From: a virus | Virus record (IMG/VR): IMGVR_UViG_3300012005_000021 | Coordinates: 532-40,562 of that record | Length of the DNA stretch: 40,031 bases | Reading direction: 5' to 3' (one strand) | Shown: positions 1-40,031 of the stretch, in pieces | How the letters are laid out: the number at the start of each line of letters is the position of its first letter | How positions within the stretch are numbered: position 1 is the stretch's first letter | Position numbers and translations under genes: made by a program | Notes under the pieces: model-generated | The model's database searches: none | What the model was told of the DNA's origin: nothing | The model's input: only the letters and a program-made list of their open reading frames with translations

Positions 1-233
1 ACGGCTGATGGAGTATCATAGTAGGTAAAGTTGACAGCATTGACTCGTTTAGGTGATATTGTTATATCTAACATCAGTACTTCATTACCATATATTTTAC
101 TATAGACTTTGTAGTGTCCGTCACGGATACGTCCCACATCTGTCCAGTCACCTTTAGCGTTAGAGTGACGATAAGGCGTTAAAGTTTCTATTGCTTTAGC
201 CACCTGATTATAATTGTCTGCTCTCTTAGCCAT
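1..233 (-). CDS. Small hypothetical protein, N-terminal part (crosses the genome junction)
   Basis: ATG at 233 opens a frame of 77 codons that runs off the left edge without a stop. It begins MAKRADNYNQVAKAIETL. The two bases left over at the edge (GT) join the A at position 40031 to make GTA, and the frame then continues as 22 more codons to a TAG at 39962. The joined protein is 100 residues. No family is recognised. The upstream gene on the minus strand ends at 245, so this gene is part of the leftward chain of small early genes. Confidence 0.75.
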   Translation of the reverse strand, partial: MAKRADNYNQVAKAIETLTPYRHSNAKGDWTDVGRIRDGHYKVYSKIYGNEVLMLDITISPKRVNAVNFTYYDTPSA

Positions 234-244
234 ACTAATTCCCT

Positions 245-475
245 TTAATACGGAAAATCCGTAGTGTCAATCAAATAATGTCTTACTGTCTTAAAATCAT
301 GACTTACCCACCTTACATCTGGCACAGAAACGAAAACTCTAGTGTTGGGGATATGCTCAACTTCTATACCTCTTTCAATACTACAATGTTCTTTACAGTC
401 TCCACAAACTCCCTCGTTACCTGTACTACTAGGGTTTATAACGGAAGCGCTACAGCAGTTGCTCATTTCATTCAT
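245..475 (-). CDS. Small cysteine-rich protein, probable zinc binder
   Basis: A 76-residue protein with an N-terminal cysteine cluster: a CC pair near residue 7 and then CGDCKEHC near residues 24-31. The spacing CxxCxxxC/H suggests a zinc knuckle. The same CxxCxEHCS pattern occurs in the protein at 629-907, so the two may be diverged relatives or share a metal-binding piece. The start ATG overlaps the TGA of the gene upstream (ATGA at 475-472), which supports this start. No catalytic motif is visible and the function is unknown. Confidence 0.65.
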   Translation of the reverse strand: MNEMSNCCSASVINPSSTGNEGVCGDCKEHCSIERGIEVEHIPNTRVFVSVPDVRWVSHDFKTVRHYLIDTTDFPY

Positions 476-636
476 GATAATCTTCTCTGTAGTTCAGCCT
501 CTAATGCTAGTAACCTGTTGAGTTTCATGCCCTCGCCATCAGTCATTTTGCTTAGTATGTGAATAAGCTCGCTATAGATTAAGTCATATTCTGTTTCTAA
601 TTGTGTCCGTGTTTTGTACATCAATGCTTCAGACAT
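472..636 (-). CDS. Small helical hypothetical protein (54 aa)
   Basis: ATG at 636 opens a 54-residue frame starting MSEALMYKTRTQLETEYD, rich in Leu, Glu and Arg and likely all-helical with coiled-coil character. GGACGGACAG precedes the start, and the ATG overlaps the end of the upstream gene (TGA at 631-629). Its own TGA overlaps the next ATG (ATGA). Double coupling to its neighbours makes it a credible gene despite its size. Function unknown. Confidence 0.6.
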   Translation of the reverse strand: MSEALMYKTRTQLETEYDLIYSELIHILSKMTDGEGMKLNRLLALEAELQRRLS

Positions 637-907
637 TCTGTCCGTCCTCTCGTAGACCTTGGCGTATCTCGTCAGCCTTTTCTTGGCGGTTTTCAGCTTC
701 CTCTTGCTCTAGTCCCTCATTAAGACAATCAAGGCTACAGAATGTACGCCCATCGTCTTGGTACTCACTGTATAAGCTACAGTGTTCGTTACAATTCCAG
801 CACTTATTCGTAGCTTCAGAAAACTCCCGCTCTCTCGTCATATTCTCTACTTGGTCATAGGGTAGTTCATACTCACTTGCTTGGTCTGATGAATAACTAT
901 CGAACAT
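629..907 (-). CDS. Zinc-ribbon-like small acidic protein
   Basis: A 92-residue acidic protein. Residues about 36-60 hold two pairs of cysteines: CWNCNEHC and then FCSLDC about 17 residues on. This is the layout of a treble-clef or zinc-ribbon finger, as in small DNA- or protein-binding phage proteins. The C-terminal third is Glu/Gln/Arg-rich and probably a coiled coil. The start at 907 overlaps the TAA of the upstream gene (TAATG). It shares the CxxCxEHCS motif with the protein at 245-475. The binding partner is unknown. Confidence 0.65.
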   Translation of the reverse strand: MFDSYSSDQASEYELPYDQVENMTREREFSEATNKCWNCNEHCSLYSEYQDDGRTFCSLDCLNEGLEQEEAENRQEKADEIRQGLREDGQNV

Positions 908-1089
908 TATTTTGTACCCCTTACCGCTTCCATAGCGATAGCCTCGGCCATGCCCTGCATATCGCTGTTAGTCAGTCCATCATCAACCCAGGTCGTGTCA
1001 TAATATAGATTGACTAACTCGATAATCTTGGCTGCTATAACCATTATGCGTTTTTGTTCGTTAGTCATAGTTATCTTTAAAGTTTTCAT
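907..1089 (-). CDS. Small hypothetical protein (60 aa)
   Basis: A 60-residue mixed-charge protein beginning MKTLKITMTNEQKRIM, with a predicted helical middle. AAGAGGACGAA precedes the ATG, a fair ribosome binding site. The ATG overlaps the TGA of the small ORF upstream. A second in-frame ATG at residue 8 is possible but has no better ribosome site. No family recognised. It belongs to the chain of tightly coupled leftward genes. Confidence 0.55.
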   Translation of the reverse strand: MKTLKITMTNEQKRIMVIAAKIIELVNLYYDTTWVDDGLTNSDMQGMAEAIAMEAVRGTK

Positions 1090-1166
1090 TTCGTCCTCTT
1101 TTCTTGAATAGATAAGCGTGTGAGTTCTACTTGTAGCCAGTCCTTTAATAGTTTATAAGCTCTCAT
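1086..1166 (-). CDS. Very small ORF (26 aa)
   Basis: ATG at 1166 overlaps the TGA of the membrane peptide upstream, and its own TGA (1088-1086) overlaps the next ATG at 1089. It encodes MRAYKLLKDWLQVELTRL and a basic tail. The amphipathic, basic sequence and the two-sided ATGA coupling favour a real micro-gene, but its length alone cannot prove that. Function unknown. Confidence 0.4.
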   Translation of the reverse strand: MRAYKLLKDWLQVELTRLSIQEKRTK

Positions 1167-1291
1167 ATAACCCTCGTATGGTTCTCTATCCATAAGATAT
1201 TATTAGTCCATACCATACATAATACGATAGCTATAATGATTAGTAATATTAAAAACCAGTGTTTCTTTGCTAGTAGTTTATATCTATACAT
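1163..1291 (-). CDS. Small single-pass membrane protein (42 aa)
   Basis: ATG at 1291 opens a 42-residue frame: a basic N-terminus (MYRYKLLAKKH), a hydrophobic stretch of about 18 residues (WFLILLIIIAIVLCMVW), then a short polar tail. AGAGGGG lies about 7 bases before the ATG. It starts just after the upstream gene stops (1293) and ends in an ATGA overlap. It would sit in the host inner membrane with the basic end inside. Role unknown: membrane peptides of this kind in early phage regions often modulate the host or block superinfection. Confidence 0.6.
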   Translation of the reverse strand: MYRYKLLAKKHWFLILLIIIAIVLCMVWTNNILWIENHTRVI

Positions 1292-1292
1292 T

Positions 1293-1523
1293 CTATAACC
1301 CCTCTGCAAATTTGATAATCTTATTGTTGTGCTTCACTATGTAGTTAAATAGATAGTTAGGAATAACTGCGCCACTCCATGTACGCTCTATTGTAATGCT
1401 ATTGTCATCTTCTTTATAGAATAGACATATATCATAATTCAAAGCGTCTAGTATACGCTTAGCTATCTTAGTGTCTTGTAGTTCTAAATATTCCCATACT
1501 TTAGCATTTATATTTTTAGTCAT
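1293..1523 (-). CDS. Small hypothetical protein (76 aa)
   Basis: I place the start at ATG 1523 (MTKNINAKVWEYLEL) because GGAG lies 9 bases upstream. The longer frame would need a TTG start at 1538 without a ribosome site. The start overlaps the end of the upstream gene (stop 1518-1516). The protein has an N-terminal helical half and a beta-rich end (SITIERTW, then IVKHNNKIIKF). No family recognised. Confidence 0.55.
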   Translation of the reverse strand: MTKNINAKVWEYLELQDTKIAKRILDALNYDICLFYKEDDNSITIERTWSGAVIPNYLFNYIVKHNNKIIKFAEGL

Positions 1524-1707
1524 CTTCATCTTCTCCAAACTCTGGTACTCCTGCCCATTCTAACAATACTACATCGCCTGGTTCGATATACTCTACAAGT
1601 GATTGTAGTTCAAAAATCTCGTCATAACTAATACGCTCTGCTTCAATTTCGCCCCTTAAATATTCTAGGCGCGTCTTAGCTTGTTTGCTGGTCATAGGTG
1701 TTGTCAT
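1516..1707 (-). CDS. Small acidic hypothetical protein (63 aa)
   Basis: A 63-residue acidic protein beginning MTTPMTSKQAKTRLEYLR and ending in GEDEDD. The first 40 residues look helical. A central VVLLEWAGVPEF segment is the only hydrophobic part. It lies directly after the gene ending at 1709 and overlaps the start of the next one. Acidic small early proteins of phages can be protein mimics or inhibitors, but nothing here shows that. Function unknown. Confidence 0.5.
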   Translation of the reverse strand: MTTPMTSKQAKTRLEYLRGEIEAERISYDEIFELQSLVEYIEPGDVVLLEWAGVPEFGEDEDD

Positions 1708-1708
1708 A

Positions 1709-1930
1709 TTAATTCCTAACTGACAGTTCTAACTCTGCCTCTTTTTTATTACTAAACCATTTAGCAAAATCGTGAGTATCACCAAGTCTAGGTGATTGAA
1801 AAACTACATAGCCATTACTTCTAGGCGTATCAATCATTGAGCCATTGCCTAGTGTCGTAACCATTGTATAGCTTTTATGTAGTAGCATTAAATTATTATA
1901 TCGTCTTACCTGTAATAATCTTGTTGGCAT
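1709..1930 (-). CDS. Small hypothetical protein (73 aa)
   Basis: A 73-residue basic protein (MPTRLLQVRRYNNLMLLHKS at the start). The middle looks beta-rich and the C-terminus (FAKWFSNKKEAELELS) amphipathic. The ATG at 1930 follows the upstream micro-gene stop (1936-1934) by three bases, with GGGG of that gene's end as a possible ribosome site. No family recognised. Confidence 0.5.
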   Translation of the reverse strand: MPTRLLQVRRYNNLMLLHKSYTMVTTLGNGSMIDTPRSNGYVVFQSPRLGDTHDFAKWFSNKKEAELELSVRN

Positions 1931-1933
1931 AAT

Positions 1934-2068
1934 TTACCCCGCTATAATCCAAAACTCTATATCTAACAAGACAAACAGTGATAGAAATAATACTAATTCT
2001 ATACCACGTTTTGCTATATTAGCAAGGGTTCGTTTATTTTGCTTATGATTTATATGATTTTGGTACAT
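1934..2068 (-). CDS. Small single-pass membrane protein (44 aa)
   Basis: ATG at 2068 gives a 44-residue protein: a polar, basic N-terminal half with several Asn/Gln/Lys, then about 20 hydrophobic residues (LVLFLSLFVLLDIEFWIIAG) at the very C-terminus. GGAACAC lies about 8 bases upstream. This is the layout of a tail-anchored membrane peptide. It is the first gene after an A-rich, hairpin-bearing stretch (2070-2324) and so may be the first gene of a processed or separately started message. Role unknown. Confidence 0.55.
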   Translation of the reverse strand: MYQNHINHKQNKRTLANIAKRGIELVLFLSLFVLLDIEFWIIAG

Positions 2069-2096
2069 TTTTTGTGTTCCTTTTTTTTGTTAAGGT

Positions 2097-2159
2097 GGTA
2101 AGGACAGACGGACAGACAAGGCGTTAATGATTATTATATCCTTCGTCGCTGTCCTTACC
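2097..2159. repeat. 11-bp inverted repeat with nested GGACAGAC copies
   Basis: GGTAAGGACAG at 2097-2107 is perfectly complementary to CTGTCCTTACC at 2149-2159, with 41 bases between. GGACAGAC is repeated at 2102-2109 and 2110-2117, inside and beside the left arm. On the minus strand the structure is followed by an A-rich run, not by Us, so it is not an ordinary terminator of the leftward unit. It could be an operator, an mRNA stability hairpin or a processing site. Confidence 0.55.
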
Positions 2160-2304
2160 TGTATTAATAATAGCACACTTGATAATAAATTACAACCCTA
2201 TTTTTTATAATTATCTTTTATAAAAGCAAAAACCCCTACTAATTCCCTTGTATAAGCATAAGAATAACACCACTTTATTGTGGTGCTAATCTTGCCTATA
2301 AGAA

Positions 2305-2323
2305 AACGCCCTTGTGAGGCGTT
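2305..2323. terminator. Small bidirectional terminator-like hairpin
   Basis: AACGCC (2305-2310), a 7-base loop and GGCGTT (2318-2323) form a 6-bp stem. On the minus strand it is followed by TTCTTATA, on the plus strand by AGTCTTTTA. The stop codon of the 46-residue gene (2324-2322) lies in the stem, so the hairpin closes that gene. A second 6-bp hairpin (CACCAC, TTTATT, GTGGTG) lies just downstream near 2268-2285. The remaining bases between 2160 and 2265 are AT-rich with no gene seen. Confidence 0.45.
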
Positions 2324-2462
2324 AGTCTTTTATGATGTAGATGCCGTTAGCCTTGCAATAGTCCTTGTATAGCTTGAGTGCCTCGCTACTCGTGTAGTAC
2401 AGATATTGTCTAGTCAATAGCCACGTATCCGCACCGTCTGTTACTAGTTTTGATATTTTCAT
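2322..2462 (-). CDS. Small hypothetical protein (46 aa)
   Basis: ATG at 2462 encodes MKISKLVTDGADTWLLTRQY and continues to 46 residues, ending GIYIIKD. GAGGCG lies 8 bases before the start. The ATG overlaps the TGA of the small ORF upstream. The sequence has a coherent composition (aromatics, mixed charge) expected of a small folded protein. Function unknown. Confidence 0.55.
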   Translation of the reverse strand: MKISKLVTDGADTWLLTRQYLYYTSSEALKLYKDYCKANGIYIIKD

Positions 2463-2557
2463 AATATCGCCTCATCATCACGTGTTCTTATAATTGCCCA
2501 TATTGTCTGATAGTATATAGTCCCTATGACTATCCTAAATAGTCTATATGTTTTCAT
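2459..2557 (-). CDS. Very small ORF (32 aa)
   Basis: ATG at 2557 encodes a 32-residue basic peptide with a hydrophobic middle (MKTYRLFRIVIGTIYYQTIW), possibly membrane-associated. GGGGTATAAC precedes the start. Its TGA overlaps the next ATG (2462), the ATGA coupling seen throughout this region. Function unknown. Confidence 0.45.
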   Translation of the reverse strand: MKTYRLFRIVIGTIYYQTIWAIIRTRDDEAIL

Positions 2558-2584
2558 GTTATACCCCTTATGATTAGTTTTTAT

Positions 2585-2620
2585 GGTGTTAGTAACACCG
2601 CAAGGGGCTATTTCTAGCCC
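2585..2620. other. Two consecutive 6-bp hairpins between genes
   Basis: GGTGTT-AGT-AACACC (2585-2599) and GGGCTA-TTTC-TAGCCC (2605-2620) are perfect 6-bp stems in the short space between the gene ending at 2633 and the one starting at 2557. Neither is followed by a U-run on either strand. They may protect the 3' end of the 2633-2950 message or mark an RNase site. Confidence 0.4.
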
Positions 2621-2632
2621 TATGCGCTAATA

Positions 2633-2950
2633 CTAAAGACTATCGACGTATTTAAACGTAATAGTTGGTAGTCCGTCGTATTCATCGCCATTTTTAGCAG
2701 TTTTTAGCCACTTTTTAATAGCTACTAAGTCATACTCTAGGCCATATTCTTTTAGCCACTGGTTAAAATATCGGCTAGTGGTTACCGAGTAGTCATAATC
2801 ACTGCTAATTGTAAACATTGCGCCCTCTTTTTTAGCGATAGTTGTATTATAGCTTTGAAAGTATTCTACTCCATCGCTAAATATAGTAAACTGATTCTTT
2901 ACCGCCTCGCCGCTTCTCGGACTTATTAGATTCTTTACTGTTGTACTCAT
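2633..2950 (-). CDS. Conserved phage protein of unknown function (SPRSG...NQF...FQSY domain)
   Basis: A 105-residue protein. The order of motifs (SPRSGEAVKNQF near residue 10, then FQSYNTTIA near 32-40, then SDYDYSVTTSRYFNQWL near 49-67) resembles a small domain I have met in many phage and plasmid early regions, written generally as NQF, FQSYxxxIA, DYSxTTxxY. Its biochemical role is not established. Translation starts at ATG 2950 with AAGGGGTAACGAT before it. The only gene upstream in this unit is the 24-residue ORF at 3064-3138, so it is probably transcribed from the promoter at 3174-3202. Confidence 0.6.
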   Translation of the reverse strand: MSTTVKNLISPRSGEAVKNQFTIFSDGVEYFQSYNTTIAKKEGAMFTISSDYDYSVTTSRYFNQWLKEYGLEYDLVAIKKWLKTAKNGDEYDGLPTITFKYVDSL

Positions 2951-3063
2951 ATCGTTACCCCTTTTGTTTATGATAAAGCTATTGCTTTATCTGTTACTAG
3001 TATAAGCGCTTTATGCTACTTATGCTAGTCTTGTTTTTTATTTTCTTTATATTCTAATAAGCG

Positions 3064-3138
3064 TTAGCGTATAGTTGCAAACTTGATGCGGCCAGGCTCT
3101 GTATAATCACGTATAGAGATTATCTTGCTTTTATTCAT
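3064..3138 (-). CDS. Very small ORF (24 aa) behind a strong promoter
   Basis: ATG at 3138 follows AAAAAGGATAAAT, a good ribosome binding site, and encodes MNKSKIISIRDYTEPGRIKF and four more residues. It is the first frame downstream of the promoter at 3174-3202, about 30 bases from the expected start of transcription. It could be a leader peptide or a true basic micro-protein. Function unknown. Confidence 0.45.
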   Translation of the reverse strand: MNKSKIISIRDYTEPGRIKFATIR

Positions 3139-3173
3139 ATTTATCCTTTTTATGTTATTTTGATTGTATCTAC

Positions 3174-3202
3174 ATTATAGCACAAGCGGGATAATAAGTC
3201 AA
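3174..3202 (-). promoter_or_regulatory. Consensus sigma70 promoter (leftward)
   Basis: Read on the minus strand: TTGACT (3202-3197), a 17-base spacer that ends in TGC, then TATAAT (3179-3174). The TGC before the -10 box makes it an extended -10 promoter. It should start transcription near 3167 and serve the micro-gene at 3138 and the gene at 2950. It is the best -10 match in the leftward region. Confidence 0.8.
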
Positions 3203-3385
3203 GTATAAGCATATTTATTGTACGCTTGGCATAACCTATAAAAGATACTTTTAATAGTAGCAGGTCTATGTAGCTTGTCTTAATAAGCATATAAGACTTA
3301 TAGTCTATTGATACTATCTATACTATGACGTGGTTTAACTTGTCTAACACCTCACCTAACCCCTTACGCTAACCCCTTAATACTG

Positions 3386-3462
3386 TATTTTACGACATAA
3401 GATATAATACAAAAGACGGGTTACAAGTCAACTATTAGCTAATTGCTTAATGTCGTAAAATA
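3386..3462. repeat. 13-bp perfect inverted repeat around a promoter
   Basis: TATTTTACGACAT at 3386-3398 and its exact complement ATGTCGTAAAATA at 3450-3462 are separated by 51 bases. The space between them holds a leftward promoter-like sequence (3404-3431). Two identical, oppositely oriented sites about six helical turns apart around a promoter is the classic layout of a looping operator. It lies in a 840-base AT-rich region (2951-3792) with one 24-residue gene and no other gene of note. Confidence 0.6.
3404..3431 (-). promoter_or_regulatory. Possible leftward promoter inside the inverted repeat
   Basis: On the minus strand TTGACT (3431-3426), a 16-base spacer and TATTAT (3409-3404). The spacer is one short of the other promoters in this genome, or 18 if TTATAT is taken as the -10. 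Its position between the two 13-base arms (3386-3398 and 3450-3462) suggests it is the regulated element. Confidence 0.4.
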
Positions 3463-3697
3463 TCATAGCACTACTACTAACAGGGGTAGCACAATAACAG
3501 TATATGATTATATGTTATAATATGTATAAGTACTAACAGATATCAAGTGTCGATAATCACGGGTTTTTATAATCGTGCTATATAGTCTATAGACAAGCTG
3601 TCAAATATGTGGTCATATATTAATACCCCTATAGCACCCGATTGTCATTCTACAGCGGGCTACGGGGTGATAATCTGTCTAACATAGTGTGGGTGTA

Positions 3698-3791
3698 CAA
3701 AAAAATATTCTAACACTTCATGTGCCCAAAAAAATATTGTCTAACACTTCATTTATCTACCAAAAAATATTGGGCTATATACCAAAAAAAA
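3698..3791. repeat. A-tract direct repeats (CAAAAAAATATT and CTAACACTTCAT)
   Basis: CAAAAAAATATT occurs at 3698-3709 and 3727-3738, a near copy at 3761-3771, and a further A8 tract at 3783-3791. The first two copies are followed by CTAACACTTCAT (3710-3721 and 3741-3752). Related TGTCTAACAC or TCTAACA sequences lie at 3341-3350 and near 3676. Spacing of the A tracts is about 29, 34 and 22 bases. Such phased A tracts bend DNA and are common in replication origins and in promoter upstream regions. Confidence 0.5.
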
Positions 3792-3792
3792 T

Positions 3793-4044
3793 TTAAATAC
3801 TTAGTATCTTAACAAAGTTAACACAGTTATTCTCTACTTCAATCTGACAAGGATGATTATTTAGATTTTTAAGCTCATATATAGCAGCGTCTTTTATAGC
3901 CTTTCCCATCTCTTTAATTGATAGAACAATTAATGCTCCACCCATTAGGTCTGCCCCAAAAGATACGCTAAACCAAAAAGCTGGACTACCCATATCTCTC
4001 ATGCCGTATTTTGGCTCTGTCATTATAGCTAGTTCTTTACTCAT
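3793..4044 (-). CDS. Small hypothetical protein (83 aa)
   Basis: An 83-residue protein. Residues about 20-45 include a moderately hydrophobic stretch (AFWFSVSFGADLMGGALIVL) and the C-terminal third has two cysteines. There is no good ribosome site before ATG 4044 (TTGACAACCT), so coupling to the upstream gene ending at 4057 is likely. The gene is followed by the A-tract control region. Function unknown. Confidence 0.5.
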   Translation of the reverse strand: MSKELAIMTEPKYGMRDMGSPAFWFSVSFGADLMGGALIVLSIKEMGKAIKDAAIYELKNLNNHPCQIEVENNCVNFVKILSI

Positions 4045-4056
4045 AGGTTGTCAAGT

Positions 4057-4251
4057 TTATTTCTTTGGTACAAATAATTTAATTGACTTTTTTAGTTCGT
4101 CTACATTATCCCATAGTATGTTAAGTATACTATGTCCCTTAACTTGCTGGTGGCATCCATAACCATCAGTATCTACTGAATAGATTAGTCCTAGTTCATT
4201 TTCTAATGATTCGATTCTTACTGCTAGTTTACGTTTAAATATTTTCATACT
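4057..4251 (-). CDS. Small hypothetical protein (64 aa)
   Basis: I place the start at ATG 4251 (MKIFKRKLAVRIESLENELG) because AAAGGATAGT lies directly before it. The frame is open to an ATG at 4275 but that one has no ribosome site. Basic N-terminus, then a likely coiled-coil helix, then a basic end (FVPKK). Function unknown. Confidence 0.55.
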   Translation of the reverse strand, partial: SMKIFKRKLAVRIESLENELGLIYSVDTDGYGCHQQVKGHSILNILWDNVDELKKSIKLFVPKK

Positions 4252-4299
4252 ATCCTTTCTTATATTTATAAACAAAGAAGAGTGGGCGAGATTATTGCA

Positions 4300-4476
4300 T
4301 TACTCGCAAGTTAGGTGTTGATTACAATAGTAATTTCCTTCTATCAGTTTATTGCCCCTTCGGACCGTCATCCTGTGCTTTAACCCATCAACAAGGGGTT
4401 TATTCAGCCACCACTCATCTTTATTTGTAAATGTACTCGGTGTAGTAAGGCGGGCTAGTATAGCGAATCTTGCCAT
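4300..4476 (-). CDS. Small hypothetical protein (58 aa)
   Basis: The open frame reaches ATG 4515, but that codon lies upstream of the -10 box of the promoter at 4506-4534, so it cannot be on that transcript. ATG 4476 (MARFAILARLTTPSTFTN) is the next start and lies about 23 bases after the expected transcription start. The protein is basic with two cysteines at the C-terminus (YYCNQHLTCE). No family recognised. Confidence 0.45.
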   Translation of the reverse strand: MARFAILARLTTPSTFTNKDEWWLNKPLVDGLKHRMTVRRGNKLIEGNYYCNQHLTCE

Positions 4477-4505
4477 CCCTAATGCATCAACCTTACTACA
4501 TATTA

Positions 4506-4534
4506 ATACTATCACGGATTGATTACAAAGTCAA
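4506..4534 (-). promoter_or_regulatory. Sigma70-type promoter (leftward)
   Basis: On the minus strand TTGACT (4534-4529), a 17-base spacer and TAGTAT (4511-4506). This repeats the arrangement at 5201-5229, 32547-32575 and 37609-37637. Transcription should begin near 4499 and would serve the genes from 4476 leftward. Confidence 0.7.
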
Positions 4535-4558
4535 CCCCTTTTTTAACAGAGTTATCCA

Positions 4559-4759
4559 CTAAAAGATATTATTAAGGTGTTTTGCAATTCTCATATCAGT
4601 AATATATCTGGCAGTTTCTAATGTCATACCATTTTTTTCTCCAATTTTTCTACCCATCTTATCTAATTTTACTTTAGTAGGTTTATACTTACCCTTATAG
4701 GTAGGCTCTATCTTCTTAACTATCTTTACTGGTCCATTCTTATCTTCTATTCTACTCAT
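4559..4759 (-). CDS. Small basic hypothetical protein (66 aa), first gene of the leftward unit
   Basis: AAAAGGAGCACC lies before the paired ATGs at 4762 and 4759. The frame is open further to 4792, but that start has no ribosome site. The protein begins MSRIEDKNGPVKIVKK and is rich in Lys, with IVKKIEPTYKGKYKPTKVKL in the middle and a helical end. Its charge suggests nucleic-acid binding. It is the first gene after the leftward promoter at 5201-5229 and its long leader, a position often held by an early regulator. Confidence 0.55.
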   Translation of the reverse strand: MSRIEDKNGPVKIVKKIEPTYKGKYKPTKVKLDKMGRKIGEKNGMTLETARYITDMRIAKHLNNIF

Positions 4760-4774
4760 CATGGTGCTCCTTTT

Positions 4775-4807
4775 AATTGCTTCGCAATTCATTTCGGGCT
4801 ACCGCCC
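4775..4807 (-). other. Two small hairpins just upstream of the first leftward gene
   Basis: AATTGC-TTC-GCAATT (4775-4789) and GGGC-TACC-GCCC (4796-4807) fold in the leader immediately before the AAAAGGAG ribosome site of the 4759 gene. They may set access to that site. The first one has a 6-bp perfect stem. Confidence 0.4.
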
Positions 4808-4810
4808 TCA

Positions 4811-4819
4811 TGCTAGATT
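4811..4819 (+). promoter_or_regulatory. Weak extended -10 candidate for the structured RNA
   Basis: TGC followed by TAGATT on the plus strand resembles the TGC-TAGTAT extended -10 boxes of the phage promoters. No good -35 is present 17 bases upstream. If used, transcription would start near 4826, just ahead of the structured RNA at 4851-5165. This is the only candidate I see for that RNA. Confidence 0.2.
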
Positions 4820-4850
4820 TATATCAACTTCCAAGATTATCGGTTTTTTG

Positions 4851-5165
4851 ATACAGCCTCCCCTCCCTCCAACAGATTGACCTCTGTTAGTTGAAGGGGG
4901 TCTGTATTGAACGAATAATCAACATTCCTGAGTTATTCGGATTCTTCAACAGTCGGCACTATCCCCTGGGTCATGTGCCGAAACAGCAACGTGTAACTCC
5001 ATACTGTCCAAGACCATTTCTGCCCTTATCAGTAGTCGATAGGAGAGTTACGTAGGCTTTTGCATGCCTCTACGCGTCTGTCCCTTGCATAAAAGAATGA
5101 TTGCTGTCATGATACATACATAACGAAGCTTTCAAAGGAGTCCCAAACGGGGCTTCTTTCTTTTA
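4851..5165 (+). ncRNA. Structured non-coding RNA between the divergent gene units
   Basis: No gene fits here. The stretch folds as a series of stems: ATACAG/CTGTAT (4851-4856 with 4902-4907) enclosing AACAGA/TCTGTT (4871-4876 with 4883-4888); CGAATAA/TTATTCG (4912-4918 with 4933-4939); TCGGCAC/GTGCCGA (4953-4959 with 4975-4981); GTAACTC/GAGTTAC (4993-4999 with 5045-5051) enclosing TACTG/CAGTA (5002-5006 with 5030-5034); CGTAG/CTACG (5051-5055 with 5070-5074). It ends in a terminator at 5135-5165 that pairs fully only on the plus strand. It does not show the signature sequences of tmRNA, RNase P RNA, SRP RNA or 6S RNA that I know. On the minus strand the same DNA is the roughly 400-base leader of the leftward unit. 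Confidence 0.55.
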
Positions 5166-5191
5166 CTAGCTGATTGCTAACGAAGCTTTCA
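5121..5191. repeat. 14-bp direct repeat TAACGAAGCTTTCA
   Basis: TAACGAAGCTTTCA occurs exactly at 5121-5134 and 5178-5191, 57 bases apart start to start. The second copy covers about +3 to +16 of the transcript from the leftward promoter at 5201-5229. The first abuts the terminator stem. Each contains the palindrome AAGCTT. Two identical sites flanking a terminator next to a promoter look like operators. Confidence 0.55.
5135..5165 (+). terminator. Factor-independent terminator (plus strand)
   Basis: AAGGAGTCCC (5135-5144), loop AAAC, GGGGCTTCTT (5149-5158) make a 10-bp stem followed by TCTTTTA. Two of the pairs are G-U on the plus strand and would be A-C mismatches on the minus strand, so the element acts on plus-strand RNA. 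It ends the structured RNA that starts near 4851. Confidence 0.7.
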
Positions 5192-5200
5192 GCTGTATGA

Positions 5201-5229
5201 ATACTAGCATACCTTGTTTTAAAAGTCAA
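5201..5229 (-). promoter_or_regulatory. Main leftward promoter
   Basis: On the minus strand TTGACT (5229-5224), a 17-base spacer ending in TGC, then TAGTAT (5206-5201). Start of transcription should be near 5194. It drives the leftward early unit through a long structured leader to the first gene at 4759. A 14-base repeat (5178-5191) sits just downstream. I see no clear sigma70 promoter for the rightward unit between 5230 and 5300. Confidence 0.75.
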
Positions 5230-5300
5230 TAGACAGATTTTGCTAATGATAGTTGCAATATAAACGATAAGATGATAGGGTAATATGATAAGGAGTTATT

Positions 5301-5507
5301 ATGGCAATCAAGAAAACTGGTACATTCAAAGGAAAGAGTAATAAGTTAGGTGGCGGTGGGCGATTCGCTCAGGTAATTGCTAAGATGCCAAAGGGTATGC
5401 CACTAAAAGAAAAGAAAGCTATTGCTGCTATTCAAGGACGCAAGAAATATGGTGCTAAAAAAATGACAAGTATGGCTACGGCTGGAAAAAAGAGGGCAAA
5501 AAAGTGA
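5301..5507 (+). CDS. Small basic Lys/Gly-rich protein, first rightward gene
   Basis: A 68-residue protein with about one third Lys/Arg, a glycine run (GGGGRF near residues 18-23) and no acidic patches. ATAAGGAGTTATT gives a strong ribosome site. It overlaps the next gene by four bases (GTGA). Small basic proteins placed before the terminase may bind DNA or be packaged in the head. No family recognised and no HTH visible, so I do not call it a small terminase. Confidence 0.55.
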   Translation: MAIKKTGTFKGKSNKLGGGGRFAQVIAKMPKGMPLKEKKAIAAIQGRKKYGAKKMTSMATAGKKRAKK

Positions 5508-5764
5508 AGACAAATTCAAAAGATATGGCAGTGGCAATGGGTGTCTCAGATATGAAACCCATGTTGCATCTTAGTGATAAAGAACTGAAAAGTATTAACA
5601 GTTATAAGATTGACCAAGAAGTTACATTAGAAATTAAAGCCAAGGTATCTTCGATTAATAAGAGCCAATTTGACCAAGGTAAATTAAGTGTTGAGTTCAC
5701 TATTGAATCAGTAGAAGACGAAACAAGTACCGAAACGACAGAAGATACATCCGAAGGAGAATAG
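5504..5764 (+). CDS. Small acidic hypothetical protein ahead of terminase
   Basis: An 86-residue protein with a GTG start that overlaps the previous stop (GTGA). The middle is beta-rich (EVTLEIKAKVSSIN, then LSVEFTIESV), and the last 18 residues are Glu/Thr-rich and disordered. It ends directly before the terminase start. Its position would suit a small terminase subunit, but there is no recognisable DNA-binding fold. Function unknown. Confidence 0.5.
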   Translation: MKTNSKDMAVAMGVSDMKPMLHLSDKELKSINSYKIDQEVTLEIKAKVSSINKSQFDQGKLSVEFTIESVEDETSTETTEDTSEGE

Positions 5765-7336
5765 ATGGACCTAGACAGGGCTATAGAGCAAGCAGGGATA
5801 GTAGGGTTAGCTAAAGTAGCAGAGCGGTGTAAGACCGATTTGTTTTTTTTATGTAAGTTTGTTTTACATTACACACTACTGGAAGAGCACACTCATAGGG
5901 ATATCTGTGAGATTACAAAAACTGTTTTGCCAGGATTCAATCCAGAGAATAAGGTAAATTTTACACCTACTGTTAGATATGTTGGTGAAAAATTAGACAT
6001 AGTATTATCTGACCAATTCGACCCATATAGGAATAAACTTCTTATCTTAATGCCCAGGGGAACTTTTAAATCGAGCATCGTTACAGTTGGTCTGACTCTA
6101 CAATATATCTTAAACGACCCTGACGCTCGTATCTTAATAGATTCAGAGACCTACGGAAAGGCTAAGAACTTCTTAGCGGAAGTTAAAGGGCACCTAGAGG
6201 GAAACAAAGAGTTCAGGGCGGTATTCAAACATATCTATGGTAAATTCCCTGACTCTAATAAGAAAGATTCTTCAATTAGGTGGACGGATGCCGCAGTGGA
6301 TTTGTCTTGTAGGACTAAGATAACTAAAGAGTCATCTATCTCTTGTTCTGGTGTGGACCGTTCAATTAACGGTATGCACTTTGATTTAATCATAGAAGAT
6401 GACCTTCACTCAGAGAAGAACGTAACTAATAAAGAGCAAATCCAACAGGTTATAAATCATAGGCAGTTGGCTAACTCTCTGCTAGAACCTGGTCATCCTA
6501 AGGTCACTCTTGGTACGAGGTGGGATTTCCAAGATGCCTATAATGATATTCTAACAAGGCAGAGGTCATCGTATAATATTATGGTCAGGAAGGCCGTAGA
6601 AGATGATGGTTCATTATTCTTCCCCGAGAGATTGACCCAAAAGTTCTTAGACGAGCAGAGACGAGACCAGGGTGCTAGTATCTATTCGATGCAGTACCAA
6701 AATAATCCTATTGATGATGCCACTGCTACCTTTAAACATTCGTACTTCCAAAAGATTCAGTGGGACTTAGTAAAAGATAAACCTATTAACTGGTGCGTAG
6801 CGATTGACCCCAGTATGGAGGGTCCTTATTCAGACTACGCAGCCTTTGTCTTAGCAGGGTTAGATGCTGAGGGGAATTTATATGTTAGGAATATCCACCG
6901 CTCCAAAATGAATTATGCTGGGATTATAACTCTTATGTTTGACTGGAATCAAAGGTACTCTCCTAGACGGATAGCCCTAGAGACTATTGCAACTCAGAGC
7001 AATATAAGTTATATGTTAAATGCAGAACAAAAACAACGTGGTATCTGGCTTCCAGTCAAGGAAATCAAATCTCGTAGTAGTTCTAAAGAAGACCGTATTA
7101 GGTCTTTAGCCCCTTATTATGAGTATGGCAAAGTCTTCCATGTTGAAGAATGTAGCCAACTAGATGATTTGGAATATGAATTAACTCATTTTCCAAAAGG
7201 TGCAAACGATGACATAATAGATGCTTTGGCAACTATCCTAGAAATCGCCACTCCACCGTCTAGAAATAAACGTCATAACGATAGCGAAAAGAAACGAACA
7301 TCATTTAAACCACGTAGTTTGGTAACAGGAATCTAA
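5765..7336 (+). CDS. terL: Terminase large subunit
   Basis: A 523-residue protein, the normal size for the packaging motor. The N-terminal ATPase has a Walker A loop PRGTFKS at residues 97-103, a Walker B DLIIEDD at 207-213 and a coupling motif TLGTRWD at 248-254. The C-terminal RNase H-like nuclease has an AIDPS motif with Asp348, an ALE motif with Glu405 and NDDIIDA at 481-487. It cuts concatemeric or circular DNA and pumps it into the prohead through the portal encoded next door. Its stop overlaps the portal start (ATCTAATGG). Certain from motifs and context; the packaging type (pac or cos) cannot be told. Confidence 0.95.
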   Translation: MDLDRAIEQAGIVGLAKVAERCKTDLFFLCKFVLHYTLLEEHTHRDICEITKTVLPGFNPENKVNFTPTVRYVGEKLDIVLSDQFDPYRNKLLILMPRGTFKSSIVTVGLTLQYILNDPDARILIDSETYGKAKNFLAEVKGHLEGNKEFRAVFKHIYGKFPDSNKKDSSIRWTDAAVDLSCRTKITKESSISCSGVDRSINGMHFDLIIEDDLHSEKNVTNKEQIQQVINHRQLANSLLEPGHPKVTLGTRWDFQDAYNDILTRQRSSYNIMVRKAVEDDGSLFFPERLTQKFLDEQRRDQGASIYSMQYQNNPIDDATATFKHSYFQKIQWDLVKDKPINWCVAIDPSMEGPYSDYAAFVLAGLDAEGNLYVRNIHRSKMNYAGIITLMFDWNQRYSPRRIALETIATQSNISYMLNAEQKQRGIWLPVKEIKSRSSSKEDRIRSLAPYYEYGKVFHVEECSQLDDLEYELTHFPKGANDDIIDALATILEIATPPSRNKRHNDSEKKRTSFKPRSLVTGI

Positions 7337-9396
7337 TGGATAAATACAACCCAAATAAAGCAGACCGAGAAGCCCGACGTAGAATCTTTGAGAGATTCCA
7401 AACAATGCGTGATGACCCGATTCGTAGAGAAGAGGAAAAATTCTGGGAAGATGGTAACAAGGCTTATATGCAATGGATGCCAAACCGAGAAGAAGGTGAC
7501 TGGCGCTCCCACCTAGTCTTACCAGATGCTTTTGCTGCTATCCAATCAAGTGCTCAGGAAGTTATTGAACGACGTAGCCGACCTAATCTAGAATCGGTTG
7601 AATCATCTGATTTAGCCAAAGAACAATTCTGTAACGATGTTCTGAAACACTCAATGGACCGTACTGGTTATGATTTTGAAACTTATCAGGCTAAAAACTG
7701 TGCTGCTATTAGGGGTACTTCTTTCGTTAGGGAGAGATACCGTTACGAGAAGAGGATGGTCCAAGACCCAGACTCTCTAGACAAAGATGGGAATATTGTT
7801 TATAAGAAACGAGAAATCGTAGACTATGACGATACTGTAACTGAGTTTGTTGAAAACTCAATGAATTATGTTGACCCAGGTGCTAGGAAAATGGAGAATG
7901 CCAGGGATGATATTGAACGTGAAATCTTAGATATTAAGACATTTAAATTACGATATGGCAAAAAACCAGGCTTTATGAACGCAAATCTGGTTAAAGCTGC
8001 TGGACAACTTAATAATTCTTTCCAATTTTTCAAACAAGCAGTAGATGTTACCAATGATGAAGTAGAAATCCTCCACTATACCAATAAGGAAACCGATTCT
8101 TATGACGTATTGGCTAATAATGTTCTTATTAGGCGAGGACCGATTCCCTTCAAGCATAAAGAACTTAATATTTCTGTCTATAGACACTATATGGTCCCTG
8201 GACGTATTTATGGTATGGGTATACCTAGAGTTATATTCTCATTATCTGAGGAACGAGCTAGTCTTCGACGCTTACGCCTAGATGACAAGAATCTAAATAG
8301 TAATAAGGTGTTCTTGGCTAATGACTTAGTTGATATAGATGAGGAAGACTTGCGAAGTCGTCCTAATGGACTTGTTCAGGTAAATACTAATGGTATGAGC
8401 CTCGACCAAGTTATTAAAGAGCTTAACTTTAGTAACACTGACCCATCTTCTTACAAAGAAGAGGAAATGCTCCTAGAAGATATCCGAAGAGCCCATGGTA
8501 TTTCTGATAATAATCAGAATGTTCCAACAGGTTCAACCGCTACCGAAGCCGCTATAATGAAAGAGATGGCTCAAAAGAGAATTACTCTTATTGCTATTCA
8601 GGCTGAGATGGATAACATCATCCGACAAGGAAGATTGAAGTGGAGCAATATTCAATTCTTCTATCCTGCCGCTAGAGTTGTTAGATTAACTGCCGATAGC
8701 GAAGCTCTTGGTAAAAAAGTATATCGAACAATAAAAGTACAGGGTCGTCAATACTCTGTTAAGGAAGAGAATGGTGGTTATTCACTAGATTCTACTGAGA
8801 TTGAGGGTAATAGCGGATTTGTCTTAGACCCTAAGATGGCTAAGTTCATGGAAGGCGACTTTGATGTTACGATGTCAGCTTCACCAGCCCCTATCCTATC
8901 TAAGCCCCTTCAACAGGCTAAGATTACAGAGATGTTCGGATTGATTGCCTTGAATCCATTACTGGCTAATACTATTGATGCCAACAAAGCCGTCCAAAGA
9001 TACCTAAAGGTTAATGATGAAGACCCTAAGGACTGGATGCGTGGTAAAGGTCTTACTGACGACCAGTGGGCTCGTCTTGCAATTCAGGAAAATAATGTTA
9101 TGGCTACTGGAATACCTCTCGTACCTACTGACGGTGCTACAGAAGCTCATACGTTGGAACATCTCCACTTTACTAATACTCCCGCCTTCCTCGCATTGCC
9201 TCAACCAGTTCAAGCCAATGTTGGTGCTCACATTATGGGTGAACACTCGTCTCGTGGTGGTGCAATGCCAACTCCAGGACCGCAAGGGGGCCCAGGTTCT
9301 AATACTCCACCGCAAGCACAAGCGGTTGACATTCAACCGTCTACCCCTGCTGGCGCTGAGGCTCAAAATGCTCAACTAGACCAAACTAGAGCCTGA
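7336..9396 (+). CDS. Portal protein (podovirus type)
   Basis: A 686-residue protein directly after terminase, overlapping it by one base. Length, position and the pattern near residues 390-420 (VPTGSTATEAAIMKEM, then a basic helix) match large podovirus portals of the P22 type, which form the dodecameric channel for DNA entry and tail attachment. The N-terminal half is rich in charged residues and aromatic repeats (wing and clip). The last 60 residues are Pro/Gln/Gly-rich and probably flexible. Followed after 41 bases by a small gene. Confidence 0.85.
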   Translation: MDKYNPNKADREARRRIFERFQTMRDDPIRREEEKFWEDGNKAYMQWMPNREEGDWRSHLVLPDAFAAIQSSAQEVIERRSRPNLESVESSDLAKEQFCNDVLKHSMDRTGYDFETYQAKNCAAIRGTSFVRERYRYEKRMVQDPDSLDKDGNIVYKKREIVDYDDTVTEFVENSMNYVDPGARKMENARDDIEREILDIKTFKLRYGKKPGFMNANLVKAAGQLNNSFQFFKQAVDVTNDEVEILHYTNKETDSYDVLANNVLIRRGPIPFKHKELNISVYRHYMVPGRIYGMGIPRVIFSLSEERASLRRLRLDDKNLNSNKVFLANDLVDIDEEDLRSRPNGLVQVNTNGMSLDQVIKELNFSNTDPSSYKEEEMLLEDIRRAHGISDNNQNVPTGSTATEAAIMKEMAQKRITLIAIQAEMDNIIRQGRLKWSNIQFFYPAARVVRLTADSEALGKKVYRTIKVQGRQYSVKEENGGYSLDSTEIEGNSGFVLDPKMAKFMEGDFDVTMSASPAPILSKPLQQAKITEMFGLIALNPLLANTIDANKAVQRYLKVNDEDPKDWMRGKGLTDDQWARLAIQENNVMATGIPLVPTDGATEAHTLEHLHFTNTPAFLALPQPVQANVGAHIMGEHSSRGGAMPTPGPQGGPGSNTPPQAQAVDIQPSTPAGAEAQNAQLDQTRA

Positions 9397-9437
9397 CCCT
9401 TGAGAAAAAACTATAATAACATAATAATAGGATAAGT

Positions 9438-9683
9438 ATGGAAGCTGACGTATACAAGAAGCTAAGCACGGAACAAAAAGAATTATTAGCCACACTCTAC
9501 GAGACTCAATCAATGAGGGCAATAATGGTGGCTGGTGATATATATCAACATATTAAAGCTGAATGGGTAGTTACTACCTCAACCGACTTTAGTAATGTAC
9601 TTGAAAATAGGGGTAATATTAAAGGAGCTAGATTTATCTATGACCTTTGTAAATACGCTAACAAACAAGAAAAAAAGGCTTAA
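9438..9683 (+). CDS. Small hypothetical protein between portal and scaffold
   Basis: An 81-residue, mostly helical protein (MEADVYKKLSTEQKELLATL at the start). AGGATAAGT precedes the ATG. Podoviruses often carry a small gene of this size here, of unknown role in assembly. It is followed by a strong hairpin (9682-9727) that overlaps its stop. Confidence 0.6.
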   Translation: MEADVYKKLSTEQKELLATLYETQSMRAIMVAGDIYQHIKAEWVVTTSTDFSNVLENRGNIKGARFIYDLCKYANKQEKKA

Positions 9684-9727
9684 ATAAGCCATTCAATGCG
9701 CTTGCCGAGTGCGTTGATAACTTATTT
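9682..9727 (+). terminator. Long hairpin between portal operon segment and scaffold gene
   Basis: AAATAAG (9682-9688) pairs with CTTATTT (9721-9727), and inside it CAATGCGC (9694-9701) pairs with GTGCGTTG (9709-9716) with two G-U pairs. The G-U pairs favour the plus strand. No long U-run follows, so it may be a partial terminator or an RNase processing site that lets capsid genes be expressed at a different level. Confidence 0.5.
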
Positions 9728-9765
9728 AACGAGGGAAACTCCTAAAAGAGACCAGAAGGGTACAT

Positions 9766-10581
9766 ATGGCAGACCAGGATACTACTGAAAAAGTCGAAAA
9801 TGACAAAAAAGCTGAGGAAATAGTAGAAACTACGCAAGTAGAAGACGAAAAATCCGAAGATAATACTCAAGAAGACTCGACAGACACTGGAAAAGAACAA
9901 AGTGAGGAAAAAACCGAGGACGACAAGTCGAAAGGCGAAACCAAGGAAGAGACCAAAGCTGAGTTCAAGAAACGATTTACACAGCTGAAGGGGGAAACTC
10001 CCGAAGAGTACATCAAAAACTTAGAAGACGCATACGCAAACTCATCTACTGAGGGTCAGCGTACAGCTAAAGAAGCCAAAGATGCAACCGAAAGGTTCAA
10101 CAAAGTGGCTGCTTTAGTCGCAACCGACCCAGCATTTGCTGAGAAATTAGCTACCGCAACTGACGAAAATGCTACTTCACCTGTAATTGACCCCGCTACT
10201 AAGTGGGCAAAAGAACAAATGGAAAAAGAGTATTCAAAGGACTATAGTGCCTTCGCAGAATTGCACCCAGAGATGGTAAGCGACGAAAAACTACGTACCG
10301 AAGTAATAGACGAATTGGATATTATCGGACAAGCCTATGAAGCCCGTGGTAAAACACTGTCTATGGCAGAAGGACTTAAAAAAGCTTGGAATAGTTTAGG
10401 ATATGATGAAACTGATAAGAAAGACGATGTTGTGAATCAAACAAAAGAACAAGCAAGCACTACGTCAACCCAGACCAGTAAGAGTACAGGTAGCGATAAA
10501 CCTACGTTTACCAAAGCCCAAATCGAAATGGCAGAAAAAATGGGATTGACAGTAGAACAACTTGCTGAATATAATAAATAA
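9766..10581 (+). CDS. Scaffolding protein
   Basis: A 271-residue, very acidic, helical protein. Residues 1-70 are mainly Glu, Lys, Asp and Thr; the middle is predicted helix; the C-terminal 30 residues include a basic/hydrophobic helix (FTKAQIEMAEKMGLTVEQLA) of the kind that docks on the capsid protein. Gene order portal, scaffold, decoration, capsid supports the call. It would line the prohead and leave before or during DNA packaging. GAAGGG before the ATG is the ribosome site. Confidence 0.8.
   Translation: MADQDTTEKVENDKKAEEIVETTQVEDEKSEDNTQEDSTDTGKEQSEEKTEDDKSKGETKEETKAEFKKRFTQLKGETPEEYIKNLEDAYANSSTEGQRTAKEAKDATERFNKVAALVATDPAFAEKLATATDENATSPVIDPATKWAKEQMEKEYSKDYSAFAELHPEMVSDEKLRTEVIDELDIIGQAYEARGKTLSMAEGLKKAWNSLGYDETDKKDDVVNQTKEQASTTSTQTSKSTGSDKPTFTKAQIEMAEKMGLTVEQLAEYNK
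10546..10575 (+). promoter_or_regulatory. Near-perfect sigma70 promoter inside the end of the scaffold gene
   Basis: TTGACA (10546-10551), an 18-base spacer and TATAAT (10570-10575) on the plus strand: both boxes are exact consensus. It lies over the last codons of the scaffold gene and would start a transcript near 10582, just before the decoration and major capsid genes. Extra transcription of the capsid genes makes sense because these are the most abundant proteins of the particle. Confidence 0.7.
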
Positions 10582-10592
10582 AGGACAAAAAT

Positions 10593-11081
10593 ATGCCACA
10601 ATTAATTGGTTCCGCTGAAGGCGGATACAATGGTGTCACAAAAGAGTATCCTGTAGCTGACGGTGTTACCGTAACAGCTGGAGATTTTGTTTTTCTTACG
10701 GCTGGGCGCGTCACAAGCGCATCTATCCCAGGAGTTACACTACTCGGTATGGTAGTCGGTGGTCAATCCAACGATTTTGCCAAAACAGCTTCCACTGCAC
10801 TTAGAACTGCACTTGGAGACACGGCTGGAACTGTTAAAGTTCTAGTAGCTGTTGGAGACGACAATAAATATGCTGTAACAAACGACAACTTAGTTACAAC
10901 ATTCGCTGCTGCACACGTCGGAACTTGTTTCGACCTTATTGGTGCAACAGGCGCTCAGTTAGTAGATACGTCTACAACTGGAACAACTGGACAACTAGAA
11001 TGTATCGGATTTGGTTACAAAAGCGATAACACCACGGGTGTCTACATTATCAACGAACATAAATACAAAGTAAATGGGTAA
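10593..11081 (+). CDS. Head decoration (capsid cement) protein, DUF2190-like
   Basis: A 162-residue, beta-rich, Gly/Thr/Val-rich protein. It starts with the pattern of capsid-stabilising cement proteins: a short N-terminal arm, EYPVADGVTVTAGDFVFLTAG near residues 18-38, and GVTLLGMVVGG near 46-56. The gene directly precedes the major capsid gene, the normal place for this family. It likely sits on the outer surface of the expanded capsid. AAGGACAAAAAT is the ribosome site. Confidence 0.75.
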   Translation: MPQLIGSAEGGYNGVTKEYPVADGVTVTAGDFVFLTAGRVTSASIPGVTLLGMVVGGQSNDFAKTASTALRTALGDTAGTVKVLVAVGDDNKYAVTNDNLVTTFAAAHVGTCFDLIGATGAQLVDTSTTGTTGQLECIGFGYKSDNTTGVYIINEHKYKVNG

Positions 11082-11087
11082 TAGTAT

Positions 11088-12023
11088 ATGGCAACATTAA
11101 ACGCACGACCCGAATGGCCACAACTGATGGACCCATCTTTCCGTACTATATTTGAACAGACGACTAATGGATTTCCAAGCTTAATTGCTCAAATCTTTAA
11201 TGTCCAGAAAAGTTCAAAAGCTTACGAGAAAGATACCTCAGTAACAGGTTCGGGCAAAATGGTCCGAAAACCAGAAGGTGATGCTATTTCATATAGTTCT
11301 CCTACCGCTGGCTACCCAGTAAGTTATAACCACTTGACCTTCGGTGATGGTGAAATTGTAACCTACGAAATGTACCAAGACGATGAGTACAATATCATCA
11401 AAAAAGCTCCAGCTCGTCTAGCTGAGCACAAAGCTCTAACAAAAGAACAATACGGCGCAGACATATTTAACTATGCCTCTATAGTCGGTGGTGGTGGTTC
11501 TGCTACTTTCACAGCTGGCGACGGTGTTGCTCTAGTTAGCGCAACTCACCCACTTAAAAAGGGTGGTACTGCAAGCAACTATACAACTGCTGACCTTGAT
11601 GAGGATTCTCTCGAAGTCGCTCTTGTAGCAATGCGAGCAACAGTAGATAATAACGGCGAACTCATGATGGTTCGACCCGACACTCTATTGGTAGCACCTG
11701 CTCTTGAAAAAGAAGCACGTATATTACTAGAAAGCCAACTACGAACAGGCACAGGCAACAACGACATTAACCCTTACAAGGGTAAATTGAACTTGGTAGT
11801 CTGGGATTTCCTTGGTTCAGCTGCTGGTGGTAGTGATACTGCTTGGTTCTTGATTGATAGCAAGAAAAACGAACTTAACTGGTTCGACCGTGACGACCGT
11901 GGCCTCGAAGGTCCTGAATATGACTTCGATACTAAGTCGGCTAAGTGGTCAGTTGTAGCTCGTTGGTCTGCTGGATTCAGTGACTGGCGTGGTGTTTACG
12001 GAAGTAAGGGCGATAACTCTTAG
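11088..12023 (+). CDS. Major capsid protein (HK97 fold, Mu gpT-like)
   Basis: A 311-residue protein. Features of the Mu gpT-like branch of HK97-fold capsid proteins: an N-terminal segment with FRTIFEQTTNGF (residues about 18-29), a conserved YEMYQDDEYNIIKKAPARL helix (about 95-113), SATHPL (about 151-156), the P-domain stretch LLVAPALEKEARILLE (about 205-220) and a C-terminal W-rich strand. It forms the icosahedral shell. A UUCG hairpin follows the gene. Confidence 0.85.
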   Translation: MATLNARPEWPQLMDPSFRTIFEQTTNGFPSLIAQIFNVQKSSKAYEKDTSVTGSGKMVRKPEGDAISYSSPTAGYPVSYNHLTFGDGEIVTYEMYQDDEYNIIKKAPARLAEHKALTKEQYGADIFNYASIVGGGGSATFTAGDGVALVSATHPLKKGGTASNYTTADLDEDSLEVALVAMRATVDNNGELMMVRPDTLLVAPALEKEARILLESQLRTGTGNNDINPYKGKLNLVVWDFLGSAAGGSDTAWFLIDSKKNELNWFDRDDRGLEGPEYDFDTKSAKWSVVARWSAGFSDWRGVYGSKGDNS

Positions 12024-12053
12024 TTACCACCTAAACAAACAGTAAAATAAAAA

Positions 12054-12083
12054 GGTAGTGGAGGGATTCGTCCCTCCTATACC
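12054..12083 (+). terminator. UUCG hairpin after the capsid gene
   Basis: GGAGGGA (12060-12066), loop TTCG, TCCCTCC (12071-12077), extended by GGTA/TACC (12054-12057 with 12080-12083). The UUCG loop makes it very stable. It is followed by ACATAAAATTT without a clear U-run, so it may act as a 3'-end stabiliser or partial terminator after the highly expressed capsid gene. Confidence 0.6.
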
Positions 12084-12113
12084 ACATAAAATTTAAAGGA
12101 ATGGAGAATTATA

Positions 12114-12788
12114 ATGTCTCTCAATAAAACACGACGATATTCTCGTCATACATACGGTGATGATGGTCTAAGAGGAAAAAGAAATATCCTCTCAGTATCA
12201 TTTGTCGCTACTGACCTTAGTGCACCAAAAGTAGCAAGCGCAGCTGGAATACTAGCCGCATCTGCCACCAGCACTACCCTAGTAACATCACTAGTACCTA
12301 TTGCTCAACCAGATGTACCTCGCAACATTACAGTTGCAGTCGCAGCTACTACACTTGCCGATATTGCCACAAGCACTATCGTTGTTACTGGTAAGAACGT
12401 AGAAGGTGCCACAATTACTGAAAACTTTGCAGTTACAGCAGCAACAGCTGCTACGATTGTTGGTAACAAAGCATTTAAGTCTGTAACAGGAATCTCAGTA
12501 CCAGCACAAACTGGTGCAAGTGCAACAGTAGCTGTTGGTTACGGTTCTAAACTTGGTATCGGTATGCGAAATATCGCATCTATGCCTATTGAAGTTTACA
12601 CCCGAACTACAGCTGGAGTTGAAGGAATTGAAGCCGCAAGTGCATCAGCCTTTAGCGCAACAGTAGTAGAAAGTAATACAGTTACAACAACTACCACTCT
12701 AGACGGAGCAACAAACTTCCGAGTTTACGTTCTAAACTATAAGTGGGCACTTAACCCAACTAATGCTAACCCAGATTACGGGGTATAG
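12114..12788 (+). CDS. Structural protein of unknown role, beta-rich
   Basis: A 224-residue protein, very rich in Ala, Thr, Val and Ser, with repeated short beta strands (NITVAVAATTLADIATSTIVVTG style) that look like an Ig-like fold. The N-terminal 35 residues are basic. AAAGGAATGGAGA is the ribosome site. It lies between the capsid and the spike-base-like gene, so it is probably a head or head-surface protein. No family recognised with certainty. Confidence 0.6.
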   Translation: MSLNKTRRYSRHTYGDDGLRGKRNILSVSFVATDLSAPKVASAAGILAASATSTTLVTSLVPIAQPDVPRNITVAVAATTLADIATSTIVVTGKNVEGATITENFAVTAATAATIVGNKAFKSVTGISVPAQTGASATVAVGYGSKLGIGMRNIASMPIEVYTRTTAGVEGIEAASASAFSATVVESNTVTTTTTLDGATNFRVYVLNYKWALNPTNANPDYGV

Positions 12789-12790
12789 TT

Positions 12791-13039
12791 ATGGCTATTA
12801 GAAGTGATAACTATTGGCAATCAAGTGCAGATAAGATTACGGCAGTTACTAAGAGTGACACTGTAGATATGGCAGAGCCATCAAAGGCGCTGTATGTGCT
12901 TACTGCTGGAAACCTATCTGTAGTGACGAGTGGCGGTGGTACTGCAATACTGCCAGTTACGGCTGGACAGGTCATAGCACTACAGGTTATCCGAGTTAAT
13001 GCTACGGGTAGCACCGCAACTTGTGTTTCCCTAAATTAG
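12791..13039 (+). CDS. Head-spike-base-like protein (RCAP_Rcc01079 type)
   Basis: An 82-residue beta protein. The order DTVDMAEPSKALYVLTAGNL, then GGGTAILPVTAGQVIALQVIRV, then TATCVSLN matches the small protein family named after the head-spike base protein Rcc01079 of the Rhodobacter gene transfer agent (ARALYVGTAGN, then TFxxVPAGTxLPIRVxRV, then TGTTA). In that agent it anchors a spike on the capsid fivefold vertices. Here it precedes a glycosyltransferase-like gene and the fibre gene. The family match is from memory of the pattern. Confidence 0.65.
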   Translation: MAIRSDNYWQSSADKITAVTKSDTVDMAEPSKALYVLTAGNLSVVTSGGGTAILPVTAGQVIALQVIRVNATGSTATCVSLN

Positions 13040-13042
13040 GGC

Positions 13043-13071
13043 TTGACAAATAAAACGATTTGAGTTAGGAT
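13043..13071 (+). promoter_or_regulatory. Promoter placed for a leaderless GTG start
   Basis: TTGACA (13043-13048), a 17-base spacer and TAGGAT (13066-13071). The GTG start of the next gene is at 13078, six bases after the -10 box, where transcription itself should begin. AGGA within the -10 box could also serve as a ribosome site on read-through mRNA from upstream. Confidence 0.6.
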
Positions 13072-13077
13072 AAAACA

Positions 13078-13419
13078 GTGAAATATATAGTGCACATAGG
13101 AGACGGAAGAATAACACCTAGCGGCTCTATCATTCCGATAGACGCAGGTACACTAGCCAGTTTATACGGCTTGTCTCCTGGTGACTATACAGTTGGTACA
13201 GATTTTGCACCAACGGCAATTCATCTTGTTCCACAGCAATATGGGATATACCATAACATAAAAACAGAACTAAAAGACAATGGGCTGGGCTATTTTTACG
13301 ATAGTCCAGCTTTCATGTATATTACTAGGGATGGTAAGTTTAAAACTAGACAAACTATCCAACCGCAATATAAAGCAACATTTAGAGACCGAAGAGGGGT
13401 TAATAAGGGAATATTATGA
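13078..13419 (+). CDS. Hypothetical protein (113 aa), leaderless candidate
   Basis: GTG start; 113 residues beginning MKYIVHIGDGRITPSG, beta-rich at the N-terminus, with a basic C-terminal tail (FRDRRGVNKGIL). It overlaps the following gene by four bases (ATGA type overlap at 13416). Its placement between the spike base and a glycosyltransferase suggests a head-surface or tail function. No family recognised. Confidence 0.5.
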   Translation: MKYIVHIGDGRITPSGSIIPIDAGTLASLYGLSPGDYTVGTDFAPTAIHLVPQQYGIYHNIKTELKDNGLGYFYDSPAFMYITRDGKFKTRQTIQPQYKATFRDRRGVNKGIL

Positions 13420-14009
13420 TTTTATCAGTAGTGGTGTCAAGACTTCAAAAGGGTCAGTGGCAAAGAATAGAAGATGAATTTAAATTTGTAGACTATGAAC
13501 TAATAGTCCAAAAAGATATTACTAAAGCGTTATCTGAAGTTAAGGGTCGCTTTGTTTTGTTTTTAGAGGAAGACTCATCCTTCCTAAAAGGGCAACTAGA
13601 TAACTCCCTAGATATATTTAGGTTTAACCAATCATATAGGAAGTTAGCTATGGTAACATCTACTATAGACTATGATAGTGAGTTAAGCCCAGTTGGGTTG
13701 TCGTACAAAGACGGTGTAAAGCTGTCTGAAGTACATGGTGATGCTCAATACCCAGTATCTATAGGTTATCTATACGGTTCAATTATTAGGACTACTGCTA
13801 TTAAAAAGGCGGTTATAGCAATTAGGAAAGACCCACTATACCAATCAGTCCAGTTATCTGATTATTTTTGGTCTAATGGACTAAGGGTAGAGATGAACCC
13901 TAAGAGCGTCTACTATGCCCCACCAGATAGTAAACCAGAACTAAAATCTTATAAAATTAAGAAAAGTTCAGAATCATTAAAAGTATGGAAAAAAGAATTT
14001 ATACTTTGA
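13416..14009 (+). CDS. Glycosyltransferase-like protein (GT-A fold, family 2-like)
   Basis: A 197-residue protein. It begins like a GT-A glycosyltransferase (MILSVVVSRLQKGQWQ), has an alternating strand/helix plan, and carries FVLFLEEDSSF near residues 45-55, where family 2 enzymes have the metal-binding DxD on a buried strand. A later YLYGSIIRTTAI segment fits the acceptor side. It is shorter than a full enzyme (usually 230-300). Located directly before the collagen-repeat fibre gene, it could glycosylate virion proteins. Activity is inferred only from the fold pattern; the DxD is replaced by EDS. Confidence 0.5.
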   Translation: MILSVVVSRLQKGQWQRIEDEFKFVDYELIVQKDITKALSEVKGRFVLFLEEDSSFLKGQLDNSLDIFRFNQSYRKLAMVTSTIDYDSELSPVGLSYKDGVKLSEVHGDAQYPVSIGYLYGSIIRTTAIKKAVIAIRKDPLYQSVQLSDYFWSNGLRVEMNPKSVYYAPPDSKPELKSYKIKKSSESLKVWKKEFIL

Positions 14010-14064
14010 CACTTGAAGCTAAACGCTTATTAGAACATACTTAGCACTAAAGGAGAATTAAGCC

Positions 14065-16425
14065 ATTACAGTCAATATTAAAGATTTTGCGGTAGGCATC
14101 GTACAAACTGCACCGAGTCCCAATATATCGGGAACTACCCTAAGTTTACGGACTGGTGAAGGCTCTCGCATGCCTGTTGTCCCATTTTATGTAACAGGGA
14201 CTCCCCCAGGTTCACTAACTACTCTGGATAATTCTGAAAAATTACAGGTTACAAATGTCACTGGTGATGTGCTTACTATTGTACGTGCACAAGGTGGCAC
14301 TACTGCCCAGTATATTGTCGCTGGATGGATTATAGCTAACAGTTTATATTCTGATGATATTATCAATGGAATTACTGGTCCTACTGGAGCCACAGGAGCA
14401 ACTGGTCCTAACGGAGCCACAGGAGCAACTGGTCCTAACGGTGTAGATGGTCTTACTATACTTAATGGCTCAGGAGTACCTGCTTCTAGTTTAGGTATTA
14501 ATGGTGATTTCTATATAGATACTACTGCTCATACCGTCTATGGTCCCAAAGCCGCTGGTGCATGGGGTACTGCGACTAGCATTATCGGCCCCGTAGGTAC
14601 AACTGGTTCGACTGGTGCCACGGGCGCTACTGGTAGTCAAGGTATCCAGGGTATTCAGGGTGTCACTGGTACGACTGGTGCCACAGGCGCTACTGGAGCG
14701 ACTGGTGCAGCAGGTACTAATGGTTCAGTATGGTACTCAGCTTCTGGTATACCGTCAACCCTTCATTCTGATGGAGACTACTATCTAAATATTGCTAATG
14801 GTGATGTTTATGAACAAGTTTCAGGCGCATGGGGTAGTCCAATCGAGAATATACGTGGTCCAGCTGGGTCAGGAACTGGTGACGCCCTCGTTGCCAACCC
14901 GCTCTCACAGTTCGCCGCTACCACCTCACTACAGTTAAAAGGTGTTCTAAGCGACGAAACGGGTACGGGAGCAGCTGTATTTGCTACCTCTCCTGCGCTA
15001 GTAACCCCAACAGGCATAGTTAAGGGTGATGTCGGGCTAGGCTCGGTTGATAACACCTCGGATGCAGGTAAGCCTGTCTCAACCGCTCAAGCTACGGCCG
15101 ATAGCCTACGAGTCTTAAAAGCGGGTGATACGATGACAGGCGACCTGACAATCTCTAAGTCTGCCCCGGCCGCTTATTTTACCGATACCGCCCAGACTGC
15201 TCCAGCAGGACGATGGCGCATTGACACATCAGGTGATGTATTCCGCTGGATTCGTTCAGCTACGGTATTGTTATCAATCAATAGTACTGGAACTATGACC
15301 GCCACTACTTTCTCTGGTGCTGGTACAAACCTGACGGGTACGGCCGCCTCGCTAACGGCTGGCAACGTCACAACCAATGCAAATCTGACTGGTGGGGTTA
15401 CATCAGTAGGAAATGCCACCACCGTGATTACGAACGCCAATCTAACAGGTGGGGTAACGTCGGTAGGTAACGCTGCTACCGTCGTCACTAATGCCAACTT
15501 AACAGGAGGGGGGACATCTGTTGGTAATGCCGCCACCGTGATTACGAACGCTAACTTGACTGGTGGAGTTACTTCGGTTGGCAACGCAACTACTGTCATC
15601 ACAAACGCCAACCTAACTGGTGATGTGACGAGTGTTGGTAACGCTACCACCCTAACAAATGCCCCCGTGATTGCTAAAGTCTTGACTGGCTACACTTCAG
15701 GTGCTGGAACCGTAGCAGCTACCGATTCAATCCTACAAGCTATTCAGAAACTTAACGGTAATGATGCTACAAATGCGAACCTGACAGGCCCAATCACCTC
15801 AGTTGGTAACGCAACCTCTATCGCCTCACAAACAGGAACAGGGACGAAGTTTGTTGTTGATACAAGCCCAACAATAGTAACTCCTCACATTAGCTCAATA
15901 GTAAATACAGGTACACTCACCCTACCAACCTCAACTGATACTTTAGTAGGACGAGCTACTACAGATACACTGACAGGTAAAAGCATATCGGGTGCAACTA
16001 ATACACTAACGAATATTGGGCCAAACTCATTAGCAACTGGAGCTACTAGTGCAAGTGTATTAACTTCTGAAACTACTACATCTTCAAGTTATGTTGATTT
16101 AACTACGCCTGGGCCAAGTGTTACGGTAACTATTGGGGCGAATGGTCTGGCACTAATAATAATAACCGCAAACATACAAAATAATACTTTGGGTGCGTAT
16201 TCGTTAGTTAGTTTTGTCGCTTCAGGCGCTAACACTATTGCGGCATCAAATAGCCAGGCTTTATTTAAGAAAAGTGAAAATGTATCCAATGACCTGCAGG
16301 CTAGTTGGTGTCAACTACTCACAGGACTAACGCCTGGCTCAACGACGTTTACATTAAAGTATGCAATTCTAACTGCCAGTACCGGTTCATTTTCAAATAG
16401 AAGAATAGCAGTAATTCCACTCTAA
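14065..16425 (+). CDS. Tail fibre with collagen-like repeats, ATT start
   Basis: An in-frame TAA at 14059-14061 and strong AAAGGAG at 14049-14055 force the start to ATT at 14065; the first ATG is 35 codons later (14170) with no ribosome site. The N-terminus then reads (M)TVNIKDFAVGIVQTAPSP, a form I know from other phage structural proteins. Total 786 residues. Gly-X-Y runs rich in GAT lie at about 102-128 and 175-218. A fibre motif GLGSVDNTSDAGKPVS lies near 325, then AGDTMTGDLTI. Five tandem 19-residue repeats lie at about 440-533. A beta-rich C-terminal domain follows. It is the likely receptor-binding fibre. Confidence 0.8.
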   Translation: MTVNIKDFAVGIVQTAPSPNISGTTLSLRTGEGSRMPVVPFYVTGTPPGSLTTLDNSEKLQVTNVTGDVLTIVRAQGGTTAQYIVAGWIIANSLYSDDIINGITGPTGATGATGPNGATGATGPNGVDGLTILNGSGVPASSLGINGDFYIDTTAHTVYGPKAAGAWGTATSIIGPVGTTGSTGATGATGSQGIQGIQGVTGTTGATGATGATGAAGTNGSVWYSASGIPSTLHSDGDYYLNIANGDVYEQVSGAWGSPIENIRGPAGSGTGDALVANPLSQFAATTSLQLKGVLSDETGTGAAVFATSPALVTPTGIVKGDVGLGSVDNTSDAGKPVSTAQATADSLRVLKAGDTMTGDLTISKSAPAAYFTDTAQTAPAGRWRIDTSGDVFRWIRSATVLLSINSTGTMTATTFSGAGTNLTGTAASLTAGNVTTNANLTGGVTSVGNATTVITNANLTGGVTSVGNAATVVTNANLTGGGTSVGNAATVITNANLTGGVTSVGNATTVITNANLTGDVTSVGNATTLTNAPVIAKVLTGYTSGAGTVAATDSILQAIQKLNGNDATNANLTGPITSVGNATSIASQTGTGTKFVVDTSPTIVTPHISSIVNTGTLTLPTSTDTLVGRATTDTLTGKSISGATNTLTNIGPNSLATGATSASVLTSETTTSSSYVDLTTPGPSVTVTIGANGLALIIITANIQNNTLGAYSLVSFVASGANTIAASNSQALFKKSENVSNDLQASWCQLLTGLTPGSTTFTLKYAILTASTGSFSNRRIAVIPL
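15382..15663 (+). repeat. Five tandem 57-bp repeats in the tail fibre gene
   Basis: Each unit encodes 19 residues of the form NLTGGVTSVGNATTVITNA. The protein copies differ at only a few positions (V/G, T/A, I/V) and codons have drifted, so this is not recent slippage. A sixth, partial unit (NLTGPITSVGNATSIAS) appears about 38 residues later. The regular repeat suggests a stacked beta shaft. Confidence 0.85.
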
Positions 16426-16497
16426 CCCCTAATCCTAAACAGAAAGTCTACTTGTAACTAATAACTAAAATAGGTATATGAATAAAGGTAAAATAAA

Positions 16498-16743
16498 ATG
16501 AATTTAGGATTAGGATTCGGAATATGGGGAGGTACATTTTTAGGCGAAGCGTACCTACCTATTAATCTAGTAGATTATACAAATAAACCTGAATTAGACA
16601 TAGGGTCAATTTCTCTAAATAGTAATATTGACGTTATTAGACCTTCATTAGATAGCAGTCGTGAGTCAGTATACTATGGGGTTACTTCTGATAAGCCAAC
16701 CCTGACAGTAGACATCAAACCAATAATAGGATTAAATAAGTAA
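16498..16743 (+). CDS. Small hypothetical protein after the tail fibre
   Basis: An 81-residue protein starting MNLGLGFGIWGGTFLGEA. The first 20 residues are glycine-rich and hydrophobic; the rest is polar with Asp/Ser. AAAGGTAAAATAAA precedes the ATG. It lies between the fibre and adaptor genes and is likely a minor tail protein. No family recognised. Confidence 0.55.
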   Translation: MNLGLGFGIWGGTFLGEAYLPINLVDYTNKPELDIGSISLNSNIDVIRPSLDSSRESVYYGVTSDKPTLTVDIKPIIGLNK

Positions 16744-16745
16744 AT

Positions 16746-17912
16746 ATGAAACTACGTTCTAAGAATATACTAACTCAAGGATTAGAGAAATCATACCTGA
16801 CCATCCCCATGGTCGCAGGGGCCGTATCAATAACAGTCTCCAACAATGACCGATTTGTAACTGCTCAGAAAATAATGATTGGCGAGATGGGGAATGAACG
16901 AACTGAGACAGTTACCCTAAGCGGTACTATAACTCCAGGGGCTGCCATGACAATTGGAGCTACTCTATACGCCCACGATGCCGACACCCCAGTTTATGTA
17001 TTAAAGTACGATAAAGTTCGATTCTATCGTTCAACTACGGGGTCTGCTGGAGCTTATAGCCAACTAGCCGAAGTGGTTGTAGATGTCGATAACTCTTCGC
17101 TAGAAACAGTCTATGACGATATAGCTGGTCTAACGAGTTACTTTTATAAGGTATCGTTCTACGGTACATACGATTCAACTGAAACAGATTTAAGCGACCC
17201 TATCCCTGGAATAGGTTACGGACGTAAGACAGTTGGTTTTCTACTTAATGAGTTCTTCGAGGAAGTATCCGATACAACCCAACAGCATATGTCAGTCCAA
17301 GGAGCTATAGCTTTAATTAATGAAGTGAATGACGATGTAATCTCTCAATCACGCCGTCCATATAGGATTTTGAAGACAAGCCAGCTACTAAACGTAGTCG
17401 CCAACAGTAAGCGTGTTGCGCTACCTACTAACCTGGTGAAATTTGATAGAATGCAATATATCAACGCCATAGACCAAAGAACTGATACTTACCGAAGAAT
17501 TAGTATGCAAGAATATGAAATGCTTGACTTTGATAATACTCTTGCATCTAACGATAAGCTAATCTATATATCTATAGATGAAACGACTAATGAACTGTGC
17601 CTATGGCCTGCCCCACTTACATCTGCTACAGGCGCAATCAATGTGTACTACTGGAAAGAGTTTACTGAAGTTACTAGTATGGCTGATGTACTAATAACAC
17701 CTACTCCTAGAATATATAAGATGTTCCTACTGGGACGCTACTACCTAAAGAGAGCTGTTACTGAACCTCAGTATATGTCAGTCTCTAGGTCATTTATGGG
17801 TGACTATAACACTGAGATAGTTAAATTACAACGTATGAATAAGTTGGATATGGGTACACCAATGAATATGAAACCCGATTCAGGCCATTCACGTGGTTTG
17901 AGACGGTTCTAA
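16746..17912 (+). CDS. Head-tail adaptor / tail tubular protein A-like
   Basis: A 388-residue protein. The C-terminal 200 residues have the helix-rich plan of the podovirus adaptor that docks below the portal (T7 gp11 type), including VQGAIALINEVNDDVISQSR near 190-208 and a late helix-turn-helix LLGRYYLKRAVTEP. The N-terminal 160 residues are beta-rich, with an Ig/fibronectin-like stretch (YKVSFYGTYDST) not present in the shortest adaptors. It overlaps the next gene by one base. Function assigned by order and fold pattern, not by clear identity. Confidence 0.6.
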   Translation: MKLRSKNILTQGLEKSYLTIPMVAGAVSITVSNNDRFVTAQKIMIGEMGNERTETVTLSGTITPGAAMTIGATLYAHDADTPVYVLKYDKVRFYRSTTGSAGAYSQLAEVVVDVDNSSLETVYDDIAGLTSYFYKVSFYGTYDSTETDLSDPIPGIGYGRKTVGFLLNEFFEEVSDTTQQHMSVQGAIALINEVNDDVISQSRRPYRILKTSQLLNVVANSKRVALPTNLVKFDRMQYINAIDQRTDTYRRISMQEYEMLDFDNTLASNDKLIYISIDETTNELCLWPAPLTSATGAINVYYWKEFTEVTSMADVLITPTPRIYKMFLLGRYYLKRAVTEPQYMSVSRSFMGDYNTEIVKLQRMNKLDMGTPMNMKPDSGHSRGLRRF

Positions 17913-20389
17913 TGGCTCAGCATCAAGTATTTGATATTAGTGGGGGGATGCAGAATGCTACTACTTGGCAGTTTAAGCAACCTAACGAAGTATATAACGC
18001 TGAGAATATGCGCTTTGACCGTGAAATCGGTGGGTCTGAACGACGACTTGGGTATTCTCTATTCAAAACATTCGCTGCTACTTATCCATTAGGAGCTTTT
18101 GAGGCGCAATTTGATACTGGTATTAAGATATTCTATGCTTATAATAATACTACCAATACAGTACTAAGTTATTATAACCCCACCACAGATACATCTACTG
18201 ATATTAAAACAGACTATCCATTAAATTGCAAACTGAGTTTTGTAATGAATGGCGGCGAACTATATGTAGCTGGTATGACTACGGATACATTGGCTAGGCA
18301 GACTATCCAGAATATTACTCCAGCACTAGCGATATCTTCTACTAGGAACTTATTTGGTGCTCCAAAAGCTCAGTTTATAGGTGAGAATAGTGGTGCTTTA
18401 TATGCTATGAACGTAGAAGTTAGTAGCACCGTTTATCCAGACAGGGCCTATGTGAGTTCCCCCCAGAGGGGCGCTATTACTTATGTAAACGCCGCTATAG
18501 ATAATACATATGCCCCTACCGACCTAGTCAATCAAGTTCCAGCAATGACAAGTGCTACTACTCCGTTCGGAACTACATCATCTTCAAGTGACCAAAGTGC
18601 AGGTAATGCATCATGGAATGCGTTTGATAGGAGCTACACTACTCGGTGGCTTGCTAATGCTATTACTGGTTGGGTTCGGTATGATTTCGGCTCAGGTAAC
18701 TCAAAAGTTATCAACTTCTACACCGTATCAGCCGAAACTGATTCCGCTAATATTAATCGTAGTCCTAAAACTTGGACCTTTGAGGGTTCTACTGACGGCA
18801 CTACGTGGACAACTCTTGATACTCAGACGAATGTTCCAGTCTGGACGGCCACTACAGAAGTTCGTACATATAAAACAAGTAATACGACGGCTTACCAATA
18901 CTACCGATTGAATATTTCAGTTAACCAGGGTGCTACTAACTTTGTAGGAACTGGCGAGTTTGGTCTTTTCTCATCCGTACAGACAAACTTTGAGATGCAA
19001 ATTAAGGTTGACTCTGCTCGTTATGTAAAGGTTGGCATGGATATAGACGTTTATAAAGCTGGTACAGATACTAAAATGTATACTATAGTCCCAACGTCAG
19101 TAGATAATTCAAAAGATACATTCAATTTCTTACCATTTACTAGTAGTATTTCAAGCGTAGACTCCACGACAGATTTATTCACCGTAGCTAGCACTACTAA
19201 CTTCCCTACTAGTCAACCGATTATATTTACATCTACGGGTACGGTTCCAGCACCCTTAGTTTCGGGAACTACTTACTATGTGATAAATATAAGTTCTACG
19301 ACATTCAAGGTAGCTAGTAGCTTATCCGATGCAAAAATTAGTGCTAACATTGACCTAACAGGGGCTGGTACTGGCACTATCAATGGCACTATGAGTTATC
19401 AGATGGCTAAGACAGATGAACTTTGGCTTAAAGATAGACAGGGAGATAGCACAGCTTGTATTTTATGGAATACAGACTATCGTTCTCCACAAACTGCTGA
19501 TTTCCTATTTATAGCTGCTGGTAAAACTGCCAGTACCGCTATTAGTGGGTGGGCATCATCAAATAATAGGATGAATATATTTACTACTTCTTCTCTTTGG
19601 CAATACGACAATGCTAACTTTATACCTATCTTTAAGGATATTGGCTGTATATCTAACGATACTATCTGTAGCAACGGTACTCATATCATATGGTTAGACG
19701 CAACTGGCAAGGTAAGGGCTAGAGATAGTAACGCTGGTACAGACCAAATTATCTCTAGGGCTATCAAGAATAAATACTTGAATAACCTATCTAGTACTAA
19801 TCTTTCTCAATCTTCTGCTGTTATGTACGATAGTAATTATAAATTAAGTGTTGGTGCTATTACCGTAGACGGTGTTTCTAAGATAACTCGTTTCATTTAT
19901 AACTTTGATATGAATATTTGGTGGAGAGAGGCTCACTCTAGGCGACAAGTATTCTCATTTGTTAGCAGTATTAGTGGAGTTGCTAGGTGTTACTTCTTAG
20001 ATGAGAACGGTAATATGTTCTTAGATGAAGACACTAACCTAGACTGGACGGATACAATCCCATGGTTTGTACAGTATGGACGCAGAACATTCGGACCTAA
20101 TAGGCTTACTCATTGGAGTGATTCAATTATGAAACCTCTTAATGGTATGTATTTCTATGCTACCAATATAGCTGGAGCAGTACTTAGGGTTAAAGCATAT
20201 GGGTCTAAAGATAACAACTGGCAGACTATTGGTCAACTAGTAGAACCAATTACTACAATAAATGTACCATCTAATCACCCTATTGAGGGAAGAGACTTTG
20301 ACTTTAAGGTAAGCGGTAATTCTAATAGCGCTCCAGCTAAAATTGAAGGATTTGAGGTGTGGTTTAGCGCAACTCAAACTAATATGTGA
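17912..20389 (+). CDS. Tail nozzle / tubular protein B-like with a discoidin-like domain
   Basis: An 825-residue beta-rich protein. The start (ISGGMQNATTWQFKQPNEVY, then ENMRFDREIGGSERRLGY) is typical of podovirus nozzle or stabilisation proteins that begin with a short loop and a GG...R.G motif. Residues about 213-352 form a separate F5/8-type (discoidin) module: ASWNAFDRSYTTRWLANA, WVRYDFGSG, PKTWTFEGSTDGTTWTTLDT. These modules bind carbohydrates. Residues 400-470 include another small beta module. The last 250 residues return to the propeller-like nozzle plan. It probably forms the distal tail tube and may touch cell-surface sugars. Confidence 0.7.
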   Translation: MAQHQVFDISGGMQNATTWQFKQPNEVYNAENMRFDREIGGSERRLGYSLFKTFAATYPLGAFEAQFDTGIKIFYAYNNTTNTVLSYYNPTTDTSTDIKTDYPLNCKLSFVMNGGELYVAGMTTDTLARQTIQNITPALAISSTRNLFGAPKAQFIGENSGALYAMNVEVSSTVYPDRAYVSSPQRGAITYVNAAIDNTYAPTDLVNQVPAMTSATTPFGTTSSSSDQSAGNASWNAFDRSYTTRWLANAITGWVRYDFGSGNSKVINFYTVSAETDSANINRSPKTWTFEGSTDGTTWTTLDTQTNVPVWTATTEVRTYKTSNTTAYQYYRLNISVNQGATNFVGTGEFGLFSSVQTNFEMQIKVDSARYVKVGMDIDVYKAGTDTKMYTIVPTSVDNSKDTFNFLPFTSSISSVDSTTDLFTVASTTNFPTSQPIIFTSTGTVPAPLVSGTTYYVINISSTTFKVASSLSDAKISANIDLTGAGTGTINGTMSYQMAKTDELWLKDRQGDSTACILWNTDYRSPQTADFLFIAAGKTASTAISGWASSNNRMNIFTTSSLWQYDNANFIPIFKDIGCISNDTICSNGTHIIWLDATGKVRARDSNAGTDQIISRAIKNKYLNNLSSTNLSQSSAVMYDSNYKLSVGAITVDGVSKITRFIYNFDMNIWWREAHSRRQVFSFVSSISGVARCYFLDENGNMFLDEDTNLDWTDTIPWFVQYGRRTFGPNRLTHWSDSIMKPLNGMYFYATNIAGAVLRVKAYGSKDNNWQTIGQLVEPITTINVPSNHPIEGRDFDFKVSGNSNSAPAKIEGFEVWFSATQTNM

Positions 20390-20643
20390 TGAGTTATGCT
20401 GACGCTGGCTTCAATAAATTCTACTCACGCTCTATTTCTAGTGCGCCTAGCATCAATAACCTACCTCAAATGTCTGCCGCAGCTGGTAGCAATATGATAA
20501 ACTTTGACCATAGCCCTACCAGTGGGTCGTTAGGTGATAAGATACAAGTAGGCGGTGTTATTATTGATGGTACAAATAGAAGAATTGTTATTCAAGACGA
20601 AAACGGTGTTGACGTAGGCTGGATTGGAAATCTAGATGCCTAA
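20386..20643 (+). CDS. Small tail protein (85 aa)
   Basis: Starts at the ATG that overlaps the previous TGA (ATGTGATG); a second ATG three bases on is equally possible. The end of the protein, GGVIIDGTNRRIVIQDENGVDVGWIG, resembles the C-terminal trimerising or tip segments of phage fibre proteins. It overlaps the next gene by eight bases. Role: minor tail or fibre component. Confidence 0.6.
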   Translation: MMSYADAGFNKFYSRSISSAPSINNLPQMSAAAGSNMINFDHSPTSGSLGDKIQVGGVIIDGTNRRIVIQDENGVDVGWIGNLDA

Positions 20644-21496
20644 TGGAATCGCTATTGCACAATCTGGCGTTCCAATCGAAACTGCTGCCGACTATAAGAA
20701 AGTCTATGATTCACGTGATAAGTTTTTAGAAATAGCCTTTCAAGGTACTATAGACATATCATTACCATATATTGCACCTACTAGTAGCACTACTGCTATA
20801 TATAATTCACCTATTACAGTAATATTGCATGGACTAAATTTCTTTCCGTTATTTGAGGCTAATATTAAACTTATTTCTGGTACTCCAGGGCTGAACCAAA
20901 CAGGCGAACCAGCTTCTTCTGAATATGACCCTAGCGTTGTAAATTCTTCTAAAAATGAACTAATATTTTTTACTAGATATTTGCCAACAGAAGGTCAAGT
21001 TGCTGTAACTTTTAGGGTTAAGTATAGGGTTTATAACCTAGATATAGAAAAACCTTATGTATCGAAAGCAGCTACATTTACTGGTTCTTCCACGCTTGGT
21101 AGTAGTATAGGAGCTAAATTTCTAGATGGTAGTACCTATAATTCAGTGGGGGATAAGTCTATGCTTGGATTCTCACTCGATACAACTAAAAAGACGATTG
21201 CGGTACATAGAGTAATCCAACAAACTATTAATAGTTATGGTTATAGTTATATCTATCATTATGCTGGGTATCCACCCTCTTATCTACTATGCAAACTTCC
21301 AACTCAGATATTTCTATCCTATTATTCTGGGTTTAATATCCCATGGAGAAATGAATATTATTCAACTTCTATTTATAATCAACTTGCTTTCACCATAGCA
21401 AACGGAGATTATATAGGGCTTCATGGTATTCAGTCCTCAATTATAGGTGACTTCTGTTTTGTAATATTAAAAGACCAGTTGAGTATATCAGAATGA
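20636..21496 (+). CDS. Tail-associated protein of unknown function (286 aa)
   Basis: A 286-residue beta-rich protein rich in Tyr, Ser and Ile (IYHYAGYPPSYLL and similar stretches), with the look of a receptor-contacting or tail-tip protein. Residues about 45-75 (SPITVILHGLNFFPLFEANI) resemble the opening of the next protein's second half, so the two may share a domain. It overlaps its neighbours on both sides by four to eight bases. No family recognised. Confidence 0.6.
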   Translation: MPNGIAIAQSGVPIETAADYKKVYDSRDKFLEIAFQGTIDISLPYIAPTSSTTAIYNSPITVILHGLNFFPLFEANIKLISGTPGLNQTGEPASSEYDPSVVNSSKNELIFFTRYLPTEGQVAVTFRVKYRVYNLDIEKPYVSKAATFTGSSTLGSSIGAKFLDGSTYNSVGDKSMLGFSLDTTKKTIAVHRVIQQTINSYGYSYIYHYAGYPPSYLLCKLPTQIFLSYYSGFNIPWRNEYYSTSIYNQLAFTIANGDYIGLHGIQSSIIGDFCFVILKDQLSISE

Positions 21497-21977
21497 AAAA
21501 AGCAGGGATACTATTTTCAGAAACAGACGTTACTACTTCGGACATTGAGTATGATAGTCGTAAGCAAAAAATGACAGTGGATATGGACCCAACACTCAAA
21601 CAGATTCAAGTATTACCTATGACTGGAGGAACTGTCATCACCGATACTGGTTCTGGAGGCGGATATTCTAAATTACTTTGCAATGAAGTATTATTTAGGG
21701 TACAACATAATATGCCGTTCATACCAAAGGTTGAGTCATATTATTATGTTACAAAAGCCGATAATCCACCAGCAGCACCTTCTCCAATAAATGGCACTGT
21801 TGGGGTTATGGAGATGAACAAATATTTACGGAAGTTGATGCTGTTTATATCACAGTCAGACACCAAGTATATTCTTGGGACCAAACTACTACATTCTATG
21901 GAGTAGGAAGTTATTGTGCGTTTAATTTTAGATATATGGTAACTAATTTACCAGCCATAACTAATCCTTCGGTCTAG
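21493..21977 (+). CDS. Tail-associated protein interrupted by a frameshift (-1)
   Basis: The frame from ATG 21493 encodes 137 residues and stops at 21904-21906, but from about 21804 the sensible sequence lies in the -1 frame, which is open to TAG 21975-21977. It reads GYGDEQIFTEVDAVYITVRH, then QVYSWDQTTTFYGVGSYCAF and a further 22 residues. Its FTEVDAVYITVRHQVY part resembles VAVTFRVKYRVYNL of the neighbouring 20636 protein. The shift falls at or near GTTGGGGTT (21799-21807). The joined protein would be about 161 residues. Either ribosomes slip at the GGGG, one G is missing from the assembly, or the gene is broken. Confidence 0.65.
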
Positions 21978-22038
21978 ACACTTTACACTATAACAATAAT
22001 ACATCATAATAAAACATAAATGAAAGCGAACAACTAAC

Positions 22039-23064
22039 ATGCCTGGTTACACCGCCCCAAATTTTGCTGCTCCTATGAATAAGGCGTATATCAATATACC
22101 TAATTCTACACTGAGCCCTAATTATAAGGCTCCTGCTCCTGTTGCCGCTCCGAATCCAGTTGTAAAAACGACTCCAGCTCCTTCTACGCTCGGTAGTGCG
22201 GCGGCCAACATATCTGTCTCTGCTTATACACCTCAAGAACTAGCTATGCAAAAAGCAGTAAGTGACCAGACAGCCCAACTAGTAGCCGACAGCAATCAAC
22301 GTGCTGCTGAGTTTGCCGCTCAACCTAAATTTATCTATCGTGATACTAACGCCGCTTGGCAAAATGCCCAGAATACAGCTGCTACATCAGTAAATCCTAT
22401 TTATCAAGACAACCTTAATAGGTTTATTACAGACCAAGCTAATAAGTTATCACAATCTCAGGCTGATACAACAGCTAGTAAACTAGCTTCTGATACCTCA
22501 CTAGGCCAAACTCAGCAAGATATAACGACTAATACGGCTAGGTCAAACCAAGATACTGCTTCTGCTATAGCGCAGAATCAGGCGAAAGAGGCTAGTTGGC
22601 AAACTACTGAGGGCAATGCTAATACGGCAGCAGAAGATGCTGCTAGGTTAGCTATGGGAGACCAGGGTATAATGGGTAGAGGAGCTGGTCAACTTGATAC
22701 AGCTAAACTTGCTCGTAACCTTTCCTCCTCAGACCAGACTACTGCTTACCAGGCACAAAGAGATACTACGAACTTACTTAATACGAGGACGCTTACTGAC
22801 CTACAGACTAAGGGGAGTAGAGCTATCGACTTTAATACTACCGAGAAGGCTAACTTGGATAGGCATCTTACTGACTTTATCACTAACCAAGGTACAGCTC
22901 TGGCAAGTGAAAAAGTTAGCAACGAGAACGCTCGTCTTAACGACCTATTCGGTAAAACTCAGTCACAATATAAAACAGATACTGCTAATTGGATATCGTC
23001 ATTGGCTGGTCAGGGCTACAGAACTCAAGATATAGGCTTAGCGCAACAGAATTATGGGAGATAG
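22039..23064 (+). CDS. Internal virion / ejection protein, coiled-coil type
   Basis: A 341-residue protein rich in Ala, Gln, Asn and Thr. The first 65 residues are Pro/Ala-rich and extended; from about 75 to 320 it is predicted to be a long helix with repeated AxxA and Q/N patterns. No Trp-rich or catalytic motifs. Its position after the tail genes and before two similar proteins matches the internal core proteins that podoviruses eject to span the host envelope. Confidence 0.65.
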   Translation: MPGYTAPNFAAPMNKAYINIPNSTLSPNYKAPAPVAAPNPVVKTTPAPSTLGSAAANISVSAYTPQELAMQKAVSDQTAQLVADSNQRAAEFAAQPKFIYRDTNAAWQNAQNTAATSVNPIYQDNLNRFITDQANKLSQSQADTTASKLASDTSLGQTQQDITTNTARSNQDTASAIAQNQAKEASWQTTEGNANTAAEDAARLAMGDQGIMGRGAGQLDTAKLARNLSSSDQTTAYQAQRDTTNLLNTRTLTDLQTKGSRAIDFNTTEKANLDRHLTDFITNQGTALASEKVSNENARLNDLFGKTQSQYKTDTANWISSLAGQGYRTQDIGLAQQNYGR

Positions 23065-23067
23065 AGC

Positions 23068-23823
23068 ATGAATCCAACTTACGGAACTACGTTAGCACAG
23101 GCAGCAAATGCAGCACAGACTGGGATAGGTAACTCTCCTAATGGTAACGCTGCCGATATTCAGCATATACAGAATGCGGCTGCTATTGATTTTAGAGCTG
23201 GCGGAGTTACGGGTGCTCAGAATGCTTTTGGAGGAGCAGCTGATACTGCTACTAAACAAGCAACTGCAGCTAGAGCACTGGCCTACTCGCAAGAAGCAGA
23301 TGCTAGGAAAATTCAAGCTGTTAAAGATAGCATGGCATCGGCATTAACAGACCCAAAAAACTACCAGAAACAAGTATCCGCAGACGGTGGATATAACTTT
23401 TTCAAACCAGATGGCACACCTATTAGCGTACTAGAATATTCACAAGCTGTTGGCAAGCAAGTACCAGATGTATTAAAAGGTTCTCAGAGTAGCCAGGACG
23501 CACAGTTTACCTCTGACTATAAGAATCTTAAACTATATGGTGCTGCTATGACAGGGGATAAGACATCCCTCGATGCCTTCACCGCCTCAAAAGAAGGTAA
23601 GGCATTTATCGCTAATCCTAATAATGCTAATAAGACCTATAGTGAAATAGTAGCAGCCTTTAAAAACCACTACGGTGGGTACCTACAACCAGACCAGGCA
23701 AATTCTATGAAACCCACTAACAATACTGGGCAAGATGTTCGGAGTAATATTGTAGGTGGTAGCCAGGCAGGTATGCTTAGTGACTGGTTCAATGGCCGAC
23801 GTAATAACGTAAACTATATGTAG
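23068..23823 (+). CDS. Internal virion / ejection protein (251 aa)
   Basis: A 251-residue Ala/Gln/Asn-rich helical protein (AAQTGIGNSPNGNAADIQHI near the start). The second half has a small globular stretch (GGYNFFKPDGTPISVLEY near 108-125) and an FKNHYGGYL motif near 190. AGATAGAGC precedes the ATG. It lies 3 bases after the previous internal protein gene, so the two are made together. Likely part of the ejection apparatus. Confidence 0.6.
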   Translation: MNPTYGTTLAQAANAAQTGIGNSPNGNAADIQHIQNAAAIDFRAGGVTGAQNAFGGAADTATKQATAARALAYSQEADARKIQAVKDSMASALTDPKNYQKQVSADGGYNFFKPDGTPISVLEYSQAVGKQVPDVLKGSQSSQDAQFTSDYKNLKLYGAAMTGDKTSLDAFTASKEGKAFIANPNNANKTYSEIVAAFKNHYGGYLQPDQANSMKPTNNTGQDVRSNIVGGSQAGMLSDWFNGRRNNVNYM

Positions 23824-23833
23824 GGGTATTATA

Positions 23834-26800
23834 ATGGCTGGTTTTTGGGACGGATATAATTCAGACACTGGCGCAAAGCTAGGAGTTGACCAAGGTAACA
23901 GCGGCGGTGGTGTCGGTGGTTTCTTTGCTGCTGCTCCAAAAGTAGCGTCAGATATGGTTATGGGAGGGGTAGTGAACCCAGCTATTGATGCTGTCTCTGG
24001 AATATATAACGTAGCAGCTGGACAAGTAGCCGCTGATACTTTAGATAAGGTTAGGCAAGCTAGAGATAAGATTACTCAACAACATAAAGATGCTCTTAGC
24101 AAATTAGTAGATGTTAATAATCCTAACGATAAACGTTGGGATAGCCAGGCTGTCAAAGATGAGAACAGTAAATTTGCTAAAGCTACTGGCGCATTAGATA
24201 CTTACTCTCAGAATAAGCTACAACCAGCACTTGATACATCTCAAAAAGTAGATGTTCAAAAGACTGCCGCTGGGGCAGCTACTACAGCCCTGAACCTATT
24301 AACCTTAGGCACGGGTTCACTAGCTAAAGGCGTGGGTACTGGAGTAAAAACCGTACTAGAAAATGTAGGTAAAGAAGCTGGTAGTAATGCACTGCTTGGC
24401 GCTGGTTATGGTGCTTCTATGACGGCTAGTGATAAAAACGCTACTATCGGTGACTATGCTAAGAACATGGCTACTGGTGGTGTAATTGGAGGAGTAATGG
24501 GAGCTGGGTTCGGCGCTATAACTGGGCCTGGAGCTGTAGCTGATACAGCCGCCGCAGTTAATAGAACTGCTGGCCTAAAAACTAGCCTAGGGCAAGTTGC
24601 CGCTAAACAAGAACTAAGTACTTTAGATAGGGCTCAGACTACAGCTGCAGCTGCTCATATGGTTGACCAAACCCCTCCTACTTTAGTAATAAATGGTGAT
24701 GTAAAAGCCCCCTCTGGACAAGTGGACTTAAACCCATTTGAATCTTCTACTCCGACACCAACACCTATTACTGCTCAGAACGTCCCTCTTGAGACTAACG
24801 CCCCTGTAGTTTCCGCACAGATGCCGATTACAGACCTTGCTAAGGCTGCACAAATGGAAAATCCTGCAATGCCATCAGTTCCACCTACTATCACGCCAGG
24901 TGCGAAAGCAATAGCCTCTACCCCCAAGCTAAAAGTTAGTAATCCTGATGGAGCTGTTTTTGACCCTAATTATAAACCAGTTATAAAAACTGAGGCCCAG
25001 TTAGTAAAAGAAGCTCCTGTAGTTTCTGTCGTTCGTAAAGATGGTACTAGGGAGCAATATAAGCCTAAAACTCTAGACGAATGGAAGAACTATGAACGTC
25101 AAATAGACGGTAAGGTAGCTGGCACACCAGATGCCAATGGTGACGTATGGCATATTTCAGCTAGTAAACTCGTACAGAAAGACTACAATACATTAAAAGA
25201 TGCTCCGACTCCTGCTTTTGATGGTGCCCCACAAGTAGGGAAGACACCAGTTTCTCCAGAATATGTAAAGAGTGAGACAAAATTTCTTAATAATACAGAC
25301 AGTTATATGAAAGATATAATATCTGGTAAAAGTTTATCTGTTGGAGAGAAGGCTTTTAAGAGTAAGCCTGGGACCAGTGCTGCTGATAGTGCTAACGAAA
25401 AACTAGCTATGGTACTGAATGATAGACGTAAAAACGGTACATTACCAGACGGTATAGATGGATGGTTGAACGATTTAGGCAGCGTACCTGACCTAGATGG
25501 AATGGGCAAACTACCATTTAGCGGAGACTTACATACATACCATGCAGAGGTCGCTAGAGAGGCCGTTACAAACGAACTAGACCACCTGAGTTCACTTAAA
25601 GCATCTACTAAGACACCTAAAATGTCAGATAGTTTGCCTAAGCCTACTAATATCGGAGCAGAGATTACTCCTGGTCAGAACATACTCGAAGCCAATATAA
25701 CGATGACAGATGCTCAAGTAAAACAGGCTACCGATGCTCTACAGGGTCTAAGTAAGAAGAAACAAGTTGCAGGGCTAAAAGCCGCTGGCGCTACAGAGAA
25801 GCAAATGAGAGACGTTATTGGCGTTGACTCTAATGGTGTCACTTTGAAGCCTATGGAAGTAGTCAATCAGGGCAAAAAGGCTGTAGAAGATATTAATAAA
25901 GTAGACTTACCTAAGAGTACGGCCGAGGAAATTGCTCAAGGTACTCCAAAAGATTTAAATATTCAAGGTCTAAACAAGAATACTATTGACTTCTTGGATA
26001 AATATGTTCCAAAGGTAGACCAAACAACTTCTCAGAAAATTAATAAAGCTATTAGTGCTGGCACCAATACCATCCAGAGAGCTACAGAAACACTAGGTAG
26101 CTTTGGTGCTGATGTTTCCCAGCAGTTGGTCAAAGCACAGAAAGTTTCATCAGACCTAAAGATAAGTCTGCGACCATCGTTACAGGCTATTAGTAAACAG
26201 TCTAAAAAGATGATTGGAGATACTCAAACTTCACGGACAGCGTTCGGTAAGAAACTTAATAATGCCCTAGAAAATCGTACATTAGGCGACAAGGCATTTA
26301 ATACCCAAGCCGAAAAAGACATATATAATAATACCGTTAAAGTCCTAGATGCTATTAAAGTTAAAATGCAAGAACAAGGTATTCCAGTTAGGGACAATTA
26401 TACTCCATACCAGATGATGAAAGACTACGGGGAGAGCGCAGATTATCTTTCACGAGGCTTAACAGATGCTAAGACAAGAGTTGAGAGTGGTCACGTTCTA
26501 CCTAGGAACCAAGACTCAAGGGGTAAGTTGAACAACGAAAACATACTTGACTTATTACCTAATTATGCTAATGGTATGATTGACCACCTAGCCTTTACTC
26601 CAGTAATGAAAGCATGGGAAGAGGGTATTGGTAAAGTCCCAGCTAGTATCAGGAGGAATACTGTAGACTTCAACGATGGTGTCCACTATATGAATAGGGC
26701 TCTATCAGACATGGTGAACAGAAGTTCATCTAGCTTAGCAGATAAAGCCGTACAGGGACTAGGTAACGCATACTATCGTAACGCCCTATATATGAACCCA

Positions 26801-27919
26801 AAGAATGCCATGTATGCACAACTCCAGAAGTTACAGGCTGTTGCAGATACCACTAGTGCTGGCCGCAAAGCAGTCAGTGGCCTTAGTAAAGATATGCAGC
26901 ATACTATCTTGAAAGAGCATGGATGGTTCCACGACCTGACAGTATCACAAGACGCAGCCGCTGGTGCAAGTCAAGCTAAGAGTAATTTTGGTAAGTTCCT
27001 GCAAAAGACAGACGTAAACCGAGCCAGTGAAGCTAGCGCTGTTCACCAACCTACTCTATGGGGATTTGCTGATGAGATAATAAAATCCGATGTTTATAAG
27101 ACCGCTAAATCTGCTGGTAAAACAGAAGACGAAGCCTTTAGAATAGCCATGAAAGACCCACAATTAGCTAAGCAAGCTGAAATAAGCGGCAACATGGTGA
27201 CTAATAATACTATGTTTGGTGCTAACTCAGCAGCTCGACCAGAGATACTCAGGGGTAAGGGAGTAATTAAAAAAGCCTTTGGAATGTTCCAACGATTCCC
27301 TCTAGCTGAATCTAACTTTGTTAAACAGATATTCACAGCTAAAGATACTAGGGTACTGGACGTGCTTCAGACAGGTGACCCACGTAAAGTTGCATTAGGT
27401 GAGAGTAGGATGGCATATAATGCTTTAGCTACTAGGCTAAAGGATGCTGAGAAAGCTATTAAGGGTGGCGCTAAGATTAAGGGTGCTCCAGACCTGCAGA
27501 CATTAGGTGAACAGATAGCTATCGCTAAAGACGCTGTTAAAAAGCTCGATGCAGTTATCAAACAGAACTCTAATATTAAATCAGGACAAAGGGCTTCTGC
27601 GTTTGCTGCTATGTGGGTAGCCTCTGGTGCTGTATCTGCTATGTGGGACGGAGCTCTTAACTACGGAAATCCAGGCGCTAAATCAAAGACCTTGGGTGAC
27701 CAAATTATGCAGCAAGACCCAACTATAGCGTCTAAGGTAGCCCCATGGATGCCGTACTCAGTAGCCCAGAGTGGTCTTACAAGTCCATTGATACCATTTA
27801 ATAGGTATGGACCTAGTGCACAGGGAGCACTAAACTTGGTACCTGGAGCTGGTGTAGCTAATAGATTATCGGGCAAAGCTATGTCTACTAACCTCGGTAA
27901 TTGGTTAAAAGGAAAATAG
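23834..27919 (+). CDS. Large internal virion protein (1361 aa)
   Basis: The longest gene of the genome. Residues 1-250 alternate helices with Gly/Ala-rich hydrophobic stretches (ATGGVIGGVMGAGFGAITG near 210-228) that could insert in a membrane. Residues 270-430 are Pro/Thr-rich. The centre (about 700-1000) is helical. The C-terminal 400 residues (NAYYRNALYMNPKNAMYAQL near 977-996) look like the C-terminal region of large polyvalent or ejection proteins of podophages. No lytic transglycosylase motif is seen, unlike T7 gp16. Expected role: conduit for DNA across the envelope. Confidence 0.7.
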   Translation: MAGFWDGYNSDTGAKLGVDQGNSGGGVGGFFAAAPKVASDMVMGGVVNPAIDAVSGIYNVAAGQVAADTLDKVRQARDKITQQHKDALSKLVDVNNPNDKRWDSQAVKDENSKFAKATGALDTYSQNKLQPALDTSQKVDVQKTAAGAATTALNLLTLGTGSLAKGVGTGVKTVLENVGKEAGSNALLGAGYGASMTASDKNATIGDYAKNMATGGVIGGVMGAGFGAITGPGAVADTAAAVNRTAGLKTSLGQVAAKQELSTLDRAQTTAAAAHMVDQTPPTLVINGDVKAPSGQVDLNPFESSTPTPTPITAQNVPLETNAPVVSAQMPITDLAKAAQMENPAMPSVPPTITPGAKAIASTPKLKVSNPDGAVFDPNYKPVIKTEAQLVKEAPVVSVVRKDGTREQYKPKTLDEWKNYERQIDGKVAGTPDANGDVWHISASKLVQKDYNTLKDAPTPAFDGAPQVGKTPVSPEYVKSETKFLNNTDSYMKDIISGKSLSVGEKAFKSKPGTSAADSANEKLAMVLNDRRKNGTLPDGIDGWLNDLGSVPDLDGMGKLPFSGDLHTYHAEVAREAVTNELDHLSSLKASTKTPKMSDSLPKPTNIGAEITPGQNILEANITMTDAQVKQATDALQGLSKKKQVAGLKAAGATEKQMRDVIGVDSNGVTLKPMEVVNQGKKAVEDINKVDLPKSTAEEIAQGTPKDLNIQGLNKNTIDFLDKYVPKVDQTTSQKINKAISAGTNTIQRATETLGSFGADVSQQLVKAQKVSSDLKISLRPSLQAISKQSKKMIGDTQTSRTAFGKKLNNALENRTLGDKAFNTQAEKDIYNNTVKVLDAIKVKMQEQGIPVRDNYTPYQMMKDYGESADYLSRGLTDAKTRVESGHVLPRNQDSRGKLNNENILDLLPNYANGMIDHLAFTPVMKAWEEGIGKVPASIRRNTVDFNDGVHYMNRALSDMVNRSSSSLADKAVQGLGNAYYRNALYMNPKNAMYAQLQKLQAVADTTSAGRKAVSGLSKDMQHTILKEHGWFHDLTVSQDAAAGASQAKSNFGKFLQKTDVNRASEASAVHQPTLWGFADEIIKSDVYKTAKSAGKTEDEAFRIAMKDPQLAKQAEISGNMVTNNTMFGANSAARPEILRGKGVIKKAFGMFQRFPLAESNFVKQIFTAKDTRVLDVLQTGDPRKVALGESRMAYNALATRLKDAEKAIKGGAKIKGAPDLQTLGEQIAIAKDAVKKLDAVIKQNSNIKSGQRASAFAAMWVASGAVSAMWDGALNYGNPGAKSKTLGDQIMQQDPTIASKVAPWMPYSVAQSGLTSPLIPFNRYGPSAQGALNLVPGAGVANRLSGKAMSTNLGNWLKGK

Positions 27920-27921
27920 TG

Positions 27922-27950
27922 TTGACTTATTAAACAAAGTATGCTAGGTT
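27922..27950 (+). promoter_or_regulatory. Promoter placed for a leaderless ATG start
   Basis: TTGACT (27922-27927), a 17-base spacer ending in TGC and TAGGTT (27945-27950). ATG of the next gene is at 27958, seven bases after the -10 box, so transcription should start at or one base before the start codon. No ribosome site precedes the ATG. It would give lysis-module genes their own promoter. Confidence 0.65.
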
Positions 27951-27957
27951 AGATAAT

Positions 27958-28284
27958 ATGATATATAAAAAGGTAGTCAGAACAACAGGTGTAGTAAATT
28001 ACTTTCAGGATGGAAAGTATATTAAACTTAGTAAGTGGAGTGAACTCCCACAAGAAGTATTAGACATGGAAGAGGGCGAACTGAAGATTAAAGAAGCTCC
28101 AGTGAAAGAGCCTGTAAACGAAAAGGTATCTATTATATCTGGTGAACCAGGTACTCATCAACGTTATGTTAATGGTCACACTTACTGGCTGACCGAAGAA
28201 GAGTATAGGACAGTATCATTGGGTAAAATAGCTCAAGCTGTAATAGCGTACTTAGACACTTGCGACTTAGAGCAACAGGTGTAA
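27958..28284 (+). CDS. Hypothetical protein (108 aa), leaderless candidate
   Basis: A 108-residue protein starting MIYKKVVRTTGVVNYFQDGK, with an acidic/Lys-rich linker near residues 35-62 and a short globular end (GTHQRYVNGHTYWLTEEEY). GEPGTHQRYVNGHTYWLT suggests a small domain of a structural or anti-receptor protein. No family recognised. First gene of the lysis-side segment. Confidence 0.55.
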   Translation: MIYKKVVRTTGVVNYFQDGKYIKLSKWSELPQEVLDMEEGELKIKEAPVKEPVNEKVSIISGEPGTHQRYVNGHTYWLTEEEYRTVSLGKIAQAVIAYLDTCDLEQQV

Positions 28285-28294
28285 TAATAATAGT

Positions 28295-28474
28295 ATGAAG
28301 AAGACGGCGAAAGAACTGCAAGCAGAGCTAGACTTAAACAAGCACTTTAGAGAGCATCGCCGTGAGTCGAGCCTACTCTACGCTCCTATGTGGGTAAAAG
28401 TGGTACTTGTATGGGTGGGAACTGTATTCGGTGGAGCAGTTATATTAGCGGTATTAAGGTTGGTATTAAAGTAA
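28295..28474 (+). CDS. Small membrane protein (59 aa), holin-like
   Basis: ATG at 28295, 59 residues: a charged N-terminal half (MKKTAKELQAELDLNKHFRE) and one hydrophobic segment (VVLVWVGTVFGGAVILAVLR) near residues 36-55. The stop overlaps the next ATG (TAATG at 28472-28476). Its plan is that of a one-segment holin or antiholin with the N-terminus inside. It overlaps a longer spurious extension of the next gene. Confidence 0.6.
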   Translation: MKKTAKELQAELDLNKHFREHRRESSLLYAPMWVKVVLVWVGTVFGGAVILAVLRLVLK

Positions 28475-29058
28475 TGACACCCCTCAATCATCGTAAAGTA
28501 GATAATGTATATAAATGGCTTATGTTCATATTACTAGGCTTTGTAACTATCGCATTGTTACTCACGGCATACTGGTCATTCATTCCATACAAAACGTTAG
28601 AGTTCATAGGTGACTATAAAACCCCAAAGACAGCTTATATGCAGGGAGACATCACCTATTATACAATTGATTATTGTAAATATACTGATGTACCAGCAAC
28701 TGTCATTAAAGAGTTTGTTGATGGTTTAATCTTTACAGCAGACAGCCCACGGGCAGTTCTGCCAACTGGATGTCGCACAGTACAGATACCACTGGTAATC
28801 CCAGACTCATTGCCAGCAGGGAAATTTCGGCTAAGAGTAACTGTATCTTTCGAAGTAAATCCAATCAGAAAAGTAACTCTTGAGCACTACTCTAATTGGT
28901 TCACCATAACTGAAGCACCTAAAGACGTAACTACTGTAGGGGCTACTGGTGCTACGGGTGCTACTGGTGCTACGGGTGCTACTGGTGCTACTGGTGCTAA
29001 TGGTGCTAATGGGGCACCAGGTACAACTACAATAATTCAATCTAATAATCGTAAATAG
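28474..29058 (+). CDS. Membrane-anchored protein with collagen-like tail
   Basis: I place the start at ATG 28474 (MTPLNHRKVDNVYKWLMF), which overlaps the upstream stop; the frame is open to 28390 but that part overlaps the 59-residue gene. 194 residues: one membrane segment at about 15-34, then an outside domain of about 115 residues with two cysteines (YCKYT and GCRTV) that could form a disulfide, an Ig-like beta plan, and a C-terminal run of seven Gly-Ala-Thr/Asn triplets (residues about 156-182) ending GAPGTTTIIQ. Collagen-like runs in a membrane-anchored phage protein are unusual. Possible roles: cell-surface exclusion of other phages or envelope disruption. Confidence 0.65.
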   Translation: MTPLNHRKVDNVYKWLMFILLGFVTIALLLTAYWSFIPYKTLEFIGDYKTPKTAYMQGDITYYTIDYCKYTDVPATVIKEFVDGLIFTADSPRAVLPTGCRTVQIPLVIPDSLPAGKFRLRVTVSFEVNPIRKVTLEHYSNWFTITEAPKDVTTVGATGATGATGATGATGATGANGANGAPGTTTIIQSNNRK

Positions 29059-29069
29059 AGGAGAATATC

Positions 29070-29144
29070 ATGGCAGTTCAAACAACAAACGAACCTCAAG
29101 AAATAGCTCAAGAAGAGCTTGACCAAATGGGGAGTGGTAAATAA
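29070..29144 (+). CDS. Very small ORF (24 aa) before the endolysin
   Basis: ATG at 29070 behind AGAGGAGAATATC, a very good ribosome site, encodes MAVQTTNEPQEIAQEELDQM and four more residues. Its TAA overlaps the amidase ATG (TAATG at 29142-29146). It may serve to couple translation into the endolysin gene. Function of the peptide unknown. Confidence 0.45.
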   Translation: MAVQTTNEPQEIAQEELDQMGSGK

Positions 29145-30019
29145 TGACTTACGCTATTCGACAGAACCCAGCCGCTAATACTAATTTTACATCGGGTAGA
29201 GAAAATACTACGATTGATGAAATCGTTATCCACCATGCCGCTACTACTGACTTTGACGGTATTGGTGCTACCTTTAGGAACGCCGCTCGTGGTACTTCCG
29301 CACACTATGGTATTGGCCGTAGCAATAACGTAGACCAGTATGTTAAAGAGGAGGATATCGCCTGGCATGCTGGTGACTGGCCTCATAACTGCCGCTCAAT
29401 CGGCATCGAGAACGTTAATCTAACTAGTGCACCAGACTGGCAGATTGACCCAGTTACCTTTAATACTCTCGTCGAACTAGTACGAGATATTGCTACTCGT
29501 CATAACTTACTACCGCTTGTTGTGGGAAAAAACCTATTTGGGCATAAAGACGTATCAGATGCCGCAACATCTTGTCCAATGGTACTTGAGCCACGTTTGC
29601 ACGAGTTAGTTGATGCAGTAAATGGCAGCCAATCAGCTCCAGCGGTATCAACGCCACCAATGAACGCTAGCAGTACACCTGACCAAGTTCTTAATATCGG
29701 TAGCAAATTCGTTTTCCCTGAAGCCTACCGTGTAGATAATATGCTAAATGTTGGCGGTATTTGGCAAGTCCAGACTAATGAACTTTGCCCTAAAGACTTC
29801 ACTTGGAATGATAACGGTATTCCAGTGATGCCCCTGACCGAGGTTGGTGGTGGTGTTGGAAATACTAGTGACCAGGTGTTACAGGTAGGTTCACACTACG
29901 AAATCCCTGGCACGTATACCGTTCTTAATATGGGCTTCAACAATGGTGTATGGTTAGCAGAAATCGACGTACAGGGATGGAAGTTCTGGGTCGATATCAG
30001 CACTGTTACTGAAGTATAA
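29144..30019 (+). CDS. Endolysin: N-acetylmuramoyl-L-alanine amidase (Amidase_2) with two wall-binding repeats
   Basis: A 291-residue protein. Residues 20-150 form an Amidase_2 domain that cuts the bond between MurNAc and L-Ala of peptidoglycan. The zinc ligands are His30, His134 (GHKDV) and Cys144 (ATSCPM); SAHYGI at 52-57 and IGIEN at 86-90 are conserved. Two SH3-like repeats follow (about 186-230 and 239-291), each opening with SDQVLxxGSxxxxPxxYxVxNM. No signal peptide, so it needs the holin. Neighbouring small membrane genes and the holin at 30259 complete the lysis set. Confidence 0.9.
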   Translation: MTYAIRQNPAANTNFTSGRENTTIDEIVIHHAATTDFDGIGATFRNAARGTSAHYGIGRSNNVDQYVKEEDIAWHAGDWPHNCRSIGIENVNLTSAPDWQIDPVTFNTLVELVRDIATRHNLLPLVVGKNLFGHKDVSDAATSCPMVLEPRLHELVDAVNGSQSAPAVSTPPMNASSTPDQVLNIGSKFVFPEAYRVDNMLNVGGIWQVQTNELCPKDFTWNDNGIPVMPLTEVGGGVGNTSDQVLQVGSHYEIPGTYTVLNMGFNNGVWLAEIDVQGWKFWVDISTVTEV

Positions 30020-30041
30020 GATTAAATAAAAGGAGAATAAA

Positions 30042-30176
30042 ATGATAGCAAGAATAGCAACAATAGTGTTCCTTGTCGCAATAGGTATCAACTTAATTTG
30101 GGCATTAGCTTATACTGGCTTGATAGCTGGTATCGCAGCCCTAGTCGCTGCTGTAGCAATGGTGATTGAGCGATGA
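30042..30176 (+). CDS. Small hydrophobic membrane protein (44 aa), holin candidate
   Basis: ATG at 30042 behind AAAAGGAGAATAAA. The 44 residues are almost all hydrophobic (IVFLVAIGINLIWALAYTGL, then IAGIAALVAAVAMVI), enough for one long or two short membrane passes, with Glu-Arg at the end. Its TGA overlaps the next ATG. It may be a holin or antiholin working with the 92-residue holin downstream. Confidence 0.6.
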   Translation: MIARIATIVFLVAIGINLIWALAYTGLIAGIAALVAAVAMVIER

Positions 30177-30247
30177 TTGGAACATTATTCTACATATTAG
30201 TCGCAGTAATTTTAATCGTGCTGATACTTAGAGTAGTAGGAGCATAG
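30173..30247 (+). CDS. Very small membrane peptide (24 aa)
   Basis: ATG at 30173 overlaps the upstream TGA (ATGA). It encodes MIGTLFYILVAVILIVLILR and four more residues, a single membrane segment. It lies 11 bases before the holin gene. Coupling and hydrophobicity support expression; role in timing of lysis is inferred only from position. Confidence 0.45.
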   Translation: MIGTLFYILVAVILIVLILRVVGA

Positions 30248-30258
30248 TTCGAATATAC

Positions 30259-30537
30259 ATGAAGAAAGAGCCAGACCCTGTGAGGGAATACAAAAACTTC
30301 AAAAAATGGGTAACACAATTTATTAAAGAGAATCAAGAAAGTAGAAATAAAATGCAGAACAGATGGAAATCACCCGTACTTTACACTAGCTTAATAGCTG
30401 CCCTAGCCCTCGTGCTAAAGGCATTCGGTGTCGTTATAATTGACGACGCTACCCTTAGTACGGTTACGAGTGTAGCCTTAGGATTATTAGTCGCTTTTGG
30501 GGTAGTTAATAACCCTACAGATAAAGCGAGTCTGTAA
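30259..30537 (+). CDS. Phage holin (phi LC3 / LLH-like)
   Basis: A 92-residue protein: charged, basic N-terminus (residues 1-38), two membrane segments (LYTSLIAALALVLKAFGVVI about 41-60 and TLSTVTSVALGLLVAFGVV about 65-83), and a tail NNPTDKASL. The pattern NPTDK at the end after the second segment is typical of small holins of phages with amidase endolysins. It opens the membrane so that the amidase at 29144 reaches the wall. A terminator follows at once. Confidence 0.8.
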   Translation: MKKEPDPVREYKNFKKWVTQFIKENQESRNKMQNRWKSPVLYTSLIAALALVLKAFGVVIIDDATLSTVTSVALGLLVAFGVVNNPTDKASL

Positions 30538-30558
30538 GATGTTATAGCTAAACATTAG

Positions 30559-30579
30559 GGCGCTTTCGAGCGCCTTTTT
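30559..30579 (+). terminator. Strong factor-independent terminator after the holin
   Basis: GGCGCT (30559-30564), loop TTCG, AGCGCC (30569-30574) and TTTTT (30575-30579). A perfect 6-bp GC-rich stem with a UUCG loop and U-run. It ends the main late transcript. Confidence 0.9.
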
Positions 30580-30622
30580 GCTTATCTATAAGATAAGAAC
30601 CTTGACAATTAGAAGAGAGTAG

Positions 30623-30961
30623 GTGATTACGGTGGCTGGCCGTCATTCACGAGAACCAAAGTCTCAAGATTTTTATGACGTTCATCATGTGTACTGGCCT
30701 CGACGATTGTATCGTGGCTCAGTAGAAACTCGCTTTAGGCAATTAAAATGCCACCTAGTGAGACTTCATAGAAGTGACCATAACGCCATCCACGCTTTTG
30801 AAACTCCACCCACCAAACCATCTGTCGGTGAAATGCTGGCGGTACTCCAAGCTCACAAAGAAGGGAAGTGCGAGAAATGCGAGAGAACTGCGATACTTGC
30901 AGTACTGACTACGACATCACCCCCGACAACGCTCACCTGGTCCTCTTCTTGGACTACCTGA
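30623..30961 (+). CDS. HNH-like small protein
   Basis: GTG start at 30623 after TTGACA at 30602-30607 and an AGAGAGTAG ribosome site. The first 75 residues hold conserved-looking His/Arg/Trp clusters (FYDVHHVYWPRRLYRG near 17-32 and LVRLHRSDHNAIHAF near 45-59), with an HH and an HNxxH spacing as in degenerate HNH nucleases. A KCEKC pair follows near 82-86. The last 30 residues overlap the next gene in another frame and are Thr/Ser-rich, so the true function probably lies in the first 85 residues. Not in the host-lysis operon proper, as it lies after the terminator. Confidence 0.5.
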   Translation: MITVAGRHSREPKSQDFYDVHHVYWPRRLYRGSVETRFRQLKCHLVRLHRSDHNAIHAFETPPTKPSVGEMLAVLQAHKEGKCEKCERTAILAVLTTTSPPTTLTWSSSWTT

Positions 30962-31233
30962 AGGCGAGCCATGTTGAAGCAGCCTGTTCCAATGGACACA
31001 CGGAGATAATTTATGTGACCTCGCAGAGTTTTCTCCGAATCCTGGCAGAAGCTCATCTTAGTGTAGCCTTCGGGCTGATACCGACCGATGAGCGCAAGGC
31101 AGCTTGCGACGCCACTTGGGATGCTCTGTCGCCCAAGGACGATGAGGTTGAAGAGCCGAAGGAACCCGACCCGCCTCACTGGATGTTGCGGGAACTGTTT
31201 GACGACCTACGTAACTACGAGGGGAGTAACTAA
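30877..31233 (+). CDS. Hypothetical protein in a GC-rich island (118 aa)
   Basis: Start at ATG 30877 (MRENCDTCSTDYDITPDN); a GTG at 30868 would add three residues. It carries a CDTC pair at the start and ACSNGH near residue 37, so one small zinc site is possible. Residues 85-115 are acidic and Pro-rich. Base composition jumps to about 55% G+C here against about 40% around it, and codon choice differs (CTC, CTG, GCC common), which suggests recent transfer. It overlaps the upstream gene by about 85 bases. Confidence 0.55.
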   Translation: MRENCDTCSTDYDITPDNAHLVLFLDYLKASHVEAACSNGHTEIIYVTSQSFLRILAEAHLSVAFGLIPTDERKAACDATWDALSPKDDEVEEPKEPDPPHWMLRELFDDLRNYEGSN

Positions 31234-31343
31234 TGCTCCGCAACATCAAAGCCCTCTATGAGGTTGCTTTAGATGAACTGTGGGCCTTACTGACTCACCT
31301 CGTGATGAATCAAGGAAAGGATAACAATGCGACACATGATTAA
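31233..31343 (+). CDS. Very small ORF (36 aa)
   Basis: ATG at 31233 overlaps the previous TAA (TAATG) and GAGGGGAGTAA is a good ribosome site. It encodes MLRNIKALYEVALDELWALL and a polar end. GC-rich like its neighbours. Helical; function unknown. Confidence 0.45.
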   Translation: MLRNIKALYEVALDELWALLTHLVMNQGKDNNATHD

Positions 31344-31500
31344 CGGTCAGTCGTGCAACCTGCGCCAACTGACCGAACGTGAGCTATCACAGCTCATTAC
31401 TAACCATGAGATGAGGATTGCCCTCATCAATGACGAACTCAGCTCCCTCAAGGGTGAGCAGATTCGTCGGCAACCAATCGTTACTCAGACTCTCTTCTAA
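31327..31500 (+). CDS. Small hypothetical protein (57 aa), last rightward gene
   Basis: ATG at 31327 behind GGAAAGGATAACA. The 57 residues (MRHMINGQSCNLRQLTEREL at the start) look helical with a likely coiled coil and end QTLF. It overlaps the previous ORF by 17 bases. GC-rich codon use like its neighbours. Immediately followed by a long perfect hairpin. Function unknown. Confidence 0.5.
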   Translation: MRHMINGQSCNLRQLTERELSQLITNHEMRIALINDELSSLKGEQIRRQPIVTQTLF

Positions 31501-31505
31501 AATAT

Positions 31506-31546
31506 ACCAGTAGGTTACGGATTCAACCGAAACGTAACCTACTGGT
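31506..31546. terminator. Perfect 14-bp hairpin at the meeting point of the two gene units
   Basis: ACCAGTAGGTTACG (31506-31519) and its exact complement CGTAACCTACTGGT (31533-31546) around a 13-base loop. It lies six bases after the last rightward gene and is the strongest simple stem in the genome. There is no U-run on either strand, so it may be a bidirectional transcription barrier, an RNase III substrate or a protein site. Bases 31547-31678 hold nothing I can recognise. Confidence 0.65.
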
Positions 31547-31678
31547 TGAAAGGTAGGTGGAAACATCTCGATGCGCCCCACATCGTTAAAAAGGGGTGTT
31601 TTACCTTGTGTGAGATTATTATTACCATTTCAAGTATTATTCTACCGTCTATTGTATTCAATTATGAAATAAATTCTA

Positions 31679-31759
31679 TGGTGGAGGTGGGCTGACTCGA
31701 ACAGCCGTCTTCATGGTGTCCGTAAACGGCTTTACCACAAATCTAACCAATACACCCCC
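31679..31759 (-). tRNA. tRNA-like gene 1, CCA encoded, no canonical anticodon loop
   Basis: On the minus strand GGGGGTG (31759-31753) pairs with CACCTCC (31689-31683), then A and an encoded CCA. The T arm is perfect: GGCTG, loop TTCGAGT, CAGCC. A D-loop-like TTGGTTAGA follows TA at positions 8-9, but its stem is weak. The expected 5-bp, 7-base anticodon arm cannot be formed. The best fit is GTGGT/ACCAT around a 16-base loop that contains CCG-TTTA-CGG. Length 81. No amino acid can be assigned. It could be an intron-bearing or altered tRNA, or a tRNA mimic. Confidence 0.6.
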
Positions 31760-31763
31760 ACAA

Positions 31764-31844
31764 AACCAGGCGTAGGAGTTGAACCTACATCTTACTACTA
31801 CACACGTTGATATAGCAGCTGTTCTAACGTTAAACTAGCCTGGT
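31764..31844 (-). tRNA. tRNA-like gene 2, enlarged anticodon loop
   Basis: On the minus strand ACCAGGC (31844-31838) pairs perfectly with GCCTGGT, followed by T and no encoded CCA. D arm GTTT, loop AACGTTA, GAAC and T arm GTAGG, loop TTCAACT, CCTAC are all sound. Between them 32 bases remain instead of about 22. The best anticodon stem is GCTGC/GTAGT around a 13-base loop, or CTGCTA/TAGTAG around 12. U33 is not in place, so no anticodon can be named. It lies four bases from tRNA-like gene 1 and abuts the hairpin region at 31845. Confidence 0.6.
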
Positions 31845-32010
31845 GGTCATCTTTCATCGGTAATGACCGTGAGTCTGCTTTAAGGGGTAAAGCCCCACTC
31901 CTTGCGGAGCTTCGTACAACCATATATTTTGATGGGCAGCAATCATATAACTGCTCATCCAGAGGTAAGGGGTCGGGAGGAATCCCATGACCTCTGGCGG
32001 TATTAACCGC
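31845..32010. ncRNA. Run of abutting hairpins beside the tRNA-like genes
   Basis: Stems, plus-strand coordinates: GGTCAT/ATGACC (31845-31850 with 31863-31868); GCTTTA/TAAAGC (31877-31882 with 31888-31893) inside GAGT/ACTC; CTCC/GGAG (31898-31901 with 31906-31909), whose loop is GCAA on the minus strand; a 9-bp stem 31931-31939 with 31951-31959; an 8-bp stem CCAGAGGT/ACCTCTGG (31959-31966 with 31990-31997); GCGGT/ACCGC (31997-32001 with 32006-32010). The last three share end bases and could stack. One G-U pair favours the plus strand, the GCAA loop the minus strand. No known family recognised. Confidence 0.5.
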
Positions 32011-32039
32011 ATAAGAAGCTCCTTGAAGCGTCCTAGCGA

Positions 32040-32540
32040 CTAATACCATCCCACATTGTAGCTATGCTGTAGTGCTGCCGCAAAACTACCGTATCTAGAT
32101 AGGGTATATGAAGCCATCCATCGTAATTGGGTTACTGGGTTGGTTTGCCAGTCAGAACCCATACTTGCCATCTTAGACCCTGGTAAACTTTGAGGTATTC
32201 CATATGCGCCTGAACTTGCGTTAGTTGCATGGGGATTACACCCACTTTCCCTCATTATTAGTGCATAGGCACTATCTTGGTCTACGATTCCAGCTTGGGT
32301 CATCCAATCGTTACACGTTCCTGATTGTTTAGGTACTGATTTTACTATTGTAGGTTTTACTTTTATGATTACTTTAGGTATAGCTTCTGGTGCTGTAGGA
32401 GTAACTGCTAACTCTGCATATTCTACTGGTTTCATCTTTTCATTAAGTGTTACCGAACTCGGTAAGGGGGGTTCCTTCACTATAGGAAGTGGTACTGATA
32501 CCAGCGCTATACTTATAATTGATATGATTATTGTTTTCAT
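32040..32540 (-). CDS. Exported lytic transglycosylase-like protein
   Basis: A 166-residue protein. Residues 1-20 are a signal peptide or membrane anchor (MKTIIISIISIALVSVPLPI). A Pro/Val-rich linker runs to about 75. Residues 76-166 match the small lysozyme-like domain of secreted wall-remodelling proteins: DSAYALIMRESGCNPHA with catalytic Glu98, SSGAYGIPQSLPGSKM at 109-124 and the closing HSYNVGWY. It would cut glycan strands outside the membrane. It is the last gene of the leftward unit, away from the lysis genes, with its own leaderless-type promoter. Possible roles: superinfection block or wall remodelling. Confidence 0.75.
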   Translation of the reverse strand: MKTIIISIISIALVSVPLPIVKEPPLPSSVTLNEKMKPVEYAELAVTPTAPEAIPKVIIKVKPTIVKSVPKQSGTCNDWMTQAGIVDQDSAYALIMRESGCNPHATNASSGAYGIPQSLPGSKMASMGSDWQTNPVTQLRWMASYTLSRYGSFAAALQHSYNVGWY

Positions 32541-32546
32541 CTATTT

Positions 32547-32575
32547 ATACTAGCATACCCTACTTCTAAAGTCAA
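32547..32575 (-). promoter_or_regulatory. Promoter placed for a leaderless ATG start
   Basis: On the minus strand TTGACT (32575-32570), a 17-base spacer ending in TGC, TAGTAT (32552-32547), six bases, then ATG at 32540. Transcription should begin at the A of the start codon. No ribosome site is possible in the six bases (AAATAG). Confidence 0.75.
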
Positions 32576-32577
32576 GC

Positions 32578-32898
32578 CTATATCCCACAATGTTTATCTG
32601 GGTTTGTGGATAAGTACTCATCTAAACTAGTCGAACCCTGTTCTCTATTGTGCTTTGGACACCCAGCGAATATATTATCAATATTATGTTCTTGGGTTTT
32701 ATCTCTAGCACGTGAGATGTCATGGCAGAGGTTGAGTTGCCAACCCCCAAATGCCATCCCATCAGATAACGCACCATGCCCAACTTTACAGTACCTATAG
32801 TCATCAAAGTCAGCAGGGTTAGCTAACTTCCAACTACGGACAGTCTTGTTCCACTTAGCCTTTGAAGTCTTTGATGAAGTACGGATACTTTTTACCAT
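32578..32898 (-). CDS. HNH endonuclease
   Basis: A 106-residue protein. Residues about 37-90 carry the HNH pattern: a first cysteine (YCKVGHG), then LCHDISRARDKT with the catalytic-type His, then HNIDNIFAGCPKHNREQG with Asn, Cys and His. The N-terminal 35 residues are basic. Such small HNH proteins nick or cut DNA, either as homing enzymes or in packaging and replication. AAGGAAATATAG is the ribosome site. It overlaps the end of the upstream gene by 44 bases. Confidence 0.75.
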   Translation of the reverse strand: MVKSIRTSSKTSKAKWNKTVRSWKLANPADFDDYRYCKVGHGALSDGMAFGGWQLNLCHDISRARDKTQEHNIDNIFAGCPKHNREQGSTSLDEYLSTNPDKHCGI

Positions 32899-33163
32899 CT
32901 ATATTTCCTTGTGCCTCTAAGATTTCTTCAATACGTTCTATCTGTTCAAGCTCTTTGTGCTCACCAATCAATACTACGTTCCTGCCAGCTCGGAGACACT
33001 TAATCATAATATTGTCTCTGATACTCAAGATTAGTTTATTTGATGGGTGACTATATAGCATCCCCCGAATAGTATTAGTATCAACTATTAAGGCTTTACT
33101 TTTTAGCGCCCATGTTGCTTGCTCTATCGCATCCCTACCTCTACATATCGTCACTTTCGACAT
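32855..33163 (-). CDS. Kinase-like protein with a lost P-loop
   Basis: A 102-residue protein. It follows the plan of small AAA-type or polynucleotide-kinase-like phage proteins: strand plus P-loop (ICRG, then normally a GxGKST, then WA), NTIRGMLY near residues 30-38, a helix with DNIMIKCLRAG and a strand NVVLIGEH. But the P-loop reads RGRDAIEQATWA, so Gly, Lys and Ser of the ATP-binding loop are gone while the flanking ICRG and TWA remain. If the homology is right it cannot bind ATP normally. AGGAGTTAAATT is the ribosome site. Confidence 0.5.
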   Translation of the reverse strand: MSKVTICRGRDAIEQATWALKSKALIVDTNTIRGMLYSHPSNKLILSIRDNIMIKCLRAGRNVVLIGEHKELEQIERIEEILEAQGNIDGKKYPYFIKDFKG

Positions 33164-33452
33164 AATTTAACTCCTTTGCTTTATCCATTAACATTTTCCT
33201 ATATTCTTCTGGTATGCAATCATAGATTATAACCCTATTAGTATCTGGTGTCATACTCATATCATTAGCTCTATCATGCTCTCGGTAGTCAAGGTTGATA
33301 ACCCTGCACCTTTTCTTAGGGTAAGGCGCTCCGATTATCTCTGGCACTACAGCGACTACTACTAGCCCGACTCTTAACCCTACAGAAGGTGATGTAGAGA
33401 TGACGAAATCACCTTCTTTAATCTCCCTTCCTAGTATATCATGGTTTTTCAT
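33141..33452 (-). CDS. Hypothetical protein, SH3-like beta barrel (103 aa)
   Basis: A 103-residue protein. The first 55 residues (IKEGDFVISTSPSVGLRVGL, then VVVAVVPEIIG) read as a small beta barrel like those in KOW/SH3 domains; residues 80-103 are helical. The ATG overlaps the RusA stop (CATGA). It lies among DNA-repair genes. No family named with confidence. Confidence 0.5.
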   Translation of the reverse strand: MKNHDILGREIKEGDFVISTSPSVGLRVGLVVVAVVPEIIGAPYPKKRCRVINLDYREHDRANDMSMTPDTNRVIIYDCIPEEYRKMLMDKAKELNYVESDDM

Positions 33453-33834
33453 TTATTATTACCTCTACTCCATTTGTACCGTCCACTATAATATTATGTT
33501 CTATCTTTTCCACATACTGCTGGGAATCTCTTACGATAACTCCAGCCTTTTGCAGACCATCTAGTACAAACTTAGAAACTAAACTTGACACATTGTCAAT
33601 ATCACGTCGTTTGTCTTTTTCATGTATATTAAAAGTTATAGTAACTGGATATTTATGTATTTTATTAACAAACTTATCTTTTCTAATTTCACAGTAGTCA
33701 ACCACTAGGTCAGTCCACTCACGCTTCATCTTAGCAGCTATAAACTTATTACGCCTCTCAGCATTAATATACTCATTGAGGCTGGGGAATTTTACTGGTA
33801 TCCAAATTCTTATCCCCATAGTCGTGCAATCCAT
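33439..33834 (-). CDS. rusA: RusA-family Holliday junction resolvase
   Basis: A 131-residue protein of normal RusA length. It shows the N-terminal PSLNEYI motif (17-23), a basic helix, the strand VTITFNI, the core motif KDKRRDIDNVSS with the two catalytic aspartates at 78 and 80, and the helix KFVLDGLQKAGVI followed by a third acidic residue (Asp103). It cuts four-way junctions during late replication and before packaging. ATG at 33819 is an alternative start; neither has a clear ribosome site and the gene overlaps the membrane peptide upstream, so it is translated by coupling. Confidence 0.85.
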   Translation of the reverse strand: MDCTTMGIRIWIPVKFPSLNEYINAERRNKFIAAKMKREWTDLVVDYCEIRKDKFVNKIHKYPVTITFNIHEKDKRRDIDNVSSLVSKFVLDGLQKAGVIVRDSQQYVEKIEHNIIVDGTNGVEVIINEKP

Positions 33835-33902
33835 ATTACGAAGAAGAACACCATAACTAGTAGAAATGCTCCAGGGAACCAGCTATAATTTGGGTTTTTC
33901 AT
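33810..33902 (-). CDS. Very small membrane peptide (30 aa)
   Basis: ATG at 33902 overlaps the TGA of the upstream gene (ATGA). It encodes MKNPNYSWFPGAFLLVMVFF and ten more residues, one membrane pass and a basic end. Its 3' end overlaps the RusA start region. Function unknown. The overlap on both sides makes expression likely. Confidence 0.5.
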   Translation of the reverse strand: MKNPNYSWFPGAFLLVMVFFFVIWIARLWG

Positions 33903-34363
33903 CGCTTCTCACTTTTCATAAGACTTAGCCTACTTTGGCACATTTTGAGATAGCTGTCAAGTCTATATCCTAGACTCTCTATTTCATCTGCTACTTGTTG
34001 TGCATCAGACCAGGCCGTAAATGCCTCTTTAATTTTATCTTTATACTCTTTGTGAGCGTCTACTTTAGCTTGATGCTCTGACCTACCTACAGGCTGGGTC
34101 TGAGAGTATTCCAATGTAAGCTCGGATATCCGTATCTTAGCCTCTTCTTTGATAACTTTAACGACTTCACCTGCGTTCCTAGCTATGTAACTAGCCCATG
34201 ACCCCCTCTTGCCCAGCGAGGTATTGACCATCGCCAGGGCAGTGAGGGTAAGGGACAGAGTTTCATCATCATTAGCTTTAGAGGCTACTTCTGCATCATC
34301 TTGCTTACTACGGGCAAGAATCATTAGCTTCTCTATTGATTCAGATAGTGCATCTGGACTCAT
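33899..34363 (-). CDS. Helical protein of unknown function near SSB (154 aa)
   Basis: A 154-residue, nearly all-helical protein with two coiled-coil stretches (about 1-70 and 95-150), many Glu, Lys and Ala. AAGGCATAGCC precedes the ATG. It lies with SSB, exonuclease and RusA, so a role in recombination or replication is likely (for example a mediator), but nothing in the sequence names it. Confidence 0.55.
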   Translation of the reverse strand: MSPDALSESIEKLMILARSKQDDAEVASKANDDETLSLTLTALAMVNTSLGKRGSWASYIARNAGEVVKVIKEEAKIRISELTLEYSQTQPVGRSEHQAKVDAHKEYKDKIKEAFTAWSDAQQVADEIESLGYRLDSYLKMCQSRLSLMKSEKR

Positions 34364-34365
34364 GG

Positions 34366-34740
34366 CTATGCCTTCTTAGCGGCTTTCCGAGCCTTACGAG
34401 CTTTTTCATGGACATTATATAGTTTATTCTCTGCAGCATAAGCTCGACTTTGCCAGCTCTCTCTATTATTAATTGCCCGACTTAGTTCTTCCTCTAGTTT
34501 ATGCTTGGCTAGAAATAGTGCATCAAAAGCACTAGCTTTTTCTTTCCAATGATAAGTTTCTGACCGTAGAAATCCCTCACTGTTAGCACAGTGTACTAGT
34601 TCTGCCACAATCGGGTCAAATTCCTGTAGTGTCATTGCTGGCACTGTTTCTTCATAAGTCCTATCCTCTGGGTAATCGCACATATTATTCTCCATAGTTT
34701 CTTTTTTTACTAATTCTATTATTTCGCCTAAAGTCTTCAT
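34366..34740 (-). CDS. Helical hypothetical protein (124 aa)
   Basis: I take ATG 34740 (MKTLGEIIELVKKETMEN); the frame extends four codons to a TTG at 34752. The C-terminal half is a long charged coiled coil that ends in a basic tail (KARKARKAAKKA), suggesting nucleic-acid contact. Three bases separate it from the next gene. Function unknown. Confidence 0.5.
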   Translation of the reverse strand: MKTLGEIIELVKKETMENNMCDYPEDRTYEETVPAMTLQEFDPIVAELVHCANSEGFLRSETYHWKEKASAFDALFLAKHKLEEELSRAINNRESWQSRAYAAENKLYNVHEKARKARKAAKKA

Positions 34741-34754
34741 ATTCACGCTCAATT

Positions 34755-35285
34755 CTAAAATGGTATATCATCTAAGCTGATTCCACCCTCCTCAATGTCT
34801 TCTAGTACGGTGTCTTCCTCTAAGGGCGTAAACATCTGACCTAGAAGGTGTACATTTTGGTTATAATCCGATTTCTGAGTAATAGCGACTACATCAATGT
34901 CTTCCATCTCTTTTGGAAGGTCTAGGCTCTTGCGTAGTGGGGTGACTGAATACTTAGTGTCGTTCAATCCGCTACCTGTTCGTCCGACTGTTACGTCGTA
35001 CTCAGATGGGTCTCCCCAGTCATCGTTCTGAATCAATGAGTTAAGGGCGTTATAAATGGTAGCACCACCCTGTAGAACTTGCGTTGCCTCAGCATCGAAG
35101 TTATATACAGGCCATGCGTACTTAGTACTAACTGACTTTTTCTGTGTATCTTTATCTGTAAATGTACTCTCATATACTGCTGGTAGTCCTAGGAATCGTA
35201 CACGGAAGCTATCTCCGTCTTTCAACTTTAGGAACAAACCACCACCTGACGGTTCATTATCACTGTAAATATCTTTTATTGACAT
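34755..35285 (-). CDS. ssb: Single-stranded DNA-binding protein
   Basis: A 176-residue protein. The N-terminal 120 residues are beta-rich with aromatic residues (GDSFRVRFLG near 24-33, YAWPVYNF near 56-63) as in an OB fold. The C-terminal 25 residues are acidic and end DDIPF, identical to the tip of bacterial SSB proteins, which recruits host partners to single-stranded DNA. The tip allows the phage protein to use the host SSB interaction network. AAAGGAGAAAAAAT is the ribosome site. Fold is inferred; the tail is seen directly. Confidence 0.8.
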   Translation of the reverse strand: MSIKDIYSDNEPSGGGLFLKLKDGDSFRVRFLGLPAVYESTFTDKDTQKKSVSTKYAWPVYNFDAEATQVLQGGATIYNALNSLIQNDDWGDPSEYDVTVGRTGSGLNDTKYSVTPLRKSLDLPKEMEDIDVVAITQKSDYNQNVHLLGQMFTPLEEDTVLEDIEEGGISLDDIPF

Positions 35286-35305
35286 TATTTTTTCTCCTTT
35301 ATTTA

Positions 35306-35524
35306 TTATTTCTGGTTACTTTTATATACTAGGGTGAACATCATAGTTAGTACATATACAAGTATAATGCTACCGATGATTGTATCAAACTGTGGGGTGA
35401 ATTTTACATCACCACGCAATGATAATGCAGCTAGAGTTCCAACTATCAAGAAGATAGAACACACCAATGTATTAGTCACTGCTTTTACTACTGTCGTGAT
35501 TGATTCTTTATTAAACTTCATCAT
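35306..35524 (-). CDS. Small membrane protein with two segments (72 aa)
   Basis: A 72-residue protein with membrane segments at about 17-37 (TNTLVCSIFLIVGTLAALSL) and 48-66 (IIGSIILVYVLTMMFTLVY). AGGAGACAA precedes paired ATGs at 35524/35521. It lies between SSB and the exonuclease, not with lysis genes. Role unknown; membrane attachment of the replication complex or host modification are possible. Confidence 0.6.
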   Translation of the reverse strand: MMKFNKESITTVVKAVTNTLVCSIFLIVGTLAALSLRGDVKFTPQFDTIIGSIILVYVLTMMFTLVYKSNQK

Positions 35525-35711
35525 TTGTCTCCTTTCTAATTGTTAAATTTTCTCGATAGGTGCTCCACCTTATGTTGGATGCCGCCCTACCCGTCTCTGA
35601 AGTAAACTTAGTTGAATTATTTTGTCCACCGATACTGCCAATTTCTGCATAAAACTTCTTTCCATGTCGTTTCTTAGTGGTTTCTCGTCTTTTGCTATTT
35701 GCGTGTTTCAT
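35511..35711 (-). CDS. Small basic protein, KGG-like motif (66 aa)
   Basis: A 66-residue, Lys/Arg-rich protein. The middle (FYAEIGSIGGQNNSTKFT, then ETGRAASNIRW) loosely follows the GxxGG...F...xGRxAGxxG pattern of KGG-type small stress or DNA-associated proteins found in phages. The ATG lies inside the end of the exonuclease gene (overlap of 17 bases). Likely nucleic-acid binding; not certain. Confidence 0.5.
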   Translation of the reverse strand: MKHANSKRRETTKKRHGKKFYAEIGSIGGQNNSTKFTSETGRAASNIRWSTYRENLTIRKETNDEV

Positions 35712-36579
35712 GGTCTTGGTACTTTAGTTTATTAGTCCAGAATTGCATAGACCTCTTGACGCTTAGAGTAGCCAGGTAGAACTCTCGATTCACCTCTCGG
35801 TCTTCTGACAGCTCAATGTTCAGCTTACCAGTCTTTTTAGATAGATTGATAACTGCATGACCATCTATCTTGAAGTCTGGGAACTCTTCAGAGTAGGCTA
35901 TGTCATAGCCACCTAGTTGTGAGAAGTTCTCAGGGTATACTCCATGCTGGAAGTCTCTAGATGGGTTCGAAGTCTTGAAGTCTGCGACATAGACCTTGCC
36001 ATCAATCTTTAAGATAGCATCAAACCTTCCACAGTAATCATACTTCTTAGAGTAGATAATCTTCTCTACGTCTAGCATCTCTACGTTATTTTCCCTGTAC
36101 CATACCTTGAATGCGTCTATGGCCTTACAAAGGTTGTTCTCATCAGATGCACGGATATACTCGTCACTACTAGTATCCTTACCAAAAGTGCTAGTTAATG
36201 GCGTAACAGTAAGGGTTTCCTCTATACTTTTCGTCTCACCATTGACATATCTTAGCCAACGCTCCAAGTAGTCGTGTGCTCTAGTTCCAGCATCAGTACC
36301 ACGGAGTTGCTTTTTTAGGTATGCCTTTGAAGAATTATCAACCATAGTGCCTAGCTCCTCGGTAGTCCACTTAGTATCTTCACTAAGGGCGTTCTTTAGG
36401 TAAGTTATGGCCTCGCTCAACGGCCACAACATTAAAGCCTCTTTGTTAATAATACCAGTGACGGTAGTAACACCAATCTTCCTATCACCATCAATAACAT
36501 ATTTATGTGAATTAGGGAAGTAGTCTAGTTTAACTGTACCTCCATAAAGTTCGTATGTCTCCACAACAGTCTTAGCCAT
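35695..36579 (-). CDS. PD-(D/E)XK exonuclease (Cas4/RecB-like)
   Basis: A 294-residue protein. The motifs of the RecB/Cas4-like nuclease fold are in order: GTRAHDYLE with His102, GRFDAI with Asp187, VADFKTS with Asp200 and Lys202, and FSQLGGYDIAY with the conserved Gln221 and Tyr225. It would digest DNA ends to give single strands for the SSB and recombination-dependent replication. There are no cysteines arranged for an iron-sulphur cluster, unlike Cas4. It overlaps both neighbours by 8-17 bases. Confidence 0.8.
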   Translation of the reverse strand: MAKTVVETYELYGGTVKLDYFPNSHKYVIDGDRKIGVTTVTGIINKEALMLWPLSEAITYLKNALSEDTKWTTEELGTMVDNSSKAYLKKQLRGTDAGTRAHDYLERWLRYVNGETKSIEETLTVTPLTSTFGKDTSSDEYIRASDENNLCKAIDAFKVWYRENNVEMLDVEKIIYSKKYDYCGRFDAILKIDGKVYVADFKTSNPSRDFQHGVYPENFSQLGGYDIAYSEEFPDFKIDGHAVINLSKKTGKLNIELSEDREVNREFYLATLSVKRSMQFWTNKLKYQDHETRK

Positions 36580-36832
36580 TATAACTCTCCTTAATCTTTT
36601 CTATGCCTTGCGTAATACTAAGTATGCTAAAGTTACTAGGGACTCTCTCCATAATATCTACCAGCTCTCCATCAACAGATACATATACGACTAGTCTTTC
36701 AGCATCTCCTCGTTCTAGCGATAGTTTAGCACCTAGGAGGGCTTGTTCGAAGTTATCTCCATCGACATCCTCTGGGAAGTCAATTGGGTCATCTCCTTTG
36801 AATAGTTCTGTTTCTACTTGTATTCTACTCAC
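36572..36832 (-). CDS. Small acidic hypothetical protein (86 aa)
   Basis: GTG start at 36832 behind TAGGAGCTAATC, a strong ribosome site. 86 residues, acidic in the first half (FPEDVDGDNF), beta-strand LVVYVSVDGELV in the middle. It overlaps the exonuclease start by eight bases. Function unknown; could be a partner of the nuclease. Confidence 0.55.
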   Translation of the reverse strand: MSRIQVETELFKGDDPIDFPEDVDGDNFEQALLGAKLSLERGDAERLVVYVSVDGELVDIMERVPSNFSILSITQGIEKIKESYNG

Positions 36833-37046
36833 GATTAGCTCCTAATGAAGTTCTTAAATCCCTTGCTTTTTTATTATTACGTTGGTTTGGTTCTTTCTTT
36901 CTAGATTGAGCTCTATTTACTGGTGTCATCTTTCCACCCACTTGTTTGATATGCTTTCCCAGTACGGTTACAAAGTTTGGTTTAGGTCGTTTGCTACCTA
37001 TATTGTTCGGCTTGTTTTTCCAATATTCTTCTCGACTAAACTTCAT
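36825..37046 (-). CDS. Small strongly basic protein (73 aa)
   Basis: A 73-residue protein, about one third Lys/Arg/Asn, with no predicted globular core (KKEPNQRNNKKARDLRTS near the end). ATGAGGAGGGCAGAAT gives an excellent ribosome site. Likely binds nucleic acid. It overlaps the end of the GIY-YIG gene. Confidence 0.5.
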   Translation of the reverse strand: MKFSREEYWKNKPNNIGSKRPKPNFVTVLGKHIKQVGGKMTPVNRAQSRKKEPNQRNNKKARDLRTSLGANRE

Positions 37047-37602
37047 ATTCTGCCCTCCTCATGGCTCGTGACATATTTCTTTTGGCAATAGTCTCATCAG
37101 ACTGCGTTTTACCTATATGAGATATTCTTAAATTATATTTGTGTGCATCAGTCATTGCGCCCTTTTTAGTACCTGATAATGACTGACTAATTTTTAACTT
37201 AGTAGAACTACTCATCCTTACGCCTTTGCCGTTTCCCTGGTTAGATATACTAAGTTTAAGTTTATGCTCGTCCGAGAACTTTATTCCACGCATCGGAGCT
37301 TTAGTGTCCATAGTTAGGTTAAGGCCATTATTATATGAGTCGTACTGTTCAATATATTCCCTTTCTTTGTCTAGCAAGTCCTTTATGTCACATAGTTCTA
37401 TAACATCAAACTGTAAATCACCAGAACCGTATTTATTATATATAGACTGTAAATGTTTGTTGCGATGGGATTGGTCTTTTAGTTTCCATAAATGATTTCC
37501 AAAACGACTATGTAAATTGACTGATGAGCCAATATATATATTCCCATCATGCAAGCTAGTTATTTTGTAAATACCACAATTTTTATATAATGATTTATCC
37601 AT
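37036..37602 (-). CDS. GIY-YIG homing endonuclease
   Basis: A 188-residue protein. Residues 10-95 are the GIY-YIG nuclease domain: GIY at 10-12, YIG at 23-25, the catalytic-type Arg33 and a later Glu (KEREYIEQYDSYNNGLNLT). The remainder holds three NUMOD-like DNA-binding repeats (FSDEHKLKLSISNQG, SSSTKLKISQSLSG, MTDAHKYNLRISHIG). Free-standing homing enzymes of this type cut intron- or gene-less relatives and spread by repair. It has its own leaderless-type promoter, fitting an inserted mobile gene. Confidence 0.85.
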   Translation of the reverse strand: MDKSLYKNCGIYKITSLHDGNIYIGSSVNLHSRFGNHLWKLKDQSHRNKHLQSIYNKYGSGDLQFDVIELCDIKDLLDKEREYIEQYDSYNNGLNLTMDTKAPMRGIKFSDEHKLKLSISNQGNGKGVRMSSSTKLKISQSLSGTKKGAMTDAHKYNLRISHIGKTQSDETIAKRNMSRAMRRAEYEV

Positions 37603-37608
37603 ATGTCT

Positions 37609-37637
37609 ATACTAGCACAGTCAACATCAAAAGTCAA
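37609..37637 (-). promoter_or_regulatory. Promoter placed for a leaderless ATG start
   Basis: On the minus strand TTGACT (37637-37632), a 17-base spacer ending in TGC, TAGTAT (37614-37609), six bases (AGACAT), then ATG at 37602. The geometry is identical to that at 32547-32575. No ribosome site. Confidence 0.75.
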
Positions 37638-37643
37638 TGATAT

Positions 37644-37886
37644 TTACTGAAAATCCTTCATTAAGTTACGTTCTGTAAATAGAGTTAAAAATTCTTTAAG
37701 TTGCTCTAAACTTGTAAAGTTAGCGTCGTTGTAGTAATCCTGTCCATAAGCTACCTTAATATAGCCCTTATCCCAGTTCTCTCCCTGTGCAAGTGCCAAA
37801 ACACGGCTGTTCATATACAGATGCTTATTGCATACCATCTCGCCGTTCTTACGCAGTTTTATAATCATTGATGTTCTTTTTTTCAT
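37644..37886 (-). CDS. Small hypothetical protein (80 aa)
   Basis: An 80-residue protein beginning MKKRTSMIIKLRKNGEMVCN, mixed alpha/beta, with GGAGACAAC as ribosome site. The last 25 residues (TSLEQLKEFLTLFTERNLM) form an amphipathic helix. It sits directly after the promoter at 37896-37924. No family recognised. Confidence 0.5.
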   Translation of the reverse strand: MKKRTSMIIKLRKNGEMVCNKHLYMNSRVLALAQGENWDKGYIKVAYGQDYYNDANFTSLEQLKEFLTLFTERNLMKDFQ

Positions 37887-38425
37887 GTTGTCTCCATTCT
37901 ATCATACTTTTGTTTATAAGTCAACCTGTAATCATCTAATAGTTTCTTTGCCTCCTTGTCTATAAGGTCGTGTATAAGATGCCTAGGCTTTGGTTTGAAT
38001 CTTTTAGACCTTAGCGCATGGCCCTTTATGTATCTAATATCGGTTATCTTAGCCTTCTGTAGATAGGGCTCGATATTTTTCTGGTAGAAGGCTAGTTGTT
38101 GTTTTCCTCTCTGTCTCTTAGCTCCTGTCTTATTAGTATACCCTATTGGTTTCATGGCTGACATATTATCGCAGTATAAGATTACCTTATGCTTAGCTAG
38201 GTCTACCATCTTATTAGCTAGCCAGAGTGAGTTAGCAACTCCGACTCTTTCGGCCTCGGTTGAGTTCTCTACATCGGTGACAATAACACCACCAGTCTTA
38301 ACTTTTTTATCGCCTATTCTTATATAGCAATACCAAGCTCCTACCTTTAAATCCTTATCGTAGGAGGCATCAGTGAATATTACTACTTTAGGAATGTTAT
38401 GGTTTAATAGGAGACTTTCTGCCAT
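37883..38425 (-). CDS. RNase H-like nuclease
   Basis: I place the start at ATG 38425 (MAESLLLNHNIPKVVIFTDA) because GGGAGGT lies 10 bases upstream; the frame extends nine codons further to 38452. 180 residues. The RNase H fold residues are present: Asp19 in FTDASYD, Glu57 in STEAE, Asp86 in LYCDN, then IKGHALRSK with His136 and a last Asp in HDLIDKEA. It would remove RNA primers or R-loops, or act as a resolvase. Longer than host RNase HI by about 25 residues. Confidence 0.75.
   Translation of the reverse strand: MAESLLLNHNIPKVVIFTDASYDKDLKVGAWYCYIRIGDKKVKTGGVIVTDVENSTEAERVGVANSLWLANKMVDLAKHKVILYCDNMSAMKPIGYTNKTGAKRQRGKQQLAFYQKNIEPYLQKAKITDIRYIKGHALRSKRFKPKPRHLIHDLIDKEAKKLLDDYRLTYKQKYDRMETT
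37896..37924 (-). promoter_or_regulatory. Sigma70-type promoter (leftward)
   Basis: On the minus strand TTGACT (37924-37919), a 17-base spacer and TAGAAT (37901-37896). Transcription should begin near 37889, only a few bases before the GGAG ribosome site and ATG 37886, so the leader is almost absent here too. The boxes lie over the last codons of the RNase H-like gene. Confidence 0.65.
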
Positions 38426-38895
38426 AGTCGTTCTACCTCCCATTCTGTGCATTTTTCTATACTATCTGATATGAAGCCGTTACGTTTCTCTGCTATTCTA
38501 AAGGCAGTCCAAATATCTCCCCCTTCCTTACTCAGGGTAATATACGATGGGTGCTTGCCATAGTAACTTTCATACTCTTTGGGTGTTATTGATTTTTTGT
38601 ACCAATGAGTCACTACCTCTCCTTCGCCATTCTCTACAGCAGATATACTTTTTGATTCAGCTTCTGCTGAGTATAGGAGTTTTATCGCATCTTCAATTTT
38701 CTTATTAGTCCTAGTTATGCTATCTATAGAGTTATAAGAGTACCATTCTCCATTTAGTTGAAATTGTTGGCTTTTCCTATTCTCTGGTAGTTTAACCCAT
38801 TCGTCTTCAATGTATTCTTTTTGGTTAGGATTAACTAGTAAGTCTTCAATGCTGTACGACTTCCATCGAATACTCCACCATACATTATCTTTCAT
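38404..38895 (-). CDS. Hypothetical protein (163 aa)
   Basis: A 163-residue protein rich in Trp, Tyr, Glu and Lys (MKDNVWWSIRWKSYSIEDLL at the start). Helical centre, then WYKKSITPKEYESYYGKHPS. AAAGGAGAAGTA is a good ribosome site. It overlaps the RNase H-like gene by 22 bases. No family recognised. Confidence 0.55.
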   Translation of the reverse strand: MKDNVWWSIRWKSYSIEDLLVNPNQKEYIEDEWVKLPENRKSQQFQLNGEWYSYNSIDSITRTNKKIEDAIKLLYSAEAESKSISAVENGEGEVVTHWYKKSITPKEYESYYGKHPSYITLSKEGGDIWTAFRIAEKRNGFISDSIEKCTEWEVERLWQKVSY

Positions 38896-39131
38896 TACTT
38901 CTCCTTTCCAGTGAGGTTGGCTCGTTGTTCTTTTCTTAGTTGATTGCGGTCACGCCCTTGTTCTATTGCAAATATACCACTATTGGCTAGTTTTTCGTCC
39001 TCTCCAATTATGTATAACTCTATAGAGGCTTTAATAGCGGTCTTACCCTTGTTATTCCAGTCGTCGTAGCGTGATACGTTGGTTAAGAGGTCGTTTAGTA
39101 TTGCTGTTAGTTCAGCATCAAAGCTACTCAT
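38895..39131 (-). CDS. Small hypothetical protein (78 aa)
   Basis: I place the start at ATG 39131 (MSSFDAELTAILNDLLTNVS) because CAGGAGCAACCAA precedes it and it overlaps the upstream TGA (ATGA); the frame is open to 39191 without a ribosome site. The N-terminal half is helical, the C-terminal half basic (GRDRNQLRKEQRANLTGKEK). Function unknown. Confidence 0.55.
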   Translation of the reverse strand: MSSFDAELTAILNDLLTNVSRYDDWNNKGKTAIKASIELYIIGEDEKLANSGIFAIEQGRDRNQLRKEQRANLTGKEK

Positions 39132-39354
39132 TTGGTTGCTCCTGTTTAGTGGTGAGGGGTGAGGTCTGTTGCTTAAATAGCCAGTCGCCAAAAGCCTCGT
39201 AGCTATCTAGGTTACACCAAGCGATGTAGGTATTTAGGGTTTGTTTTTCGCGGGCGGCTGTCTCTCGTGCCTCAATAAAGGCTACCAAGTTATTAGCGGC
39301 TTCTTCGGTCCGACAAAAGCGTTTGACGGCTTCGAGTAAGTCAGTATGGCTCAT
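39124..39354 (-). CDS. Small hypothetical protein (76 aa), MSHTD start
   Basis: Start at ATG 39354 (MSHTDLLEAVKRFCRTEEAA), behind GCAGGAGAACTATC and overlapping the upstream TGA. The protein is helical with several aromatic residues (YIAWCNLDSYEAFGDWLF). Its opening SHTD echoes the two genes upstream (MSSHTN, MSSHTD), suggesting a repeated translation-start cassette. Function unknown. Confidence 0.55.
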   Translation of the reverse strand: MSHTDLLEAVKRFCRTEEAANNLVAFIEARETAAREKQTLNTYIAWCNLDSYEAFGDWLFKQQTSPLTTKQEQPNE

Positions 39355-39725
39355 GATAGTTCTCCTGCTGCGCTTAGTGCCAAACACAATTTTAGGAGGG
39401 CTTTGAGTGGGATGTCAGCATTTCTAGCTAAAACTACAGAGGCTCTGTGGTCTGCTAGTTTATCTGTCGGCATAACACACCAGGAGCCATCATCCATTAC
39501 AAACATACTTGGTTTATAGGCATACAACTTCTCTAGGAGGTAGTCTGAGGTGTAGAGAGGAATGTTTGTTAGCTTGTCCTTTATTTCGTAAGGCTTTCCG
39601 TTACTATGAACTGTTCTTGGAGTAGGAAACTCTGTCCTAATATGCTCGTCAGTTCCAAACCAACCAGTCTTTTCATACACTTCCTTACATAATTTATATA
39701 GCTCTGGGTTAGTATGGCTAGACAT
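39351..39725 (-). CDS. Hypothetical protein (124 aa), MSSHTNPEL start
   Basis: A 124-residue protein. After MSSHTNPELYKLCKEVYEKT the sequence runs through WFGTDEHIRTEF, then LLEKLYAYKPSMFVMDDGSW and ends LCLALSAAGELS. The pattern 'PELYKLCKEVYEKT...W' followed by a compact alpha/beta part resembles uncharacterised phage proteins, but I cannot name the family. It starts within the end of the upstream gene (ATGTCTAG overlap). Confidence 0.55.
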   Translation of the reverse strand: MSSHTNPELYKLCKEVYEKTGWFGTDEHIRTEFPTPRTVHSNGKPYEIKDKLTNIPLYTSDYLLEKLYAYKPSMFVMDDGSWCVMPTDKLADHRASVVLARNADIPLKALLKLCLALSAAGELS

Positions 39726-39973
39726 TAGATACCTCTAGTTTTTCGCTATCAATCTGACTTAATAAATTAAGGCAAGCACCCTCAACATCTCTATCGGTTG
39801 CATTTAGGTCAATCGAAAAATCCCACTCAAGATTAGGATAACCAACATACCACCACCCGCTCTTGTCATAGTTCAAGGTCAACTCCCTGCCAGACCTTAT
39901 TTTCGGCAAAAGTCTTATTATGTCTTTTAAGTCACTCTGGTTTAGCTCTGGGTCAGTATGGCTAGACATTAGA
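39701..39973. repeat. 29-bp direct repeat at two gene starts
   Basis: The 29 bases at 39701-39729 and 39945-39973 differ at one position. Each covers the end of one gene and the first nine codons of the next (MSSHT[N/D]PEL). Copies are 244 bases apart. This is a duplicated gene boundary that carries the stop/start overlap, either a trace of tandem duplication or a conserved coupling element. Confidence 0.75.
39718..39969 (-). CDS. Small hypothetical protein (83 aa), MSSHTDPEL start
   Basis: An 83-residue protein: helical start (MSSHTDPELNQSDLKDIIRL), beta middle (GRELTLNYDKSGWWYVGYPN, with paired Trp), and a helical end. It overlaps the stop of the junction-spanning gene and its own end overlaps the next start in the same way. 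Function unknown. Confidence 0.55.
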   Translation of the reverse strand: MSSHTDPELNQSDLKDIIRLLPKIRSGRELTLNYDKSGWWYVGYPNLEWDFSIDLNATDRDVEGACLNLLSQIDSEKLEVSNV

Positions 39974-40031
39974 TTGCTCCCCTTTGTATTTCAAATATTC
40001 ATTCATTCTATGATAATTTTCAACAAATCCT
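39962..40031 (-). CDS. Small hypothetical protein, C-terminal part (continues from position 1)
   Basis: This is the other end of the gene that starts at 233. Read on the minus strand from 40031 it gives GFVENYHRMNEYLKYKGE and ends at TAG 39964-39962. The stop overlaps the ATG of the next gene (39969) within the sequence ATGTCTAG, so translation of the two is probably coupled. Function unknown. The in-frame fit with the left edge is the evidence that the window is a closed circle. Confidence 0.7.
   Translation of the reverse strand, partial: GFVENYHRMNEYLKYKGEQSNV

Follow-up and report, generated by a model that had tools for sequence, protein, structure and literature searches.

A predicted structured leftward leader and an opposing terminator in the gap between the leftward and late genes of a phage

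The window, that is, the whole stretch of 40,031 nucleotides that was analysed, comprises bases 532-40562 of the 40,562-base IMG/VR virus record IMGVR_UViG_3300012005_000021. Its late genes run rightward from position 5301 and encode a small basic protein, a terminase, a P22-like portal and a capsid, while the genes outside this late block point leftward. Between the start of a leftward gene at 4762 and that of a rightward gene at 5301 lies a gap in which no supported gene was found, as an earlier note on this DNA had already stated. A BLASTN search with the gap as query matched nothing among phages and plasmids, a scan of it for tRNA and tmRNA found none, and the comparison with Rfam proposed in that note returned no family for the gap, either at the gathering cut-off or at permissive thresholds. 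The features of the region are the following.

4559..4762, minus strand: first gene after the leader, an open reading frame for a 67-aa lysine-rich protein
4757..4783, minus strand: ribosome-binding site (RBS) and start of gene 4559-4762, predicted from the fold to be sequestered
4763..5194, minus strand: structured 5′ leader of about 430 nt, from the predicted fold compared with shuffles
5085..5113, plus strand: position of a degenerate opposing promoter, TTGCATA-N13-TGTCATGAT, 9/15 and not above background in the window
5121..5134: second copy of the direct repeat, TAACGAAGCTTTCA, where the opposing RNA would start
5125..5149, minus strand: anti-Shine-Dalgarno segment (helices 5149-5143, 5140-5134 and 5129-5125), from duplex energy and pair probabilities
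5134..5164, plus strand: intrinsic terminator opposing the leader, AAAGGAGUCCC-AAAC-GGGGCUUCUUU-CUUUU
5168..5194, minus strand: 5′ hairpin H1 (AGCUGA...UCAGCU), which contains repeat copy 1; pair probability 0.97
5178..5191: first copy of the direct repeat (copy 1), where the leader would start
5201..5229, minus strand: main early promoter, TTGACTT-N13-TGCTAGTAT, a perfect match to the pattern; inferred start near 5194
4563..5242: block inverted relative to two related contigs (L001 and L002), from an in silico flip

Close relatives are few. They were sought with the large terminase, the small protein, the portal, gene 4559 and the promoter patterns in viral_contigs, and with the large terminase in genome_contigs; L001/L085 and L002 share the start of the late operon, with terminases 93-96% identical, and among the relatives found the gap is present only in L001 and L002. 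Sequenced phages are far more distant by terminase, the best among the matches listed being below 30% identity. The small protein near the terminase (5301-5507, plus strand), a basic protein of 68 aa with the motifs LGGGGRFA and KKYGAKKM, matches no PHROG, yet viral contigs contain 114 relatives of it, amid widely differing genes; the other loci found through it have surroundings that differ from those of the window. For the product of gene 4559-4762, searches for a family and for relatives found none, and its single-sequence structural model, of low confidence (pLDDT 64), is a weak two-helix arrangement with a helical C-terminal half.

Elsewhere in the window, a tRNA gene at 31764-31844 on the minus strand (Rfam tRNA, 45 bits, E 3e-8), whose anticodon arm includes an unusually long stretch, was missed by ARAGORN and by the fast Rfam scan. 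Adjoining it, at 31680-31762 on the same strand, a second tRNA-like sequence can be recognised by eye, with the T-arm GGCTG-TTCGAGT-CAGCC and the acceptor TGGGGGTG/CACCTCCA, which neither ARAGORN nor Rfam reported.

The early promoters of this phage follow the pattern TTGACTT-N13-TGNTAGTAT. Four perfect examples occur in the window, all of them on the minus strand (at 37637, 32575, 5229 and 4534), and 11 sites match with up to three mismatches where 2.6 are expected. The promoter at 5229-5201 is directed into the gap, and its sequence is kept in L001/L002 with flipped orientation. Downstream of its inferred start near 5194, no minus-strand terminator was found before gene 4559-4762, which is preceded by a strong Shine-Dalgarno sequence. 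At a distant place, 27922-27950 on the plus strand, an early-type promoter with two mismatches immediately precedes the small genes that lead up to the endolysin gene.

The earlier note had described the gap as a structured plus-strand RNA. The region is indeed structured, but the assignment of the stems to a plus-strand RNA was not confirmed: against shuffled sequences, positions 4851-5165 score z -2.5 on the plus and -3.9 on the minus strand, and positions 4761-5196 score -3.6 and -5.8, respectively. The minus-strand RNA from 5194 to 4733 has a minimum free energy of -147.1 kcal/mol, compared with -117.1 +/- 5.9 kcal/mol in shuffles, none of which (0/100) does as well, and it contains 96 pairs with probability above 0.9 against 35 +/- 18, a count again reached by 0/100 shuffles. 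The plus strand has no such excess (32 pairs against 30 +/- 15, with 19/40 shuffles reaching 32), and no plus-strand promoter above chance was found near 4851, in a scan of positions 1-8000 that gave 31 promoter-like sites where shuffles predict 29. Of 180 tiles of 316 nt sampled across the entire window, only one outranks the minus strand of 4795-5110, a signal that is unusual rather than unique. We conclude that, in these predictions, the folded RNA of the gap is the minus-strand leader and not a plus-strand RNA. The strongest local fold signal of the window lies at another site, at the end of the late operon (31200-31550, plus strand), with z about -6.4 over 200 nt, and includes the hairpin CCAGTAGGTTACG...CGTAACCTACTGG.

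On the minus strand, the prediction is a multibranched domain whose strong hairpins include those at 4939-4912 (11 bp), 4899-4860 (7 + 8 bp) and 4981-4953 (7 bp). Five long-range helices between 5149-5083 and 4817-4757 form a zipper that closes the domain. Within this zipper, the motif AAAGGAG of the RBS (4773-4767) pairs with CUCCUUU at 5140-5134 with a mean probability of 0.89, and GCUUC at 5129-5125 makes a second contact with GAAGC at 4783-4779. The pair probability of the RBS stays at about 0.89 whichever transcript end was tried and at temperatures between 20 and 45 C. The duplex between leader and RBS, at -23.2 kcal/mol, is equalled by 1/500 shuffled leaders; moreover, among 2,666 tiles of 60 nt taken from both strands of the whole window, the tile with segment 5149-5125 is the top partner of the RBS, its own complement excepted. 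This pairing was noticed only after inspection of the fold. On these computations, the leader appears to hide the RBS of gene 4559-4762.

On the opposite strand, the same anti-Shine-Dalgarno segment is overlain by the intrinsic terminator at 5134-5164, inside the leader of the 5229 promoter. Its hairpin (5134-5159) has 11 bp, two of them G-U, and a loop AAAC followed by CUUUU, and complete pairing is possible on the plus strand alone, just as had been noted earlier; the reading of a plus-strand terminator that stops short of the late operon and lies antisense to the leftward leader also stands, and the hairpin is kept in the two relatives. On the strand opposite the promoter, the window and its relatives give hairpins of -15.4, -12.6 and -11.9 kcal/mol, which are weaker on the promoter strand (-7.6, -10.4 and -2.7 kcal/mol). 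L001 and L002 differ at 8 positions of the hairpin, between adjoining 60-nt blocks that are identical or almost so, and only 73/5000 random sets of 8 substitutions leave it as stable.

Upstream of this terminator, a site that opposes the main promoter matches the early pattern at 14/15 in L001/L085 and L002, at the place equivalent to the degenerate site of the window. In L001/L002 it lies about 25 nt before the terminator, so that the RNA would measure about 45-50 nt; this near-perfect promoter of the relatives makes a short antisense RNA, of about 45 nt, more likely than one of 300 nt. The proposal of a 300-nt RNA is not supported, with the structure in the minus-strand leader and the promoter, where recognisable, this close. 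The idea that an antisense RNA regulates the early leader can be retained with modifications. Conservation of the unit is partial: homology with L001/L002 extends over the promoter and the first 120 nt or so (z 5.9-8.3), and the remainder is at z about 0. A 5′ hairpin is also possible in the leaders of the relatives at the place of H1, with another sequence.

These observations can be joined in a model in which the gap is a regulated minus-strand 5′ leader, with the RBS of gene 4559 masked and a short plus-strand RNA that unmasks it, to which we assign a probability of about 0.45. The first step, supported by the sequence, would be transcription from the strong early promoter at 5229-5201, giving a leftward transcript that starts near 5194. 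In the second, which is computed, the leader of about 430 nt would fold into the multibranched domain with both its ends zipped together, 5149-5125 (CUCCUUU...GCUUC) pairing with the RBS of gene 4559-4762 (GAAGC...AAAGGAG). Since the leader segment is predicted to pair with the RBS, we propose that translation of this gene is off by default. In the third step, a plus-strand RNA would run to the terminator at 5134-5164, with a length of about 45 nt if it began just past the weak opposing promoter, whose -10 ends near 5113. The plus strand of the covered part, CGAAGC-UUUC-AAAGGAG, resembles the RBS region itself, CGAAGC-AAUUA-AAAGGAG, so an RNA ending at the terminator would be expected to compete with the RBS for the leader segment: carrying the RBS-like CGAAGCUUUCAAAGGAG, it would occupy the anti-Shine-Dalgarno segment and open the RBS. 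When the part of the leader covered by the antisense is made unavailable in the computation, the mean unpaired probability of the RBS core rises from 0.22 to 0.82. Production of the antisense RNA, its shortness and an unmasking of the RBS that spares the leader are all inferences, and the same duplex could alternatively lead to degradation or attenuation of the leader. The degenerate state of the opposing promoter in the window (9/15) counts against the unmasking model, as does the outcome of searches for homologues of gene 4559 and of the distal leader, which found none.

That alternative is the core of a second explanation, a repressive antisense unit in which the short plus-strand RNA pairs with the first 75 nt or so of the leader and causes its decay or premature termination, as lambda OOP does with the cII mRNA, the pairing of the RBS being incidental. 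The relatives speak for it, as they keep the opposing promoter and terminator and yet have no significant pairing of the RBS: the leaders of L001/L002 do not fold above shuffles and their anti-Shine-Dalgarno match, 9 bp of AACUCCUUA/UAAGGAGUU, gives duplex energies that are not significant (p 0.12 and 0.21). Sequestration is therefore not conserved in the cassette, which also weighs against the unmasking model. The specificity loops of antisense RNAs are variable in sequence, and the hairpin varies here between otherwise identical neighbours. In addition, the well-known phage cis-antisense RNAs listed in two reviews all repress (PMC12197685, PMC5415839). Against this stands the position of the antisense in the window, exactly on the anti-Shine-Dalgarno segment that, the RBS complement aside, is the best partner of the RBS in the window, and on balance we regard a repressive unit as unlikely, albeit a serious contender.

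The inferred starts of both RNAs in the window are marked by the two copies of a perfect 14-nt direct repeat, of which no further copies above chance occur in the window. L001/L002 carry a different repeat, TCCAGATT, at the matching positions (spacing 57/55/56), and copies that change together in this manner fit one factor or one RNA that reads both. One could accordingly take the region for a promoter-operator, with the repeats as operators of a phage repressor acting on both facing promoters and the hairpin and terminator merely curbing read-through. Repeats at the same places in window and relatives would suit such operators, as would copy 1 of L001, AATCTCCAGATT, palindromic but for its centre; on the other hand, the other early promoters lack the repeat, the protein scans made revealed no gene recognisable as a repressor and the minus-strand fold would be left unexplained, all of which makes this reading improbable in our view.

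The cassette of L001/L002 faces the late operon, and that of the window faces away from it. When positions 4563-5242 are flipped in silico, two separate matches to L001 become one colinear match of 183 nt (E 2e-26). A site-specific inversion was considered and rejected, as the ends of the block have no inverted repeat longer than 7 nt, and the flip is explained by an inversion of some age or by an error of assembly. In the latter case, the real genome would have the block oriented as in L001/L002, with the leader and gene 4559 at the head of the late operon; this is compatible with the other explanations, since the logic of leader and antisense inside the block would be the same and only the operon served would change, to the late one. 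The colinearity regained with L001 and the lack, in the window as drawn, of a consensus promoter facing the late operon argue for an assembly error, but a genuine inversion between relatives is equally possible, and beyond the block, at 5253-5281, there is a candidate late promoter (TTGCAA...TAGGGT) that is conserved though weak; we hold such an error to be conceivable, if somewhat unlikely.

The orientation of the block bears as well on the tie to the late operon that the earlier note had seen, and weakens it: the cassette of the relatives has the reverse orientation, and its terminator has turned together with its promoter. As the orientation of the terminator follows the promoter of the cassette and not the late operon, we argue that it serves the cassette rather than the shielding of the late genes. 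The position of the terminator directly before the late operon in the window would suit a plain insulator that only stops stray plus-strand transcription, but in L001/L002 it points away from that operon with its orientation to the cassette promoter maintained, and the window has no plus-strand gene upstream of it, so we consider pure insulation very improbable.

We give still less credence to the cassette being a portable, invertible RNA-primed replication origin under antisense control, where the folded transcript would enter a G-rich run and could stay hybridised to the DNA until the RNase H of the phage cuts it. Such a run exists at 4870-4857 on the minus strand, the sole one of its density in the window and about 325 nt after the start, and in the flipped relatives a G-rich run occurs about 336 nt after the start (L001 4451-4460, plus strand), the intervening leaders being non-homologous to that of the window. 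The phage encodes an RNase H-like protein, and the cumulative GC-skew has its minimum in the 4-5 kb bin, a minimum that gene direction alone accounts for. Adjoining the RNase H-like gene, in the leftward block, is a GIY-YIG homing endonuclease with a NUMOD3 motif (37036-37602, minus strand).

Among known systems, the RNAIII-hla and DsrA-rpoS pairs are examples of leaders that mask their own RBS, with a small RNA that binds the masking strand (anti-antisense). A self-masked RBS, predicted in the window, and another RNA that would bind the masking strand are what the window has in common with these pairs, whereas the unmasking RNA of the window would be encoded in cis, by the DNA strand complementary to the masking segment. 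Type I toxin-antitoxin modules, such as tisB/istR-1 and hok/sok, combine a small ORF, a structured leader, a masked RBS and an overlapping antisense RNA, and the window likewise has a small ORF, preceded by a structured leader in which the RBS is predicted to be masked, with a putative antisense RNA overlapping the leader. The product of gene 4559, lysine-rich and soluble-looking with its 67 aa, is not a small hydrophobic peptide, and this assignment was rejected. With the countertranscript control of plasmids (RNA I/RNA II of ColE1; pT181/pIP501; PMC5415839) the window would share a long structured transcript whose 5′ part faces a short antisense RNA, but the cassette has no recognised replication protein or primer function, and the Rfam family ctRNA_p42d touches only the terminator with an E of 7.6, far below the cut-off. 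The cassette is thus not filed as a member of an Rfam family, a type I toxin-antitoxin or a ColE1-type primer system.

Lambda OOP and aQ, as well as P22 sar, are phage cis-antisense RNAs (PMC12197685, PMC5415839). The likeness would lie in a short RNA that is complementary to a regulatory mRNA of the phage, with a promoter facing this target and an intrinsic terminator at its end. In our case, a terminator on the antisense strand and an overlap with the 5′ part of the target transcript are present; the candidate facing promoter matches at 14/15 in L001/L085 and L002 and at a degenerate 9/15 in the window. The target differs from those of OOP, aQ and sar, being the 5′ end of a long folded leader, and while these RNAs repress or destabilise, the putative antisense of the window would cover the anti-Shine-Dalgarno segment and could activate. 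The cassette would thus resemble OOP, sar and aQ in its working, possibly with the opposite sign of action.

With the strand corrected, a hunt for a 300-nt plus-strand regulatory RNA at this locus would probably be futile. The unit of promoter and antisense retains its internal layout while being oppositely oriented in close relatives. If the unmasking model is true, one short stretch of DNA would serve as an anti-Shine-Dalgarno on one strand and as a terminator and RBS mimic on the other, and a tiny antisense RNA would turn a phage gene on, not off.
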